Part shown: positions 1-64,000 of the stretch, in pieces
Layout: each line of letters begins with the position of its first letter
Numbering within the stretch: position 1 is the first letter of the stretch
Assembly: GCF_000243235.1 (NCBI RefSeq)
Contig: NZ_JH594606.1
Span: 1,407,625-1,471,624, forward strand
Direction of reading: 5' to 3'
From: Gillisia limnaea DSM 15749
GTDB taxonomy: Bacteria; Bacteroidota; Bacteroidia; Flavobacteriales; Flavobacteriaceae
Length of the DNA: 64,000 nucleotides
Made by a program: the position numbers and the translations under genes
Notes under the pieces: generated by a model
Seen by the model: only the letters and a program-made list of their open reading frames with translations
Databases searched by the model: none
What the model was told of the DNA's origin: nothing

Positions 1-57
1 GCACTGCTCACCAAATGGTAAAGAAGCACCGTTACGTTATGGCTCTTGTGTATGAAT

Positions 58-113
58 TTACTATTTTGTGACATCGAGTCACAAAATAGTAATAATAAAC
101 GAGGCAAGCCTCG
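58..113. repeat. Two adjacent perfect hairpins
   Basis: A 15-bp perfect inverted repeat (58-72 with 78-92, 5-nt loop ATCGA) is followed by CGAGGC-AA-GCCTCG (100-113). Neither has a T-run that would make it a clear terminator for the minus-strand operon; that terminator lies at 142-169. The pair may be a dispersed REP-like intergenic element or the end of an element outside the window. No gene is visible in bases 1-200. Confidence 0.6.
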
Positions 114-141
114 GGGAATTAAACCCAATAGAGATTAAAAT

Positions 142-169
142 AAAAAACTGCCCCCAATTATGGAGGCAG
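142..169 (-). terminator. Terminator of the SusC/SusD operon
   Basis: Read on the minus strand, an 8-bp stem (162-169 with 148-155, one G-T pair) with a short AT-rich loop is followed by a run of six T (142-147). It lies 32 bases beyond the stop codon of the last gene of the sus operon. Confidence 0.75.
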
Positions 170-200
170 CTTATTTTCAAATAAAAGGTATTCTTTCGAT

Positions 201-1112
201 TTAGATTTTCTCGAATTCCAAAGTAACAGGGTAAGCTGCTCCTCCACAGCCTCCATCTGTAATAAAGTCTGTAATAGTTAAGGTGAAACTGGAATCGTCT
301 GCCGGGTCTATCTCCACTCCATCATCTGTAGAACCATATGAAATTGATCCCGTACCACAACCTATACCAGAAGCAATAACTGGTACAGATACGGTTCCAC
401 AAACAAATTCTAATACAGCACTTTGTCCAAATCCACCTGCTCCTGGTAAGTATGAAAGAGCAATAGTTCTTTGGGTTTGAGAAGTCTCTTGTAAATTATA
501 AACCCCACTTTCCGCAAAAGCTCCAAATGGGCCTGCACCAGTTATGGTAACCTGATAATCTCCTGCAAAACTACCGTTCAATGGGCATCCTACTGGATAG
601 AAAGCATCAACATTATAAATTGTAGAGGAAAGAATATCAGAGCCATAAAGACGGCCATTTTCATCCCATAATTCAATTTCAGTACCATCCTGAAGATACA
701 ATTTAGTAGTAATAATTAAATTATCTGCTAATTGAAAATCATCAAGACTGTTTAATTCTGAAAATGCATTAACCACGTCTGAAGTAGATAGAGTAAGTTC
801 AGTAGGGAATTGTGTTATCCCCGCCTGCAGCGTAACAGGACCATATATTTCTCCGCTTGCTGTTTGGTAAAGTCCAACAACATCTGCAGATGTTACATTC
901 CCCTGGGCTACATCTACTGTAAAGCCAAAAGTAATATCCTGCCCTTCCTGAAGGTCAATAAGGTTCAGGATGGTTGGGAGTTCAGGATTTTGAGTAATAT
1001 CCGAAACAGCCCCAACCCTTAGATCAAGTTCCGATTCCCCACCGTCAGTATCACAAGATACTGTAAAGGCAGCAAGAAACAAAGTTGTTAATATAAATCT
1101 TATATTTTTCAT
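201..1112 (-). CDS. Putative surface lipoprotein of the SusCD operon
   Basis: This is a 303-residue lipoprotein of unknown function. The chosen ATG (1112) gives a classic signal peptide ending in the lipobox FTVSC; longer in-frame starts would run into the susD gene. Acidic residues follow the Cys (DTDGGESE), as often seen in Bacteroidetes lipoproteins exported to the cell surface. The rest is Gly/Thr/Ser-rich and looks all-beta, with several Cys in the C-terminal third. It follows susD by 16 bases and is the last gene before a terminator, the usual place for an accessory ligand-binding lipoprotein. The substrate cannot be told from the sequence. No family was recognised. Confidence 0.7.
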   Translation of the reverse strand: MKNIRFILTTLFLAAFTVSCDTDGGESELDLRVGAVSDITQNPELPTILNLIDLQEGQDITFGFTVDVAQGNVTSADVVGLYQTASGEIYGPVTLQAGITQFPTELTLSTSDVVNAFSELNSLDDFQLADNLIITTKLYLQDGTEIELWDENGRLYGSDILSSTIYNVDAFYPVGCPLNGSFAGDYQVTITGAGPFGAFAESGVYNLQETSQTQRTIALSYLPGAGGFGQSAVLEFVCGTVSVPVIASGIGCGTGSISYGSTDDGVEIDPADDSSFTLTITDFITDGGCGGAAYPVTLEFEKI

Positions 1113-1128
1113 AATCATATTTTTAATA

Positions 1129-2826
1129 TTAGTTATCCCAAAAAATAGTGTAGTTAGCAGGAGTCTTTTGAGCAGGAGCATTTTGATTTAAGTTCAATTC
1201 ATTCTGAGGCCAGAAAAGAGACTTTGGGAATTCATTATTTTGAACCGTAAAGTTTGGATTTAAAGGAAAATCACCCATATCCAATTGATATTCGTTACCC
1301 GATGCATTAGGATTGGGAATTCTGGGATATCCTGTTCTTCTCAAATCAGCATATTGATCTACTGGATCTCCAAAAGTTGACACCCACTTTTGTGTAATAA
1401 TGACCTCCAATTGCCTTTCAGCTGAAGCTCCTTCGAAACTGGCCAAAACAGCACCTATATAGTTCGCAACTTCTTCACTACCAGTCAAAACAGGAACTTC
1501 CTGAGTAGTCCCAGTACCAGCAACCACTTCATCAACCTGCCTGAAGCTGGCTTCCATAGCTTCTTCAAGTTTATCTTTAGCAGAACCTGCTATCAAACCT
1601 TCGAGAATCAATTCAGCTTCTATATAAAGAAATTCGTCATATGTTAACAATCTATGTGGTGCAACCCCTGTACCACTGGTTGCATCAATTGAATAACCTG
1701 TATTTTCATCATACAGACCTCCGGTTGGAAATATACCTGGATAAGTTGCCGAGTTTTCCACTGCAAAGTCCCTATCTGGTCCAATACTCCCAAATCGTAT
1801 AGAAAAGAATCCTGTGTTTTCATCCCAATAATCCGCATTTGGATCTCCTGTTTCTGCATTTCCATTATCTGGAGGTAATTCTCCATCAGCCAATTGATTC
1901 ACAAAATAATAAGGAATTCTTGGATCTTGAATATCAGTAAAAATTTCTGGATTCCATCCTTGTAATATCTCATAGAACCAAGGACTTTGATAATCTGCAA
2001 ACTGGGTACTTTCATAAGCTGATTGCCAGTAATTATTTCTTTCATCAGTTGGCGCCTGGTTTGCAGTATGTTCCAATTCAAAATCATCTGCAAGTGACTC
2101 CATGAAGTTATCTTCAGCTACAAGAGCATTGAAATCGGTCTGATTGAATAATGATGTGGTTCTAATTTGATTGTATAACTTTAATTTAAAAGTATTGGCA
2201 AATCTTATCCACTGGTTCATATTTCCACCATAAATCAAATCTTCACTACCCGGCTCAATTCCTTCCTCGGAATTGATATTAGATTTGGCAGTATCAATTA
2301 AATCCAGCACACTTTGATAGATCATTTCCTGATCATCAAAGCTCGCACTTACTATTCCGCCCTCCAGCTGACTTGCTTCGGTATAAGGAACATCTCCCCA
2401 TAAATCTACAGCACCCGCCATTAGATAAGCTTTAAGCAATTGACTAACTCCAACATACATCAAATCTCCGCTTTCAGTTCCTTGTGAAATCAAGCTTTCA
2501 ATATCTGTGAGAGTTAAGTATGTATTATTCCACTCATTGTTTATAGTTATATTATCTGGTCTTGTACCATATTGGTCAGTATCTTCCCTTGTTGTTGCTT
2601 GGTGGGTATATACGCTAAGTATTCCCCCAGCCCAGAAATTATAATCACCAGAGTTGAAAACTCCCAGTTGCGCTCCAGGCAGCAATTGCGCTAAAGGAGC
2701 CACGGTAGGGGCATCCGTATCAGTATCCACATCTAAATAATCGCTACAACCCACTAAAACCAATGTTAGAGTGAGAGCCACAAAAAACTTAGAACTTTGA
2801 AATTTGTTTTTCATTTTATTTTTCAT
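1129..2826 (-). CDS. SusD/RagB-family outer-membrane lipoprotein
   Basis: Substrate-binding lipoprotein that caps the SusC channel at the outer surface. The 565-residue product has a signal peptide ending in the lipobox LVLVGC, followed by SDYLDVDTDTDAPT, a typical SusD N-terminus. The helical TPR-like part includes LLKAYLMAGAVDLWGDVPYTEA (split here only for description) and the region around IRFANTFKLKLYNQIR, both characteristic of the SusD-like 2 branch. It lies 12 bases downstream of susC and overlaps no neighbour once the next gene is started at 1112. ATG at 2826 or 2814 are both possible starts. No glycosidase, sulfatase or peptidase is adjacent, so the nutrient is unknown; such non-PUL pairs often handle peptides or other small ligands. 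Confidence 0.9.
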   Translation of the reverse strand: MKNKMKNKFQSSKFFVALTLTLVLVGCSDYLDVDTDTDAPTVAPLAQLLPGAQLGVFNSGDYNFWAGGILSVYTHQATTREDTDQYGTRPDNITINNEWNNTYLTLTDIESLISQGTESGDLMYVGVSQLLKAYLMAGAVDLWGDVPYTEASQLEGGIVSASFDDQEMIYQSVLDLIDTAKSNINSEEGIEPGSEDLIYGGNMNQWIRFANTFKLKLYNQIRTTSLFNQTDFNALVAEDNFMESLADDFELEHTANQAPTDERNNYWQSAYESTQFADYQSPWFYEILQGWNPEIFTDIQDPRIPYYFVNQLADGELPPDNGNAETGDPNADYWDENTGFFSIRFGSIGPDRDFAVENSATYPGIFPTGGLYDENTGYSIDATSGTGVAPHRLLTYDEFLYIEAELILEGLIAGSAKDKLEEAMEASFRQVDEVVAGTGTTQEVPVLTGSEEVANYIGAVLASFEGASAERQLEVIITQKWVSTFGDPVDQYADLRRTGYPRIPNPNASGNEYQLDMGDFPLNPNFTVQNNEFPKSLFWPQNELNLNQNAPAQKTPANYTIFWDN

Positions 2827-2838
2827 TTGTTTATTTTT

Positions 2839-5800
2839 TTAAAAACTAGCACTAATTCTTATACCATATCTTTTTGAAGTAGGAGCAGATTGAATTTCTA
2901 TACCTTGTAATCTTGTATTACCAAACGCAGTAACTTCAGGATCAAAATTGGTGTATTCAGGTACATTTGGTGCAAAATACCATAAATTATTAGCTACAGC
3001 GCTAAGACTGATTCTACCAAAAGGGCTTCTTTCCAGCCATTTTGCCGGTATCTCGTATCCTAAGCTAACTTCTCTTAAACGGTAAACTGTTCCATCATAA
3101 ACAGAAGCTTCATCCACACTATTAATAGCAAAAGTGTTTCCTCCTGCTGGTGAAAAGTAAAGCTCATTCATACTTAATTGAGTAGAATTGGGAATTTGAT
3201 TCCCTTCTGGATCTAGAATAGGATTACCACTTCCATCAGCGTAAAAGCCGGGAATAATGAAAGTACGCTCTCTATCTTCTGTATCCCTGGTTACACCTCT
3301 ACCCAGTAAAGATTCAATAGTTGAACTTTGGATATCCCCACCTTCTTTCCAATCTACCTGCGCATTTAAGGTAACTCCTTTATAAGAAATGGTATTTATG
3401 AAGGACATTCTGAAATCAGGATTTGGGTCGCCTATTATTCCATTTTCCAAATCGGCAACTATTCCACCCCCTGATCTATTGATTAAAAAATTACCTTCAT
3501 CATCTCTTGCAAATTGAGAGCCATAAAATACCCCGAAAGGTTGTCCAACAGCTACATATCCTATTTCATTAACATTTAACGGAATACGATCAAGCCCTTC
3601 CACCAATTCGGTAACTTCATTTTTGTTTTGAGTGAAGTTAGTAAATAATGTCCATTTGAAATCCTCTGTCTGAAAAGGGACTAAAGTTAATCCAACTTCT
3701 ATACCAGTATTTTTAATTTCACCAATATTAGTGTTTAAAGTGGTAAAACCACTAGTTCTTGGCACATCTACTGGAGAAATTAAATCTGTTGTCACTTTCT
3801 CATACCAGGTAAAGTCCAAAGCTATACGTCTATTCCAAAATTCAAGATCTATACCAGCTTCAATTTCATCAGTAAACTCAGGAGTTAATTCTTGATCTGC
3901 CAAATCGGTTCTGTTCCCAATTACAGGAATACCATTATAAGGTTGGCCAACAGCGAAAGTCCTGTTTAAAAACTCAGCACTTGCAGATCTTGCTACAGAA
4001 GCAAAAGCACCACGTATCTTAGCAAAAGTAAGAACATCACTTTGAAGGTTCAAAGCCTCAGTTAAAATAAGGGAACTAGAAACAGATGGATAGAAATAGG
4101 AGTTGTTATCTTCCGGAAGCGTTGAGCTCCAATCATTTCTACCTGTTGCATTAACAAAAAGATAATCCCTAAAAGAGAATCCTACTTCAGCAAATACACC
4201 TATAGTCCTTGATCTTTCATATCCTAAACCTTTTGTATAGGCAACATTCACGTTATTTTCAATGGTGTAAATTCCTGGAGATATAAAAGTGTTCCCAGAA
4301 ACAAGAGAACGTTCATTAGTATTTTGCAACATGTTATTTCCCAAAATTGCCGAAAAACCTATGTCCTCGGTTATTTGGTACTTGTCAAAGTTTAATATAA
4401 ATGTGGATTCCACATCTTCATTTACGAACCTGTCGAGTGTAATAGAACCAAGCCCTTCAGATGCACGTGATCCTATCTCTCTAATTTGTTTTCTGTCTAG
4501 ACTGTATTTATTCACCCCTACCTGGAAAGATGCTGAAATATGTTCGTTAAAATCATAACCAGCATTTACATTTGCAACCGTTCTATTAGTATTTGTAATA
4601 ATCTGGTCATTTTCCCAGGACCACAAAGGATGATCATAACCAGCATTAGGAATTACGGATGCTCCTGTTTCAGGATGAATATAGGGCAACGAAAAATCCC
4701 AATTCCTTGCCAACACCATGGTACGTGCAAAAGATGAAGAAGATCCACCAAACTGATTTTCTCCAAAGAAACCTCCCACCTGCTCAGAATCAGAATAACT
4801 AAGATTACCACCAAAATTAATTCCATTTTCCAAAACAAAATTACCTCCAGCTGAAATGGTGTTTCTGTCATAAGTGTTGAATGGAATATATCCTTCCTGT
4901 GAAAGATCTGATACCGTCACTCCAAAATTTCCATTCTCACCACCGTAAGACAAGTTAACTGAGTTTTCAGATGTCACCCCTGTCTTGAACAAATCCTTCA
5001 CGTTATCAGGTTGAGCTTCATAAGGAACTGTTGAACCAAACTGATCAGGAAACGCATTCAACAAATTTGGCCAGGTTGGAATAGTTTCCCTTGAATCAAA
5101 ACGGGGTCCCCATGATCCATTGGCATTTGCATATGCAAAATTCACACCAGCACCATAGGTGTTTTGATAGTCAGGTAAATTAGCAATATTTTCTAAATAA
5201 GTTCCCGAAGTAACAGTAATGTTTGTTTTTTGAGGACCACCACCGGCTCCTGTTTTTGTAGTGATTACAATTACCCCATTAGTTGCCCGCGAACCATATA
5301 ATGCCGCGGCCGCAGTACTTTTCAAGACGTTTATGGACTCAATATTATTTGGATCTAAAGTCGATAATCCAGATTCATAACCTCCACCGCCTGTAGTTTG
5401 GCTTGATGTGGAAACCTGATCATTACTGTAAGCAATACCATCCACAACGATTAATGGTTGAGAAGATCCCTGGATACTGGTAACTCCACGAATGTTTATC
5501 TGATTGGAAGCACCAGCAACCCCAGTAGAAATGTTTACTTGTACACCTGCAACTTTACCCGCCAATGAACGTATTAAATCCGGTTCTGAATTTTCTGTTA
5601 CATCTTCAGCAGCTACAGTACTAACAGAGTAACCCAAATCTTTTGGGTTCCTTTTAATCCCAAAAGCCGTAACCACTACTTCATCCAGTTGAGAAGCATC
5701 AGCGGCAAGTGTAACATTAATTAGACTAACCTCGCCTACAGTATACCTAGCAGTCTCCATACCTATGAAAGAGAATACCAGAACACCTCCCTGATTTACG

Positions 5801-5991
5801 GAAATAGCATAGTTACCGTCAAAATCTGTTTGAACACCCCTAGCACTTCCGTCTACTAGTACGTTCACCCCGGGTAGAGGCAAACCATTTTCGTCGGTAA
5901 CCGTTCCGGAAACCTCCATTTGCTGTGCAAAGGTTAATTGCACCATAAACACTAAGAATAGTGTTAGAATCCCATTTAATCTTTTTTTCAT
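2839..5991 (-). CDS. SusC/RagA-family TonB-linked outer-membrane transporter
   Basis: TonB-dependent channel for import of a substrate bound by the partner SusD. The 1050-residue protein has a signal peptide (residues 1-22, ending TFAQ), a carboxypeptidase-D-regulatory-like beta-sandwich at about 25-105 (VSGTVTDENGLPLPGVNV), a plug domain at about 115-240 (VVVTAFGIKRNPKDLGYS, then RGVTSIQGSSQPLIVVDG) and a C-terminal 22-strand-type barrel ending in ISASF with terminal Phe. Length is normal for the family. First gene of a three-gene minus-strand operon with susD and a lipoprotein. No anti-sigma or sigma gene is next to it, so regulation is not evident. Confidence 0.95.
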   Translation of the reverse strand: MKKRLNGILTLFLVFMVQLTFAQQMEVSGTVTDENGLPLPGVNVLVDGSARGVQTDFDGNYAISVNQGGVLVFSFIGMETARYTVGEVSLINVTLAADASQLDEVVVTAFGIKRNPKDLGYSVSTVAAEDVTENSEPDLIRSLAGKVAGVQVNISTGVAGASNQINIRGVTSIQGSSQPLIVVDGIAYSNDQVSTSSQTTGGGGYESGLSTLDPNNIESINVLKSTAAAALYGSRATNGVIVITTKTGAGGGPQKTNITVTSGTYLENIANLPDYQNTYGAGVNFAYANANGSWGPRFDSRETIPTWPNLLNAFPDQFGSTVPYEAQPDNVKDLFKTGVTSENSVNLSYGGENGNFGVTVSDLSQEGYIPFNTYDRNTISAGGNFVLENGINFGGNLSYSDSEQVGGFFGENQFGGSSSSFARTMVLARNWDFSLPYIHPETGASVIPNAGYDHPLWSWENDQIITNTNRTVANVNAGYDFNEHISASFQVGVNKYSLDRKQIREIGSRASEGLGSITLDRFVNEDVESTFILNFDKYQITEDIGFSAILGNNMLQNTNERSLVSGNTFISPGIYTIENNVNVAYTKGLGYERSRTIGVFAEVGFSFRDYLFVNATGRNDWSSTLPEDNNSYFYPSVSSSLILTEALNLQSDVLTFAKIRGAFASVARSASAEFLNRTFAVGQPYNGIPVIGNRTDLADQELTPEFTDEIEAGIDLEFWNRRIALDFTWYEKVTTDLISPVDVPRTSGFTTLNTNIGEIKNTGIEVGLTLVPFQTEDFKWTLFTNFTQNKNEVTELVEGLDRIPLNVNEIGYVAVGQPFGVFYGSQFARDDEGNFLINRSGGGIVADLENGIIGDPNPDFRMSFINTISYKGVTLNAQVDWKEGGDIQSSTIESLLGRGVTRDTEDRERTFIIPGFYADGSGNPILDPEGNQIPNSTQLSMNELYFSPAGGNTFAINSVDEASVYDGTVYRLREVSLGYEIPAKWLERSPFGRISLSAVANNLWYFAPNVPEYTNFDPEVTAFGNTRLQGIEIQSAPTSKRYGIRISASF

Positions 5992-6441
5992 TATTTTGTT
6001 AATTTGAATTAGTCTGCGCCAAAAATCATAATAATTTCTTAATAAAAAAAATTTATTATTTCCTTTTAAATGTTAAACTCTTAACACAACGCTATTACAT
6101 AGATGCCAGATTTATCAAATGGTTGCGTCGACTCAGTAATAAATCGCATAAATTTTACAATATGAATAAATATTCAAAAGAAAGTATCAAAAATTAAAAC
6201 GCATCAAGGCCTAATTATCTGCTGGTTTCTCATGGTTAATCCATATTTCTTCACCTATTAGCAACGTTTTAGATAAATTTGAAAAAATAAATAGATTCTA
6301 TTAAATGACTCTTGAATTTTATTTTGTCGTTAATTTAAATCACAAAAAAAAGCTCTTTTCAAACAGACTTAGAAATTATCTCCAACCAACTGGTGAATAC
6401 TCTTCTCCAGCGACTCCTGAAATCCCTAACTAATTATAATT
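5992..6441. other. Non-coding region upstream of susC
   Basis: About 450 AT-rich bases between susC and the susD remnant. The first 120 probably hold the minus-strand susC promoter and leader, but no exact TAnnTTTG box was found. Around 6361-6425 a short minus-strand open stretch reads GISGVAGEEYSPVGWR and then stops; it may be more decayed coding DNA. Nothing else was recognised. Confidence 0.5.
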
Positions 6442-6839
6442 TTAAGAAGAAATAGCTACCAGGGCAAGTCTTGGAACAGGGAAATGCAATAATATACCTT
6501 CCTGCAAAAAGATTTTCTTGTCTCAATTCAAAGAAACTTAGACCCAGGGATGTAAATCAACTCTTCCCCAACCTTGAACACCAAATAAGTTTCAAGAACT
6601 AATTCTTATGGTGTAACATCGTCCATAAAAATTTAAAAATCAGTTGTTAGTCCATTGTCGATATAAGCAATTACTTTTCCCCAATTAATGGCATTCTTTT
6701 GAGACTGTTACGAACGTTTCCTACAAACAAACGAGCGACCAGACTATTTGTAAATTCAAGAAAAGTAGTTTTGTTTCCTGCACCTCCAGACAACCATTTT
6801 TCTGGAAAAGAAACATTGCTCGAAAGCATTCTCAAATTT
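6442..6839 (-). pseudogene. Decayed SusD/RagB-family gene fragment
   Basis: Reading the minus strand in shifting frames gives consecutive SusD-type segments. They are [17 protein letters not shown] and [19 protein letters not shown] (6839-6690), then after a one-base frameshift [18 protein letters not shown] and TTDF (about 6690-6640), a stop, IFMDDVT (about 6630), ETYLV, another shift to VQGWGRVDLHPWV (about 6585-6542), and a C-terminal-like LRQENLFAGRYIIAF then FPVPRLALVAISS before TAA at 6442. The pattern ANSLxARxxVxxxRN / NWxKVxxYxDxGITTDF / DDVTW / TYLVxxGWGRVD is characteristic of SusD proteins. Several frameshifts, stops and a large internal deletion show it is dead. It is not a copy of the intact susD at 1129-2826, which belongs to another branch. 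The N-terminal half is missing and the remnant abuts the rnhB promoter. Confidence 0.8.
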
Positions 6840-6849
6840 CAAAAATTAT

Positions 6850-6857
6850 TATTTTTG
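6850..6857 (+). promoter_or_regulatory. TAnnTTTG -7 promoter element of rnhB
   Basis: TATTTTTG matches the Bacteroidetes -7 consensus TAnnTTTG. It ends only 3 bases before the rnhB ATG at 6861, so transcription would begin at or next to the start codon, giving a nearly leaderless mRNA. It lies at the edge of the susD remnant. Confidence 0.5.
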
Positions 6858-6860
6858 GCA

Positions 6861-7529
6861 ATGCTTAAAAATTCCTCTAACTATAAACTTACCGAATGCG
6901 GAACAGATGAAGCAGGCAGAGGATGTCTTGCCGGACCCGTAGTTGCCGCTGCGGTTATTTTACCAAAAAGATTTAAACACGTACTTCTTAATGACTCTAA
7001 AATTGTAACCAGGGAAAACCGAATGGTTCTTAAGAAGATTATTGAGAAAAAGGCGCTTCAATATTCTGTCTCTTTTGTAGATAATTTTAAAATTGATGAA
7101 ATTAATATTTTGAACGCCTCTATCCTTGCCATGCATTTTTGCATAGATGACCTTAAAATTATTCCTGAGCATATTCTGGTTGACGGAAACCGATTTAAGC
7201 CTTATAAAAACATTCCACACCTGTGTGTGATCCAGGGAGATGGAAAATTTTTGAACATTGCTGCGGCTTCCATTTTAGCCAAAACCTACCGGGATGAATA
7301 CATGGAAAAGATCCACGAAGAGTATCCTATGTACAATTGGAAGCAAAATAAAGGGTATCCTACATTAGAGCATAGGGCTGCAATTGAAAAATACGGGGTC
7401 ACAAAATATCACCGGATGAGTTTTAAACTTCTACCGGAGCAGTTATATGCCTCACCCGGAACTGCTGAAAAAGCAGTTCCGACCTTGCATTCCTCTCGTT
7501 TCACTCGTCGGATGCATGAGGAGAGGTAA
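6861..7529 (+). CDS. rnhB: Ribonuclease HII
   Basis: Cleaves the RNA strand of RNA-DNA hybrids and starts ribonucleotide excision in the cytoplasm. The 222-residue product carries the catalytic DEAGRG motif (Asp16, Glu17), the middle acidic residue in ILVDGNRF and the last in AKTYRDEYM, plus [13 protein letters not shown] and HRMSFK near the C-terminus. ATG at 6861 is preferred to an upstream in-frame start at 6699 because that extension would be translated from susD remnant DNA. The family usually ends shortly after the HRMSFK segment; here about 27 extra residues ([20 protein letters not shown]...) are encoded by a hairpin-rich insertion that seems to have replaced the original stop codon. 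Confidence 0.93.
7458..7527. repeat. Hairpin-rich repeat forming the rnhB 3' end
   Basis: A perfect 9-bp stem (7458-7466 with 7472-7480, loop GAAAA) is followed by a second, longer-looped inverted segment, CCTCTC (7492-7497) with GAGAGG (7521-7526). Together they encode the unusual C-terminus of RNase HII and end at its stop codon. This is the architecture of a small mobile palindromic element. Only one copy was seen in the window. Confidence 0.55.
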
Positions 7530-7660
7530 ATAGGAAACCTCATTGCAAACCGTCTGGGAATTTAGAGATTCTGTATCTTTATCAAAAATATTCCTTTAAA
7601 ACCTTTAATTTTCTGAAGATGGCTTTCTTTGCTGGTTCTTTGGAAAAAATTTGAGCTGCG

Positions 7661-10123
7661 ATGAAATTGTGTAAACAAAAGAATTTTTGGATCTTTATTT
7701 TTCTTACTACTATATTATTCTTCTCCTGCACTCCGGATAAGCAAGAAAAATCAGATCTTCAAGATTTTATTCCTTCCAGTGCAGATTATCTATTACAGAG
7801 TCCGGACCTGACAAATTTCTTAAACAATGTGGACAGCACAAGTTTTTTCAAGACCAATCCCACCCTTTTTGAAAATTCTAATTACCTGCATTTACAGAAT
7901 TTGAACAATTCAAGCGGCATGCAGGAAGCTTTGGTAGCGTTTGTGGAAAATGAGGAAGGAACCGGCAACTACCTTTTAATTACCAGAGATTCACTTCAAA
8001 TAGATACGGATTCTATTAAGAACAGATCCCGGGAAACTCTCAAATACGAAGAATTTGAGATTCAAAAAATCAGTACAGAAAAATTCACCACCTACTTCAC
8101 TAAAACAAAGGATGTTTTTTTTGCATCTAATTCCCAAGGGGTACTGGAGACAATAATGAGGAAAGATTTTAAAAGTATATCCTCCGAAGGTTTTAAGATG
8201 GCCTGGGCGGTAGCTGATAAAAACAGGACCTCCCTTTTTATTAATAACAGGTCCATTGACAAGCTTTTTAAACAGATATTTCCTGCAGCTACTTTGCCTC
8301 TCCATAATTTGGGTTCGTGGAGTGTTTTGGATCTTGAAACCGAAGATCAAAACTTTTTAATTAACGGAATACTTTCACTTGATGAAAATTCTCAGGAATT
8401 AATGGATATTTTTCAGGAAGTACCGGCACAAAAGAATAGGATTGCTGAGATCACTCCAACTTCTGCTTTCGGATTTTACTCCTTTACCTATTCTAATTTT
8501 GAAAAGCTTTTCAGAAATCTGAACAACTTCAGAAGAGATTCCCTGGAAATTTCTCAAAACCACGTTCTAAATTACACAAAAGAGGCTGGAATTATTTATT
8601 CCGAAGAAAATTTTCTTGTCTTCACTACGACCGACCCCGAGCTTGCAAAAGAATCCTTGGTTGGAGAAAAAAAAGTTTCAGATTTCCGGGGGATAGAAAT
8701 TTTCAAAAATACAGAGCCAAAACAATTTTCAAAACTGCTTCAGCCTTTAATAAAAGAAGATGAGTTCCAGTTTTATACTTTTTTAGAAGATTTCCTCATC
8801 TTTTCAAATACCACAGAAGGTCTTGAAAATATAATAATCAATTTTCAGAATAATACAACGCTTAGTGAGCTTTCGTATTACCAGGAAGCTATTGCTAATC
8901 TTGCCGGTTCATCATCGCTATTATTTGTAGCCAATAATGAGACTGTAAAAACAGTTCTCCATGAAAATGCTTCAGAAGATTATAAGGATAAAGTAACGTC
9001 TTTAAATTTAGAAGGATATCCAATTGCTACCATACAATTTGTTCAGGATCAAAATTTTGCGCATTTACATGGAATTTTAAAAATGTCCCAGGGCAAAACT
9101 TCAGAAGGGATACAACAACTGGCTTCTATAAAATTGAATTCCGGGATTGGAATTCTTCCACATCTTGTTCAAAACCACAACACAAATGAGTTGGAGGTTT
9201 TAGTTCAGGATGAAGAAAATATACTTTATGTATTTAATACAAAGGGTGAGCTGCAATGGAAAAAAGAATTTTCTACCAGGATCACGGGAGCTATTTACCA
9301 GGTGGACCTGTATAAAAACGGGAATCTTCAGTATTTATTCAGCACTCCAAATGCACTTCACGTTCTGGATCAAAACGGAAAACCCGTTAAACCTTTTCCC
9401 CTGGAATTTGAAGATGAAATAACCCGCCCTGTTAGCCTTTTTGACTATGATAACAACAGGAACTACAGACTTGTTATTACACAAAAAAACGATCTTTTGA
9501 TGTATGACACCAAAGGAAAAATTGTTCGCGGATTTGATTTTGATAAAACCGATTCTCAAATTCTTCAGTCTCCAAAGCACATTAGATTAAAAAATAAAGA
9601 TTACGTCGTTTTTACTGAAGAGAATGGAAAGCTAAATATCATTAGCAGACAGGGGAAATCTAGGGTCTCGGTAAAAGAAAAAATACAAATTTCAGATAAT
9701 GAATGGTATGAGCACAAAGGAAATTTTGTCTCGGTAAATTCAGAAGGAAAAGTAGTATTTGTAGATGAAAATGGAAATGTGAAAAAAGGAGAAACTGCTT
9801 CAGAAGCCAACTTAAACATTTTTGCAACAGAAAATATTCTGGCAAGCATTTCAGAAAATATTTTAAAGATAAATGGAAAGGAAATAACTCTGGATTATGG
9901 CCTTTACACAGTACCAAAAATTTTCAATCTTGGAGGTAAAACCTATATTACGGTTACTGATACCCAGGCACAAAGACTGCTGGTATTCAACGAAAATGCT
10001 GAGCTTTTACCCGGGTTTCCTGTTTATGGAAATTCTGCCGCAGCTATTGCCGCCGGAAAAAACAAAAAGATCCTAATCACAGTGAAAGGGGAAGAAAATT
10101 CTGTTCTGGTTTATGAGATGTAA
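7661..10123 (+). CDS. Large lipoprotein of unknown function with propeller-like C-terminus
   Basis: An 820-residue product with a lipoprotein signal (cleavage before Cys23 in LFFSCTPDKQ). Residues 30-480 resemble DUF3352-type or uncharacterised flavobacterial lipoproteins (SSADYLLQSPDLTNFLNNVDS near the N-terminus). From about 490 to the end it has repeated segments such as LYVFNTKGELQWKKEF, LHVLDQNGKPVKPFP, LLMYDTKGKIVRGFDF and LLVFNENAELLPGFPVYG, which look like blades of a PQQ/VCBS-type beta-propeller. The function is unknown; binding or scaffolding at the envelope is a guess. It is 131 bases downstream of rnhB; TATCTTTA at 7574-7581 is a near match to a -7 promoter box. Confidence 0.75.
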   Translation: MKLCKQKNFWIFIFLTTILFFSCTPDKQEKSDLQDFIPSSADYLLQSPDLTNFLNNVDSTSFFKTNPTLFENSNYLHLQNLNNSSGMQEALVAFVENEEGTGNYLLITRDSLQIDTDSIKNRSRETLKYEEFEIQKISTEKFTTYFTKTKDVFFASNSQGVLETIMRKDFKSISSEGFKMAWAVADKNRTSLFINNRSIDKLFKQIFPAATLPLHNLGSWSVLDLETEDQNFLINGILSLDENSQELMDIFQEVPAQKNRIAEITPTSAFGFYSFTYSNFEKLFRNLNNFRRDSLEISQNHVLNYTKEAGIIYSEENFLVFTTTDPELAKESLVGEKKVSDFRGIEIFKNTEPKQFSKLLQPLIKEDEFQFYTFLEDFLIFSNTTEGLENIIINFQNNTTLSELSYYQEAIANLAGSSSLLFVANNETVKTVLHENASEDYKDKVTSLNLEGYPIATIQFVQDQNFAHLHGILKMSQGKTSEGIQQLASIKLNSGIGILPHLVQNHNTNELEVLVQDEENILYVFNTKGELQWKKEFSTRITGAIYQVDLYKNGNLQYLFSTPNALHVLDQNGKPVKPFPLEFEDEITRPVSLFDYDNNRNYRLVITQKNDLLMYDTKGKIVRGFDFDKTDSQILQSPKHIRLKNKDYVVFTEENGKLNIISRQGKSRVSVKEKIQISDNEWYEHKGNFVSVNSEGKVVFVDENGNVKKGETASEANLNIFATENILASISENILKINGKEITLDYGLYTVPKIFNLGGKTYITVTDTQAQRLLVFNENAELLPGFPVYGNSAAAIAAGKNKKILITVKGEENSVLVYEM

Positions 10124-10140
10124 ATATTAGATCCGGGAGT

Positions 10141-10851
10141 TCAGTTTACCTTTTCAAAAAATTCTGCTTCAAAAAGTTCCTCAAAATGTTTCAGTATTTT
10201 CACCTGAACTTCAGCCAAAGGCACTTCTCTCACCCCCAGTTCCATATTAAGGGAAGTAACTGCTTTTCCGCGGATCCCACAGGGAATAATATTATCAAAA
10301 TAGCCAAGATCGGCATTTACATTTAAGGCAAACCCATGCATAGTAACCCAACGGCTGGCCCGTACGCCAAGCGCACAAATCTTGCGGGCAAAAGGCGTTC
10401 CAACATCCAGCCAAACCCCGGTCTCCCCGGCACTTCGTTCAGGTTTTAGTCCATATTCCTTAAGGCTTAGGATAATTACCTCTTCAAGAAGACGAAGGTA
10501 TTTATGAATATCCGTAAAAAAATTATCCAGATCTATTATTGGATAGCCCACCAATTGCCCGGGGCCGTGATAGGTGATGTCCCCGCCGCGATTGATCTTG
10601 TAGTATTTCGCATTTCTCGCTTCCAGCTCCTCTTCTGTGAGCAATAAATGTTCTGGTTTTCCACTTTTCCCCAACGTATACACATGCGGGTGCTCCACCA
10701 TCAACAAATAGTTTGGGGTTTCAGCATTTAAATTCTCCCTTCTGTTCCTGATCTTCAAATCAAGGATTTCCTTAAAAAGCTGCTCCTGGTAATCCCAGGC
10801 CTCCTTAAAATCCTTTAATCCGAGTTGTTGTAGGTGTATTTTTTTGTTCAA
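10141..10851 (-). CDS. lipB: Lipoyl(octanoyl) transferase
   Basis: Transfers octanoate from acyl carrier protein to lipoyl domains of 2-oxoacid dehydrogenases and the glycine cleavage H protein. The 236-residue protein has the family signatures VEHPHVYTLGKSG, RGGDITYHGPGQLVGYPI, the active-site Lys in ARKICALGVRASRWVTMHG and the nucleophilic Cys in IIPCGIRGKAVTSL. The start is a TTG codon at 10851 (MNKKIHLQQLGLKDF); no suitable ATG exists and the N-terminus matches the expected family start. It is convergent with the 820-residue lipoprotein gene, 17 bases away, and 31 bases downstream of the Pmp3-like gene. Confidence 0.95.
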   Translation of the reverse strand: MNKKIHLQQLGLKDFKEAWDYQEQLFKEILDLKIRNRRENLNAETPNYLLMVEHPHVYTLGKSGKPEHLLLTEEELEARNAKYYKINRGGDITYHGPGQLVGYPIIDLDNFFTDIHKYLRLLEEVIILSLKEYGLKPERSAGETGVWLDVGTPFARKICALGVRASRWVTMHGFALNVNADLGYFDNIIPCGIRGKAVTSLNMELGVREVPLAEVQVKILKHFEELFEAEFFEKVN

Positions 10852-10882
10852 AATCTAAAAGTTCAGGGTTTCAGGTCCTTAT

Positions 10883-11044
10883 TTAGTTATACTTGGGCCT
10901 GTTTAAAATAATAAGCGCTGCAATTACTCCGGGTATCCACCCCAATAGTGTTAACAACAAAACGATTAAAATAGATCCGCAACCGCGGTCATAAACCGCC
11001 AGGGGAGGAAACAAAACCGATAATATTACGCGCCAAACACTCAT
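10883..11044 (-). CDS. YqaE/Pmp3-family small membrane protein
   Basis: A 53-residue protein, MSVWRVILSVLFPPLAVYDR followed by GCGSILIVLLLTLLGWIPGV and IAALIILNRPKYN. Two hydrophobic helices joined by the conserved (F)PPLAV..(D/R)GCG motif and the LGWIPGVIHA-like segment are the hallmarks of the Pmp3/YqaE (UPF0057) family, small proteins often induced by stress and linked to membrane potential. It is co-oriented with lipB 31 bases downstream. Confidence 0.88.
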   Translation of the reverse strand: MSVWRVILSVLFPPLAVYDRGCGSILIVLLLTLLGWIPGVIAALIILNRPKYN

Positions 11045-11146
11045 ATATTTTTATTGAATTATTCTACAGGATTGCAAAGATAAGATTTATATAATTCCTG
11101 AAAGAGTCCTTTTATTTTCAGGAAACAAGATAGGCTGTGATTCTAA

Positions 11147-11177
11147 TTGATTGGTTGCCCGATTGTCATTATATTTG
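11147..11177 (+). promoter_or_regulatory. Bacteroidetes-type promoter of lysS
   Basis: TTG at 11147-11149 and TATATTTG at 11170-11177 are separated by 20 bases, fitting the TTG-N19-21-TAnnTTTG promoter of Bacteroidetes. It lies 45 bases upstream of the chosen lysS ATG, which supports that start over a longer in-frame one at 11151 that would lie within the promoter. Confidence 0.65.
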
Positions 11178-11222
11178 CAGCTTCTTACCAGTACCGGTAA
11201 GTTTTTAAACTTAAAGATCACT

Positions 11223-12920
11223 ATGCATTTATCTGAACAGGAAATAGTACGAAGAGAAAAACTTTCAGCGTTACGTAAATTAGATATCAATCCATATCCG
11301 GCAGCTTTATTTCCGGTAACCCACGTCACTTCTGAAATGAAATCAAATTTTGAGGAAGGAAAAAAGGTAGTTGTTGCGGGAAGACTGATGTCCAGACGAA
11401 TACAGGGAAAAGCCTCTTTTGCTGAAATTCAGGATTCCAAAGGGAAGATCCAGGTTTATTTTAACCGGGATGAGATTTGTACCGGGGAAGATAAAAGCTT
11501 GTATAATGATGTTTATAAAAAACTTCTGGATATTGGGGATTTTATAGGAATTGAAGGAGAGTTATTCACCACCCAGGTTGGAGAGAAAACCATTATGGTG
11601 AAAAAATTCACGCTTTTAAGCAAATCCCTTCGGCCGCTTCCACTTCCAAAAACAGATAAAGAAGGGAAAACCTACGACGAGTTTAATGATCCTGAGCACA
11701 GGTATCGCCAACGGTATGCAGATTTGGTGGTGAATCCAAAAGTGAAAGAGATCTTTGTAAAACGCACAAAGCTTTTTACCGCGATGCGGAATTTCTTTAA
11801 TGATAAAGGATATTTTGAGGTTGAAACACCTATCCTTCAATCCATCCCTGGAGGTGCTGCAGCCAGGCCTTTTATGACACATCACAATGCGTTAGACATC
11901 CCTTTATATTTAAGGATCGCGAATGAATTATATTTAAAAAGACTTATCGTAGGTGGTTTTGACGGTGTATATGAATTTTCCAAAAACTTCAGAAATGAAG
12001 GAATGGATAGAACGCATAATCCCGAATTTACTGCAATGGAGATCTATGTAGCTTATAAAGACTACAATTGGATGATGGAATTCACAGAAAACCTTCTGGA
12101 ATATTGTGCGCTGCAAGTAAATGGAACTACAGAAGCCACTTTTGGGGAAAATCAAATCAATTTCAAAGCTCCTTACAAACGGGTGACTATGACCGATGCA
12201 ATCAAGGACTTTACAGGATTTGATATCACAGGCAAGTCTGAAAGAGAACTTTTTAAGGCTGCCAGGGAAATGGGCGTGGATGTAGATAAAACAATGGGAA
12301 AAGGAAAGCTTATCGATGAAATATTTGGAGAGAAATGCGAAGGTAAATTTATCCAGCCTACTTTTATAATTGACTATCCGAAGGAAATGAGCCCCTTATG
12401 TAAAGAGCATCGCGATAACCCAGAATTGACCGAGCGGTTTGAACTGATGGTTTGCGGAAAAGAAATCGCAAATGCCTATACAGAATTGAATGATCCAATA
12501 GACCAACGGGCGCGCTTTGAAGAGCAATTAAAACTTTCGGAAAAAGGAGATGATGAAGCAATGTTCATCGACGATGATTTCCTTCGTGCTTTGGAATACG
12601 GAATGCCTCCAACTTCCGGTTTGGGAATTGGAATGGACCGTTTGATCATGTTTTTAACCAACAAACAATCTATACAGGAAGTACTCTTCTTCCCGCAGAT
12701 GAAGCCGGAGAAAAAAGCAGCTACTCCAAAGCCAGAAGATTTTATAAAAATTGGTGTTCCACAGGAGTGGGTTGATATTGTAATGCATGAATATCATAGC
12801 ATTTCAAAATTAAAGGAAAACAAACCTACCCAGGTACATCAAACTCTAAATGGTTTGCGCAAGAAGAACAAAATACTTGTGGCGGCACTTCAATTGGAAG
12901 AAGTTGAAAAATGGTTTTAA
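11223..12920 (+). CDS. lysS: Lysyl-tRNA synthetase, class II
   Basis: Charges tRNA-Lys in the cytoplasm. The 565-residue protein has an N-terminal OB-fold anticodon-binding domain (VVVAGRLMSRRIQGKASFAE) and the class II catalytic core: motif 1 region FEVETPILQSIPGGAAARPF, motif 2 FRNEGMDRTHNPEFT and motif 3 GLGIGMDRLIMFLT at about residue 466. It is about 60 residues longer than Escherichia coli LysS because of a C-terminal tail after motif 3 ending EEVEKWF, which I recall as usual in Flavobacteriaceae. Start chosen at MHLSEQEIVRREKL, after the promoter. Confidence 0.97.
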   Translation: MHLSEQEIVRREKLSALRKLDINPYPAALFPVTHVTSEMKSNFEEGKKVVVAGRLMSRRIQGKASFAEIQDSKGKIQVYFNRDEICTGEDKSLYNDVYKKLLDIGDFIGIEGELFTTQVGEKTIMVKKFTLLSKSLRPLPLPKTDKEGKTYDEFNDPEHRYRQRYADLVVNPKVKEIFVKRTKLFTAMRNFFNDKGYFEVETPILQSIPGGAAARPFMTHHNALDIPLYLRIANELYLKRLIVGGFDGVYEFSKNFRNEGMDRTHNPEFTAMEIYVAYKDYNWMMEFTENLLEYCALQVNGTTEATFGENQINFKAPYKRVTMTDAIKDFTGFDITGKSERELFKAAREMGVDVDKTMGKGKLIDEIFGEKCEGKFIQPTFIIDYPKEMSPLCKEHRDNPELTERFELMVCGKEIANAYTELNDPIDQRARFEEQLKLSEKGDDEAMFIDDDFLRALEYGMPPTSGLGIGMDRLIMFLTNKQSIQEVLFFPQMKPEKKAATPKPEDFIKIGVPQEWVDIVMHEYHSISKLKENKPTQVHQTLNGLRKKNKILVAALQLEEVEKWF

Positions 12921-13133
12921 CCCCCACCATTTGGTTAAATCTGCTAGACCCGTCCGTTTAATTCAGGCGAGGGTTCTATAGAAATCCTGGAGAATTCTTG
13001 CTTTACCTTAGCTTATAAGCTTGCATTGAGGGAATAGATTTTTCCTGTAAAAAATATTTAACCTGCTCAAAAATGTTAAATTTTAAGATTTTTTAACTCA
13101 ACGTTAAACCTTTTTATAATTTTCACGTCTAAG

Positions 13134-13159
13134 GACTATCCGGAAGGCTGGTCTTTTTT
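13134..13159 (+). terminator. Possible terminator or attenuator downstream of lysS
   Basis: An 8-bp stem with one mismatch (13134-13141 with 13146-13153, loop GGAA) is followed by six T. It lies 214 bases after lysS and 60 bases before the metalloprotease gene, so it could end a long lysS transcript or act in the leader of the next gene. The rest of 12921-13218 shows only AT-rich DNA. Confidence 0.35.
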
Positions 13160-13218
13160 CGTTTTTATTTTCGATTTAAGTTTATTTCCTTCTGTATTAA
13201 TAATTAAAATAACTTTTC

Positions 13219-15714
13219 ATGACCAAACAATTTTCTTACAAACTACTTCTGGTAGCTTTGTCTTTATCTGTTTCCGGTTGTGCTGTATTTCAGCCAAAAG
13301 ACAAAAAAGGCACGGCACAAACCTCAGAAAAATCGGATTCAAAAGACAAAAATGGCATCAAACCTTACGACAAAGTAATTACCAAAGAAGCCAAATCTGA
13401 TGAAGGTTTATTCACCGTCCATAAAGTAGATGATAATTACTTTTACGAAATCCCTGACAGTCTCATTAACCGCGAAATGCTAACCGTAACCCGGATCGCA
13501 AAAACCGCAACTGGAATTGGTTTTGGTGGTGGAAAGCAAAATACAGAGGTGCATCGCTGGGAAAAGAAAAACAACAATATCCTGCTCCGCCTCGTTTCTC
13601 ACGAAATCTACGCTGCAGATTCCCTTCCGGTTCACGAAGCGGTAGTGAATTCAAATTTCGACCCTATTATTCAATCTTTTGCAATTAAAGCAATATCCAA
13701 AGATTCTATAAATTCCAGTTATGTTATTGATGTAACAGATCTTTATACCAAGGACATTCAAACCTTGGGATTGCCGGATCGCACTAGAAAGGAATATAAG
13801 GTTACCAGACTGGATGATAGTAGATCTTACATTGATACCATTCGCAGTTATCCTGAGAATGTTGAAATACGCCACGTAAAAACGTACAATGCTGGGGAAC
13901 CACCTTCCAATGCGAGTACCGGATCCATTTCCCTGGAATTTAGTAATTCTATGATCTTACTTCCAAAAGTACCTATGGAACGCCGTTATTTCGACCAGCG
14001 TGTTGGATGGTTTGCAAGAGGACAAACAGATTATGGTCTGGATGCTCAGGAATCTAAAACAGTGCGATATCTTGACCGCTGGAGACTTGAGGTGAAAGAT
14101 GAAGACATTGAAAAATTCAAGAGAGGAGAATTGGTTGAACCTAAAAAACAAATTGTCTATTATGTAGACAGAGCTACTCCAAAACAATGGATCCCATTTA
14201 TTAAGCAGGGTATTAATGACTGGCAGGTCGCTTTTGAAGCCGCCGGATTCAAAAATGCCATTGTTGCAAAAGATCCCCCAACAAAAGAAGAAGATCCGGA
14301 CTGGAGTCCTGAAGATGTGCGGTATTCTGTAGTACGATATTTAGCTTCGCCTATTCCTAACGCGAATGGCCCGCACGTAAGTGATCCCCGCTCCGGTGAA
14401 ATCCTGGAATCTGATATTAACTGGTATCACAACGTAATGACCTTACTAAGAAACTGGTTCTTTGTACAAACTGCAGCTATCAACGAGGATGCCCGCGGAG
14501 TTCAATTTAAAGACGAAGTGATGGGAAGATTGATACGCTTTGTATCATCTCACGAAGTTGGGCACACCCTGGGATTACCGCATAACATGGGAAGCAGCGT
14601 AGCCTATGATGTTGAAGATTTGCGCGATCCTGAATTCACCAAAAAATATGGTACCGCTCCATCTATCATGGATTATGCTCGTTTCAATTACGTAGCACAA
14701 CCCGGAGATGGTGATGTGGCGCTTATGCCTGAAATTGGTGTTTATGATAAGTATTCAATTTCCTGGGGATACCGTCCAATTCTGGATAAAAAAGGGAAGG
14801 AAGAAAAAGAAACCTTAGACCAATGGATCCTGAAACATGCCGGAGATCCAATGTACCGCTTCGGAAGTCAGCAAAGAAGTGTTATCGATCCTAGTTCACA
14901 AACCGAAGACCTTGGTAGTGATGCCGTTTTGGCAAGTCAATATGGGATTGCAAACCTGAAGCGTATTGTTCCAAACCTTATTGAATGGACTGCTGAAGAC
15001 GGAAAAAATTACGATGACCTTAGTACAATGTATGGTCAGGTCCTGGGACAGTATAACCGATATATGGGTCACGTAGCAGCAAATATTGGAGGGGTTTATG
15101 AAATGTATAAAACCTACGACCAGGAAGGGGCTGTTTACACCCATGTGGCAACAGAAAAACAAAAGAATGCCATGAAATTCTTAGAAACTGAACTTTTCCA
15201 GACTCCGGAATGGTTAATAGATCAGGAAATTTTCAACAAAGTAGAATTTGATGGAAATATGGAACGCGTAAGAAACTTTCAGGAAAGAACCCTTTCCAAT
15301 TTACTTGACTTCGGAAGAATGGCGCGATTGATCGAAAATAGTGAGGTCAATGGCAGAAATGCGTATTCATTGATCAATATGATGACCGATGTAAGGAGCG
15401 GAATATGGAGTGAATTAAATCGCGGAGGAGCCATTGATGCCTACCGTAGAAACCTTCAACGCGCATACCTATCCAGAATGGAATACTTAATGACAGAGGA
15501 GCAACCATCCCGAAGCGGCGGATGGGGATCTGCCGGATCTCGTATCGATGTGGCCCAAAGTGACATACGCCCTGTTGTACGAGGAGAACTTGTGACGTTG
15601 CAACGTAACATTAGAAATGCGGCAAACAGATCAAATGATCAACTAACCAGGTATCATCTTTTAGATGCTCTGGAGCGAATTGATCTTATTCTAAACCCTA
15701 TTGCCAAGGGATAA
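13219..15714 (+). CDS. Zinc-dependent metalloprotease lipoprotein (DUF5117/DUF5118 type)
   Basis: Probable envelope metallopeptidase. The 831-residue product has a lipoprotein signal (lipobox SVSGC, Cys21), a beta-rich DUF5118/DUF5117-like region at about 60-350 (DDNYFYEIPDSLINREMLTV, then AKTATGIGFGGGK) and the extended zinc site HEVGHTLGLPH at residues 445-455, which contains both metal ligands, the catalytic Glu, and the third His of the metzincin pattern HExxHxxGxxH. A DUF4953-like C-terminal helical region follows (PSIMDYARFNYVAQPGDGD). Substrate unknown. A strong terminator follows, so it is probably transcribed alone. Confidence 0.9.
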   Translation: MTKQFSYKLLLVALSLSVSGCAVFQPKDKKGTAQTSEKSDSKDKNGIKPYDKVITKEAKSDEGLFTVHKVDDNYFYEIPDSLINREMLTVTRIAKTATGIGFGGGKQNTEVHRWEKKNNNILLRLVSHEIYAADSLPVHEAVVNSNFDPIIQSFAIKAISKDSINSSYVIDVTDLYTKDIQTLGLPDRTRKEYKVTRLDDSRSYIDTIRSYPENVEIRHVKTYNAGEPPSNASTGSISLEFSNSMILLPKVPMERRYFDQRVGWFARGQTDYGLDAQESKTVRYLDRWRLEVKDEDIEKFKRGELVEPKKQIVYYVDRATPKQWIPFIKQGINDWQVAFEAAGFKNAIVAKDPPTKEEDPDWSPEDVRYSVVRYLASPIPNANGPHVSDPRSGEILESDINWYHNVMTLLRNWFFVQTAAINEDARGVQFKDEVMGRLIRFVSSHEVGHTLGLPHNMGSSVAYDVEDLRDPEFTKKYGTAPSIMDYARFNYVAQPGDGDVALMPEIGVYDKYSISWGYRPILDKKGKEEKETLDQWILKHAGDPMYRFGSQQRSVIDPSSQTEDLGSDAVLASQYGIANLKRIVPNLIEWTAEDGKNYDDLSTMYGQVLGQYNRYMGHVAANIGGVYEMYKTYDQEGAVYTHVATEKQKNAMKFLETELFQTPEWLIDQEIFNKVEFDGNMERVRNFQERTLSNLLDFGRMARLIENSEVNGRNAYSLINMMTDVRSGIWSELNRGGAIDAYRRNLQRAYLSRMEYLMTEEQPSRSGGWGSAGSRIDVAQSDIRPVVRGELVTLQRNIRNAANRSNDQLTRYHLLDALERIDLILNPIAKG

Positions 15715-15753
15715 ACTTTTTTATTGATCCAATGTAATTAGGATCATTTTCCA

Positions 15754-15791
15754 GACCCTGCCCGGCCCCACCCGGCAGGGTCTATTTTTTT
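15754..15791 (+). terminator. Rho-independent terminator after the metalloprotease gene
   Basis: A 9-bp perfect GC-rich stem (15754-15762 with 15774-15782) is followed by a T-rich run to 15791. On the opposite strand no T-run follows, so it serves the plus-strand gene. Confidence 0.85.
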
Positions 15792-15839
15792 AAAGGCAGT
15801 TATTTCCATATTTTTTTTAGAAATACCTGTTTACTATCC

Positions 15840-18827
15840 TCATATTTTTGACTTTTTAAGTCTTAGCGCGTTTGCTATTACCGAAACAGAACTAAAACTC
15901 ATTGCCAATGCCGCTATCATTGGTGAAAGCAATATTCCAAAAAATGGATACAATACCCCTGCAGCAATAGGAACTCCTGCAGTATTATAAAACAAGGCGA
16001 AAAACAGGTTCTGCTTAATATTCCTCATTACCTTTTTGCTTAGCTCTTTTGCCTTTAAAACCCCTTGCAGGTCTCCTTTCACCAGAGTGATCTTTGCGCT
16101 TTCAATAGCTACATCGGTTCCGGTTCCCATCGCGATCCCAATATTGGATTGTGCCAGTGCAGGAGCATCATTGATACCATCTCCTGCCATTGCTACCTTC
16201 CTGCCCTCTGCCTGCAAGCGTTTTACTTCGTTGAGTTTGTCTTCCGGCAGCATTCCCGCTTTAAACCCAGAAAGGTGTAATTCCTGCGCAACTGCCGCGG
16301 CGGTGATTTTGTTATCCCCGGTAAGCATATAAACCTCTAACCCGGCATCCATCAATTCCTGGATTGCCTGTTTGCTGGTTTTTTTGATGGGATCTGTAAT
16401 AGTGATGTATCCAACTACTTTTTTATCGATTGACAAAAAAGAAACTGTCTTACCTAATTGTTGCTCATTTTCTACTTCCACTTTTAAATCTAAAGGAATT
16501 TCAGCATTTACATGGTCCATCAGTTTTTCATTCCCAATTGCAAGCTCCTTCCCATCCACATTTCCAGAAACACCCTTTCCAGTAACCGAATTAAAATTGG
16601 AGGCTTCAATTAAGGACAGGTTCTTCTCTTTAGCATATTTAACGGTAGCTTCTGCCAACGGATGCTCACTCATAGAATTAAGGGAAGCGATGTATTTTAG
16701 AATGGAATCTTCAGAAAAATTTGAATCGGAAGAAACCACTTTTTCCACTGAAGGTTTCCCTTCGGTAATAGTCCCTGTTTTATCGATTATAAGGGTATCT
16801 ATTTTATCCATGTGCTCCAAAGCCTGTGCGTTTTTGATAAGCACCCCATTTTGTGCACCTTTCCCAACGCCCACCATTACAGACATTGGCGTAGCTAACC
16901 CCAAAGCACAAGGACAGGCAATGATTAAAACAGCGATGGCATTAATTAGGGCATAGGCATAACTTGGTTCTGGACCGTAAACAGCCCAAATAATAAAGGT
17001 GATAATAGCGATAAGAACCACTATAGGAACAAAATACCCCGAAATTTTATCGGCTAGTTTTTGAATGGGTGCCTGTGAACGGCTGGCATCATTCACCATC
17101 TTGATAATTTGGGCCAGCAGGGTTTCATTCCCCACTTTTTCAGCTTTCATGGTAAAACTCCGGTTGCCATTAATAGTACCTGAAGTCACTTTATCTCCTT
17201 CCTCTTTATCCACAGGAATGGGTTCCCCGGTGATCATAGATTCGTCAAGACTACTCGAACCTTTCTCAATAATCCCGTCTACTGGGATCTTATCTCCGGG
17301 TTTTACCCTTAAAATATCGCCCACCTGAACTTTATCTGTAGCCACAACCTCATCCTGCCCATTTACAACCCGAATGGCAGTGTTGGGGGCAAGCTTTAAC
17401 AAGGCTTTAATAGCGCTGTTGGTTTGACTATGTGCCCGTGCTTCGAGTAACTGGCCTAATAAAACCAAAGTTAAAATCACGGTTGCCGCTTCAAAATAAA
17501 CATGTACGGTTCCCATTTGGGTCTTAAATTGCGCCGGGAAAAGATCCGGAAACAACAAGCCAAAAACACTGAATATCCAGGCAACACCTGCGCCAATACC
17601 TATTAGGGTGAACATGTTCAAATTCCAGGTTATAATAGATCTGTACGCCCGTTCAAAAAACATCCAGGTAGCATAAAATACAACGGGTATGGAAAGCCCC
17701 AGCTGGATCCAGTTCCAGGTTTTCATATCCAACCAATCATATAGCGGGTTTCCCGGGATCATTTCAGACATTGCAATAAGAAATATTGGCAAGGTAAAAG
17801 CAACAGCAATCTTGAATTTTTTGAGGAGTTTTTGATAGGTTTTTTTCTCTGCCGAAATATCTGCCTCCACAGGCACCAGGTCCATTCCGCAAATGGGGCA
17901 GGAACCCGGTTCATCCTTAATAATTTCCGGATGCATGGGGCAGGTATATTGTGTGGCAGATGCTTTCAAACTCATTTCTTCTACCAGGTCCATCCCGCAT
18001 ACAGGGCAATCTCCGGGTTCATCATAAGTTTTATCACCTTCGCAGTGCATGGGACAATAGAAAGTTCCGGTGCCTTTGCCTTTAGCTTGTTCATTTTCCG
18101 CTGTTGCGTCCGGGATATGATCTTCTCCCGGTAAAAATATCTGGTAATTCCCCCCGGCTTCTTTCAAAGCTTCCCGAAATTTTTCAATTCTAATTTGCGA
18201 ATCCATTTCAACGGTCGCTATTGCTTTTTCAAGATCTACCGAAACGTTTTTTACTCCCTCAACAGAATTTAGAGTTTCTTCTACATGCGTTCGGCAACCA
18301 TTACAGGTCATCCCGGAAATCTCATATTCCTGAATAATAATTTCATTCCCTTCCTCATCTTTAGAAATCCTGACTGGGAAAATATTGTAATTACCACCTC
18401 CATCTTTTAATGCCTCTTGAAATTTTTCAATTTCGATATGCTTATCCATTTCAATGGTAGCCCTTGCTTTTTCAAGATTGACAGAGGCTTTGCTTACTCC
18501 CTCAATTTCATTAAGGGTTTTTTCAACATGGGAACGACAACCGTTGCAGGTCATGCCTGTTACGGAGTACTGATGGGTCATCGTTTTCTCTTCATCAGAA
18601 GGAATATCTTTAGCCAGGTTTGAAATGCTGTATTTTCCCCCGGCATCTTTTAGTACTTGCTCGAATGTTTCCAATGGGATGTGGGAATTCATCTCAATAA
18701 CGGCTTCAGATTTTTCAAGATCAACTGCAGCCTTTGAAACTCCTTCTACCTCATTCAACATTTTCTCAACATGAGTCCTGCACCCATTGCAGGTCATTCC
18801 CGTAATTATATATATATGTGTCATCAT
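15840..18827 (-). CDS. copA: Cu(I)-exporting P1B-type ATPase with three HMA and two Cys/Met metal-binding domains
   Basis: Pumps Cu+ out of the cytoplasm at the expense of ATP. The 995-residue protein has three tandem N-terminal HMA domains (CxxC at 13-16, 94-97 and 175-178, each in GMTCNGCR), two heavy-metal-binding modules (YCPMH...CPVCGMDL about 257-283; YTCPMHPE...CPICGMDL about 294-318), then the transporter. It shows the A-domain TGE (MITGEPIPV), transmembrane CPC ([12 protein letters not shown]), phosphorylated Asp in [15 protein letters not shown] and [12 protein letters not shown]. The YN pair in [12 protein letters not shown] and the MSFSS in the last helix are copper-type (P1B-1) signatures. 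Starts at 18827 or 18824 differ by one Met. Last gene of the copper island, with its own promoter candidate. Confidence 0.97.
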
Positions 18828-18844
18828 GATTCCTTCAATTTGAT

Positions 18845-18852
18845 CAAAAGTA
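18845..18852 (-). promoter_or_regulatory. -7 promoter element of copA
   Basis: On the minus strand TACTTTTG fits TAnnTTTG and lies 17 bases upstream of the copA start codon. No clear TTG was found at the expected upstream spacing, as might be expected for an activated promoter. A terminator just upstream (18921-18948) makes an independent copA transcript likely. Confidence 0.5.
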
Positions 18853-18920
18853 TGGAATATCCCACCCCCGGGCTTTTAAAATTATAGAAAAAACATCTGA
18901 ATTTTTTGTATATCCTCATA

Positions 18921-18948
18921 AAAAAACCCGGAGAAATTCTCCGGGTTT
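18921..18948 (-). terminator. Terminator of the Csp-like gene
   Basis: CCCGGAGAA (18927-18935) pairs perfectly with TTCTCCGGG (18937-18945). The stem is flanked by A/T runs that extend it and provide the T-tail on the minus strand. It separates the copper-storage gene from copA. Confidence 0.85.
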
Positions 18949-18966
18949 CTTATCTAACAAAAATTC

Positions 18967-19287
18967 TTAAGCAGCATATTGTTTGCAAGCTTCTGCACAT
19001 TCCCTGCAGGCTTTGGCACAATCTTTACAATGCTTATGGTCGTGCTTCCCGCATTCATCGGCACAGGCATTACATACTTTTATACAGTAATCAATAAGGC
19101 CCTGCACATCTTTATAATTGGTAGATAAAACCTGATTTAGAGCTGCGCATACTTCAGCACAAACCCTGTCTGTACGAATACACTTAACCATCATTTTTAC
19201 ATTTTCCTCATCCAGGCATGCATCAGCACAATAATTACAGTGGTTGATACAATTTCCCAGAGCATGAATCAATTTCTCATTTCTCAT
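18967..19287 (-). CDS. Csp-like four-helix-bundle copper-storage protein
   Basis: Probable cytosolic Cu+ sponge. The 106-residue product has 16 Cys, mostly as CxxC or CxxxC along predicted helices (GNCINHCNYCADAC; DRVCAEVC; DYCIKVCNACADEC; HCKDCAKACRECAEAC), the pattern of the Csp/DUF326 family in which Cys line the core of a four-helix bundle. No signal peptide is present, which points to the cytoplasmic (Csp3-like) type. It lies between the HMA-AraC regulator gene (93 bases upstream) and copA and has its own terminator. Confidence 0.88.
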   Translation of the reverse strand: MRNEKLIHALGNCINHCNYCADACLDEENVKMMVKCIRTDRVCAEVCAALNQVLSTNYKDVQGLIDYCIKVCNACADECGKHDHKHCKDCAKACRECAEACKQYAA

Positions 19288-19380
19288 AATATTGGTATTT
19301 AATTAGTTATAAATAAAATTACCACTATGCATTAAAAATAACCTTTAAAGAAACTATAAACCTTTGAGAAAGTTTGTTAA

Positions 19381-19950
19381 TCAATGAGAATCCAGCGAAC
19401 TCCTTTTCTTTACATGATCAAGTTTATATTGGGAGGGAGTAAGACCTGTACTTTTTTTAAATTGGGTAGATAGATAAGCGGCACTGCCATAGCCAAGGTC
19501 CGTTGCGATCTCCGAGATACTGAGTTCATCATATTCCAGTAACTCCTTGACCCTTTCGGTCTTTATTTTCTGCTGAAATTGCTGAATACTTTTGCCATCC
19601 ATCCTTGAAAAAAGCGAACTTAAATGGCTGTAATCCATATTTAATTCGTCGCTAAGGATTACTGAGAGGTTGTTTTTGCTGAAGTTCTTATCATCATAGA
19701 TGCCTTTGATGATAACCGATTTAATGCGGCTAACGAGTCGGGAGTTTTTATCTTCAATAATCTCAAAACCAGTATTCAACAGTTCTTTGGAAAGTTCCTC
19801 TCTTTCCTGAAAGGTTAAAGTCCTTAGAACGGAAACTTCACCCAGCGAAATTGTACCAACTGGAATATCCAGGCGTGAAAATATTTCGCTTACAGAAAGT
19901 ATGCAGCGGGCGCATACCATATTTTTAATAAAAAGGACATTATTTTCCAT
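19381..19950 (-). CDS. HMA-like/AraC-type fusion transcriptional regulator (copy 1)
   Basis: A 189-residue protein with two parts. Residues 1-65 look like a heavy-metal-associated ferredoxin fold: beta strand VLFIKNMVCARCILSV with CxxC, a helix, a strand, and the terminal ELLNTGFEII that matches the usual 'aGY.v' end of HMA domains. Residues about 85-185 are an AraC-type double helix-turn-helix (FQQKIKTERVKELLEYDELS; ISEIATDLGYGSAAYLSTQF; KKSTGLTPSQYK). No sensor kinase partner is present. A one-component Cu+-responsive regulator of the adjacent csp/copA genes is inferred. A homologous regulator lies at 26733-27302. No ligand or operator is proven. Confidence 0.8.
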   Translation of the reverse strand: MENNVLFIKNMVCARCILSVSEIFSRLDIPVGTISLGEVSVLRTLTFQEREELSKELLNTGFEIIEDKNSRLVSRIKSVIIKGIYDDKNFSKNNLSVILSDELNMDYSHLSSLFSRMDGKSIQQFQQKIKTERVKELLEYDELSISEIATDLGYGSAAYLSTQFKKSTGLTPSQYKLDHVKKRSSLDSH

Positions 19951-19971
19951 ATTTCCGGAAGAACCCGAACT

Positions 19972-20002
19972 AAAAAAAACCCGGCGAAGGTTATTCGCCG
20001 GG
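19972..20002 (-). terminator. Terminator of the first DUF3347 gene
   Basis: CCCGGCGAA (19980-19988) pairs with TTCGCCGGG (19994-20002), and eight A precede it on the plus strand, which is the T-tail on the minus strand. It lies 9 bases beyond the stop codon of the DUF3347 lipoprotein gene. Confidence 0.88.
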
Positions 20003-20010
20003 AAATTTAA

Positions 20011-20613
20011 TTATTTTATTGTGGCCTCAATTCTACCACATTTCAACATTTTATCACCATAGTACGGATTTCTGATCTCTTTGGAATTTGAAAACCAGTA
20101 ATCTCCTTTTCCTTCAAATGCCATAGGGCAATATTGCTTATAGATCTCTCCTGAAGCAATTGCGCCATTAAGCAAAGTTTCCATAGAGGCAGTAAGTTGA
20201 GAAAATGCTTCCCGTTGCTTATTTACATCACTACTGGTAGAAATATTTCTTGCGGCACTTACAAGCCCGGCATTCACCTCTGTATTTTCTATTGACGCTA
20301 TCATCATTTTTGCGTGATCCTGTGCCATAGTTGCATCTGTTTTTACCAAAGCAGATTTTATCGCGATGTAATGATTATAAATTTCAGCTGTTTTATCGTC
20401 TTTAAATTTCGCCGAGGTAGCATCCATATCCTGGTCATCCATCATAGGCTCATCCCTGTCCATATCATGGTCCATGTTCTCCTGGTGCATTTCATTTTGC
20501 ATAGGTGTTGCAGAATCCTCTTCTTTGGCCTCCCTACAGGACACCAGACTTAAACTCCCTACAACTGCTGCCAAAACCATCACATTTTTAACTTGTTTGT
20601 TCATTTTCTTCAT
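20011..20613 (-). CDS. DUF3347 lipoprotein, Met/His/Asp-rich (copy 1)
   Basis: A 200-residue lipoprotein (lipobox SLVSC, Cys26). After the Cys comes a Met/His/Asp-rich stretch (MQNEMHQENMDHDMDRDEPM) likely to bind Cu ions, then a helical DUF3347 domain from about 70 to the end. The C-terminal signature is QYCPMAFEGKGDYWFSNSKE then IRNPYYGDKMLKCG, which keeps Cys, Met and aromatic residues shared with two other proteins in this island. Periplasmic Cu buffering or chaperone work is inferred. It is 70 bases downstream of the PepSY gene. Confidence 0.85.
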   Translation of the reverse strand: MKKMNKQVKNVMVLAAVVGSLSLVSCREAKEEDSATPMQNEMHQENMDHDMDRDEPMMDDQDMDATSAKFKDDKTAEIYNHYIAIKSALVKTDATMAQDHAKMMIASIENTEVNAGLVSAARNISTSSDVNKQREAFSQLTASMETLLNGAIASGEIYKQYCPMAFEGKGDYWFSNSKEIRNPYYGDKMLKCGRIEATIK

Positions 20614-20683
20614 TTTTAATTATTACAAATTTAGGTTATTTTGTTTATTCTTTAATTTTCGATTTATCGAGATTGTTTATTTT

Positions 20684-21385
20684 TTATTTTTTTAAAATTT
20701 TTCTAACAGATGGAGAAGACGTATACCACAAAAGAAACCCGCTGAATACCGTAATTAAACCTAACAAGGAAAATCCTCTTAATATCAGGTTATTAAAATC
20801 ATCCCGCCCTTCATAATCCATAGTATGCGTCATCCACAGGAAATCAAACCACCTCCAGTCCCGATGTCTTATACTTCTAAAGGTAGCATCCTCAATAGAT
20901 ACATAGGCCTTTAGGTTATTCGGCGATTTGAAAGATAATACGTAAGCCGGTAATTTTCCGCCCCTGTATTCGTGGTGGTTATCTGTTTTATCAATCCTTT
21001 CCACCCCTGTTACTTCAAGCCCCTGCACCATATGTTTTTGGGCTACCAAAATGGCTTCTTCTCTGCTTAACTCATTCTTTTTCTCCCCGGTACTGGCATT
21101 TATTAGCTTATTTTCATCTACCAGGTAGTAAGGTATTCCACCAATATCTTTAAGCTCAATGGAGTTGATGGGAAGATTTGCATTGGCTTTGGCCGGACTA
21201 ATCAAATTGTAGAAAGAAGGGTTTTCAACGTGATTCTTTCTGAAATCATCCCCGTGGATCTCGTCAATATCTGTCCAACTAAAATACAAACCGCTAATGG
21301 TCCACACTAAAAATTGAATTCCAATAAATAAGCCTAAATACCTGTGAGTTTTTCTAATTTTTTTAGCAGTATGTCTATTTACCAT
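20684..21385 (-). CDS. PepSY-domain membrane protein
   Basis: A 233-residue protein with an N-terminal helix (THRYLGLFIGIQFLVWTISG), a periplasmic middle part with a PepSY-like domain (LSREEAILVAQKHMVQGLEV, then AYVLSFKSPNNLKAYVSIED), WMTHTMDYEGRDDFNN and a C-terminal helix (GLITVFSGFLLWYTSSP). The layout is that of PepSY-associated transmembrane proteins related to short PiuB-type reductases. It lacks the extra helices of full-length members. In the copper island a redox role towards Cu or haem is possible but unproven. Confidence 0.8.
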   Translation of the reverse strand: MVNRHTAKKIRKTHRYLGLFIGIQFLVWTISGLYFSWTDIDEIHGDDFRKNHVENPSFYNLISPAKANANLPINSIELKDIGGIPYYLVDENKLINASTGEKKNELSREEAILVAQKHMVQGLEVTGVERIDKTDNHHEYRGGKLPAYVLSFKSPNNLKAYVSIEDATFRSIRHRDWRWFDFLWMTHTMDYEGRDDFNNLILRGFSLLGLITVFSGFLLWYTSSPSVRKILKK

Positions 21386-21494
21386 TAAAAGCTTATTTAT
21401 TTTTTGATTTATGTTTAAATAGGCCTTAAAGATAAAACATTAAGTATAAAATATCTGATAAGCCAAACACTTCTAAGGAAAGTTAATTTGTTAT

Positions 21495-21530
21495 AAAAAA
21501 AGTATTCCGGAAATTATATTCCGGAATACT
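21495..21530 (-). terminator. Terminator of the Met-rich lipoprotein gene
   Basis: A 12-bp perfect stem, 21501-21512 with 21519-21530, with a 6-base loop, and a T-tail on the minus strand from the A-run at 21495-21500. It closes the long transcript coming from the cus genes and multicopper oxidase. Confidence 0.9.
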
Positions 21531-21620
21531 TCATCCTTCCTGTTGTTCATAGTAACTAATCATTAAAACAGCACAAGGTAACTAACAACCAAAACAACTC
21601 TTTAATTAATTGGATCTCAA

Positions 21621-22190
21621 TTACTGTTTTTTCTTTTTATTCCCTTTTTGTTGTTTTTCCATCTCAGCCTGATGGGCTTTCATTTTTGTTTGCATTTTAT
21701 CCATCATTTCCGGGTTCTCATGTAAGAAATTGATCATTTTATCCATCATTCCTTCAGCCATCTGCGGGTTCGCCTTCATTTCAGCATGCATATTTTGCAT
21801 CATAGCTTCTTTCATAGCCGGATCTGCCATCATTTTATCCTTCATTTTATCCATCATCTTCTTTTGCATTTCCGGATCGTTCTCCATTTTCTCCTGCATC
21901 ATTTTCTTCATTTTTTTATCCATCTCGGGATTCGCTTTCATAACCTCCATCATTTTCCCACTTTCCATCATTTGCATATGGTCTTTCATTAGCCAGGAAT
22001 CTGCCTCTTTGCTGGCATGAGCCACATTCATAAATTCCATGAATTTTGTTTGATCGTTTACTATCTCCTTGTAAACATCATTTCTAAATTCATTCTCTGC
22101 CAAAGCTTCAGATGCCGTTTGCGTAGTTCCACAACTAATTGTTAATAAACTTAGAAGTGCTACAATTGATACTCGAAATACATTTTTCAT
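21621..22190 (-). CDS. Met-rich lipoprotein, putative copper-binding
   Basis: A 189-residue lipoprotein (lipobox LTISC, Cys20) with 35 Met. Residues about 70-175 are made of degenerate repeats starting with (N/D)P(E/A/Q)M and rich in MMxKM, MxxMM and KM pairs (for example DPEMQKKMMDKMKDKMM), probably a long charged helix or coiled coil with Met clusters. Met clusters bind Cu+ in periplasmic copper proteins such as CusF and PcoE. No family was recognised; a copper sponge is inferred from composition and context. It lies 85 bases downstream of the haem-binding-domain gene and 90 bases before a strong terminator. Confidence 0.75.
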   Translation of the reverse strand: MKNVFRVSIVALLSLLTISCGTTQTASEALAENEFRNDVYKEIVNDQTKFMEFMNVAHASKEADSWLMKDHMQMMESGKMMEVMKANPEMDKKMKKMMQEKMENDPEMQKKMMDKMKDKMMADPAMKEAMMQNMHAEMKANPQMAEGMMDKMINFLHENPEMMDKMQTKMKAHQAEMEKQQKGNKKKKQ

Positions 22191-22275
22191 AATATTAAAA
22201 TTTAATTAATAATTAATTATTTTTAAACTCATCTCCTTTCACAAAACACGTGTTTGTTTCAAAAGGATTTCCTAT

Positions 22276-22740
22276 TTATTGATTCCTTAAACTATCTTGT
22301 AATTGGTTTACCCAGGTTAAAACCAGCTCTTTTTCAGCATTAGAGACCTTAGCACTTCTATGTATAAGCGTATAAGAATCCAACGGCATTTCATCCTGTT
22401 CTACCTGACTAATAAATGATTTCAACTTACTCATTTTACGCCTATCGGAATATTCTCCAAATTCATTAAAGTTGAATTCTTCTTTCCCATGCTCAATATG
22501 ATCTTCTAAAAACATGGCTACAGGTTGAATTTTATTATACCAGGGATAGTTGGTATTGTTGCTATGGCAATCATAACAAGAAGTTCGCAATATGCTTTCT
22601 ACCTCCTTTGGCGGATTGTAACTTGCAATAAAATCTGAGGCCGGCACAATATCACTTTGGTTGCGCTTAGCAGGCACAAATTGAATAACCACCAACGCAA
22701 CCAATGCAATAATTGCAAGAAATTTTAATCCCTTAATCAA
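22276..22740 (-). CDS. Haem-binding-domain (cytochrome c-like) protein
   Basis: A 154-residue protein anchored by one N-terminal helix (FLAIIALVALVVIQFVP) and exposed to the periplasm. The CxxCH motif in SCYDCHSNNTNYPWYNKIQP, with Pro-Trp and the following VAMFLEDHIEHGKEEFNF, is the signature of the Bacteroidetes haem_bd family. The start codon is TTG, directly after the TAA of the upstream DUF3347 gene (TAATTG), implying translational coupling; there is no ATG before the membrane helix. It may pass electrons in the oxidase reaction, but this is inference from neighbourhood. Confidence 0.85.
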   Translation of the reverse strand: MIKGLKFLAIIALVALVVIQFVPAKRNQSDIVPASDFIASYNPPKEVESILRTSCYDCHSNNTNYPWYNKIQPVAMFLEDHIEHGKEEFNFNEFGEYSDRRKMSKLKSFISQVEQDEMPLDSYTLIHRSAKVSNAEKELVLTWVNQLQDSLRNQ

Positions 22741-23358
22741 TTACACCTCTTTTTGTACGGTTCCACAGGTTAGCATTTTACTGCCGTAATATGGATTTTT
22801 AATCTCCTTAAATTCACTTAACCAAATTGCACCTTTTCCATCATTAAACATTGGGCAATAAGCCTGATACAGTTTTTTTGAAGTTCCTGTGATTGCAACC
22901 AAGTCGGCCATGTCTTTGCTCAGAATCTCAAAATGCTCTCTTTGGTGATCCATTGCACTTTCAGCAATATGCTCTGCGTGTTCTATAGCATCTTCTATAA
23001 TATCATTTAGTTCTTTTTGCTCTTCTTCAGAATATTTAGCAACATCAAATGCTTTAAAAGCACTCACTACTTTTTTTCCTGAACTTGCAGCTGCTTCCGT
23101 ATTATCTGCAACCAACGCATTTTTAAGTTCTAAATAGTTCACAACAATAGCATCGGATTCAGATTTATTTTGATCCATCGCCATATTATCAGATGAATTC
23201 ATTGAAGAATCATTCATTTCCATGTCATCATGTTCCATCTCCATATCGTCTTGATCCATTTCATGATCATCTTCTTTCTTAGTATCCCGGCAGGACGTAA
23301 CCGTAAATATTAATATTGCCAAGAGCATTAGCCCTAAAATTGGTTTTAAATTTTTCAT
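22741..23358 (-). CDS. DUF3347 lipoprotein, Met/His/Asp-rich (copy 2)
   Basis: A 205-residue lipoprotein (lipobox TVTSC, Cys23) followed by an extreme Asp/Met/His stretch (DDHEMDQDDMEMEHDDMEMN) and a helical DUF3347 domain ending QAYCPMFNDGKGAIWLSEFK then EIKNPYYGSKMLTCG. The domain signature matches copy 1 and the C-terminus of CusB. It sits 35 bases downstream of the multicopper oxidase and directly abuts the next gene. Periplasmic Cu handling for the oxidase is inferred. Confidence 0.85.
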   Translation of the reverse strand: MKNLKPILGLMLLAILIFTVTSCRDTKKEDDHEMDQDDMEMEHDDMEMNDSSMNSSDNMAMDQNKSESDAIVVNYLELKNALVADNTEAAASSGKKVVSAFKAFDVAKYSEEEQKELNDIIEDAIEHAEHIAESAMDHQREHFEILSKDMADLVAITGTSKKLYQAYCPMFNDGKGAIWLSEFKEIKNPYYGSKMLTCGTVQKEV

Positions 23359-23393
23359 TTTGTTTATTTATTAGAATTTATATTTAATCGTTA

Positions 23394-26024
23394 TTAAAAC
23401 CTTATTGATAAACCTCCTCCGGCACCAAATCTATTTTCGTAGCTGCCCATTAAAGAGAAGTTTTTAGATAAGAAATATTCCAATCCAGTACTCCAAACAA
23501 CTTCTTTTTTAAAATTATCGCCGGCAGGTAGATCATTTACCCAACCAAAATCTGTCTGATATTCATACACTCCAAAAATGGCCGTTCTTGGGAAAATCAT
23601 AATCTCTCTGCTTAAACTAATTTGAGGGCGTAATTCACTATCTATTCGCACATCCAGATTGAACAAGTAAGGAGTTAGGTAACGAATCCCTGCAATCGCC
23701 GTAGTATTAAGTTCCTTTATACTGTCTTCCATTTCATTCTCCACATTTACCCCTCCAAAAACACGTAGATAATCAAATAAGTAACGCTCATAACTAAATT
23801 CAGCTTCTAAATTCTTATTCCAGCCATATTCTGCGGTTATGTTGAATTGATTACGAATATTGGAAGTCACTAAGTTTAATTCCGTCATATGTGAAGCTGC
23901 GTCCAGCATTCCCCAAGAGTACCACATATCGGTTTCTTTAACCAATTTTGAAACCGGAAATTCTTCTAAACGCTCATCTCTAGGGGTGTCATAAGAAAAA
24001 ACTCTAGCCATTCCTCCCATCATGTGATATAGTATATGGCAGTGGAAGAACCAATCCCCATACTCATCACCATAAAATTCGATGGTGATCTTCTGCATAG
24101 GAGGAACATTTACGGTATGCTTTAAAGGGGAGTATTCTCCATTCTCATTGATCACTCTAAAGAAATGCCCATGCAAGTGCATAGGGTGGTGCATCATGGT
24201 TAGATTGTTAAGGGTAATTCTAGTAACCTCATCACCTTTAATTTTAATCTTATCAGTTTCTGAAAGTGGCACTCCATTCATACTCCAGATATACCTATTC
24301 ATATTACCGGTAAGGTTTAATAGGATTTCGTTTACAGGAACATCTTTCTCATAGGAAGTTTTTTCCGGAGATTTTAGATAATTGTAATTATATTCTGAAA
24401 ACATATCCATCCCTTTCATTCCTTTCATTTCCATTTTAGAGTCGTCTTTCATCTCCATTTTAGAATGATCTATTTTTGACATTGACATCGAGTCTTTCTT
24501 CATTCCTGCCCGTCCGGCAGGCGGGTCCATTTTTGAGTGATCCATCTTGGAATGGTCCACCATCATAGTATCCTCCTTCATCTCCATTTTAGAATGATCT
24601 ATTTTTGACATTGACATCGAGTCTTTCTTCATTCCTGCCCGTCCGGCAGGCGGGTCCATCTTGGAATGGTCCATTTTGGAATGATCCATTATCATAGTAT
24701 CCTTCTTCATCTCCATTTTAGAATGATCCATTTTTGACATTGCCATCGAGTCTTTCTTCATTCCTGCCCGTCCGGCAGGCGGGTCCATCTTAGAATGGTC
24801 CATCATCGTGGTATCTTTCTTCATATCCATCTTAGAGTCATCCATTTCTGAATCGTCCATTTCCATACCTTCCATTTGCATTCCATATTTGTCCTGCATT
24901 TCAAAACGTTCATCTTTCTTTGGCTGGAATTTTAACGCTGGAGCACCCATCTTCATTTTCATTTTGGCCATTTCTTGCATCATAGCAATTTTATCGGGTC
25001 TTGGTACATCTTCTGCTTCAATCACTTTTCCAGATCCTAAAAATGCTGAGGCCATTCCAGATCCATCCTGGGCTGTGATTCTAAATTCTATTTTTCCATT
25101 TTCAGGAATTTCAACAATAAAATCGTAGGTTTCTGCAACAGCAATAAATGTTTTATTTCTTTTAACAGGTACAACATTCAATCCGTCTGCAGAGATCAAG
25201 GTAGGGGTCTCCCCTCCAAATGTCATCCAAAATGAAGTTGAGGCAGAACCATCAATAATTCTTAACCGTACTTTTTCCCCTGCTTCAAATTGAGGATATT
25301 CTACTTTTTGTTCACCATTTATTAAAAAAGCAGGATAATACACATCTGCAATATCTGCTCCCTCCATTCGTTGTCTCCAAAAATCTACCTGAGCACCTAA
25401 TGCCCCCCGGGCAATTACCTGGTTTAAGGGCGTGGATGTACCCTTTTTCATATTATACCACTCGTTTCCCCTTTTCAGGTTTCTAAGAACATCTCCAGGT
25501 TTCTCATTGGTCCAGTCTGAAAGTATTAAGACCAATTCTTTATCATACTCAAATACTTTCTCTTTAGGCTGAATTACAAAAGAACCAAAAACACCACTTT
25601 GCTCCTGAAGCATGGTATGTGAATGATACCAATAAGTTCCAGATTGGGTAATTGGAAATTCATATTTAAAAGTACTTCCAGGTTCTATAGGGGGAGTTGT
25701 TAAATAAGGAACTCCATCAAAGAAATTAGGTAAAATTAATCCATGCCAGTGAATGGAAGTTTCTACACTCATTTCATTTTTTACATAAATAACAGCATAT
25801 TCTCCTTCTTTAAACTCGAGGGTAGGTCCCGGAATACTTCCATTCACTGTCATACCCATTACATTTTTCCCCGCTTTATTTACCATTTCCTCTTTCAAGG
25901 TCAAGGTGTACTCATGCTCTGGCAAATTATCCGGATTACCTTCTCTGGCCTCAGGGTTTTGAGAAAAACCCGTAACGCCAACAAAAAGCAGGAAAATAAC
26001 AATTAAGCAATTATTCTTTTTCAT
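23394..26024 (-). CDS. CopA-type multicopper oxidase with CopB-like C-terminal domain
   Basis: Probable periplasmic Cu(I) oxidase. The 876-residue product starts at ATG 26024 with a signal peptide (MKKNNCLIVIFLLFVGVTGF); an upstream in-frame start lacks support. Copper sites are present: HWHG, WYHSH, HPMHLHGHFF and HCHILYHMMGGM (type 1/2/3 ligands with axial Met). Between cupredoxin domains 2 and 3, residues about 395-530 are a Met/His/Asp/Lys-rich insert of tandem repeats (DHSKM, MKKDSM). From about residue 680 the protein continues as a beta-rich domain (SWGMLDAASHMTELNLVTSN; EFSYERYLFDYLRVFGGV; ending GGGLSIRF) resembling CopB outer-membrane proteins. Fusion of the two Cop functions in one chain is inferred. 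It heads a run with DUF3347 and haem-domain genes. Confidence 0.92.
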   Translation of the reverse strand: MKKNNCLIVIFLLFVGVTGFSQNPEAREGNPDNLPEHEYTLTLKEEMVNKAGKNVMGMTVNGSIPGPTLEFKEGEYAVIYVKNEMSVETSIHWHGLILPNFFDGVPYLTTPPIEPGSTFKYEFPITQSGTYWYHSHTMLQEQSGVFGSFVIQPKEKVFEYDKELVLILSDWTNEKPGDVLRNLKRGNEWYNMKKGTSTPLNQVIARGALGAQVDFWRQRMEGADIADVYYPAFLINGEQKVEYPQFEAGEKVRLRIIDGSASTSFWMTFGGETPTLISADGLNVVPVKRNKTFIAVAETYDFIVEIPENGKIEFRITAQDGSGMASAFLGSGKVIEAEDVPRPDKIAMMQEMAKMKMKMGAPALKFQPKKDERFEMQDKYGMQMEGMEMDDSEMDDSKMDMKKDTTMMDHSKMDPPAGRAGMKKDSMAMSKMDHSKMEMKKDTMIMDHSKMDHSKMDPPAGRAGMKKDSMSMSKIDHSKMEMKEDTMMVDHSKMDHSKMDPPAGRAGMKKDSMSMSKIDHSKMEMKDDSKMEMKGMKGMDMFSEYNYNYLKSPEKTSYEKDVPVNEILLNLTGNMNRYIWSMNGVPLSETDKIKIKGDEVTRITLNNLTMMHHPMHLHGHFFRVINENGEYSPLKHTVNVPPMQKITIEFYGDEYGDWFFHCHILYHMMGGMARVFSYDTPRDERLEEFPVSKLVKETDMWYSWGMLDAASHMTELNLVTSNIRNQFNITAEYGWNKNLEAEFSYERYLFDYLRVFGGVNVENEMEDSIKELNTTAIAGIRYLTPYLFNLDVRIDSELRPQISLSREIMIFPRTAIFGVYEYQTDFGWVNDLPAGDNFKKEVVWSTGLEYFLSKNFSLMGSYENRFGAGGGLSIRF
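24447..24802. repeat. 129-bp tandem repeat with embedded 21-bp palindrome
   Basis: Inside the multicopper oxidase gene a 43-codon unit repeats with a period of exactly 129 bases. Each unit carries CCTGCCCGTCCGGCAGGCGG plus one G (24505-24525, 24634-24654, 24763-24783), an inverted-repeat core (CCTGCC/GGCAGG) translated as PPAGRAG between Met-rich segments. Units are nearly identical, implying recent duplication or gene conversion. The reading frame stays open. Confidence 0.92.
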
Positions 26025-26042
26025 ACGTAGATATTTAATGGT

Positions 26043-26065
26043 CTCCCGATAGATTCTATTGGGAG
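26043..26065 (-). promoter_or_regulatory. Leader hairpin upstream of the multicopper oxidase gene
   Basis: CTCCCGATA (26043-26051) and TATTGGGAG (26057-26065) form a 9-bp stem with one wobble and a 5-base loop, 19 bases before the ATG of the oxidase gene. The short distance suggests an effect on mRNA stability or translation; no T-run follows, so it is not a terminator. Confidence 0.4.
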
Positions 26066-26163
26066 TAATTCGCATATCTTCAGCGGTTTTGGTATCCTAT
26101 TCACGTTATACTCATTTCATAATCTTTTTTATTCCAGCAATTTTTGAAATCAAAATGATTTCA

Positions 26164-26658
26164 TTATTCCTTAGCATTCTCCAACCTTTCGATCATTCTT
26201 TTCATTTCGCTTATTTCCTTTCTTTGGGCTTTTATAATATCCTCAGCCAGTTTTTTTACCTCTGGATCTGATATAGCTGCACGCTCACTCGTTAAAATAG
26301 CAATAGAATGGTGTGGAATCATAGCTTTCATCCACAGCACATCACCAATTATTGGACTTTGAGCCCTTACCAATCCTAATGCACCTAAAAATAGCACCAA
26401 GCTGCCTACATAGATCGCGATGTTCTTTTTCCTATTCTTGTACATATTGAGCATAAGGGAGAGCATTATAACCGCCATTGCCGATATTCCTAAACAGCTC
26501 ATATAAAACCGAGTCAGACTAAAATAAACATGGTCAAATGCATAGGTGTTTAGATACATTGTGATATACATGGCCAAAAAGGATAAACCAAGCATCAGGA
26601 AAAACTTAGCGTAATTATTTCCTTTCATTTCGTGTTGACTTTTTTCTTTTGAATTCAT
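26164..26658 (-). CDS. DUF305 membrane protein
   Basis: A 164-residue protein with three predicted transmembrane helices (about 20-40, 50-70, 78-97) and a C-terminal DUF305 segment (WMKAMIPHHSIAILTSERAA, then SDPEVKKLAEDIIKAQRKEI). The MIPHH motif is the conserved core of DUF305, a ferritin-like helical domain common near copper-resistance genes. A metal-binding role through the two His and nearby Met is inferred. It lies between the HMA-AraC regulator gene (74 bases upstream) and the multicopper oxidase gene. Confidence 0.87.
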   Translation of the reverse strand: MNSKEKSQHEMKGNNYAKFFLMLGLSFLAMYITMYLNTYAFDHVYFSLTRFYMSCLGISAMAVIMLSLMLNMYKNRKKNIAIYVGSLVLFLGALGLVRAQSPIIGDVLWMKAMIPHHSIAILTSERAAISDPEVKKLAEDIIKAQRKEISEMKRMIERLENAKE

Positions 26659-26732
26659 ATTGGTTAGTTTCTGATTATCACACTAAAGTATTGTAAAACT
26701 GCCTCTTAAGTTGTTAAAATTTTGGATACTAT

Positions 26733-27302
26733 CTATAATATTTGGTCTAAAGAATTCCTAAAATTCTCATTTAAGCCTTTATATTCTGTCAAACTCATGC
26801 CTGTTTCATTCTTAAACTGACGAGATAAATAATTCATATTATTATAATCTAAAAGCTGACTTATCTCTGTAAAATTATATTCCTGAGACTGAATTAATTC
26901 CTTTACTTTCTCAATTTTCAGCTTTATAAAATACTTTTCTATAGTGATCTTTTCGGTTATTGAAAATAACTTACTGATTTTGGAATAATCTGTATTTAGG
27001 TGATCCGAAAGGAAGTTCGATAAAGTTCCTTCGGTTTTAAGAGGCAGTTTTTTTAATAGCTTGATAAGCTCAATTTTCACTGCTTCCGAAAAAACTGCCT
27101 CGGGACTGCTAATGAGTATAAAACCATTTTCAGCTAAAACCTTATTCAATTTCCGCTTATCAGAAACTTCATCTTCAGTATCAATAATCACTCTTCCTAA
27201 AATAACTTCCAAAGTATGTACGCCTTCAGCATTTAATTCGTTTCTCACAACCTTAATGCATCGGTCGCAAACCATATTTTTTATGTAGTATTCTTTGGTC
27301 AT
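26733..27302 (-). CDS. HMA-like/AraC-type fusion transcriptional regulator (copy 2)
   Basis: A 189-residue protein, the same length and layout as the regulator at 19381-19950. Residues 1-65 are HMA-like: YYIKNMVCDRCIKVVRNEL with CxxC, VHTLEVILGRVII, and a terminal VLAENGFILI. Residues about 85-185 are an AraC-type DNA-binding domain (IEKYFIKLKIEKVKELIQSQ; FTEISQLLDYNNMNYLSRQF; KNETGMSLTEYK). It lacks the basic tail of copy 1. Sequence identity between copies is modest outside the CxxC motif and the HTH core, so they are old paralogues or came in separately. It lies between the Cys-rich lipoprotein gene and the DUF305 gene, suggesting control of the oxidase or cus genes. Confidence 0.8.
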   Translation of the reverse strand: MTKEYYIKNMVCDRCIKVVRNELNAEGVHTLEVILGRVIIDTEDEVSDKRKLNKVLAENGFILISSPEAVFSEAVKIELIKLLKKLPLKTEGTLSNFLSDHLNTDYSKISKLFSITEKITIEKYFIKLKIEKVKELIQSQEYNFTEISQLLDYNNMNYLSRQFKNETGMSLTEYKGLNENFRNSLDQIL

Positions 27303-27345
27303 TATTGTTTGAAATTAAATCATTAGAAATCTGCCTCCATAATAA

Positions 27346-27795
27346 TTACTGTCCTTTTTCCATTTGATTTTTATATTTCTTATAAGAATCCTCAGTTTCA
27401 AAATAAGCAACTGCTCCATCCTTGCTGGAAAGTATTATGTAGGCTTGAGATTTGTCTATCATCTTGCCACTAAATGGGTCTTTTCCCATTCTTGCATTTT
27501 CATCATTATTCAATTTACCTACGCACATTTCACAACATCCATAATAGGTTTTCCCATCTACCGGAACAGGGATTTGCGTTGTACCCATATATGCATTGTT
27601 TACCATACAAACCAATTCGTTAGGAATATGATCCCCTAATTGATAATTGGATGCTAAAACTTCCTTTTCCTTTGGCGTATCTATTGTTTCCTGAAGCGTT
27701 ATGGTCTCTTTATCTTCTTCCTGTGTATTTTTACAACCCACAAATGCAATGCTTAGCACCAGTACTACACTTAACTTTTTAATTCTATTTTTCAT
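27346..27795 (-). CDS. Lipoprotein with TRASH/YHS-like Cys motif
   Basis: A 149-residue lipoprotein (lipobox AFVGC, Cys21). The core has ELVCMVNNAYMG, then KTYYGCCEMCVGKLNND, which resembles a TRASH/YHS metal-binding motif (Cys in a loop, then CCxxC after a YYGC turn), followed by DPFSGKMIDKSQAYIIL. Similar Cys-rich lipoproteins occur in Bacteroidetes copper loci. Cu or Zn delivery to a periplasmic partner is inferred. It is co-oriented with the DUF2911 gene 68 bases upstream. Confidence 0.7.
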   Translation of the reverse strand: MKNRIKKLSVVLVLSIAFVGCKNTQEEDKETITLQETIDTPKEKEVLASNYQLGDHIPNELVCMVNNAYMGTTQIPVPVDGKTYYGCCEMCVGKLNNDENARMGKDPFSGKMIDKSQAYIILSSKDGAVAYFETEDSYKKYKNQMEKGQ

Positions 27796-27863
27796 GATCT
27801 TTTATAAATGTTTTTAGAGTTTTAAATAAGAATCTCTTATACCTGTTTGAATTAAAAATTGAC

Positions 27864-28469
27864 TTATTTTTTGGATATTAGAACCTCGAACGGAATCTCA
27901 ATTTTAGATTTTTCCCACGCCAGAGAGATAACCCCTTTATTGTTCTTTTTATCTTCTACTATGTAGGTAAGTGCCTCTTGATTGGATGCCAGGTTTTCTG
28001 GAGTGATTGTAGTAACAAGAACATCCTCTGCCTCTCTATATTCATCTTTCCCATGTTGATCCCATTTAGAATTAAACATCACTTTCCAGGTCTCTTTACC
28101 GGGCACTACAAAAAAACCATATTTTCCGGCAGGTAAAACTTTACCATCTATCTTCAAATCTTTATTGGTCTCTATCCAGGTTGCTTTATGAGCCCCTGCC
28201 TGCCATACTGTGTTATAGCCTACCAAACCGCCAAAAACCATCCTGTTTCTAACACTTGGGGAAGAATAGTCTATATGTATATGGGCATCTCCAACCATTG
28301 CCATTGCACTGGTATGTGGACTTAAACTTTTAGCAGGTGTATCTGTATCAGATTTATTTTCTGAATGCATTTGATGGTCTTGTTCTTTCACATCATTTTG
28401 CTGCTCCTTTTTTTCATTACCACAGCTAATCAACGCCAGGCATAAAACAATTAAAATTGATCTTTTCAT
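27864..28469 (-). CDS. DUF2911 lipoprotein
   Basis: A 201-residue lipoprotein (lipobox ALISC, Cys16), then a His/Met/Asp-containing linker (EQDHQMHSENKSD) and a DUF2911 domain: HIDYSSPSVRNRMVFGGLVG, VWQAGAHKATWIE, LPAGKYGFFVVPGKETW and a C-terminal WEKSKIEIPFEV. The domain is beta-rich and of unknown function, widespread in Bacteroidetes. Context suggests envelope protection in copper stress, but nothing in the sequence shows activity. It is 33 bases downstream of cusB and probably in its operon. Confidence 0.88.
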   Translation of the reverse strand: MKRSILIVLCLALISCGNEKKEQQNDVKEQDHQMHSENKSDTDTPAKSLSPHTSAMAMVGDAHIHIDYSSPSVRNRMVFGGLVGYNTVWQAGAHKATWIETNKDLKIDGKVLPAGKYGFFVVPGKETWKVMFNSKWDQHGKDEYREAEDVLVTTITPENLASNQEALTYIVEDKKNNKGVISLAWEKSKIEIPFEVLISKK

Positions 28470-28502
28470 ATTTGTAGAATTCTTTAAATTAAATTTAACA
28501 TC

Positions 28503-30260
28503 TTATTGTATCGTTTCTTTTAATTCCCCGCAGGTTAGCATAGCACTGCCATAGTAAGGGTTTTTAACTTCGGAAGAAGCACTTAACCAATCGGCTCCCT
28601 TGTTGCTATCTGCCATTGGGCAATGCAGCACATAAAGTTCTTTATTGGTTAACTGAAAGGTTTTTACCATTCCTATCATCGTTGTAGAAAGTTCGTCAAA
28701 CCTCTCCCGCATACTCTCAATTTTGGCCGCACCGGAGATGATCACGGCATCGGCTTTTAGCTCCTTTTCATAACTTTCCCACACTATTTTAGCTTCCGGA
28801 TTGAAACCATCTACAGTTCCAATACTTTTTTCAAATGCTTGCGCGTGCTGTCTGGCTTGGGAATAATTATCTTTAACCAGTGCGTCCTTCAGCCTGAGAT
28901 AATCATCAACCAGCTTATTAAGATCATTATTTACATTCTTGCTTACTTCAACCTTAATTTGTCCTGTCTGGTCCTGCTGCGTCTGGCCATGGTCATGGCC
29001 GGTACTCTGCTTACCTCCATCTGGATTCATCATACTTGTTCCGCCAGATAACTGCACCGCGGCATCTACGGTAAAGGCTCCGTTGGATACAATTTCTTCC
29101 CCCGGCTCAAGGCCTTCCTGTACTACATAAGAATCTCCAAGGGAAGGACCTAAAGTTATCTCCCTAAGCCTGAAGCCGGCTCTCCCATCTACATCTGTCT
29201 TTACATAGACTATAGAGCGTTTTCCTGTCCAAAGCACTGCCGATTTCGGGATGATCAATTCCTGGGTCTGGCCGGCACTCATAGTATTTTTTACTACACC
29301 AGATGCAAACATTCCCGGCTTCAATCTTCCGTCTTTATTATCTACTTCTACACGTGCTGTGGACACCCGCGTTTGGGAATCCAATAGCGGATCTACAAAA
29401 CTGATCTTTCCTTCAAAGGTTTCTCCCGGGAAAGAGTTTATGGTGAATTCCACTTTGCTGCCTTCTTTTACCCAGGCAAGCTGCCCTTCATAAAGATCAA
29501 ATAAAACCCAAACCTTGGAAAGGTCTGAAATTTCATAGATGGGCATGCCGCGTTCTACATAATCCCCCAGATCTACCATTTTTTCGGTTACAATTCCATT
29601 TACATCGGCTCTTATAGAAAAGCGCTGTATGGCCTTTCCGCCCGATAATATTTGCTCTATCTGAGCGTCTCCTATCTTCCAGTTTCTCAGTTTTGTCTTT
29701 GCGGCTTCAAATAATTCAGGCTGACTTGACCTTATAGCGGCAGCCTGGAGCAATTCTTCCTGCGCTGTAACCAGCTCTGGCGAATAAACGGTTGCAAGGT
29801 TTTGGCCGCGACTCACTTTCTCGCCCGTAAAATTAATTGCCAGTTGTTCTATTCTTCCCGGAATATGGGTGGACTGGGAATAAGAAGCTCTTTCGTCTAC
29901 CTGTACCTTACCGTTGAGCCTCATCTCCCGCGAGGCATCGCCTCTTCCCACCACCATCGTCTGCACATTGGCAAGCTTCATTGCATTTTCACTCATTTGG
30001 TACAATCCCGGATCTCCCCCATCTCCTGTAATTTCCAGCGGAATAAGGTCCATCCCACAAATAGGACAGGACCCGGGTTCATTTTGCCTTATCTGGGGGT
30101 GCATGGAACAAGTCCATATTTCCTGATGTTCTGATGATCCAATATTTTGATCATCTGATGATTCGGTCTTATGATTATTTGATGGTTTTATTATCCATCC
30201 CGCAATTAGCCCTATTAATAAGAGGCCAATTGCCAAAAGTATGTTTTTTCTATTTTTCAT
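28503..30260 (-). CDS. CusB-type RND efflux adaptor fused to DUF3347
   Basis: Periplasmic adaptor linking the CusA pump to the CusC channel. The 585-residue protein has an N-terminal membrane/signal helix (NILLAIGLLLIGLIAGWII), a heavy-metal-binding module ([20 protein letters not shown] then GMDLIP, about residues 48-75), a membrane-fusion core at about 90-410 (RIEQLAINFTGEKVSRGQNL; IPKSAVLWTGKRSIVYVK) and a C-terminal DUF3347 domain at about 440-585 ending LHCPMADSNKGADWLSASSE then VKNPYYGSAMLTCG. The DUF3347 tail replaces the role CusF might have in proteobacteria, by inference. Its start overlaps the four-helix-bundle gene by 11 bases. Confidence 0.93.
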   Translation of the reverse strand: MKNRKNILLAIGLLLIGLIAGWIIKPSNNHKTESSDDQNIGSSEHQEIWTCSMHPQIRQNEPGSCPICGMDLIPLEITGDGGDPGLYQMSENAMKLANVQTMVVGRGDASREMRLNGKVQVDERASYSQSTHIPGRIEQLAINFTGEKVSRGQNLATVYSPELVTAQEELLQAAAIRSSQPELFEAAKTKLRNWKIGDAQIEQILSGGKAIQRFSIRADVNGIVTEKMVDLGDYVERGMPIYEISDLSKVWVLFDLYEGQLAWVKEGSKVEFTINSFPGETFEGKISFVDPLLDSQTRVSTARVEVDNKDGRLKPGMFASGVVKNTMSAGQTQELIIPKSAVLWTGKRSIVYVKTDVDGRAGFRLREITLGPSLGDSYVVQEGLEPGEEIVSNGAFTVDAAVQLSGGTSMMNPDGGKQSTGHDHGQTQQDQTGQIKVEVSKNVNNDLNKLVDDYLRLKDALVKDNYSQARQHAQAFEKSIGTVDGFNPEAKIVWESYEKELKADAVIISGAAKIESMRERFDELSTTMIGMVKTFQLTNKELYVLHCPMADSNKGADWLSASSEVKNPYYGSAMLTCGELKETIQ

Positions 30261-30609
30261 TTTTTCTGTTTTTTATGGAGGAAGAAATAATCCTTGAAAG
30301 GAGTTTTTTAATGGATAAAATTTTTATTAATAGGTCCCCTGGTTGAGGATAATTTAGACTTTTCTCACACAACTGAAGCCAATATTCTGTTTCATCGGCC
30401 TCTTTCATAGCAATTACACATTTTGAAATAAAATCATTCCGGCTATGGGCATTTTGAGCCTCCCTCATATTGGCTCCTATAGAAGTCCCTGATTTTAAAA
30501 GCTGCCTGGAAATCACATATTTTTTATTACTCTCCAACAATTCAGAAAATTCAATAATAGAAAGAGCAAAGTCAAAACTCAGTTCTAATATTTCATTCTT
30601 ATTCTCCAT
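30250..30609 (-). CDS. Four-helix-bundle protein (TIGR02436/S23 type)
   Basis: A 119-residue all-helical protein: FDFALSIIEFSELLESNK, QLLKSGTSIGANMREAQNAH, then FISKCVIAMKEADETEYWLQ. These are the hallmarks of the TIGR02436 family first noticed as S23 intervening-sequence proteins. The function is unknown; members bind no known metal. It overlaps cusB by 11 bases and sits between cusC and cusB, so it is translated with the efflux genes. It has no signal peptide, so it should be cytoplasmic. It may simply be a passenger insertion. Confidence 0.88.
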   Translation of the reverse strand: MENKNEILELSFDFALSIIEFSELLESNKKYVISRQLLKSGTSIGANMREAQNAHSRNDFISKCVIAMKEADETEYWLQLCEKSLNYPQPGDLLIKILSIKKLLSRIISSSIKNRKNEK

Positions 30610-30663
30610 TTTTTATAATTATTAAAAATACCTTTTATTCAATTCTATCATCAAACCATCATA

Positions 30664-31965
30664 TCATCGTGCCATCAAATATTCCAACTTTGCTTCAGCA
30701 ATTACCCCGGTTTTTAAAACCTCTATTTTTTGGGTTTGGTACATCAATACATCCTGGTTCATTTGAAGTACCTCATCAAAATCGATAATGGAATTGCTGT
30801 AGCCGGAGATCAACAACTTATTGGCCTGACCGGAGCTTTCAATTTGCCGGTCAAAAAGATCAAGAAGTTTCTTTGCCCTGTTTATTTCGTAAAGAGCGGT
30901 TTCATACTCATTTTGAAGCTCATTTCGCTGTGCTTCCTGTTGTTCCAATACACTTTCTCCCATAAATTGAGCTTCTTTTCTGGCTGCATTCACCTTCTTT
31001 CTGAAAATGGGAAGCGTAACTGAGAGCATAGGCATGATTGCGTCCTGACCGTTCATATCGGGATTGGCATCGGTACGTTTTGAGATTATGGAATAATCTA
31101 CCCCCAACCCTATCATAGGCAGGCCTTCCTTTTGTGCAATAATTTCCTGCATTTCATAGGCCTCTTTTTGTTTCTCCAATCCTGTTAAAGTTGGATGTCC
31201 TGCAAAGGATTCAGAATTTTCAATTACAGGAGCTACTTCTCCCAGCATAAGCGTATCCTGAATGCTTACTGCTGCCAGAGGTTCCCGTCTTAACATCAGG
31301 TTGAACCTGGTTTGAAGGGGCTTACGCTGCTCCTGTAGCAATTCAATTTCGGTAATGGCAGCATCCCTTTGTATATCTACTTTTACCACATTTACCATGG
31401 GAGAACCTCCGCTTCGGAATCGACTTAAGGAAAGTTCCCTGTATGAATCAAGAATAGAAAGGTTCTCCTGTTTAAGCTGAATGGTTTTTTCAAGCGCATA
31501 TAATTCGGCATAAACAGATTTTATATCAAAAAAGACCTGGTTTCTTAGATCCAGGTAGTTTTGAAAAGAAGCTTCGGCCATTAAATTCGCCGCATCTTCT
31601 TTGGCCTTCAGGGTGCCGAACCAGGGAAACATCTGCATTAAATTAAACCTTGCTTCCTGGGCTCCCACGCGTGTTTCTATCATTCTCCCAAAGGCGCTCA
31701 CCGTTAGGGTAGGATCTGGCAGGGAAGCCACCTGTGGCGCCCGTTGCAGGGCAGCTTCAAACTCGGCATAGGAAGCCTTAAGTTTCGGATTATTCTCTGC
31801 GGCCATTTGGAGATAGGCATCAAGAGTTTGAGCCTGAGACTGCCCTCCCAACGTCCAAAGGAGGAAAAACAAAAAGCCCCCCAGCCCCCGAAGGGGGAAA
31901 AGCCCCCCTAACCCCCGAGGGGGGAGTTCTGAACCGAATTTCTTTAAATTTTTATATGTTTTCAT
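30664..31965 (-). CDS. TolC-family outer-membrane efflux protein (CusC role)
   Basis: Outer-membrane channel for the CusABC pump. The 433-residue product has two outer-membrane-efflux repeats: helical LDAYLQMAAENNPKLKASYA and RFNLMQMFPWFGTLKAKEDA, then SRFRSGGSPMVNVVKVDIQR and, in the second half, MLSVTLPIFRKKVNAARKEA and ISGYSNSIIDFDEVLQMNQD. Start ATG 31965 is preferred to TTG 31971. The N-terminus is odd: between KKFGSE and the hydrophobic core FLFFLLWTLGG lie LPPRGLGGLFPLRGLGGF residues coded by two copies of a palindromic repeat, lengthening the signal region. No lipobox Cys is present, unlike E. coli CusC. It is 11 bases downstream of cusA. Confidence 0.92.
   Translation of the reverse strand: MKTYKNLKKFGSELPPRGLGGLFPLRGLGGFLFFLLWTLGGQSQAQTLDAYLQMAAENNPKLKASYAEFEAALQRAPQVASLPDPTLTVSAFGRMIETRVGAQEARFNLMQMFPWFGTLKAKEDAANLMAEASFQNYLDLRNQVFFDIKSVYAELYALEKTIQLKQENLSILDSYRELSLSRFRSGGSPMVNVVKVDIQRDAAITEIELLQEQRKPLQTRFNLMLRREPLAAVSIQDTLMLGEVAPVIENSESFAGHPTLTGLEKQKEAYEMQEIIAQKEGLPMIGLGVDYSIISKRTDANPDMNGQDAIMPMLSVTLPIFRKKVNAARKEAQFMGESVLEQQEAQRNELQNEYETALYEINRAKKLLDLFDRQIESSGQANKLLISGYSNSIIDFDEVLQMNQDVLMYQTQKIEVLKTGVIAEAKLEYLMAR
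31876..31925. repeat. Two C/G-run palindromic repeats in the cusC 5' end
   Basis: Two adjacent copies of a C-run/G-run palindrome of the form GCCCCCC-(AG or TAA)-CCCCCG-(A)AGGGGG (31876-31898 and 31902-31925). A related copy is at 38019-38042 and a partial one at 32008-32020. In cusC they encode the PPRGLGG and PLRGLGG segments before the signal-peptide core. Confidence 0.88.
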
Positions 31966-31976
31966 TATCAATTTTT

Positions 31977-34900
31977 TTATAAATTATTAGCCACCGGAGA
32001 AGTATTTCCCCCTTCGGGGGCGCCGGAGGAGGATACCACCCGCTCTCTCCAGTATGCCTGTAATACCGGTACTACAAAAATGGTCATTATCTGTATGATC
32101 ATTCCACCCACGATAGGAATGGCCATAGGCACCATAATATCTGCTCCTTTTCCGGTGGAGGTCAATACAGGAAAAAGGGCAATTATAGTAACGGCCGTGG
32201 TCATCATTGCAGGACGCACCCGCTTTAATCCCGCTTCCATTACCGCAGCCCTAACTGCCGGAACGGTTTGAGGATTTCGTTTTTCAAATACCTGGTGTAT
32301 ATAGGTTCCCATAAGTACCCCATCATCTGTTGCTATACCAAATAATGCTATAAATCCAACCCACACGGCTACGCTCAGGTTAATGGTTCCCATTTGGAAA
32401 AGTTCCCGCATATTTACCCCGCTTACAGCAAAATCCATAAACCAGGGCTGGCCATAAAGCCAAATCATGATGAAACCTCCCGCAAAGGCAACAAATACCC
32501 CTGAAAAATGTATAGTCGAGGCTATGACAGTCTTGAACTGAAAGTATAATAACAGGAAGATGATGATCAAACTTATAGGGATCACGATAGAAAGCCTTTT
32601 TACAGCCCTAACCTGATTTTCATAATTTCCCGAAAATTTATAGCTCACCCCGGCCGGAACAGTTAATTCTCCAGCATCGATTTTATCCTGAATGAATTTT
32701 TGGGCATCGTTCACAACATTCACCTCAGCATATTCCGTGCGCTTATCAAATAGAACATATCCTACCAAAAAGGTTTCTTCACTCCGTATCATTTGAGGCC
32801 CGCGTGTGTATTTCAATTCGGCCAGTTCTCCCAGCGGAATCTGTGCCCCCGCCGGGGTGGGAATTAAAATTCTTTCTATCGAAGAAGGGTCGTCCCTTAG
32901 TTCCCTCGGATACCGCACCCTTACCGGATAACGTTCTCTACCTTCTACCGTGGTGGTGATCTCCATACCCCCCACAGCGGTTTCAAGAGTTTGCTGTACA
33001 TTCTCTATACTAAGACCATAACGCGCAATGGCATTGCGGTCTATATCTATTTCCAGGTACGGTTTACCCACCGTCCTGTCTGCAAATACAGCTTCTGCTT
33101 TTACTGAAGGAACCTGCTTCAACAGACCTTCGAGCTGGATCCCAAATTCCTGGATGGTTTGAAGATCTGGCCCATACACCTTTATTCCCATTGGTGCCCG
33201 CATCCCGGTTTGAAGCATTACCAGCCTGGTTTCAATGGGCTGGAGTTTGGGAGCCGAGGTAACCCCGGGAAGGTTTGACCTGCTTATAATCTCATTCCAG
33301 ATATCATCGGGACTTTTTATATGTTCCCTCCAGTTTCTGAAGTATTCACCATCTTCATCAAGTATTAGATCATTGGCAGAGAATCCCCTGTTAAGCGCAT
33401 CCTCATTGCTCAGGGTATCTCCCGACTTTAAAATAAACATTCCTTCGTCATCTACCTTATAAGATACTGGGCGTCCTCCGGGAGTAAGTTCATATTCGGA
33501 CCTGTAATTGATCACATTCTCATACATAGAAATTGGAGCCGGATCTAAAGCGCTTTCTATCCTACCCAGTTTACCTACCACCACCTCAACCTCGGGAATG
33601 GCAGTTATTGCAATATCCATTCGTTGCAGCGATTCCTTAGAAGATTCAATTCCCGCATGAGGCATAGAGGTTGGCATAAGAAGGAAACTTCCCTCATTTA
33701 AGGAAGGCATAAATTCTTTTCCTACCCCCGGAAAGGAATGGGACATAGCACTCCAGCCGGAGGTGGTGCGCACATTCCAACCTATTTTATCAAACCCATT
33801 GGCAACAGGGCTAAAGATCTTTGGAAATCCAAGCCAAATCAATATTCCGAAGAAAATGGTTATTACCGGCACCAGTAAAAATGCCCCTTTATTCTCCAGG
33901 CACCAGTTGAGTATGGGCCTGTAAAATCTTACCACGGCCATGAGTAACAACAGGGTAATTGCAAGTAGGACTATTACAAAGATATAATTCGAAAAAAGGG
34001 AGTTTTGATACCCAAGCGGTACCCATTCCCCGGTGAGGAAAAATAAGGTAACTGCCAGGATAATAAACAAGGTGATCTGGGTAGAATATTTCCCCAGGAA
34101 CTCCGGATTTCGGTCTTCCAGAAGTCTTACTAAACCAATGAGTACAAGAGCAAGTGGCAACCAGAAACTAAACCAGATTGCAAGAAAAAGTCCGGCAACT
34201 ATGAGAATAATATTCCAGATCCTTACCATTCTAGCCTTTTGCAGGCGAATATTAAATGCAAAATAGGCAAGCATGGGTAGGATAATTAAGCCTATCAGGA
34301 ATGCAGCCGCAAGGGCAAAGGTTTTGGTAAAGGCAAGTGGCCTGAATAATTTTCCTTCAGCATTTTCCATAAAAAATACCGGTAGAAAACTCACCACCGT
34401 TGTAGCGATGGCGGTGGTAACGGCCGGTGCCACTTCAGTGGTGGCTTTATGAATTATCCCAAGCAATCTTGAATCTCTGGCTCCCGCATTTTTCTTCATC
34501 TCCAGGTGCCTTATTATATTTTCTACAAATACGATCCCAACATCTACCATTACCCCAATTGCGATAGCTATCCCTGAGAGTGCCACCACATTGGCATCTA
34601 CCCCAAAATAGCGCATGGCAATAAAGGTGATTAACACACCAATGGGCAGCAAACTCGAAATTATAAGAGATGCGCGTAAATTCAGGACAAGTACAATAAT
34701 AACCAGGATACTAATTAGGATCTCATGAGAAAGGGCGCTCTCCAAAGTGCCAAGGGTTTCATTGATAAGTTGGGTCCTGTCATAGAACGGAACAATAGTA
34801 AGTTTGCTAATTGTTCCATCCGCAAGGGTTTTTTGGGGTAATCCCGCAGATATTTCTTTGATCTTATCCTTTGTATTCTCAATAACCTTTAAGGGATTTG

Positions 34901-35831
34901 AACCATACCGGGCAACAACAACTCCGCCAACCACCTCTGCACCACCTTTGTCTAAAATGCCGCGACGCTCTGCAGGCCCTAAATTAACCACTCCTAAATC
35001 TTTGATAAGAATCGGTTTATTATCTACCGCTGTTACAACAGAATTCTCAATATCCTCTATAGATTCTATATAGCCAAGCCCCCGCACCAGGTATTCCACC
35101 TTATTGATCTCAAGGGTTTTTGCCCCAATATCCCGGTTGGAATTCTGTACCGCCTTCATCACCTGGTCTATCCCGATATCAAAGGCCTTTAGGGCATCTG
35201 GATCTACATCTATCTGGTATTCTCGAATGAATCCTCCTACCGATGCTACTTCTGAAACTCCTTCAGTTCCACTTAAGCCAAGTTTTACATAGTAATCCTG
35301 GATAGAGCGCAATTCGTGCAAGTCCCAACCCCCGGTAACATTCCCTTGAGGGTCACGACCTTCCAAGGTATACCAATACACCTGACCCAGCCCGGTAGCA
35401 TCGGGTCCCAGGGTAGGTTGTACCCCCTGCGGAAGCAATTCAGAAGGAAGCGAATTTAGTTTTTCCAACACCCTGGTACGTGACCAATAGAATTCTACAT
35501 CTTCCTCGAAGATGATATAAATGATGGAGAACCCGAACATTGAAGTACTCCTAATAGATTTTACCCCTGAAATTCCCAGTAAAGTGGTAGTCATGGGATA
35601 GGTAATCTGGTCCTCAATATCCTGGGGGGAACGCCCAGGCCAGTCTGTAAATACAATTTGTTGATTTTCCCCTATATCCGGGATCGCATCAACCGGTACA
35701 GGATCGCTGGGCAGGAAGTCTATGTTCCAGTTAAAAGGCGCCGTTACTAATCCCCAGCCTATTATAAAGACCAGAATGAGTATAGTTACCAAACGGTTGT
35801 ATAGAAAATATTTTATGAGTTTATCAAACAT
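31977..35831 (-). CDS. cusA: CusA/CzcA-family heavy-metal RND efflux pump
   Basis: Proton-driven inner-membrane pump for Cu+/Ag+ ions. The 1284-residue protein is longer than E. coli CusA (about 1047) because of extra transmembrane and loop sequence at about 530-680 (ILIVAGLFLAIWFSFWLPLA; ITLFIILAVTLFFLTGEWVP). Family signatures: FNWNIDFLPSDPVPVDAIPD, IVFTDWPGRSPQDIEDQITY, TM4 motif AIGVMVDVGIVFVENI, and near the C-terminus FGIATDDGVLMGTYI with KRVRPAMMTTAVTI. The Cu versus Zn/Co preference is assigned from the neighbours (multicopper oxidase, CopA). The last residues (SSSGAPEGGNTSPVANNL) come from a repeat-like C/G palindrome. First gene of cusA-cusC-4HB-cusB. Confidence 0.95.
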   Translation of the reverse strand: MFDKLIKYFLYNRLVTILILVFIIGWGLVTAPFNWNIDFLPSDPVPVDAIPDIGENQQIVFTDWPGRSPQDIEDQITYPMTTTLLGISGVKSIRSTSMFGFSIIYIIFEEDVEFYWSRTRVLEKLNSLPSELLPQGVQPTLGPDATGLGQVYWYTLEGRDPQGNVTGGWDLHELRSIQDYYVKLGLSGTEGVSEVASVGGFIREYQIDVDPDALKAFDIGIDQVMKAVQNSNRDIGAKTLEINKVEYLVRGLGYIESIEDIENSVVTAVDNKPILIKDLGVVNLGPAERRGILDKGGAEVVGGVVVARYGSNPLKVIENTKDKIKEISAGLPQKTLADGTISKLTIVPFYDRTQLINETLGTLESALSHEILISILVIIVLVLNLRASLIISSLLPIGVLITFIAMRYFGVDANVVALSGIAIAIGVMVDVGIVFVENIIRHLEMKKNAGARDSRLLGIIHKATTEVAPAVTTAIATTVVSFLPVFFMENAEGKLFRPLAFTKTFALAAAFLIGLIILPMLAYFAFNIRLQKARMVRIWNIILIVAGLFLAIWFSFWLPLALVLIGLVRLLEDRNPEFLGKYSTQITLFIILAVTLFFLTGEWVPLGYQNSLFSNYIFVIVLLAITLLLLMAVVRFYRPILNWCLENKGAFLLVPVITIFFGILIWLGFPKIFSPVANGFDKIGWNVRTTSGWSAMSHSFPGVGKEFMPSLNEGSFLLMPTSMPHAGIESSKESLQRMDIAITAIPEVEVVVGKLGRIESALDPAPISMYENVINYRSEYELTPGGRPVSYKVDDEGMFILKSGDTLSNEDALNRGFSANDLILDEDGEYFRNWREHIKSPDDIWNEIISRSNLPGVTSAPKLQPIETRLVMLQTGMRAPMGIKVYGPDLQTIQEFGIQLEGLLKQVPSVKAEAVFADRTVGKPYLEIDIDRNAIARYGLSIENVQQTLETAVGGMEITTTVEGRERYPVRVRYPRELRDDPSSIERILIPTPAGAQIPLGELAELKYTRGPQMIRSEETFLVGYVLFDKRTEYAEVNVVNDAQKFIQDKIDAGELTVPAGVSYKFSGNYENQVRAVKRLSIVIPISLIIIFLLLYFQFKTVIASTIHFSGVFVAFAGGFIMIWLYGQPWFMDFAVSGVNMRELFQMGTINLSVAVWVGFIALFGIATDDGVLMGTYIHQVFEKRNPQTVPAVRAAVMEAGLKRVRPAMMTTAVTIIALFPVLTSTGKGADIMVPMAIPIVGGMIIQIMTIFVVPVLQAYWRERVVSSSGAPEGGNTSPVANNL
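32008..32020. repeat. Partial palindromic repeat in the cusA 3' end
   Basis: CCCCCTTCGGGGG inside the last codons of cusA, related to the repeats at 31876-31925 and 38019-38042, producing the GAPEGG part of a non-conserved tail. Confidence 0.6.
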
Positions 35832-35956
35832 TTTTTTTGATTATTTAATGATATAATCCTTTAAGAGCATAAGCAAATGATTTTCAAAAAAAAACCACAA
35901 CAATGCTTTAACGCCGGAAAGCTAAATGCTTCGGCGGAAAAAAAATCATTAGATAA

Positions 35957-36367
35957 TCAAATAAGGAAAGTGTCGTTAAGAACCGGGAGGTCCTTGACGA
36001 TAAGAGGCGGAGTATAATTTTTAAAAGGGATAACCTGCTGCGGTAAACCTTCAAATAAATTACTATAGGAATAGGTGAAGACAGTTAAAAATAATTGTTG
36101 GTTGAGGTCCAGAGATTGAAATGATATCTTAAGTTCATCCTGACCCTCTACTGAAATGTTCTGGTCACTACAACAATTATCCTCATCCATCAAATCAATC
36201 TCGGAATGAGAATGCATATCCATTCCGCAGGTTTTTGCTTCAGAAAAGATGGCTTTGTCTACTAAAATACTTCCGCAGAAATGTTTATCTACAGTAAATG
36301 AAAATGTAGAGAAGAGCACTAAAAGTGCCAGGGTTGTAGAAAGCAATTTTTGAACAGCCTTTTTCAT
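35957..36367 (-). CDS. HYC_CC_PP-family protein
   Basis: A 136-residue exported protein with signal peptide (STTLALLVLFSTFSFTVD). It carries the three motifs that name the family: DKHFCG (the H-x-C), DNCCSD (the CC) and YTPPLI (the PP), plus CGMDMHSHSEID between them. Cys/His/Met spacing suggests Cu or Zn binding. ATG at 36367 is chosen; the -7 promoter box at 36374-36381 rules out longer starts. It lies 125 bases upstream of cusA. Confidence 0.85.
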   Translation of the reverse strand: MKKAVQKLLSTTLALLVLFSTFSFTVDKHFCGSILVDKAIFSEAKTCGMDMHSHSEIDLMDEDNCCSDQNISVEGQDELKISFQSLDLNQQLFLTVFTYSYSNLFEGLPQQVIPFKNYTPPLIVKDLPVLNDTFLI

Positions 36368-36373
36368 CGTTGT

Positions 36374-36409
36374 CAAAGATAAACAATATTTAGTTATCCG
36401 GGTTAACTA
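36374..36409 (-). promoter_or_regulatory. Promoter and upstream dyad of the HYC_CC_PP gene
   Basis: On the minus strand TATCTTTG (36374-36381) matches TAnnTTTG and ends 6 bases before the ATG, so the mRNA has almost no leader. Ten bases further upstream lies TAGTTA-N7-TAACTA (36391-36409), a perfect 6-bp dyad overlapping the -33 region, a good place for a regulator to bind. It may be a target of one of the HMA-AraC proteins. Confidence 0.5.
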
Positions 36410-36482
36410 CTTTAAAAATCAATTAGTTTAACCCAATTTATTGCTTTAAATCAAGTATAAAAAAAATATACATAGAAAATTC

Positions 36483-36935
36483 TCATTTATTTTCGTCAAT
36501 TTTAATTGAATTTTTTAGTCGGAAATAATAAAATGCAGGCAAAAGAATGATCACAAAAATGGGATGTATCAAAAATCTACGCATATAGAACAGCGCCATA
36601 AAGTTTTCATTTTCAATGGTGAGAATCAAAAACGTAAAAACCGAGAAACAACCTATAAAAAGTAAAGCATAGAGTAAAAAGGAGAATTTAAGTATGTTTT
36701 TATCCAGAAAAGCCGCGTATACTATTGCCAGGGATACCCCAGTGTTTAACAAGAACCTCAGAAAAACATTCGCAAAGAGCTTCCACGTGATAAAATTGGG
36801 AACCTTATCATTGAGATAATCTGATTTATAAAACTCAATGAGCGGATCATAAAACAGGCTGTGTTCAAAAAACCTGATGAGAACCAACAAACCCACCAAT
36901 AAACTGATTATGGCAATTCTATACCTGATTTCCAT
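36483..36935 (-). CDS. Exosortase F system-associated membrane protein
   Basis: A 150-residue membrane protein with about four helices (IRYRIAIISLLVGLLVLI; FLLNTGVSLAIVYAAFLD; LKFSFLLYALLFIGCFSVFT; RRFLIHPIFVIILLPAFYYF). The motifs RFFEHSLFYDPLIEFYK and MRRFLIHP match the small partner protein always found with exosortase F in Flavobacteria. Start ATG 36935 overlaps the end of xrtF by 17 bases; a longer in-frame start would overlap by 77. Its role in the exosortase system is unknown. Confidence 0.85.
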   Translation of the reverse strand: MEIRYRIAIISLLVGLLVLIRFFEHSLFYDPLIEFYKSDYLNDKVPNFITWKLFANVFLRFLLNTGVSLAIVYAAFLDKNILKFSFLLYALLFIGCFSVFTFLILTIENENFMALFYMRRFLIHPIFVIILLPAFYYFRLKNSIKIDENK

Positions 36936-37497
36936 AGGTGGTAGCTTTAGAGAAAATACGAACCCAGATAATCCATAAAATAAAAACCGTTCCATAAATA
37001 ATCAATGGAAACACAATGCTATGGAGGAAATCTGCGTGCTGGGGGTATTCATAGATCCCTATACTTAAAATAGCGATCCGGATAACGTTCATCACATATA
37101 TTATTACCGATCCCGCAAAAACAAACAGCAGCGTGGTTTTCAATTTTGAAACAAAAGCCAGCACAAATGAAATGAACAGAATAATGATGCTTATGGAATT
37201 ACAGCCTTCCACCACCCTTGCCAAAAAAAGATCATTCACATATAGGTTCATGGAAGGCTCGTTGGGATTGGGAAAAATTCTGGAGGAATATCCAAAAGCT
37301 TCGATTACTGCTTCACTTTGTATTGCAACAAGATGCGTGAAAAAATCGGGGTAATATTTTTGAGAAAGCGAAAGATCGAGATACATGTTATAAAAAATGG
37401 AGAACAAAAAATAACTTCCCAAAAATATGAGAATGAACCGTAAAACCGATTTGTATTTTTTGAATAGCTGTAGCAAAGAAAATACCTGTTTCAACAA
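36919..37497 (-). CDS. xrtF: Exosortase family protein XrtF
   Basis: Membrane transpeptidase-like enzyme that would cut a C-terminal sorting signal and pass the protein to the cell surface. The 192-residue protein has multiple helices and the exosortase triad: Cys in RVVEGCNSISIIILFISFV, Arg in VMNVIRIAILSIGIYEYP and His in HADFLHSIVFPLIIYG. The short length and linkage with the associated protein point to the F subfamily. No ATG is available; TTG at 37497 or 37494 is the likely start. No PEP-CTERM-like target gene was seen in the window. Confidence 0.88.
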   Translation of the reverse strand: MLKQVFSLLQLFKKYKSVLRFILIFLGSYFLFSIFYNMYLDLSLSQKYYPDFFTHLVAIQSEAVIEAFGYSSRIFPNPNEPSMNLYVNDLFLARVVEGCNSISIIILFISFVLAFVSKLKTTLLFVFAGSVIIYVMNVIRIAILSIGIYEYPQHADFLHSIVFPLIIYGTVFILWIIWVRIFSKATTYGNQV

Positions 37498-37562
37498 ATT
37501 TATAGAAAAATGAAAGGTGAGAAACCCAAACTTTAAATACTTTTACAAAAAAAATAAAAGCT

Positions 37563-38027
37563 ATGCCATTTCAGAAATTAAAACCCCAGATTAAAGCCAT
37601 CCTAAAAACCGGAGAATCATCTGTTGAACTTCGATTATTAAAGATATGTGAATTGCTGAAAGAAAACATTTCGTATTATAACTGGGTGGGATTTTATTTT
37701 AAAAATGGCGATAAAGAGGAACTTAAACTGAGCTCTTATGCCGGTGAACCAACAGATCATACTATCATTCCTTTTGGAAAAGGAATTTGCGGGCAGGTAG
37801 CTGTTTCCAATAAGAATTTTGTGGTAGCAGATGTTAAAGCTCAGGATAATTACATTGCCTGCAGCATTAATGTTAAAGCTGAAATTGTTGTGCCGCTTTT
37901 CATCGATGGAGAAAATGTAGGGCAGATAGATATTGATTCCAATACTCCTGATCCCTTTACGCAGGACGATGAACGGTTTTTGGAATGGGTGAATGAGCAG
38001 GTAGCTGAAGTTTTAACAGCCCCCTAA
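37563..38027 (+). CDS. GAF-domain protein, free methionine-R-sulfoxide reductase-like
   Basis: A 154-residue single GAF domain (ISYYNWVGFYFKNGDKEELK; IIPFGKGICGQVAVSNK; YIACSINVKAEIVVPLFIDG; IDIDSNTPDPFTQDDERFLE). This pattern matches fRMsr proteins that reduce free Met-R-sulfoxide. Of the three active Cys in known enzymes, the ones in GKGICG and in YIACS are present, but the first (in a position like VACT) is replaced in EPTDHTIIP, so activity is uncertain. The stop codon TAA lies inside a palindromic repeat (38019-38042). It is divergent from xrtF. Confidence 0.8.
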   Translation: MPFQKLKPQIKAILKTGESSVELRLLKICELLKENISYYNWVGFYFKNGDKEELKLSSYAGEPTDHTIIPFGKGICGQVAVSNKNFVVADVKAQDNYIACSINVKAEIVVPLFIDGENVGQIDIDSNTPDPFTQDDERFLEWVNEQVAEVLTAP

Positions 38028-38042
38028 CCCCCAAAGGGGGAA
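38019..38042. repeat. C/G palindromic repeat providing the GAF stop codon
   Basis: GCCCCCTAACCCCCAAAGGG then GGAA. Same family as the repeats in cusC. The TAA of the repeat is the stop codon of the GAF gene, so the repeat set the C-terminus. Confidence 0.8.
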
Positions 38043-38083
38043 TAAAAACCTCTTTTATACTTAGCTAGAGACAAAAAGAAAAT

Positions 38084-38165
38084 GTTCAAAGTTCAAGGTT
38101 CAAGGTTCAAAGTTCAAGATGAGATATGAGATATGAGATATGAGATATGAGATATGAGATATGAG
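38084..38165. repeat. Two heptamer tandem-repeat arrays
   Basis: Five copies of GTTCAA(A/G) at 38084-38118 are followed by six copies of GAGATAT plus GAG at 38121-38165. Both units are 7 bases long. They fill part of the 259-base gap between the GAF gene and the convergent FtsX-type permease gene. No gene is seen in the gap. Confidence 0.95.
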
Positions 38166-38286
38166 AAACCTAAAAAACATTGGTGAATTCGTAACTTAAA
38201 AACAAGGAAAATAAAAGAATGTTTTCAACAGAGATCCTCGAAAGATTGACATCTGAATACTCAATACTAATATCTCAAATCTAACA

Positions 38287-39540
38287 TTACATTCCGGTAC
38301 GTATCGCTTCCACCGGGTCAAGTTTCGATGCGCTTATGGCGGGAATGATACCTGAAATTAGCCCAATTACTGCTGAAACAGCGGTTCCAAGGAACATATT
38401 CCAGGGAGAAAGCACAAATTCAAATTCTCCTGTAAATTGTGATGCACCAATGGAGACAAGCCATACCAGGAATAATCCTACCAATCCACCTATCACCGCA
38501 AGGATCACTGCTTCAAACAAGAACTGGAACAGGATAAATTTATTTTTTGCGCCAAGGGATTTCTGAATACCAATAAGATTGGTCCTTTCCTTAACACTTA
38601 CAAACATAATATTTGCGATACCGAATCCTCCCACCAAAAGTGAAAACCCGCTGATAATGAGTCCAATGAAATTTAACTGTCCGGTGATATTATCGATAAG
38701 ATCCGCAAAACCCTGTAATTGGTTTACGAAGAAATTACTCACTTCATCTGGTTTCAATCCCCGGTAATTTCTTAATTGCTGAGTTAGTACTGCAATAAAT
38801 TCAGCATTATCAACCCCATCTTCAGGTTTGATTATTATTTGCGGAAAAGTAGATTTATTATTATCCCCAAAGATCCTTCTCACCACATTTACCGGTATTA
38901 AAACTGCTCCGTCTTTTGAATTTCCCAGGAAATTTGAGCCTTCTTTTTCCAAAACACCAATAACAGAAAATTTTTGTCCGTATAAGCGAAGCTCTTTTCC
39001 CATGGGATTACTTTCACCAAAAAGATTTTGGGCGATTTCATGTCCAAGGATAATTACCTGTGATCCACTTACAGCTTCCGATTCATTAAAGAATCTTCCC
39101 TCGCCGAGTTGTAAGGCTTCTATATCGTAATATTCGTGCGAAACGGCACCAATCCCAACACCCGTCACCGTTGTTTCTTCATATTTTAAAGATTCCTGGG
39201 GAACATTTAAAGTATAACTGGTAGCTTCAAGACCGGGCAGATTCTTTTTTAAATACTGGTATTCATCATAGGAAACATCCGGGAATTGTTGTCTTTTCCA
39301 ACTGGGAATTTCGGAAGGACCAAAAGAAAACCGCATTAAAATAATGGTGCTGTTATCAAGAGAACTCAGGGAACCTTTAATCTCCTTTTCAAGAGAATCT
39401 ACCGCAGCAAGTACTGCAATTATGGAAAATATCCCAATAGTAACACCGAGAAGGGATAAAAAAGTCCGCAGCTTGTTGTTTCTTAATGCGCTGATGGCAA
39501 AATTGAAACTTTCCTTTAGAACCCTAAGATAGATTAGCAT
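38287..39540 (-). CDS. MacB/FtsX-type ABC transporter permease
   Basis: A 417-residue permease. N-terminal helix with ALRNNKLRTFLSLLGVTIGI, a large periplasmic MacB_PCD domain at about 45-255 (ILGHEIAQNLFGESNPMGKE; RLYGQKFSVIGVLEKEG) and three C-terminal helices with the FtsX segment (FGIANIMFVSVKERTNLIGI; QKSLGAKNKFILFQFLFEAV) and the ending DPVEAIRTGM. No ATPase gene is adjacent, so it must pair with one elsewhere. Such permeases move substrates (for example lipoproteins or antimicrobials) or transmit force across the envelope; the cargo is unknown. Confidence 0.9.
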   Translation of the reverse strand: MLIYLRVLKESFNFAISALRNNKLRTFLSLLGVTIGIFSIIAVLAAVDSLEKEIKGSLSSLDNSTIILMRFSFGPSEIPSWKRQQFPDVSYDEYQYLKKNLPGLEATSYTLNVPQESLKYEETTVTGVGIGAVSHEYYDIEALQLGEGRFFNESEAVSGSQVIILGHEIAQNLFGESNPMGKELRLYGQKFSVIGVLEKEGSNFLGNSKDGAVLIPVNVVRRIFGDNNKSTFPQIIIKPEDGVDNAEFIAVLTQQLRNYRGLKPDEVSNFFVNQLQGFADLIDNITGQLNFIGLIISGFSLLVGGFGIANIMFVSVKERTNLIGIQKSLGAKNKFILFQFLFEAVILAVIGGLVGLFLVWLVSIGASQFTGEFEFVLSPWNMFLGTAVSAVIGLISGIIPAISASKLDPVEAIRTGM

Positions 39541-39652
39541 AGTAAAAACAGGTGTTTTGCGTCGATAAAAGATAAGACGCAGGCAAATGTATTTCGTTAC
39601 ATTTTTTTTAAGAAATAAAAGTCCAGATCCTTAGATTTTATAGTGATTTAAT

Positions 39653-39660
39653 TACTTTTG
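39653..39660 (+). promoter_or_regulatory. -7 promoter element of purH
   Basis: TACTTTTG matches TAnnTTTG exactly and lies 22 bases upstream of the purH ATG, giving a short leader. The expected TTG about 20 bases upstream is only partly matched (TTAG at 39631). Confidence 0.55.
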
Positions 39661-39682
39661 CAGACATAACAAACACAACACA

Positions 39683-41209
39683 ATGAGCGAATTAAAATCG
39701 GTAAAATCGGCCCTTATTTCTGTATTTGATAAGGAAGGGCTGGCTCCAATCGTAAAAAAACTGAATGATTTTGGCGTTAGAATTTACTCTACAGGCGGTA
39801 CCGAAAAGTTTATAAAAGACCTAGGTATTGAAGTTATTGCAGTAGAAGATCTTACTTCGTATCCATCTATTTTAGGCGGAAGAGTGAAAACCCTTCACCC
39901 AAAAATCTTCGGCGGAATTTTAAACCGACAGGAAAATGAAAGTGATGTTGCCGAGATGAAGGAATATGAGATTCCACAAATAGATATTGTGATCGTGGAT
40001 CTTTACCCATTTGAAAATACAGTAGCTTCGGGCGCTTCCGAAGAGGCTATTATAGAAAAAATAGATATTGGCGGAATTTCTTTGATTCGCGCTGCAGCGA
40101 AAAATTTCAAAGATGTGCTTTGTGTTTCTTCTGTGGATGATTATTCCGAATTTTTAAACCTTATTTCAGAAACCCAGGGAAAGACCAGTCTGGAAGATCG
40201 CAAAAAATTTGCAGCAAAAGCATTCCAGGTCTCCTCGCACTACGATACTGCCATTTTCAACTTTTTTAATTCTGAAGAAAAAGTTTTTAAACAGAGTTTC
40301 TCAAAAGGAAAAGAATTGCGTTACGGAGAAAACCCACATCAAAAAGGGACTTTCTACGGAGATTTTGAAGCGGTTTTTAACCAGGTACACGGCAAGGAAC
40401 TTTCGTACAATAATTTGCTCGATGTGGATGCCGCGGTAAACCTTATGAGTGAATTTAAAAACGATGCTCCCACATTTGCAATCCTGAAACATAACAACGC
40501 CTGCGGACTGGCACAACGAGAAACGCTGCACCGCGCCTATTTAGATGCCCTGGCAGGAGATCCTGTTTCAGCCTTTGGGGGAGTACTTATAAGCAATACC
40601 GAAATTGATAAAGCTACCGCTGAAGAAATCCATGAGCTATTTTGTGAGGTGGTTATTGCGCCTTCCTATTCAAAAGATGCGCTGGAAATTTTAAAAGGAA
40701 AGAAAAACAGGATAATTCTGGTTCAAAAAGTTCAGGAATTCACACAGGAACTCGTAAGAACCTGTTTAAATGGAATTTTGGTACAGGACAGGGATCATAA
40801 AACAGATTCTGTTGAAGATTTAAGCCATGCAACCAACAATAAACCCACAGAAAATGAGTTAAATGATTTGATTTTCGCATCTAAAATTTGCAAACACACC
40901 AAATCCAATACTATCGTTTTAGCAAAAAATAAACAACTACTTGCCAGTGGAACAGGACAAACCTCTAGGGTAGATGCCCTTACCCACAGCATTGAGAAAG
41001 CAAATTCCTTTGAGTTTGACCTAAAAGGAGCTGTTATGGCAAGTGATGCTTTTTTCCCTTTTCCTGATTGTGTTGAAATTGCAGGGAATGCAGGAATAAC
41101 AGCCGTAATACAGCCCGGAGGCTCCATAAAAGACCAATTGAGCATCGATTATTGCAACAAAAATAATATTGCAATGGTGATGACCGGAACACGGCATTTT
41201 AAACATTAA
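39683..41209 (+). CDS. purH: Bifunctional AICAR transformylase/IMP cyclohydrolase
   Basis: Catalyses the last two steps of IMP synthesis. The 508-residue protein has an N-terminal MGS-like cyclohydrolase domain (ALISVFDKEGLAPIVKKLND; GGRVKTLHPKIFGGIL) and a C-terminal transformylase (LRYGENPHQKGTFYGDFEAV; ILKHNNACGLAQRETL with the catalytic Lys-His; ASDAFFPFPDCVEIAGNAG; VIQPGGSIKDQ). Length and order are normal. It ends 35 bases before mreB with no terminator between, so transcription may continue into the cell-shape genes. Confidence 0.97.
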   Translation: MSELKSVKSALISVFDKEGLAPIVKKLNDFGVRIYSTGGTEKFIKDLGIEVIAVEDLTSYPSILGGRVKTLHPKIFGGILNRQENESDVAEMKEYEIPQIDIVIVDLYPFENTVASGASEEAIIEKIDIGGISLIRAAAKNFKDVLCVSSVDDYSEFLNLISETQGKTSLEDRKKFAAKAFQVSSHYDTAIFNFFNSEEKVFKQSFSKGKELRYGENPHQKGTFYGDFEAVFNQVHGKELSYNNLLDVDAAVNLMSEFKNDAPTFAILKHNNACGLAQRETLHRAYLDALAGDPVSAFGGVLISNTEIDKATAEEIHELFCEVVIAPSYSKDALEILKGKKNRIILVQKVQEFTQELVRTCLNGILVQDRDHKTDSVEDLSHATNNKPTENELNDLIFASKICKHTKSNTIVLAKNKQLLASGTGQTSRVDALTHSIEKANSFEFDLKGAVMASDAFFPFPDCVEIAGNAGITAVIQPGGSIKDQLSIDYCNKNNIAMVMTGTRHFKH

Positions 41210-41244
41210 TTTCACTACATTTACCTAACCTCAATAGATAGAAT

Positions 41245-42273
41245 ATGGGATTTTTCGACTTTCTCATTGAAGAAATAGCAATAGATTTAGGAACCGCAAA
41301 TACGTTGATAATTCATAACGATAAAGTTGTTGTGGATAGCCCTTCAATTGTAGCCCGGGACAGAACAACAGGGAAAATTATAGCCGTGGGAAAAGAAGCT
41401 GCCATGATGCAGGGAAAAACCCACGAAAATATAAAAACAATAAGACCGTTGAAAGATGGTGTTATTGCCGATTTTGATGCCAGCGAAAAGATGATAAACA
41501 TGTTTATCAAGGAAATACCTGCATTGAAAAAGAGAATGTTTACTCCGGCCCTAAGAATGGTAATCTGTATTCCATCCGGGATAACCGAGGTTGAAATGCG
41601 CGCCGTTAAGGAAAGTGCAGAAAGGGTAAATGGTAAGGAAGTATATCTTATTCACGAGCCAATGGCAGCTGCTATTGGAATTGGGGTAGATATTATGCAG
41701 CCTAAAGGAAATATGATCGTGGATATAGGGGGTGGTACTACCGAAATTGCCGTGATAGCTTTAGGTGGTATCGTATGTGATAAGTCTATCAAGATCGCAG
41801 GAGATGTATTTACCAATGACATCGTTTATTATATGCGCACTCAGCACAATTTATATGTTGGAGAGCGAACTGCTGAAAAAATAAAGATTCAAATTGGAGC
41901 CGCTACAGAAGATCTGGAAATTCCACCGGAAGAAATGAGCGTTCAGGGTCGTGATTTACTAACAGGAAAACCCAAACAGGTACAAATTTCGTATAGGGAG
42001 ATTGCTAAAGCACTGGATAAATCAATTTTACGAATTGAGGACGCCGTTATGGAAACCTTATCTCAAACCCCGCCGGAACTCGCCGCCGATATTTATAATA
42101 CCGGGATCTATCTTGCCGGAGGAGGGTCCATGTTGAGAGGCCTGGATAAGAGATTATCCCTAAAAACCGATCTTCCTGTTTATATCGCTGAAGATCCCCT
42201 GAGAGCAGTAGTTCGTGGAACCGGAATATGCCTAAAAAACCTGAGCCGATATAAGGGAATATTGATAAAGTAG
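41245..42273 (+). CDS. mreB: Rod shape-determining actin-like protein MreB
   Basis: Cytoplasmic actin homologue that organises the elongation complex. The 342-residue protein has the actin-family nucleotide sites: phosphate-1 DLGTANTLI, phosphate-2 MIVDIGGGTTEIAVIALGG, adenosine site IYLAGGGSMLRGLD, and the connecting EVEMRAVKESAERVNGKEVY and LIHEPMAAAIGIG. It starts the tight cluster mreB-mreC-mreD-pbp2-rodA. Confidence 0.98.
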   Translation: MGFFDFLIEEIAIDLGTANTLIIHNDKVVVDSPSIVARDRTTGKIIAVGKEAAMMQGKTHENIKTIRPLKDGVIADFDASEKMINMFIKEIPALKKRMFTPALRMVICIPSGITEVEMRAVKESAERVNGKEVYLIHEPMAAAIGIGVDIMQPKGNMIVDIGGGTTEIAVIALGGIVCDKSIKIAGDVFTNDIVYYMRTQHNLYVGERTAEKIKIQIGAATEDLEIPPEEMSVQGRDLLTGKPKQVQISYREIAKALDKSILRIEDAVMETLSQTPPELAADIYNTGIYLAGGGSMLRGLDKRLSLKTDLPVYIAEDPLRAVVRGTGICLKNLSRYKGILIK

Positions 42274-42283
42274 GAACCGACTT

Positions 42284-43105
42284 ATGCAGCAGATATTTAA
42301 TTTTCTTATACGCAATAAGAATAATATTTTATTCCTGTTGCTGCTGGGGATTTCCTTATTTTTAACAATTCAATCACATTCCTTTCATAAAAGCAAATTT
42401 ATAAGTTCCGCGAATTTTATTACCGGGGGAATTTATGACTGGGCAAATAATATTCAAACCTATTTCCACCTTGAAGATTATAACAAAAGACTGGTAGAAG
42501 AAAACAAATACTTAAGAAGCAAACTCACCAATATCCAGGACACTATATCGGAAGAAAATTTTTTAGATTCCCTCTCTTATGAAGGAATTTACCAAATAAG
42601 AACTGCCACCGTTATCAACAACAACTATTCAAAAACCAATAATTATATCACCCTTAACCGTGGCGAAAACTCCAGGATCGCGACAGAGCAGGGAGTTATA
42701 ACCAGCCAGGGGATTGTTGGGATCATAGATCAAGTCTCGCCAAACTACTCCAGGGTAATCTCTATTTTAAACAGTAATTCCCGGATTAATGCACAACTTA
42801 AAAAGACCAATCATTTTGGTTCTCTTGTTTGGGATGGAAAAAACCCCAATATAGTTCAGTTGGTAGATGTTCCCAGACAAGCCCCGGTAAAAAAAGGCGA
42901 TACCATTATAACGGGTGGAAGATCGCTTATTTTCCCCCAGGGTATCCCAATAGGTAATATAACCGATTTCTCACTCGATGTAAGTGAAAGTTACTATACC
43001 ATCAACATCAGGCTGTTTAACGACATGACCAATATTGGGTATGTGTATATCATAGAAAACAAAGATAAGGCCGAAGTTAAAGCTCTGGAAAATATCGATG
43101 ACTAG
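42284..43105 (+). CDS. mreC: Rod shape-determining protein MreC
   Basis: Periplasmic scaffold of the elongasome. The 273-residue protein has one N-terminal helix (NNILFLLLLGISLFLTIQSH), a coiled coil at about 65-92 (YNKRLVEENKYLRSKLTNIQ) and a beta-barrel domain with ITLNRGENSRIATEQGVIT, GIVGIIDQVSPNYSRVISIL and TGGRSLIFPQGIPIGNI, all typical for MreC. It follows mreB by 10 bases and overlaps mreD by 8. Confidence 0.95.
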   Translation: MQQIFNFLIRNKNNILFLLLLGISLFLTIQSHSFHKSKFISSANFITGGIYDWANNIQTYFHLEDYNKRLVEENKYLRSKLTNIQDTISEENFLDSLSYEGIYQIRTATVINNNYSKTNNYITLNRGENSRIATEQGVITSQGIVGIIDQVSPNYSRVISILNSNSRINAQLKKTNHFGSLVWDGKNPNIVQLVDVPRQAPVKKGDTIITGGRSLIFPQGIPIGNITDFSLDVSESYYTINIRLFNDMTNIGYVYIIENKDKAEVKALENIDD

Positions 43106-43604
43106 TACAATAATTGCAAATATAATCCGCTTTATCATTTTGGTATTGTTACAGGTTTTACTCCTTAACAATATCAACTTTCTGGGTTATATCAATCCAT
43201 ATCTATATGTGTTGTTTCTGGTGCTGTATCCTTTTAACACTCCGCAAACTTTATTTTTGCTGGTATCATTTTTATTGGGAATAAGTATTGATACCTTTGA
43301 GGATAGCGGAGGAATAAATGCAGCGGCCTGTGTTGTGATCGCTTTTATAAGGCCTGCCGTTTTAAGGTTTTCCTTTGGAGTAAGCTATGATTATCAAACC
43401 GTGAAGTTAGCTAATACTCCCTTTGGAGCCAGATTGGGTTATATTTTAATCCTGGTATTTGTTCACCATTTTATCTTATTTACCCTGGAAATGTTTGATT
43501 TTTCCCATATCTTTTTGATAGCGAAAAAGACCTTATTTTCAGGAATTTTCACTGTAATATTGATACTGATAAGCTTAACGCTTTTCAAACCGAAACGAAG
43601 ATGA
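43098..43604 (+). CDS. mreD: Rod shape-determining protein MreD
   Basis: A 168-residue inner-membrane protein with about five helices (IIANIIRFIILVLLQVLLLN; INPYLYVLFLVLYPFNTPQT; FLLVSFLLGISIDTFEDSGG). The segment YP..TP....L..F..G...D.F...GG matches MreD. It overlaps mreC by 8 bases and the next gene by 4. Confidence 0.9.
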   Translation: MTSTIIANIIRFIILVLLQVLLLNNINFLGYINPYLYVLFLVLYPFNTPQTLFLLVSFLLGISIDTFEDSGGINAAACVVIAFIRPAVLRFSFGVSYDYQTVKLANTPFGARLGYILILVFVHHFILFTLEMFDFSHIFLIAKKTLFSGIFTVILILISLTLFKPKRR

Positions 43605-45469
43605 GAAGAGTATTACTATTTATAATTATTATAACTACCGGAATCATATTTCTGGCTAGACTCTTTTATTTACAGGTTATCGACGAATCTTTTGTTCGAC
43701 TGTCTGAAGATAATGCCATTAAAGTTGTCTATGATTATCCTCAACGAGGTTACATTTTTGACAGGAATGGAGAGTTGCTGGTATCCAATCAGCCTTCGTA
43801 CGATGTTATGGCAATTCCGCGGAATGTAAAGGTATTCGATACAGCCGAATTTTGCAGGATCTTAAATATCACACCCGAAGAATTAGCCTCAAAACTGGAC
43901 AAGGCAAAGATATATTCTCCAAGACTCCCATCGATTATAGTGCCGCAGTTAACCAAATCTGAATACGCCTACTTACAGGAAAAGATGCGTAATTATGAGG
44001 GGTTTTATATTCAAAAGCGCTCTCTAAGAGATTATCAAACTCATAATGGATCCAATGTTTTAGGTTATATAGCCGAAGTGAACAAAAAGATCATTGAGGA
44101 AAATCCGTATTACATATCCGGGGATTTAATAGGCAAGCAAGGAATTGAAGGATATTACGAAGAATTACTCCGCGGGGTAAAAGGGGTAAAATATATTCAA
44201 AAAGACAGATTTAACCGTGATATTGGAGCGTTTAAAGATGGGATTTACGATACACTTCCTAAAAAAGGAAAAGATGTTACCGTAACCATTGATGGGGTTT
44301 TACAGGCATACGGAGAGAAATTAATGGAAAACAAATGGGGTGGCATCGTTGCACTTGAGCCAGCAACGGGAGAAATACTGGCCTTGGTTACCGCACCATC
44401 CTATGATCCGGCTTTACTGGTTGGAAGACAGCGTTCCCGTAATTTTACCGAACTTTATTATGACACGATCGCCCGTCCTCTTTATGACCGGGGATTACAG
44501 GCAGAATATCCTCCCGGATCCCCCTTTAAAACTATCAATGCATTAATTGCCCTGCAGGAAGGAGCGGTAACTACCCAGGACAGGTTTTCCTGCAATATGG
44601 GATATGTTTTTGGCCGGGGAAGGAAAATGGGATGTCACGCACATGCCTCTCCTTTAAATATGGTTCCCGGGATAGCCCAATCCTGTAACGCATATTTTGC
44701 CAATGTGTACCGACGTATAATTGAAAAATTCCCAACTCCCCAGGAAGGAGTAGATACCTGGGCAAATCACCTTAAAAGTTTTGGTTTGGGAAATTATCTT
44801 GGTTCCGATCTTTCTACAGGAAGACCCGGGAAGATCCCAACCGCCGATTATTATAACAGGATCTACGATTATCCTACCTATAAATGGTATTCCACAGCCA
44901 CTATCTCCAATGCGATAGGACAGGGAGAAGTTTTAATGACGCCTATTCAACTAGCCAATATGACTGCTGCCATTTCAAACAAAGGTTGGTTCTACACCCC
45001 TCATATTTTAAAAGAAATCGATGGGAATCCTATAAAAGACAAAGAATTTACAGAGAAAAAACATACCACCATAGATCCCAAACATTTTATACCCGTAGTA
45101 GAAGGAATGCACCAGGTTTATCAAAGTGGGACTGCCTCTTCACTTAGAATTCCCGGTATTGAAATAGCAGGTAAGACAGGTACTGCAGAAAATTTCACGA
45201 AAATTGGAGGAAAACGTATTCAGCTAACAGATCATTCAATTTTTATAGCTTTTGCTCCGGTAGACAATCCCAAGATTGCCATTGCCGTATTTGTGGAAAA
45301 TGGATATTGGGGAGGAAGGTATGCCGGAAGGATCGCAGGTTTAATGATCGAGAAATACCTTAAAGGAACTATTAGCAGAACCGATATGGAGGACTGGATC
45401 CTAACCCATAGCCTGGAGGAGGAATATAAAAAGCCATATTCCGGAGAACCTTTCTCAATTAATAAATAA
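43601..45469 (+). CDS. mrdA: Penicillin-binding protein 2 (elongation transpeptidase)
   Basis: Cross-links peptidoglycan during elongation. The 622-residue protein has an N-terminal membrane anchor (VLLFIIIITTGIIFLARLFY), a pedestal/dimerisation domain (YPQRGYIFDRNGELLVSNQP) and a transpeptidase with the active-site Ser in PPGSPFKTINAL (SxxK), SCN in IAQSCNAYF (SxN) and KTG in AGKTGTAENF. ATGA overlap of 4 bases with mreD. It works with the glycosyltransferase RodA encoded next. Confidence 0.96.
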   Translation: MRRVLLFIIIITTGIIFLARLFYLQVIDESFVRLSEDNAIKVVYDYPQRGYIFDRNGELLVSNQPSYDVMAIPRNVKVFDTAEFCRILNITPEELASKLDKAKIYSPRLPSIIVPQLTKSEYAYLQEKMRNYEGFYIQKRSLRDYQTHNGSNVLGYIAEVNKKIIEENPYYISGDLIGKQGIEGYYEELLRGVKGVKYIQKDRFNRDIGAFKDGIYDTLPKKGKDVTVTIDGVLQAYGEKLMENKWGGIVALEPATGEILALVTAPSYDPALLVGRQRSRNFTELYYDTIARPLYDRGLQAEYPPGSPFKTINALIALQEGAVTTQDRFSCNMGYVFGRGRKMGCHAHASPLNMVPGIAQSCNAYFANVYRRIIEKFPTPQEGVDTWANHLKSFGLGNYLGSDLSTGRPGKIPTADYYNRIYDYPTYKWYSTATISNAIGQGEVLMTPIQLANMTAAISNKGWFYTPHILKEIDGNPIKDKEFTEKKHTTIDPKHFIPVVEGMHQVYQSGTASSLRIPGIEIAGKTGTAENFTKIGGKRIQLTDHSIFIAFAPVDNPKIAIAVFVENGYWGGRYAGRIAGLMIEKYLKGTISRTDMEDWILTHSLEEEYKKPYSGEPFSINK

Positions 45470-46719
45470 TGTCAAAAAGTTCTGTTTCCTTTGACTGGTT
45501 AACCATTTTTATCTATTTGCTACTGGTTGGTTTTGGATGGATCAATATATACTCTGCCTCCCTGGGAGATAATCCTTCCTCGATCTTTGACTTTAGTCAG
45601 GTTTATGGAAAGCAGGCCGTTTGGATCCTGCTTAGCTTTTTTATGATTGTAGTACTGCTTTCTATTGAAGCAAGGTTCTACATGCGGTTTTCCAGTGTTA
45701 TTTATATTATATCCCTTATATCCATTTTAGGCTTATTCGCATTTGGTAAAACCATTAACGGTGCTACTTCCTGGTATGTATTTGGGGGAGTAAGCATTCA
45801 GCCTGCCGAGTTTGCAAAAGTGGCTACAACACTTGCACTGGCTAAATATTTAGGGGATATTCAAACCAACATAAAGGTCTTCTCCCATCAAATCATTGCA
45901 TTTCTTATAATCATCCTTCCCGCATTAATTATTTTACCTCAACCCGATGCCGGAAGTGCACTTGTGTATTCGGCATTTCTTTTTCCGCTTTACCGGGAAG
46001 GCTTATCCGGGGTTTATCTTTTTCTGGGTTTTGCCGCCATAGCTGTTTTTGTTTTTACCTTGTTGTTTGGCCCTTTATACGTAGCCATTGCAATTGGGGT
46101 TATTGCCCTTATTAGTTTACTTCAAAAACGCAGGAATCGCCCAAGCTATTTATTTTTACTTGGCACGCTGATTTTAGCTATAGGCTATTCCTATTCTGTG
46201 GATTATATTTTTGAGAACATGTTTGAACAGCGTCATCGCGACCGGTTTAATATTGTCCTGGGGCAGGAAGTAGATGCAAAGGGAATAGGCTATAACACCA
46301 ATCAAAGTGAAATTGCGATTGGAAGTGGAGGCTGGTTAGGAAAAGGCTGGACAGAAGGAACTCAAACAAAAGGACAGTTTGTTCCAGAACAGCATACAGA
46401 TTATATATTTAGCACTGTGGGAGAAGAATGGGGATTTTTGGGCACTTCCCTGGTAACACTCCTTTTTGTATTATTTATGTTACGACTTCTGTTTCTTTCT
46501 GAAAGGCAAAAATCGCAGTTCAACAGGGTTTACGGCTATAGTCTTGTAGGGATCCTGTTCATCCATTTTCTTGTAAATATCGCTATGGTAATAGGCATAT
46601 TCCCTACCGTTGGAATACCGCTTCCTTTCTTTAGCTATGGAGGCTCGGGCCTATGGGGCTTTACAATCCTTCTGTTTATATTTATTAAACTGGATTCTGA
46701 AAGAATGTCCTTCTCATAG
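45469..46719 (+). CDS. rodA: SEDS-family glycosyltransferase RodA
   Basis: Polymerises lipid II in the elongasome, as partner of PBP2. The 416-residue polytopic protein has SEDS motifs: SWYVFGGVSIQPAEFAKVAT, QPDAGSALVYSAFLF, GSGGWLGKGWTEGTQTKGQF, VPEQHTDYIFSTVGEEWGF and TVGIPLPFFSYGGSGLW. Start overlaps the PBP2 stop codon by one base (TAATG). A strong bidirectional terminator follows at 46840-46878; a weaker stem with T-run (46770-46790) may help. Confidence 0.96.
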   Translation: MSKSSVSFDWLTIFIYLLLVGFGWINIYSASLGDNPSSIFDFSQVYGKQAVWILLSFFMIVVLLSIEARFYMRFSSVIYIISLISILGLFAFGKTINGATSWYVFGGVSIQPAEFAKVATTLALAKYLGDIQTNIKVFSHQIIAFLIIILPALIILPQPDAGSALVYSAFLFPLYREGLSGVYLFLGFAAIAVFVFTLLFGPLYVAIAIGVIALISLLQKRRNRPSYLFLLGTLILAIGYSYSVDYIFENMFEQRHRDRFNIVLGQEVDAKGIGYNTNQSEIAIGSGGWLGKGWTEGTQTKGQFVPEQHTDYIFSTVGEEWGFLGTSLVTLLFVLFMLRLLFLSERQKSQFNRVYGYSLVGILFIHFLVNIAMVIGIFPTVGIPLPFFSYGGSGLWGFTILLFIFIKLDSERMSFS

Positions 46720-46839
46720 CACTTTGCACAATTACAGGAACTTAACATTCGCTTCAATGAGAATAATTACCGGGTAGACCTGGCTTTTTTCTCAGTTTTT
46801 TGTTTCCAGATTTAAATCCTGCCTATTCATTACAAAAAG

Positions 46840-46878
46840 AAAACCCTTCAAAAGCTATATTTACTTTTGAAGGGTTTT
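46840..46878. terminator. Bidirectional terminator between rodA and the C-terminal protease gene
   Basis: A 15-bp perfect stem (46840-46854 with 46864-46878) with a 9-base loop ends in A/T runs on both sides. It can end rodA transcripts and those of the convergent protease gene, whose stop codon is 21 bases away. Confidence 0.93.
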
Positions 46879-46898
46879 ATAATTGATCTTATATTTTG

Positions 46899-49034
46899 CT
46901 AATTCTTGATAGTGGCAACCTTCCTTTTTTTAATGTTGTTAACCTGGATATCATCCAATACATTAATGGCTTCCTCCACATACACATCCCCGGTTAAGCT
47001 GGTATGCCAGCGGTCCCTTTTCTCCTTAAGAATGGTATCGCTTTTATACATTTCCACCTCGTAGGGTAAAGAATTATAGGTTAAGCTGGAAGTGTAATTT
47101 GAAATTGCATCATATTTCTTCGCATCATTTTCCAGATTCTCCCGCTCAGACTGATAATCATTAAAATTAAGAGAATAAACTTCATTATTTCGTTGCTCTT
47201 TTACCCATTTGGCATTTTCAGCAATAAGATTTAATTGTTGATTATCCTGCATTCTTTTCTTGCTGTTTTCAATGGTTTCCTCGAAATCTATATAACCATC
47301 CCATGATTTATATTTTGCAGCAGCAATTTGATCCCAGGGTAAAGGATTTTCATAATCCTTTTCTCCTATGTCTATATAGCTGTACCTGTCTGGAACTACA
47401 ATATCGCTTTTAACACCTTCCAACTGGGTAGAGCCTCCATTCACCCTGTAAAATTTTTGAGTGGTCAATTTCAATGCTCCTAAATCCCCATATTCATTAC
47501 TTCTCACGGTGGTATTTAGATCGATTACATTTTGCACTGTCCCTTTACCATAGGTTTGTTTACTTCCTATAATAATAGCTCTTTTATAATCCTGCATTGC
47601 AGCCGCAAGAATTTCTGAAGCTGAAGCCGAAAGTTCATTTACCAAAATCACCAATGGACCGTCCCAAACAATACTGGGATCTTTATCTTCCAGAATTTCC
47701 TTTCCTTCCATTTTTGATTTTACCTGTACAATAGGACCTTTCTCGATAAATAAACCTGCGATATCCACAACGGTTTTCAAAGAACCTCCTCCATTATTCC
47801 TGAGGTCCAGAACCAGTCCTTCCATTCCTTCTTTTTTAAGCCGGATGATCTCTTCCTTAACATCCGATGCCGCATTACGCTCGGAATAATCTTCCATGTT
47901 GAAATAAAACTTTGGAAGATTTATCACACCGAATGTTTTTCCGTCCTTTTCTACTTTTGCCGATTTAGCATAGGTTTCTTCAAGTTCAACCACATCGCGG
48001 GTAATGGTTATATCTTCGGTATTTCCTAAAACTTTTTTCTTTACTGTAAGGGTAACTTTAGTGCCTTTTGGCCCTTTTATTAAATTAACCGCGTCATCCA
48101 GACGCATTCCAACCACACTCACAGGTTCTTTTTCATCTTCCTGTTTAACTTTTGTAATAACATCCCCTTCGTGAAGCTTATCACTTAACCAGGCCGGACC
48201 ACCGGAAATTACTTCCATAATAGTAATATCATCACTCTTCTTTTGTAAACGGGCTCCAATTCCTTCCAGTTTACCAGACATTGCTATATCAAACCGGTCT
48301 TTATCCTGTGGTGCAAAATAGAAGGTATGAGGATCAAATTCTTCTACGATTGCGTTAATATATACGGTGAAATAATCTTTCCGCTCCAAATCTTCACTAA
48401 AATCAAAGTATTCCTCCATTGAAGTTAGTACAGTATTTCTTGCTTCTTCCTCGAGTTCAGCATCGGTCTTAACTTCCATTTCCGGAGTATTCTCCAACTG
48501 TTTTTTCTGATCATCTTTTAGATCATAATAATTGCCAAGGGTACTAAATTTCAGTTGCTTTCTCCAGCGTTCTTTCAAATTGGCACGGGAATCCACATAT
48601 TCTATCTCTTCGTAATTCGTATTTATATCTTCTTCTTCTGAAAAATCAAAAGGTTCAGTCAATATTTCCTTGTAAATACCTCTTACTTCCGTCATTCTTT
48701 CCTGAAGTCTTGAATGGGTAATATCAAAAAAGCTGAGTTCCTTATTTCTGATCTGGTCATCTATTTGATCCTCAAACTTTGAAAATTCAGTAATATCCTC
48801 CTTATAAAAAAACCGCTTCAGGGGATCTATCGCGTCTAAATAATCTTTATAAACCTCCCTGGAAAAGCCATCGTCAATAGATTTAGCATCATAATGCCCT
48901 TTTTCAAGTACATAGGTAATTAAATCTATAAGTAGCTTATCCTTATTGGGATCGTTAAATTGTTTTGTAGTAAAACTGCAGGAGGTAACTGCCATAAGCA
49001 GCACCAAAAACAAAATTTTATAATTCCTTTTCAT
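46899..49034 (-). CDS. C-terminal processing protease (Tsp/Prc, S41)
   Basis: Periplasmic protease that degrades or trims proteins from the C-terminus. The 711-residue product has a lipoprotein-like signal (MAVTSC at about residue 19), an N-terminal Tsp helical domain, a PDZ domain at about 250-340 (GKLEGIGARLQKKSDDITIM; VISGGPAWLSDKLHEGDVIT), the S41 core with the Ser-Lys dyad (NELSASASEILAAAMQDYKR; QTYGKGTVQN) and a DUF3340-type C-terminal helical region. The length (about 700) is the long Prc type rather than the 450-residue CtpA type. Confidence 0.94.
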   Translation of the reverse strand: MKRNYKILFLVLLMAVTSCSFTTKQFNDPNKDKLLIDLITYVLEKGHYDAKSIDDGFSREVYKDYLDAIDPLKRFFYKEDITEFSKFEDQIDDQIRNKELSFFDITHSRLQERMTEVRGIYKEILTEPFDFSEEEDINTNYEEIEYVDSRANLKERWRKQLKFSTLGNYYDLKDDQKKQLENTPEMEVKTDAELEEEARNTVLTSMEEYFDFSEDLERKDYFTVYINAIVEEFDPHTFYFAPQDKDRFDIAMSGKLEGIGARLQKKSDDITIMEVISGGPAWLSDKLHEGDVITKVKQEDEKEPVSVVGMRLDDAVNLIKGPKGTKVTLTVKKKVLGNTEDITITRDVVELEETYAKSAKVEKDGKTFGVINLPKFYFNMEDYSERNAASDVKEEIIRLKKEGMEGLVLDLRNNGGGSLKTVVDIAGLFIEKGPIVQVKSKMEGKEILEDKDPSIVWDGPLVILVNELSASASEILAAAMQDYKRAIIIGSKQTYGKGTVQNVIDLNTTVRSNEYGDLGALKLTTQKFYRVNGGSTQLEGVKSDIVVPDRYSYIDIGEKDYENPLPWDQIAAAKYKSWDGYIDFEETIENSKKRMQDNQQLNLIAENAKWVKEQRNNEVYSLNFNDYQSERENLENDAKKYDAISNYTSSLTYNSLPYEVEMYKSDTILKEKRDRWHTSLTGDVYVEEAINVLDDIQVNNIKKRKVATIKN

Positions 49035-49063
49035 ATGTAGTTATTTATTGTTTTTTAAAGGTC

Positions 49064-49080
49064 ATATGCAATTCGCATAT
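49064..49080. promoter_or_regulatory. Dyad upstream of the Tsp/Prc gene
   Basis: ATATGC-AATTC-GCATAT is a perfect 6-bp dyad 30 bases upstream of the protease start codon. It could be a regulator site or part of the promoter region; no TAnnTTTG box was found nearby. Confidence 0.3.
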
Positions 49081-49272
49081 ATCTTTTTGGGTGGTTGTAT
49101 AGCATTACCGTAATGCTCATTTCATAAACCGGTTAATTTTCAACATTAATTTTCAAACAAAATACATAAAAAATTGTGCCAAGAGTAATGATTTACACAA
49201 ATTATTTGTCGAACATCGAAGATAACCTTTCCTTTGAAAAGTATTATTTTAGCAAATCATAAAAAAAACCAA

Positions 49273-50055
49273 ATGCCCCAAAAAAAACCCTTGATTTTAG
49301 TGACCAATGACGATGGTATTACAGCACCCGGAATACGGGCGCTTATTGAAGTGATGAAAACCCTTGGGGATGTGATTGTAGTTGCACCAGATAGTCCACA
49401 AAGTGCGATGGGACACGCAATTACCCTTAATGACACCTTATACTGTGATCCTGTTACAATAAAAGAAAGTTATAACCATAAGGAGTTTAGTTGTTCCGGC
49501 ACCCCTGCCGATTGTGTGAAAATAGCCACTCAGGAAATCCTGCACCGCAAGCCAGATCTATGCGTTAGCGGGATCAATCACGGCTCAAATTCCTCCATAA
49601 ATGTTATCTACTCCGGTACCATGAGTGCTGCGGTAGAAGCCGGTATTGAAGGGATCCCTGCCATAGGATTTTCCTTAACCGATTATTCCCTGAATGCAGA
49701 TTTTGAGCCATGTAAGAAATTCGTGAAGTCCATCACCAAAAACGTATTACAAAATGGTCTGCCTAAAGGGGTTGTCTTAAATGTTAACTTACCTAAATTG
49801 AAGGCAGAAGACATTAAAGGCATAAAAATATGCCGTCAGGCAAAAGCCTATTGGGTGGAAGAATTCGATAAGCGTACCAACCCTCAGGGAAGAGATTATT
49901 ATTGGCTCACGGGCAAATTTGTGAATGAAGATAAGGGCCAGGATACCGATGAATGGGCGCTGGAAAATGGGTATGTTTCTATAGTTCCGGTTCAGTTTGA
50001 TCTAACCGCCCATCATTTCATTCAGGATCTAAACAGCTGGAATTTAAATGATTAA
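49273..50055 (+). CDS. surE: 5'-nucleotidase SurE
   Basis: Metal-dependent nucleotidase acting on nucleoside monophosphates in the cytoplasm. The 260-residue protein has the SurE motifs LVTNDDGITAPGIRAL (the metal-binding DD), VVVAPDSPQSAMGHAITLND, CVSGINHGSNSSINVIYSGT and MSAAVEAGIEGIPAIGFSL. ATG at 49273 is chosen over one 13 codons upstream because MPQKKPLILVTNDDG is the normal family N-terminus. It overlaps the next gene by 8 bases. Confidence 0.96.
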   Translation: MPQKKPLILVTNDDGITAPGIRALIEVMKTLGDVIVVAPDSPQSAMGHAITLNDTLYCDPVTIKESYNHKEFSCSGTPADCVKIATQEILHRKPDLCVSGINHGSNSSINVIYSGTMSAAVEAGIEGIPAIGFSLTDYSLNADFEPCKKFVKSITKNVLQNGLPKGVVLNVNLPKLKAEDIKGIKICRQAKAYWVEEFDKRTNPQGRDYYWLTGKFVNEDKGQDTDEWALENGYVSIVPVQFDLTAHHFIQDLNSWNLND

Positions 50056-50329
50056 AAGGAAAATATTAATAGGATTTCTAACAGGGATCTTTGCCAATAT
50101 AGCAGGGATCTTTCTTTACATCTCATTTTTTTCAGAAATGGATATAGAACCCACTATCAAGGATGCTATTAAGAACGACTATTTAGGTAAGGTGAGTGCT
50201 TTGGGGGCTGTTTTAAATTTTCTTCCATTTTTTGTATTTTTAAAGAAAGATCAATTATACAAGGCCCGGGGAGTAGTTTTGGCAACTGTGTTGACTGCTT
50301 TACTCATTGCAACATCAATTGTCATTTAA
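50048..50329 (+). CDS. Small membrane protein of unknown function
   Basis: A 93-residue protein with three predicted helices (LIGFLTGIFANIAGIFLYIS; VSALGAVLNFLPFFVFLKKD; VVLATVLTALLIATSIVI). It overlaps surE by 8 bases and follows in the same frame direction, so it is probably co-translated. Similar small proteins occur after surE in related genomes as far as I recall; no function is known. Confidence 0.7.
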   Translation: MIKRKILIGFLTGIFANIAGIFLYISFFSEMDIEPTIKDAIKNDYLGKVSALGAVLNFLPFFVFLKKDQLYKARGVVLATVLTALLIATSIVI

Positions 50330-50663
50330 TTGAAATATTAATGAGAAATTTTTTACCCAGGGAATCGATAATATGGTTGCTAATCCCATTTACTTTTGGG
50401 AATTAGAAAATAGGATAGCTTATGAAAGATCCAATAACATTTTCACTACACCAAACGCGCACCCACAATAGGGAATTTTCCTCGCCCAAAAGCTCGCTTA
50501 GAATGATAAAAAAACCCGGGTATGTCATTCTGAACACAATGAAGGATCCCGCGCACTCATGGGACTAATTATAAATGAAACATCTACGACTATAAAGTTT
50601 TTAACACAAAGAAATGATTATTGGGACGTTACATAAGCTAAATAAAAACAATAAGATAAACAG
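50330..50663 (+). other. Intergenic region with a TCATTCTGA-type repeat
   Basis: 334 bases without a gene. At 50523-50550 lies GTCATTCTGAACACAATGAA then GGATCC, and the inverted partner AGAATGA at 50500-50506 with TCATTCT at 50525-50531. This resembles the dispersed TCATTCTGAGCGAAGCGAAG repeats of Bacteroidetes intergenic DNA. The rest is AT-rich and no promoter box for lpxB was recognised. Confidence 0.5.
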
Positions 50664-51779
50664 ATGAAATATTACATCATAGCCGGAGAAGCATCGGGAG
50701 ATCTTCACGCCTCTAATCTTATGAAAGCTTTGTTAAAGGAAGACCCGAATGCTGATTTTCGGTTTTGGGGTGGGGATTTAATGGAACAGGTTGGTGGGAT
50801 TCTGGTAAAACATTACCGGGAACTGGCTTTTATGGGGTTTGTTGAGGTGCTTTTCAATTTAAAAACCATCTTCAGGAATATTTCCTTTTGCAAGGATGAT
50901 ATTACCGCTTTTCAACCCGATGCAATCATTTTTGTAGATTATCCCGGGTTTAATCTCAGGATCGCAAAATGGGCCAAAAAACAGGGGTTTGTAACCCATT
51001 TCTATATTTCCCCACAAATATGGGCCTGGAAGGAGAACAGGATTACCGAAATAAAACGGGATATAGACCATATGTATGTGATCCTCCCTTTTGAAAAGGA
51101 TTTTTATGAAAAAAAACATAATTTTCCCGTTCATTTTGTAGGCCATCCCCTGCTGGATGCGATCGCTCATCAGGACCTTGTTATTCCAAAAGATTTCAAA
51201 AAAGAGCACAAACTGGATAGCAGGCCCATTATAGCTTTACTCCCGGGAAGCAGAAAACAGGAAATTTCCAAAATGTTGGAAACCATGCTAAGCATTACAA
51301 ATGATTTTAAGGATCATCAATTTGTAATTGCAGGAGCGCCAAGCCAGGAACCTGAATTTTATAAGCCTTTTATCAAAAAGAAGAATGTGCATTTGGTGAT
51401 GAACAAAACCTATGATGTTTTAAGTCTTTCAACCGCCGCACTCGTAACTTCAGGAACTGCGACCCTGGAAACCGCATTGTTCAAGGTCCCGGAAGTGGTT
51501 TGTTATAAAGGAAGTAGTATTTCTTACCAAATCGCAAAACGTATTATTAAATTAGACTATATTTCCCTGGTTAATTTGATCATGGAAAAAGAAGTGGTCA
51601 AGGAATTAATTCAAAATGAGTTCAATAAAAAATCCCTAAAGAGAGAATTGGAAAAAATACTGATTTTTGAAAACCGGAAAACAATTTTTGGAGGTTATTT
51701 TGAGTTAGAAAGAAAGTTGGGTGGCACAGGTGCCAGTGAGAAAACCGCCCGATTAATCCATAATTCTATTAAAAACTGA
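50664..51779 (+). CDS. lpxB: Lipid-A-disaccharide synthase
   Basis: Makes the lipid A disaccharide from UDP-diacylglucosamine and lipid X at the inner face of the membrane. The 371-residue GT19 protein has YIIAGEASGDLHASNLMKAL, FWGGDLMEQVGGILVKHYRE, FYISPQIWAWKENRITEIKR, HFVGHPLLD, LLPGSRKQEISKM and the terminal-domain TSGTATLETALFKVPEVVCY. Length is normal. It is 7 bases before the NlpC/P60 lipoprotein gene. Confidence 0.97.
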   Translation: MKYYIIAGEASGDLHASNLMKALLKEDPNADFRFWGGDLMEQVGGILVKHYRELAFMGFVEVLFNLKTIFRNISFCKDDITAFQPDAIIFVDYPGFNLRIAKWAKKQGFVTHFYISPQIWAWKENRITEIKRDIDHMYVILPFEKDFYEKKHNFPVHFVGHPLLDAIAHQDLVIPKDFKKEHKLDSRPIIALLPGSRKQEISKMLETMLSITNDFKDHQFVIAGAPSQEPEFYKPFIKKKNVHLVMNKTYDVLSLSTAALVTSGTATLETALFKVPEVVCYKGSSISYQIAKRIIKLDYISLVNLIMEKEVVKELIQNEFNKKSLKRELEKILIFENRKTIFGGYFELERKLGGTGASEKTARLIHNSIKN

Positions 51780-51786
51780 TTTTCTG

Positions 51787-52356
51787 ATGAGTTTCAATCT
51801 CCCCCGACTAACTTTATTCCTGATCCTTGGAAGCCTGCTAATCTCCTGCGGAACCTCCAAAACACGTAATTCCAAGCAATCTAAAGAAGCAATTGTTACA
51901 GAATGGAAAACCGAACTTGCCCCGCCTCAAAACAAGATGAATACCGCTCCTCCTGAAGCTAAGCCCGAAGATAACCGGGTTTACAATATTACCTCCTATG
52001 CCCTGGATTTTAAAGGTACCAAATATAAATATGGCGGAACAACCCGGGATGGAATGGATTGTTCGGGATTGGTTTATACCTCATTTTTAAAGGAAGACAT
52101 CGCTTTGCCAAGGTCTTCACGGGATATGTCCTTAAAAGGGGAACGCCTTTCCCTAATCGATGTAAATATTGGCGATTTGTTATTTTTTGAGACCGATAAG
52201 AATAAAAAAGTGATCAACCACGTTGGCCTCGTGGTAGAGATCCAACCGGGACACATTTTATTTATTCATTCCAGCACCTCCCGCGGAGTGATCATTTCTT
52301 CCCTTGCAGATAATTATTGGTTTGAGCATTTTGTAATGGCACGCCGGGTGATCTAA
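51787..52356 (+). CDS. NlpC/P60 (C40) peptidase lipoprotein
   Basis: Probable peptidoglycan DL-endopeptidase. The 189-residue lipoprotein (lipobox LLISC, Cys21) carries an NlpC/P60 domain from about residue 70: GTKYKYGGTTRDGMDCSGLV (catalytic Cys), ALPRSSRDM, INHVGLVVEIQPGHILFIHS (catalytic His and third polar residue). It lies 7 bases downstream of lpxB and 42 bases before comEC, with an inverted repeat in the latter gap. Confidence 0.93.
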   Translation: MSFNLPRLTLFLILGSLLISCGTSKTRNSKQSKEAIVTEWKTELAPPQNKMNTAPPEAKPEDNRVYNITSYALDFKGTKYKYGGTTRDGMDCSGLVYTSFLKEDIALPRSSRDMSLKGERLSLIDVNIGDLLFFETDKNKKVINHVGLVVEIQPGHILFIHSSTSRGVIISSLADNYWFEHFVMARRVI

Positions 52357-52367
52357 TTTTTGTAGTA

Positions 52368-52391
52368 CCTTGATATAGAAAACTATCAAGG
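52368..52391. promoter_or_regulatory. Inverted repeat between the NlpC/P60 gene and comEC
   Basis: CCTTGATA (52368-52375) and TATCAAGG (52384-52391) form a perfect 8-bp dyad with an 8-base loop, ending 7 bases before the comEC start. There is no T-run, so it is more likely a protein site or a leader hairpin than a terminator. Confidence 0.4.
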
Positions 52392-52398
52392 CCAAAAA

Positions 52399-54456
52399 TT
52401 GATCAACGCTACGCTCATAAAAATTGCCATCTCCCTAATTGCGGGTATAGTCCTGGGATTTTATTTTAAATTCCCGGTTCCATCCTTAGTAGCTTTTGGG
52501 ATGTTATTGTTTATAGCTTTTATCTTCAGTTTTTTTAGGGCCCGCAAGCTATTTTTTCAGGATATATTCTTCGGAATTAATTGTGCCCTAATATTCCTGT
52601 TCCTGGGTTTCCTAAGTACTTCCCTACATCTTCCGGAAAACGACCCCAATCATTACCTACATCAAGTCTCTAAAAATCCATCGGTTTCCGGAGAACGTTT
52701 AATTGCCGAAGTAACCGAAAAATTGAAACCGGGATTGTTTCAGGATAAATACATTGTTTCGGTAAAAAGTATTCAGGATAAAAAAGCATCCGGCAAAATC
52801 CTTCTTAATATCACAAGGACCCCGGAGGTCCAGGAATTTCAACCCGGAAACCTGCTCGCGCTGCCATTTCGTGTATCAAACATCAATACTCCGCTCAATC
52901 CACATCAGTTCAATTACAGGGCATATATGGCCAATTTGGGAGTTTATGGGCAGCTCAATCTTAACAGGAATGAAGTTCTTAAAATGGAACTTTCCAATTC
53001 GGGAATAAGATCCATCGCAGGGCAGGTTCGCAACAAAATAATCTCTGAATTACGGCGGCATGAATTTGCGCCTCAGGAACTTGCAATTATCCAGGCGCTC
53101 CTTCTAGGGCAGCGACAGGACATAAGTCCTGAAATTTACAGCAATTATGCCGCCGCCGGAGTGATTCACATCCTGGCGGTATCGGGATTGCATGTTGGGA
53201 TCATTTTGCTTTTGTTAAACCATCTCTTAAAACCTGTAGAAAGAATTCGTTATGGAAAACCCATAAAAGCAATCCTTCTAATTTTTTTACTATGGGGTTT
53301 TGCATTGTTGGCAGGCTTGTCTCCCTCTGTAGTGCGCGCGGTGAGTATGTTTTCCTTTATCGCCATTGCAATGCAACTAAACCGGCGCAGCAGCGTACTC
53401 AATGCGCTCTTCACCTCCCTTATCTTTTTGTTGCTCATAAATCCGTATTTTATTTTCCAGGTTGGATTTCAACTGAGTTATGCGGCGGTCCTCAGCATTG
53501 TTTTAATTCAACCACACCTGTTTGGTTTATTTACCCCCAGATATCGCCTGGTTAAGTATATGTGGGGAATCCTTACGGTAACCATTGCGGCGCAAATTGG
53601 GGTTTTGCCACTAAGCCTGTTTTACTTTCATCAATTCCCCGGGTTGTTCTTTGTTTCAAATCTAGTGATCCTCCCATTTTTAGGGCTGCTGCTGGGGTTG
53701 GGGATTCTGGTTATGCTGCTTGCTGTTGTTGGCCTTTTACCGGCATTTCTAACCCGGGTTTATGGAGAAATGATTGAGCTTCTAAACGAATTTGTCTCAT
53801 TTATAGCTTCAAAAGAGGACTTTTTATTTCAGGAAATTTACTTTTCGGCCCTCCTCCTTCTGGCCTCTTATCTCCTTGTGTTTTCCTTTGTTTTTCTTCT
53901 GAAGAAATTCAATTATAACAATATAGTGTTTCTGCTTATCGCAACCGGGATTCTTCAAATTGGATTTATCTACGAAAAGAATTCAGCTAAAACTGAAGAA
54001 GGGATCATTTTCCATAAAAGCCGAAATTCCATACTAGGAGAAAAAACCGAACATCAACTGGTTTTACATCACAATCTAGATACAAGTGCCGCTTCACAAA
54101 ACCTGATAAAAGATTTTAAAACCGGTAGGAATATTCAGCATATCCGGGAAATCCCCCTTAAAAACCTTTACCAAATAGCAGGAAAAACCATTTTTGTGAT
54201 CGACAGTAGTGGGGTCTTTGATATTACAGGATTAAATCCCCAGGTGGTTTTACTCATTAATTCCCCAAGGATAAATTTAGACCGGTTACTAACACATTTG
54301 AATCCTGAAATACTCATAGCCGATGGCAGCAATTATCCCAGTTATATGAGCCGATGGCAAAAAACAGGGCTACAAAAAAATATCCCTTTTCACGCAACTG
54401 GTGAAAAGGGAGCTTTTATATTTTATAGTTCCGAAGAAATTTTGACCGAAGAATAA
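52399..54456 (+). CDS. comEC: ComEC/Rec2-family DNA uptake channel protein
   Basis: Inner-membrane channel for single-stranded DNA in natural transformation. The 685-residue protein begins with TTG (52399; MINATLIKIAISLIAGIVLG) and has an N-terminal DUF4131 region, then the competence domain (IIQALLLGQRQDISPEIYSN; AAGVIHILAVSGLHVGIILL; LAGLSPSVVRAVSMFSFIA; LNALFTSLIFLLLINPYFIF). The C-terminal part (about 540-685) has no HxHxDH metallo-beta-lactamase motif, so the hydrolase domain is degenerate or replaced, which I recall as common in Bacteroidetes. It is convergent with the thioredoxin-like gene 3 bases away. Confidence 0.93.
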   Translation: MINATLIKIAISLIAGIVLGFYFKFPVPSLVAFGMLLFIAFIFSFFRARKLFFQDIFFGINCALIFLFLGFLSTSLHLPENDPNHYLHQVSKNPSVSGERLIAEVTEKLKPGLFQDKYIVSVKSIQDKKASGKILLNITRTPEVQEFQPGNLLALPFRVSNINTPLNPHQFNYRAYMANLGVYGQLNLNRNEVLKMELSNSGIRSIAGQVRNKIISELRRHEFAPQELAIIQALLLGQRQDISPEIYSNYAAAGVIHILAVSGLHVGIILLLLNHLLKPVERIRYGKPIKAILLIFLLWGFALLAGLSPSVVRAVSMFSFIAIAMQLNRRSSVLNALFTSLIFLLLINPYFIFQVGFQLSYAAVLSIVLIQPHLFGLFTPRYRLVKYMWGILTVTIAAQIGVLPLSLFYFHQFPGLFFVSNLVILPFLGLLLGLGILVMLLAVVGLLPAFLTRVYGEMIELLNEFVSFIASKEDFLFQEIYFSALLLLASYLLVFSFVFLLKKFNYNNIVFLLIATGILQIGFIYEKNSAKTEEGIIFHKSRNSILGEKTEHQLVLHHNLDTSAASQNLIKDFKTGRNIQHIREIPLKNLYQIAGKTIFVIDSSGVFDITGLNPQVVLLINSPRINLDRLLTHLNPEILIADGSNYPSYMSRWQKTGLQKNIPFHATGEKGAFIFYSSEEILTEE

Positions 54457-54459
54457 GGA

Positions 54460-55011
54460 TTAGTCTTTAAAACTACCTTTAAAATTCTTTTCGTATGCCT
54501 GCCAGGCTTCAGCAGAATTCAACTTCATATAATCGTTATTCGCGATCATCTTTAGATAGATCTCAAGTTGCTGGGGAGTACGATATCCCATTATAGGAGT
54601 GATCACGTTGGATTTTTCATCAAAAAATACAAGACTCGGATATCCAGAAATCTTCAGGGCATTCGCAAAAAAGTGCTGACTGTTTCTACCTTTTCTGTCA
54701 GGGTCGAAATTAGGATTTGTGTACTTAAAATCTTTATAGGTAATTTCTTCGGTTCCTTCAGCATTAAATTTTACCGCATAATAATGTTTATTGACGAAAT
54801 TGATCACGTCTTTATTGGAAAAAGTGTTTTTATCCAACATTTTACAGGGACCACACCAGGTGGTATATGCATCCATGAATATTTTCTTTGGCGCTTTTTT
54901 CTGGGCAGCCAAAGCTTCGTTCATACTCATCCAATTGATCTCCTGCGCCTGAAATTGAGCGATGGAAAAAACAAACAAAAGGATCCCAACAAGTAATTTT
55001 ATATGTTTCAT
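54460..55011 (-). CDS. Exported thioredoxin-fold protein
   Basis: A 183-residue periplasmic protein (signal peptide GILLFVFSIAQFQAQE) with a thioredoxin fold and the active site DAYTTWCGPCKMLDKNTF (CGPC), then NKHYYAVKFNAEGTE and ISGYPSLVFFDEKSNVITPI with the cis-Pro in GYPS. Probably a thiol reductase or oxidase of secreted proteins. The gap to the upstream gene (55012-55186) holds no clear gene. Confidence 0.93.
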   Translation of the reverse strand: MKHIKLLVGILLFVFSIAQFQAQEINWMSMNEALAAQKKAPKKIFMDAYTTWCGPCKMLDKNTFSNKDVINFVNKHYYAVKFNAEGTEEITYKDFKYTNPNFDPDRKGRNSQHFFANALKISGYPSLVFFDEKSNVITPIMGYRTPQQLEIYLKMIANNDYMKLNSAEAWQAYEKNFKGSFKD

Positions 55012-55186
55012 ATATAGATCTTTATTGTTTTAGCGAACATTTTTAAACTTCTATAGAATGGCTTTTTCTATTTGAGAAATCCTCTTCCAATAAATGTATC
55101 ATTCGCTAAAAATAGCAATGAACAGGGAATTTCAAATACCATTCCCTTTTTACGATTGAACATCCGCTTTTCGCTAACCTATAAAA

Positions 55187-56761
55187 TTATTTCTTTAATT
55201 CTGTATCTGCAAGCTCATAAGGTTCCTGCTCCAACATTTCCCGCTCATTATCTTCAGCTCCATGGGTAAGTCTTTTAAGAGGTTTCAGCATAATTAATAC
55301 AATTGATGCAAAGGTTACCGTAAAAATTGTAATCCCGGAGAAAATTGCGATATCTCCTGCTTCTGCAGCAAAAGCTCCCAGTTCTCCTGCCACTTTATTT
55401 CCTAAACCGGTGGCTGCAAAATAAACCCCCATCATTAAAGATGCATATTTTACCGGCGCCAGTTTGGTTATAAAAGATAAGGCTACGGGAGAGGAACATA
55501 ATTCCCCTATGGTATGGAAAAGGTATGCAAATACCAACCAGTACATCGCTGAAGATCCATTTGTTTCAAACTGAAGGGCTGCAAATACCATAAATACGAA
55601 ACCAAATCCCATTATAATAACCCCAATGGCCATTTTAAAGATGGAAGAAGCTTCCTTGCTTTTAAGTTTTCGCTTCGCCCAGTAATTGGCAACAAGAACT
55701 CCAAATATTATAATGAACATCGCATTTAATGACTGAAACCAGGAAGCAGGGATTTCATTTCCAATTCCCAAAGGCAAATTAAATGGAATCGTTCTGTTTG
55801 TATTATCCAGGGCATAGATATTCATCAAACCACCGGCTTGTTCAAAAGCTCCCCAGAATACGATCACCAGGATAAAAGAAAGCAACATTACCACATACCT
55901 GTCTTTCATCACCTGTGTGGTTAGATCTTTATAAACCATCATCATCATAGCCACCACCAGGGTTAGAAAAATAAATAAAATCCCGTAGGCTATTCCCATT
56001 GTAAACATACCCCAAATGGAACCTCCAAGTAGGATAAGAGAAATGACCAGCTGCATAGGTGAATTAAACAAATCTGCAAACAACTTCCCTAAGGATGCAC
56101 CTTCATCGCGTTCTACTTTAGAAAGAAGATTCCCTACGTTGGTAAGGTATTTTTGTCCCCATAAGTATACGAGCAATCCAAGGGCCATTGCAATACCGGC
56201 AAGTCCAAAACCATAATGCCATCCATAAACTTCCCCTACGGTTCCTACTATAATACTGGAAAGAAAAGCCCCTACGTTAATTCCAATATAGAAAATTGTA
56301 AATCCTTTATCTCTTCTAATATCCCCTTCTCTATAAAGTCCACCAACCATGGTAGAAATATTAGGTTTTAATAGACCAACTCCGGCAATGATCAAACCTA
56401 AACCGGAATAAAACGCCCACATTTCTTCTACTGCAAGAATTCCGTGGCCAATTACCAGGATTATTCCACCAATTAAGACCGCCTTTTTTTGTCCAAAAAC
56501 CTTATCGGCTAAAATACCTCCGGGAATGGAAACCACATACACCAGCATGGTGTACCATCCATAAAGCGCCAGTGCTTCCACCTGAGTCCAACCTAGTCCC
56601 GCATTTCCTTCGGTAGTGGCACTCACAAGATATAAAACCAGGATCGCGCGCATCCCATAATAGGAAAAGCGTTCCCACATTTCTGTGAAAAATAAAATAA
56701 ACAAACCAATCGGGTGTCCGAATAATTCTTTTTGATTAACTGGAGGTGCTGTATTAGCCAT
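55187..56761 (-). CDS. POT-family proton-coupled di/tripeptide transporter
   Basis: Imports small peptides with protons. The 524-residue polytopic protein has the ExxERFxYY motif (FFTEMWERFSYYGMRAILVL), KPNISTMVGGLYREGDIRRD, and the PTR2 family signature FTIFYIGINVGAFLSSIIVG with TVGEVYGWHYGFGLAGIAMA. It is 27 bases downstream of the DPP-IV-type peptidase gene on the same strand, so one transcript can supply both peptide cutting and uptake. Confidence 0.95.
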   Translation of the reverse strand: MANTAPPVNQKELFGHPIGLFILFFTEMWERFSYYGMRAILVLYLVSATTEGNAGLGWTQVEALALYGWYTMLVYVVSIPGGILADKVFGQKKAVLIGGIILVIGHGILAVEEMWAFYSGLGLIIAGVGLLKPNISTMVGGLYREGDIRRDKGFTIFYIGINVGAFLSSIIVGTVGEVYGWHYGFGLAGIAMALGLLVYLWGQKYLTNVGNLLSKVERDEGASLGKLFADLFNSPMQLVISLILLGGSIWGMFTMGIAYGILFIFLTLVVAMMMMVYKDLTTQVMKDRYVVMLLSFILVIVFWGAFEQAGGLMNIYALDNTNRTIPFNLPLGIGNEIPASWFQSLNAMFIIIFGVLVANYWAKRKLKSKEASSIFKMAIGVIIMGFGFVFMVFAALQFETNGSSAMYWLVFAYLFHTIGELCSSPVALSFITKLAPVKYASLMMGVYFAATGLGNKVAGELGAFAAEAGDIAIFSGITIFTVTFASIVLIMLKPLKRLTHGAEDNEREMLEQEPYELADTELKK

Positions 56762-56788
56762 TTATAGTTGATTTATTAGTGGTGGTTA

Positions 56789-58960
56789 TTATAAATTTTC
56801 CTTGATAAAATTGGTCATTTTTGTGTAAAGATGCAAGCGTGTGTTCCCGCCATAGATCCCGTGATTCTTGTCTGGGTAAAGCGCCCAGTCAAACTCTTTG
56901 TTTGCCTGTACAAGGGCTTCTATAAGCCTCATCGTATTTTGAACATGTACATTATCATCTGCTGTACCATGCACCAATAAGTAATCTCCTTTCAATTTAT
57001 CCACATGATTAATAGGTGAATTTTCATCATAACCCGTCGGGTTCTCCTGCGGGGTGGTCATATATCGTTCGGTATAGATGGTGTCATAAAACCTCCAGCT
57101 GGTAACAGGCGCTACTGCTATGGCCATAGAAAACACATCATTGCCTTTTAGAATGGCATTTGTAGACATAAATCCTCCATAACTCCATCCCCATATCCCT
57201 ATTCGATCTTTATTGATGTAATCCAGATTCCCAAGTTTTTTTGCAGCTGCTATCTGGTCTTCCAGTTCATATTTCCCAAGTTCATTTTGCGTTACCTTTT
57301 TAAAGGCTGCACCTTTAAAACCTGTACCTCTTCCATCTACCGAAGCTATTATGTAGCCTTCGTTTGCAAGCATTTGATACCAGTAATCATTTGTTCCGAA
57401 GTAGGTATTGGAAACTGTTTGTGATCCAGGTCCGGAATACTGGAACATCAAAAGCGGATAATTTTTAGTCGGATCAAAATCTGAAGGTCTTATCATCCAC
57501 ATATTCAGTTCATTTCCGTTAACTTCTATAGTTGAAAGCTCTTTTGGAGAAAAACCGTAGGCTTTTTCTTTTTCCAGCAATTCTGCATTATCCTTTATCT
57601 TCCTTATAAGCTTTCCGTTCTTGGCATCGTGCAACGTAAAAACATACGGAGTTTGGGTGTTTGTAAAGGAATTGATGAAATAAGAGAAATCTGCACTAAA
57701 ATCTGCGCTGTTGGTTCCTTCTTTTTCAGTTAAGCGTTTTTTGTTTTTTCCATTGGCCTTTATGGAATAAACAGTTCTGTTCACGCTTCCATCCTCTGTA
57801 CTTTGATAAAAAACCGTTTTCGATTTAGGATCAAATCCGTAGTAATTGGTCACTTCCCAATTCCCTTTGGTGATCTGGTTAATGAGTTTTCCGCTTTTAT
57901 CGTAGTGATAAATATGGTTATATCCATCCTTTTCACTGGTCCAGATAAAACTGTTATCCTCAAGAAAAGTAAGGTTATCTGTTATATCCACATAGGCTTT
58001 ATCTTTTTCGTTTAGAATAAGCTTTACTTCATTATTGGCCGAGTTCACAAAGTGCAGGTCAAGATTGTTTTGATGACGGTTAAGAACCTGTACGCTCAAT
58101 ATTTCTGGGTTGTTGGTCCATTCAATGCGGGGAATATAAAAATCTTCATAATCTCCAAGATTCACTGCAGTGGTATTCTTCTCTTTCAAATGATAGATAT
58201 GCAAAGAAACTTCAGCATTCTTTTCCCCCGCTTTAGGGTATTTAAAAGTTGATGCCCCGGGATAAAGATCGGCCCCAAACACATCCATAGAAAATTCTGG
58301 CACCTCTACCTCGTCAAACTTTAGGTACGCAATATGATTTCCGTTGGCATTCCAGTCAAAGGCGCGCACAAAAGCAAATTCTTCTTCATACACCCAATCT
58401 GTTATCCCATTGATAATCTCGTTTTTCTTTCCATCGGAAGTGATTTGCACTTCTTCTCCGGAAGCAAGGTCCTTTACGTACAAATTATTGTCATGCACAT
58501 AGGCTATTTTAGCGCCGTTTGGAGAGAAGGTTGGTTCCTGTATTTTTTTATCGGTTAGCTTTTTCAATGTTTTAGAGGGGATATCATAAACAAAATAGAT
58601 ACCGCGGGAAGAATGTCTGTAGATTTGCTCCACCTGGGTTCCAAGCAGGATCTTACTTTCATCATCGCTTAACTCATATCCCTGAAACCTTGAGATCTCT
58701 TCAAGATTTGAACTATTTACCAAAGTTCTTGTTTTCTCACCAGACTCATATCCATACACATCTATACTGGAGGTTCCGGCATCTCGATCCTGATTAAGAA
58801 TTATATATTCTTTTCCATTATTTAGGGAATTAAGGGATTCCAAACGTTCCTGACTAAAAGTCCCACCCCAGATCTCCTCCAGAGTAATCTCCTTTTGCTG
58901 GGCAAAAACAGCGGTAGTTGCGACGAAAAAAAGACTAAAAATAATTTTTGATAATTTCAT
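56789..58960 (-). CDS. S9B dipeptidyl-peptidase IV-type peptidase
   Basis: Cuts X-Pro or X-Ala dipeptides from peptide N-termini in the periplasm. The 723-residue protein has a signal peptide (IIFSLFFVATTAVFAQQ), an N-terminal beta-propeller with the DWVYEEEF segment carrying the double Glu that binds the free N-terminus, and a C-terminal alpha/beta hydrolase with nucleophile GWSYGGFMS, Asp in HGTADDNVH and His in DKNHGIYGG. The released dipeptides are probable substrates of the transporter encoded next. Confidence 0.95.
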   Translation of the reverse strand: MKLSKIIFSLFFVATTAVFAQQKEITLEEIWGGTFSQERLESLNSLNNGKEYIILNQDRDAGTSSIDVYGYESGEKTRTLVNSSNLEEISRFQGYELSDDESKILLGTQVEQIYRHSSRGIYFVYDIPSKTLKKLTDKKIQEPTFSPNGAKIAYVHDNNLYVKDLASGEEVQITSDGKKNEIINGITDWVYEEEFAFVRAFDWNANGNHIAYLKFDEVEVPEFSMDVFGADLYPGASTFKYPKAGEKNAEVSLHIYHLKEKNTTAVNLGDYEDFYIPRIEWTNNPEILSVQVLNRHQNNLDLHFVNSANNEVKLILNEKDKAYVDITDNLTFLEDNSFIWTSEKDGYNHIYHYDKSGKLINQITKGNWEVTNYYGFDPKSKTVFYQSTEDGSVNRTVYSIKANGKNKKRLTEKEGTNSADFSADFSYFINSFTNTQTPYVFTLHDAKNGKLIRKIKDNAELLEKEKAYGFSPKELSTIEVNGNELNMWMIRPSDFDPTKNYPLLMFQYSGPGSQTVSNTYFGTNDYWYQMLANEGYIIASVDGRGTGFKGAAFKKVTQNELGKYELEDQIAAAKKLGNLDYINKDRIGIWGWSYGGFMSTNAILKGNDVFSMAIAVAPVTSWRFYDTIYTERYMTTPQENPTGYDENSPINHVDKLKGDYLLVHGTADDNVHVQNTMRLIEALVQANKEFDWALYPDKNHGIYGGNTRLHLYTKMTNFIKENL

Positions 58961-59121
58961 TTGTTATAAATAAATTTTTCTGGCCAAGTTTACTAAAAAT
59001 TCAGCAAAAAACGGCGTATTTGATTGTTAAATACTAATAATTCGTTAAACAAAAATCGCAGAAATTAATCTGCAAGATTGGTTGTGAAAGATAAAGCTTT
59101 CGTGAATCACCCGAGTAATTG

Positions 59122-59129
59122 TATCTTTG
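59122..59129 (+). promoter_or_regulatory. -7 promoter element of the HMG-CoA reductase gene
   Basis: TATCTTTG matches TAnnTTTG and lies 19 bases upstream of the ATG at 59149. The upstream box expected about 20 bases earlier (TTG) is not exact (TTC at 59099). Confidence 0.55.
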
Positions 59130-59148
59130 AATTCCAAAATTTTTGATA

Positions 59149-60480
59149 ATGATCGACCCCATAAGCGGTTTTTCCAAGTTGACCAAGGAACAAAAAATCA
59201 CCTGGTTATCTAAAACATATCTCAACAATTCCAGAGAGTCTGAAGAAGTTTTGCGCCAGTATTGGAACGAAAACCCACAACTTCAAACCCTGCACGATGA
59301 GTTTACCGAAAATACCCTGAGCAACTTCTATTTGCCCTTTGGGATCGCTCCCAATTTTTTAATTAACGGAAACCTATATGCCATACCAATGGCTATCGAG
59401 GAAAGTTCTGTAATTGCCGCAGCAAGTAAGGCGGCCAAATATTGGTTTACGCGTGGCGGCTTTAATGTGGAAGTATTGAATACCACCAAGGTAGGTCAGG
59501 TGCATTTTACCTATAAAGGGAATCTTGAAAAACTGGAACGCTTTTTTGAGATTTGCAAACCAACCTTGCTGAAAGAGGTACGTGGGATTACAAAAAATAT
59601 GGAAAAACGCGGTGGGGGTGTTCTGGATATTGAACTTCGGAATAAAACCGGACTTATGGAAAACTATTTCCAGTTGCACTGTAAGTTCGAAACCAAAGAT
59701 TCCATGGGTGCCAATTTTATAAACTCCTGTTTAGAAAAATTTGCCGAAACACTTCGTTTAGAAGCCAATTCCTATGCTGAATTTACTTCGGAAGAAAAAA
59801 ATATAGAGGTAATTATGAGCATACTCTCCAATTTTGTTCCGGAATGTATCGTACGGGCTGAAGTTTCCTGTCCGGTGAATGAACTTGCCGATGAGAAGCA
59901 GGAAGATGCTGCAGGTTTTGCCGAAAAATTCCTCACGGCTATAAAAATAGCAGAAGTGGAACCATACCGGGCTGTAACTCATAATAAGGGGATTATGAAT
60001 GGAATTGATGCCGTTGTGTTGGCCACCGGAAATGATTTTAGGGCTGTAGAAGCCGGGGTGCACGCCTATGCTTCCCGAAATAGCAGCTATAGCAGCTTGA
60101 CCCATGCCAGTGTAGAGAACGGCACCTTCAAATTTTGGATGGAAATCCCTTTGGCTTTGGGTACCGTTGGCGGTTTAACCAACCTACACCCCCTTGTAAA
60201 AGTGGCGCTGGAAATTTTACAAAAACCTTCAGCAAAAACATTAATGGAGATTGTGGCTGTGGCGGGCCTTGCTCAAAATTTTGCTGCCATCCGCTCACTT
60301 GTAACCACCGGAATTCAGCAAGGCCACATGAAAATGCATTTGATGAATATTTTGAATCAACAAAACGCCAGCAAGGAGGAAAAAAATGAACTTCTGGATT
60401 ACTTCCGGCACCATACGGTTACCCATAGCAGTGTAGCAGATAAATTAGAACACATGAGAGGTTTAAATGCTGTGAAATAA
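59149..60480 (+). CDS. mvaA: Class II hydroxymethylglutaryl-CoA reductase
   Basis: Interconverts HMG-CoA and mevalonate, probably in the biosynthetic direction here. The 443-residue protein carries the class II motifs PMAIEESSVIAAASKAAKYW (catalytic Glu), DSMGANFINSCLEKFAE (NAD(P) region), HNKGIMNGIDAVVLATGNDF (catalytic Lys and Asp) and GHMKMHLMNIL (catalytic His). ATG 59149 is chosen over TTG two codons upstream. The GYDIA-type GHMP kinase gene follows 52 bases downstream, consistent with a mevalonate pathway for isoprenoids. Confidence 0.95.
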   Translation: MIDPISGFSKLTKEQKITWLSKTYLNNSRESEEVLRQYWNENPQLQTLHDEFTENTLSNFYLPFGIAPNFLINGNLYAIPMAIEESSVIAAASKAAKYWFTRGGFNVEVLNTTKVGQVHFTYKGNLEKLERFFEICKPTLLKEVRGITKNMEKRGGGVLDIELRNKTGLMENYFQLHCKFETKDSMGANFINSCLEKFAETLRLEANSYAEFTSEEKNIEVIMSILSNFVPECIVRAEVSCPVNELADEKQEDAAGFAEKFLTAIKIAEVEPYRAVTHNKGIMNGIDAVVLATGNDFRAVEAGVHAYASRNSSYSSLTHASVENGTFKFWMEIPLALGTVGGLTNLHPLVKVALEILQKPSAKTLMEIVAVAGLAQNFAAIRSLVTTGIQQGHMKMHLMNILNQQNASKEEKNELLDYFRHHTVTHSSVADKLEHMRGLNAVK

Positions 60481-60532
60481 CCAGATTTGAATAAACCGAG
60501 GTGATTAAAAACATGATAAAACAAGTACTTTG

Positions 60533-61462
60533 ATGAAATTCCATAGCAACGGCAAACTTTTAATCACAGGAGAATATGCAGTACTGGATGGAGCATTGGC
60601 TTTAGCTGTTCCGACACAGTTTGGGCAAAGCCTGGAAGTCAACCCCCGGGAAGATGCCAGTATAGTATGGAAAAGCCTGGATATTAAAAACCGGGTTTGG
60701 TTTGAGACAGAATTTCAAATAGATGAAATCAAAAATACCCGTGTAGATACCATAGCAGAACCATGGAATGAACAAAAGAGCATTTCTGAAAAGCTCCTTC
60801 AAATCCTCCGGCAGGCACACCTCTTGAATCCCGGAATACTTTCTGAAAACCGCGGATTTACGATGACCTCCAAACTCGAATTTCCAAGGGAATGGGGTTT
60901 AGGGAGCTCTTCAACGCTTATAAATAACATTGCGCAGTTTTTTCGGGTAGATGCCTATACATTGCTTAAAAACACCTTTGGAGGCAGTGGATATGATATT
61001 GCTGCCGCACAACAAGATCATCCCTTAACCTATGAGGTAACCGAAACTAAAAGAAGTGTTTTATCGGTAGATTTCAAGCCGGATTTTATAGACCAATTGT
61101 TTTTTGTTCACCTAAACAGGAAACAGAACAGCAGGGATTCTATTGAGCACTATAAACAACAACCAAGGGAATTCTTACAGGAAACCATCACAAAGATCGC
61201 TGCTTTAACACAAAGTTTTATTTATTGCGAGACACTTGAAGAGTTTAAATTACTTATGACCATACATGAAACCCTAATCTCAAAGCTCATAAATACTCCA
61301 AAGATCAAATCGGAGTTATTTCCGGATTTTCCGGGAGCCATAAAAAGTTTGGGAGGCTGGGGAGGTGATTTTATCCTAGCAACAGGAGGACAGGCAGAAA
61401 AAGCCTATTTTAAGGAAAAGGGATATCAAACCCTGCTTTCTTATGCAGAGATGGTAAAATAG
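60533..61462 (+). CDS. GYDIA-family GHMP kinase
   Basis: Small-molecule kinase, probably a mevalonate-pathway step in Bacteroidetes. The 309-residue protein has an N-terminal KFHSNGKLLITGEYAVLDGA, the GHMP phosphate-binding segment EFPREWGLGSSSTLINNIAQ and the family-defining GGSGYDIAAAQ where other GHMP kinases have a GxGSGxD-like motif; C-terminal GGWGGDFILATGG. ATG 60533 is preferred to TTG 60530. The exact substrate (mevalonate or phosphomevalonate) cannot be told from sequence alone. Confidence 0.9.
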   Translation: MKFHSNGKLLITGEYAVLDGALALAVPTQFGQSLEVNPREDASIVWKSLDIKNRVWFETEFQIDEIKNTRVDTIAEPWNEQKSISEKLLQILRQAHLLNPGILSENRGFTMTSKLEFPREWGLGSSSTLINNIAQFFRVDAYTLLKNTFGGSGYDIAAAQQDHPLTYEVTETKRSVLSVDFKPDFIDQLFFVHLNRKQNSRDSIEHYKQQPREFLQETITKIAALTQSFIYCETLEEFKLLMTIHETLISKLINTPKIKSELFPDFPGAIKSLGGWGGDFILATGGQAEKAYFKEKGYQTLLSYAEMVK

Positions 61463-61528
61463 CGTTCAGCAAAAAGCTCTCGCAGGATCCATTTTCACAA
61501 AACAGTTCCCAAGGATCTTTATCATAAA

Positions 61529-61564
61529 GAAATACCCCGCAGTTTAAAAACTGTGGGGTATTTC
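61529..61564. terminator. Bidirectional terminator between the GHMP kinase and PpiD-like genes
   Basis: A long stem (GAAATACCCCGCAGTTT with AAACTGTGGGGTATTTC, one wobble or mismatch) with a tiny loop, with T-rich sequence on both sides. It serves two convergent genes whose stop codons are about 66 and 25 bases away. Confidence 0.92.
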
Positions 61565-61588
61565 TTATTTATTGGAAAATAAGGTAAG

Positions 61589-63709
61589 CTAGTAAAACTT
61601 AGCTCTGTTATCTTCAATTTCTGCGGCTTCCTTAAGAGCTTCAAAAACTCTTGTAGTTACCTCTTGTCTTCTTACTGCAGTTTCCTGATTTGCAAAACTC
61701 CTGTAAGATTCCATGGCTGGAGCCTTATTAATTGCAACCAATTCCACTACATAAACACCTTTTTCGCCGGCAATAGGCTTACTAACTTCTCCGGGCTCTA
61801 ATGAAAATACAGATCCCACTACTTCCGGCTCACTACCTGCACCTGCAAGCGTTGGGTTTTTTAGGTTAACTGCACTTGCATTTTGCACGCTTGTATTCTG
61901 ATTTTTGGCAATCTCAGCAAGATTAGATCCGCTGATCTTTTCTTTAATAAGCGCTGCTTTCTTTTCTTTTAGTAAAATAGGTGTTACTATTGAGGATGCA
62001 TCTTCAGCTCCCATTACACCTTCTTTCTTTACGGCAGTTACCTGGGCAAGTACATAGCCTCCTGGAATTTCAAACCGGTTGATATCTCCAGATTTTGCGC
62101 CATCTTCAAAGGCCCATTGAACCATCCTTCTTTGTGGTCCCAGTCCGGGAATATTTTCTTCCAAAGGCTTGATATCCCTAACGGTTTTTACTTCAAGATT
62201 TTCTGTTTTTGCAACCTCTGTAAAACCTTTATCCCTTGCAGCCATTTCAAAAGTGGTAACCTCGGTATATAAATTGTTTAAGGACTCTTCTGATGGTTCG
62301 ATATTACGGGCAATCGTAGCAATTTTTACTGCACGTTCTTCATCTGTTTTTTCTTCAACCGAGATCACGTGATATCCAAAATCGGTTTCTACAACTCCAA
62401 CTGTACCTGCATTATTTTCAAATACGAAATCGTTGAATCCGCCAATCATTTGTCCCGGTCCAAAATAACCAAGATCTCCTGCTGTTTCTTTGGTAGCAAC
62501 ATCATCTGAATACTGCGATGCCAATGCTGCAAATTTGGATTTATCGTTTCTTACAACACCGGCTAAACTATCTGCAAGCGCTTTTGCTGCTTCTTTTGTC
62601 CTGCTAACTTCACCTGCAGTAGGCAATCCCTCCCAGGAGACCATAACGTGACTCGCTTTAGCAGAGTCTGCCATTTGACGTGCTTCCACAAGTTTGCTAA
62701 CTTTCCAGTATCCAGCTTCTTTATAGGGACCATATAGTTCTCCATCTTCTAAATTGAAGATCTCATCGGCATATTCACTGTTTAATTGCTCTCTGAAAAT
62801 GAACCGATCCTGATATGCTATATCCGAATTTTGATTTACAAAAGCGGCTGTATTCGTGGCACTTTTAAATCCTGAAATAGTATCATTGGCATTGGTCTCT
62901 GCATTAAACTGAACGTTGCTGCTTAAAGCTTCCTCTACAAGTTGTTTTGCTTCACTTTCATCCTCGGCAGATGCGGTTTCAGGAAAAAACACAAATTGAA
63001 TATCCCTTGCTTTCTCTACTTTAAATCTTTTTGAATGTGATTTTACGTAATCACGAATCTCATCCTTAGAAACGCTTACTTCAGAATCTGGAATGGAGGT
63101 ATAAGGAACCTGTACAAATTTCAGGTCGATGTTATCGTTTGCAAATCTATAAGCCTGTTCACCTTCCACTGAGGTTGCTCCTACTCCGGCACGAACCAAA
63201 TTATAATAAATATTTTCGCGGGCGCTCTCAGCGATATTATCTTCGTATGCTACCCATTGCTGATAAGCCTCTGGGGAAGTTGCTTTTAAATTGGCCACAT
63301 ATTCCTGCAAACGGTTATCATCAAATAAACCGGCTTCATTGGTAAAGTTAGGATTGCTTGCAAGTTGTGTTCTCAATAGTTTTCTTACCTGGGCTTCCCC
63401 TACATTTATTCCAAGCTTCTCAAATTCTTCCTTTAAAATCACCTCGCGCAATTTAAATTCCCAAACCTGGTTCACGACCTGAGCGGTGGTGGCATTAGCC
63501 CCCATATTGCGTTGCATTGCTTCCACTTGCCTTGCAAAATCTTCCCTGCTAACCTCTTCTCCATTCACGGTAGCGATCACATTTTGAGATTTTTGTGAAC
63601 TCATTCCTCCATTACGAATAACATCGGCAAGGACAAAAGCGAACAATGCCAATGCGATAATTATGATCAAGAAAACAGAACGTTGTCTTATTTTATTTAA
63701 TACTGCCAT
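61589..63709 (-). CDS. PpiD-like peptidyl-prolyl isomerase/foldase
   Basis: Membrane-anchored periplasmic chaperone for outer-membrane proteins. The 706-residue protein has one N-terminal helix (SVFLIIIIALALFAFVLADV), a SurA-N-like chaperone domain (VNGEEVSREDFARQVEAMQR; LREVILKEEFEKLGINVGEA), and a parvulin-type PPIase domain at about 340-450 (KASHVMVSWEGL; AALASQYSDDVATKETAGDL; GYFGPGQMIGGFNDFVF; FGYHVISVEEK). Length fits the PpiD/SurA-N family of Bacteroidetes. It lies about 95 bases downstream of the CorC-like gene at the window edge. Confidence 0.94.
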   Translation of the reverse strand: MAVLNKIRQRSVFLIIIIALALFAFVLADVIRNGGMSSQKSQNVIATVNGEEVSREDFARQVEAMQRNMGANATTAQVVNQVWEFKLREVILKEEFEKLGINVGEAQVRKLLRTQLASNPNFTNEAGLFDDNRLQEYVANLKATSPEAYQQWVAYEDNIAESARENIYYNLVRAGVGATSVEGEQAYRFANDNIDLKFVQVPYTSIPDSEVSVSKDEIRDYVKSHSKRFKVEKARDIQFVFFPETASAEDESEAKQLVEEALSSNVQFNAETNANDTISGFKSATNTAAFVNQNSDIAYQDRFIFREQLNSEYADEIFNLEDGELYGPYKEAGYWKVSKLVEARQMADSAKASHVMVSWEGLPTAGEVSRTKEAAKALADSLAGVVRNDKSKFAALASQYSDDVATKETAGDLGYFGPGQMIGGFNDFVFENNAGTVGVVETDFGYHVISVEEKTDEERAVKIATIARNIEPSEESLNNLYTEVTTFEMAARDKGFTEVAKTENLEVKTVRDIKPLEENIPGLGPQRRMVQWAFEDGAKSGDINRFEIPGGYVLAQVTAVKKEGVMGAEDASSIVTPILLKEKKAALIKEKISGSNLAEIAKNQNTSVQNASAVNLKNPTLAGAGSEPEVVGSVFSLEPGEVSKPIAGEKGVYVVELVAINKAPAMESYRSFANQETAVRRQEVTTRVFEALKEAAEIEDNRAKFY

Positions 63710-63805
63710 GTGTAGTTGTTATTTATCTTGTATAGTGGGCGAAAATAGTGTTTTTAACCAAACTATAAAACTTAAAATTTGCAAAATATTAACTCAATGA
63801 GAGAA

Positions 63806-64000
63806 TTAGTCCTTGTTCCTAACTTCCAGCTCCACCAATTCAATTTTTGTATTGGAAACTTCAAGTATCCGGATAAGGAAATTCTCAATCTTTACCTCTT
63901 CCAGCTGTTGTGGAATTTCCTCGGTATGATTGGTTATAAAACCTCCCAGGGTTTCATAATTTTCTCCTTCCGGGATATCAAGTTTATAGACTTCATTTAA
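63806..64000 (-). CDS. CorC/HlyC-family protein, C-terminal end (partial)
   Basis: Only the last 64 residues lie in the window. They read VYKLDIPEGENYETLGGFIT, NHTEEIPQQLEEVKIENFL and IRILEVSNTKIELVELEVRN, ending KD and stop at 63806. The pattern (YETLGGFI, P..GE.......F.V......I..V) is the CorC_HlyC transporter-associated domain found at the end of CBS-domain membrane proteins of the hemolysin C/CorC/GldE group. The rest of the gene is outside the window. Confidence 0.85.
   Translation of the reverse strand, partial: LNEVYKLDIPEGENYETLGGFITNHTEEIPQQLEEVKIENFLIRILEVSNTKIELVELEVRNKD

Follow-up and report, generated by a model that had tools for sequence, protein, structure and literature searches.

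A candidate copper-sensing regulator with an HMA-like domain joined to an AraC-type DNA-binding domain in Gillisia limnaea, and its family in the Bacteroidota

A small protein encoded beside the copper genes csp and copA of Gillisia limnaea DSM 15749, here called HMA-AraC regulator 1, makes a good candidate for a type of copper sensor that has yet to be described. Judged from its modelled fold, an MxCxxC motif and profile homology, its N-terminus is a member of the HMA superfamily, and its C-terminus is, by sequence and model, an AraC/XylS-type DNA-binding domain. No description of an HMA-AraC regulator was found in the open-access literature, to which the search was essentially confined. The protein is probably a Cu(I)-responsive one-component activator. 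The features discussed are listed in Table 1, where positions refer to the window, i.e. the whole stretch of 64,000 nucleotides that was analysed.

Domain structure and copper locus

The reading frame of regulator 1 (189 aa) is intact from ATG to stop. Residues 9–16 read KNMVCARC, an HMA-type MxCxxC motif, and residues 60–65 read TGFEII. According to the preliminary description of this DNA, the first 65 or so residues follow the HMA pattern, and the fold models and family profile bear this out. AlphaFold2, supplied with an alignment of 17 family sequences, places strands at residues 4–9, 31–35, 38–41 and 63–65 and helices at 14–26 and 47–59 within residues 1–66, with ten-residue block means of pLDDT between 77 and 95 over residues 1–70, and the same secondary-structure elements appear when residues 1–70 are modelled alone. 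The predicted order, beta-alpha-beta-beta-alpha-beta, is that of the ferredoxin-like HMA fold. A Foldseek search of the PDB with the N-terminal model ranks CopZ (2qif) first at a probability of 1.00; the best ten include CopZ, CsoZ, MerP, HMA7 and Atx1, and GolB is listed too. The E-values are weak despite the good probabilities (best 6.3e-3), with an aspartate kinase at rank 5 and an ACT domain at rank 15 also in the list. A profile of the 17 N-terminal family sequences finds HMA domains of ATP7B at 1.8e-12, CopA (copper ATPase entry 1p6t) at 3.1e-5 and CopZ at 8.7e-4. A ferredoxin-like fold outside the HMA group, such as ACT, was rejected because copper HMA proteins top both the fold and the profile lists. 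Searched singly, regulator 1 has no match to Pfam HMA (PF00403) and reaches the ATP7B HMA chain with an E-value of only 0.77; the Pfam model does match 11 of the 17 family members one by one at E up to 10 (best 3.4e-5), regulator 1 not being included. The link to HMA thus comes from the family profile and the fold rather than from a single-sequence search.

The C-terminal DNA-binding domain, also part of the preliminary description, is confirmed by Pfam matches to HTH_18 and HTH_AraC (4.6e-14), and it is the only Pfam domain of the protein above cut-off. Its modelled fold is like that of the DNA-binding domains of AraT and YesN, 6swi being matched.

Table 1. Features of the copper locus, by position in the window (all on the minus strand)
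Feature	Position	Strand	Basis
copA, Cu(I) P-type ATPase	15840..18827	-	three HMA and two HMBD stretches (Pfam, NCBIfam)
TACTTTTG, -7-like element; its TTTG lies 23 bp past the copA operator	18845..18852	-	read from sequence
Operator predicted for copA; two boxes at 21-bp spacing, 44 bp upstream of copA start	18872..18909	-	genus model
csp, four-helix copper storage protein (DUF326)	18967..19287	-	Pfam and NCBIfam
HMA-AraC regulator 1 (subject of study)	19381..19950	-	ORF, Pfam and AlphaFold2
AraC-type DNA-binding domain, residues 99–176 of regulator 1	19423..19656	-	HTH_18 (5.4e-18) and fold
HMA-like domain, residues 1–66 of regulator 1	19753..19950	-	fold models and family profile
CARC, residues 13–16 of regulator 1, predicted metal site	19903..19914	-	family conservation
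Terminator-like hairpin with T tail, separating regulator 1 from DUF3347 gene	19980..20002	-	
DUF3347 gene, upstream of regulator 1	20011..20613	-	Pfam
Multicopper oxidase, copper resistance type	23394..26075	-	TIGR01480, 418.3 bits (cut-off 478.95)
DUF305-family gene, after regulator 2	26164..26658	-	grouped by BLAST with DUF305 protein of locus L154
Predicted operator, 51 bp upstream of DUF305 gene; overlaps end of regulator 2 gene	26710..26747	-	genus model
HMA-AraC regulator 2 (NMVCDRC)	26733..27302	-	second family copy in window

The surroundings of regulator 1 are copper genes on the minus strand: a multicopper oxidase, DUF3347 genes (the second at 22741–23358), csp and copA. As had been noted earlier, csp and copA adjoin the regulator gene, following it downstream in that order. 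The csp product matches the NCBIfam Csp1 model at 49.1 bits, under its cut-off of 100. The multicopper oxidase contains a long insert rich in Met, His and Asp, in which near-repeats such as MDHSKMDPPAGRAGMKKDS occur. Further along, an ORF of 119 aa (30250–30609) lies between a gene grouped with CusB and one that we take, from its resemblance to TolC-type proteins, to encode an outer-membrane protein.

Regulator 1 shares with CopZ, Atx1 and the N-terminal domains of CopA (PF00403) the beta-alpha-beta-beta-alpha-beta order, the MxCxxC in the first loop and an aromatic residue after the Gly of the last loop, the last being a known HMA feature. Unlike them, it is fused to a DNA-binding domain, is diverged in sequence, and has Arg before the second Cys, as do 98% of its copper-linked relatives. 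With the AraC/XylS family it has in common the C-terminal domain with two helix-turn-helix units and the AraT/YesN fold, and the predicted tandem boxes 21 bp apart would be a further likeness, but where AraC has a cupin-like effector domain as its input, the input here is HMA-like and ca. 66 aa long, in a protein of only ca. 190 aa. The proposed role, one-component control of copA, is that of CueR, a member of the MerR family. No MerR family match occurs among the 5 Pfam matches of regulator 1 or the best 25 of its 30 NCBIfam matches. In 392 Bacteroidota genomes no CueR scores above the NCBI cut-off, and 35 have matches below it at E<=1e-30. CsoR also shares the proposed role; its domain (PF02583) is not among the Pfam matches of regulator 1. 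CsoR-family matches occur in 94 of the 392 genomes, 10 of which also hold the HMA-AraC family, and there are none in the genome of the window.

Spread of the family and its copper neighbourhood

The HMA-AraC family gives hits at E<=1e-25 in 193 of the 392 Bacteroidota genomes, frequently as multiple copies, and none in the other 199. Within the genus it occurs in 15 of 16 genomes; the sole match in the sixteenth (66% complete) is C-terminal, at 4.8e-11. The second copy in the window, regulator 2, adjoins a DUF305 gene and the multicopper oxidase. A third copy in the same genome lies outside the window (L107:5472-6041; G000:C2:91171-91722) and carries NMISLRC, in which Ser replaces the first Cys. 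The gene that follows this copy belongs to a cluster found near five Ser-type members and one Cys-type member. Plasmids carry the family too, in 32 records from Hymenobacter, Spirosoma, Mucilaginibacter, Bernardetia and others. Six of these were inspected, in all of which the member is annotated as an AraC family or helix-turn-helix protein. In five it lies beside a P-type ATPase, a multicopper oxidase, DUF3347 or an annotated Cu/Zn efflux transporter; in the remaining one, from Runella rosea, a Ser-type member lies beside an ice-binding protein. Members at two loci (L018, L022) come from bins named Bermanella and Williamsia, which may be misbinned Bacteroidota contigs or cases of transfer.

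Residue conservation and gene neighbourhood were compared in 136 sequences (120 regions, 15 loci and the window), which gave 154 matching ORFs, 153 of them passing a coverage filter. This sample is biased, as the 15 loci were found through patterns including FIKNMVCA and the 120 regions come from the top-scoring matches to an alignment made up mostly of Cys-type sequences. Position 13 is Cys in 118 of the 153 members and Ser in 35, and the second Cys (C16) is kept in 152. With the conservation in copper-linked members given below, this led to the rejection of a chance CxxC in regulator 1. Copper genes were scored in six groups (P-ATPase, multicopper oxidase, Csp, small HMA, HMA-MauE and CusB) within four genes and 5 kb. 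They lie beside 95 of the 118 Cys-type members and 2 of the 35 Ser-type members; the latter two adjoin each other at a single locus. Arbitrary loci, one each from 40 of the same genomes, have them in 2 cases. The co-occurrence with copper genes, named as a check in the preliminary description, holds across the phylum, and it persists when the pattern-biased, genus and window loci are set aside (63 of 78 Cys-type vs 2 of 31 Ser-type). None of the six groups is found near 23 of the 118 Cys-type members. Among the 69 neighbouring P-type ATPases, CPC is present in 63 and CPH in 5, the last one having none of the listed motifs. DUF3347 genes occur near 42 of the 118 Cys-type members and none of the 35 Ser-type members, so that a copper function for this unnamed domain is likely.

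A wider copper set, made up of the six groups with DUF3347, DUF305 and one more cluster, divides the Cys-type members into 98 that are copper-linked and 20 others. In the copper-linked members M11, V12, C16 and G37 are invariant (100%), R15, G61 and F62 stand at 98%, and C13 is at 100% by definition of the class. The other 20 have F62 in 60% and Leu62 in 35%. In Ser-type members Leu62 reaches 94% and Tyr replaces N10 in 88%, both residues being near the HMA metal site; these members lack the CxxC and retain the second Cys and the conserved Gly positions. Histidine kinases lie near 15 of the 35 Ser-type members vs 1 of the 118 Cys-type members, and response regulators near 11 of the 35; at the control loci, clusters of kinases or regulators occur in 3 of 40. 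PAS histidine kinases, response regulators, CheB and CheR adjoin the members at L091, L086, L072 and other Ser-type loci. This association with signalling genes suggests that the input has been rewired.

On a tree of the family all 35 Ser-type rows fall on one side of a branch, together with three Cys-type rows (L090, L103, L125), and the type changes only 3 times. The association of type with copper neighbours is therefore nearly a single split rather than many independent trials, and an independent-pairs test, with 3 pairs only, is out of reach of significance. Since the 35 members with Ser13 group together and rarely adjoin copper genes, copper linkage is not a property of the entire family. 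The earlier expectation that CxxC is kept in homologues therefore stands for the copper-linked members and for C16, and fails for the first Cys of the Ser-type members. The earlier reading of regulator 1 as a copper sensor is supported in part, by its HMA fold and homology, its AraC domain, the CxxC, the copper linkage and the operator-like repeat before copA.

A predicted operator

A motif search (24 columns, 40 starts) over 59 intergenic stretches, each running from a Cys-type gene to the next copper gene, reached a likelihood of 348.2, vs 79.5–87.0 in four shuffled sets (25 starts each). The motif is a tandem repeat, roughly TTnTRTAA..TTTTCCAnAATTnTGTAAC, whose autocorrelation peaks at 21 bp (3.07) and does not exceed 1.03 at other shifts between 15 and 29. 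Such tandem boxes are known for AraC-type regulators. Downstream of the repeat is AnnTTTG, the TTTG lying 24 bp past the second box (46 of 59 aligned); before copA this element is TACTTTTG, which resembles the -7 element consensus of Bacteroidota promoters. A model built from 15 sequences of other orders finds the repeat at p<0.01 in 21 of 22 sequences from the taxonomic family or order, and in only 7 of 17 stretches from the genus. The same repeat is present after 10 of 16 Ser-type genes (p<0.01, with a model from all non-genus sequences) and after 8 of 21 Cys-type genes that no listed copper gene follows, which means that it marks the regulator family and not copper. Its presence after both types makes it seem that the DNA preference of the family predates the change of input. 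The Ser-type member at L107 has a strong 21-bp repeat before its next gene (score 26.3).

With a genus model made from 11 genus sites, the window being left out, a scan of 127,926 window positions ranks the site before the DUF305 gene first and that before copA second. The model from other genera is weaker here, placing the former at rank 8 and the latter outside its best 15. Within its own stretch the DUF305 site has p-values of 0.007 and 0.015. Sites placed like the copA operator are also present in loci L157 and L158, and a leave-one-out scan finds, at 12 of 21 genus loci, a site with a score of at least 12 that precedes a DUF305, DUF3347, csp or P-ATPase gene by 24–54 bp. Some of the further genus sites scoring at least 12 are inside genes. 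The genus model also gives 17.3 to 37524–37561 (plus strand), close to the 17.8 of the copA site; no copper gene is there, and the site, which ends 1 base before a gene start, unlike the operators, was taken for chance. No repeat was found before csp of the window (p 0.74; best rank 111). By eye, the region upstream of this gene has a different block in common with L157, which none of the models fits. A run with 38 columns, trained on the taxonomic family and order only, was discarded as it converged on the end of the araC coding sequence. Across the genomes of 22 relatives, one exact consensus occurs 23 times in 14 genomes, compared with 5 for the reversed pattern, and only 8 of the 23 sites precede a copper gene (6 P-ATPase, 2 small HMA).

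Proposed mechanism and significance

From the computed domains, residues, neighbourhood and repeat we infer metal binding, binding to the repeat and activation. Cu(I) would be loaded onto Cys13 and Cys16 of the HMA domain, either directly or from a CopZ-like chaperone, and loading would shift the placing of the C-terminal AraC domain. This domain would then occupy the pair of direct-repeat boxes that lies, with its 21-bp spacing, directly upstream of the next copper gene's promoter, and the bound regulator would recruit RNA polymerase. The targets would be copA for regulator 1, and the DUF305 gene and multicopper oxidase for regulator 2.

HMA domains pair with one another, and the one in regulator 1 could instead serve as a docking face for a copper-loaded chaperone or an HMA domain of CopA (that of the window has three HMA stretches), the complex rather than the metal controlling the DNA-binding domain. 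Small HMA proteins, all of one cluster, are found beside 7 of the 118 Cys-type members, but this also means that a separate small HMA gene is nearby at few loci, and the fact that copper-linked members conserve the Met, the loop aromatic and the second Cys fits metal binding by the domain itself at least equally well; docking is considered unlikely. CxxC HMA domains bind several soft metals, so that the regulator might respond to another thiol-loving ion (Ag, Au, Hg, Zn or Cd) or to thiol stress, with the copper genes only part of its regulon. The CPH ATPases and the one without a listed motif, the appearance of GolB and MerP in the Foldseek list, and the plasmid member next to an annotated Cu/Zn efflux transporter would agree with this, but most neighbours (CPC ATPases, multicopper oxidases, Csp, CusB) fit copper best, leaving a different signal quite improbable.

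Direct activation by Cu(I) is also preferred over repression relieved by copper, which is very improbable given the position of the repeat: it ends ca. 24 bp before the TTTG, upstream of the -7-like element, the geometry of AraC-type activators, which bind upstream of that element. Other Cu sensors such as CsoR and CopY do repress, as stated in a survey of marine genomes (PMC10141476). There is hardly any likelihood that regulator 1 is an ordinary AraC-type regulator in which the HMA-like part is a relic of a fold, its location among copper genes inherited and its signal of another sort. The Ser-type members, which keep fold residues without the CxxC and often have kinase neighbours, do suggest that the domain can serve without this metal site, but the metal-site residues largely track the neighbourhood, F62 going with copper-linked Cys-type members and Leu62 with Ser-type ones.

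Cytosolic copper sensing in the Bacteroidota is poorly known. The marine survey, which covers few Bacteroidota, gives only two-component and ECF homologues there (PMC10141476), and for Bizionia argentinensis another study describes MerR-like and CopY-like proteins without copper sites and proposes two ArsR-family proteins instead (PMC11213822). With moderate confidence, the HMA-AraC proteins may be regarded as a distinct class of cytosolic Cu(I) sensor-activators and a main one-component copper regulator of the Bacteroidota, spread also on plasmid-borne copper islands, in which one clade would have lost the metal site and been rewired to signalling genes with its DNA target much the same. A copper-inducible promoter system for Bacteroidota is a possible use. 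As the family occurs in about half of the genomes searched and combines a sensor-like domain, a predicted operator and natural variants of the metal site, the question of how copper is sensed in the cytosol of these bacteria becomes directly testable.
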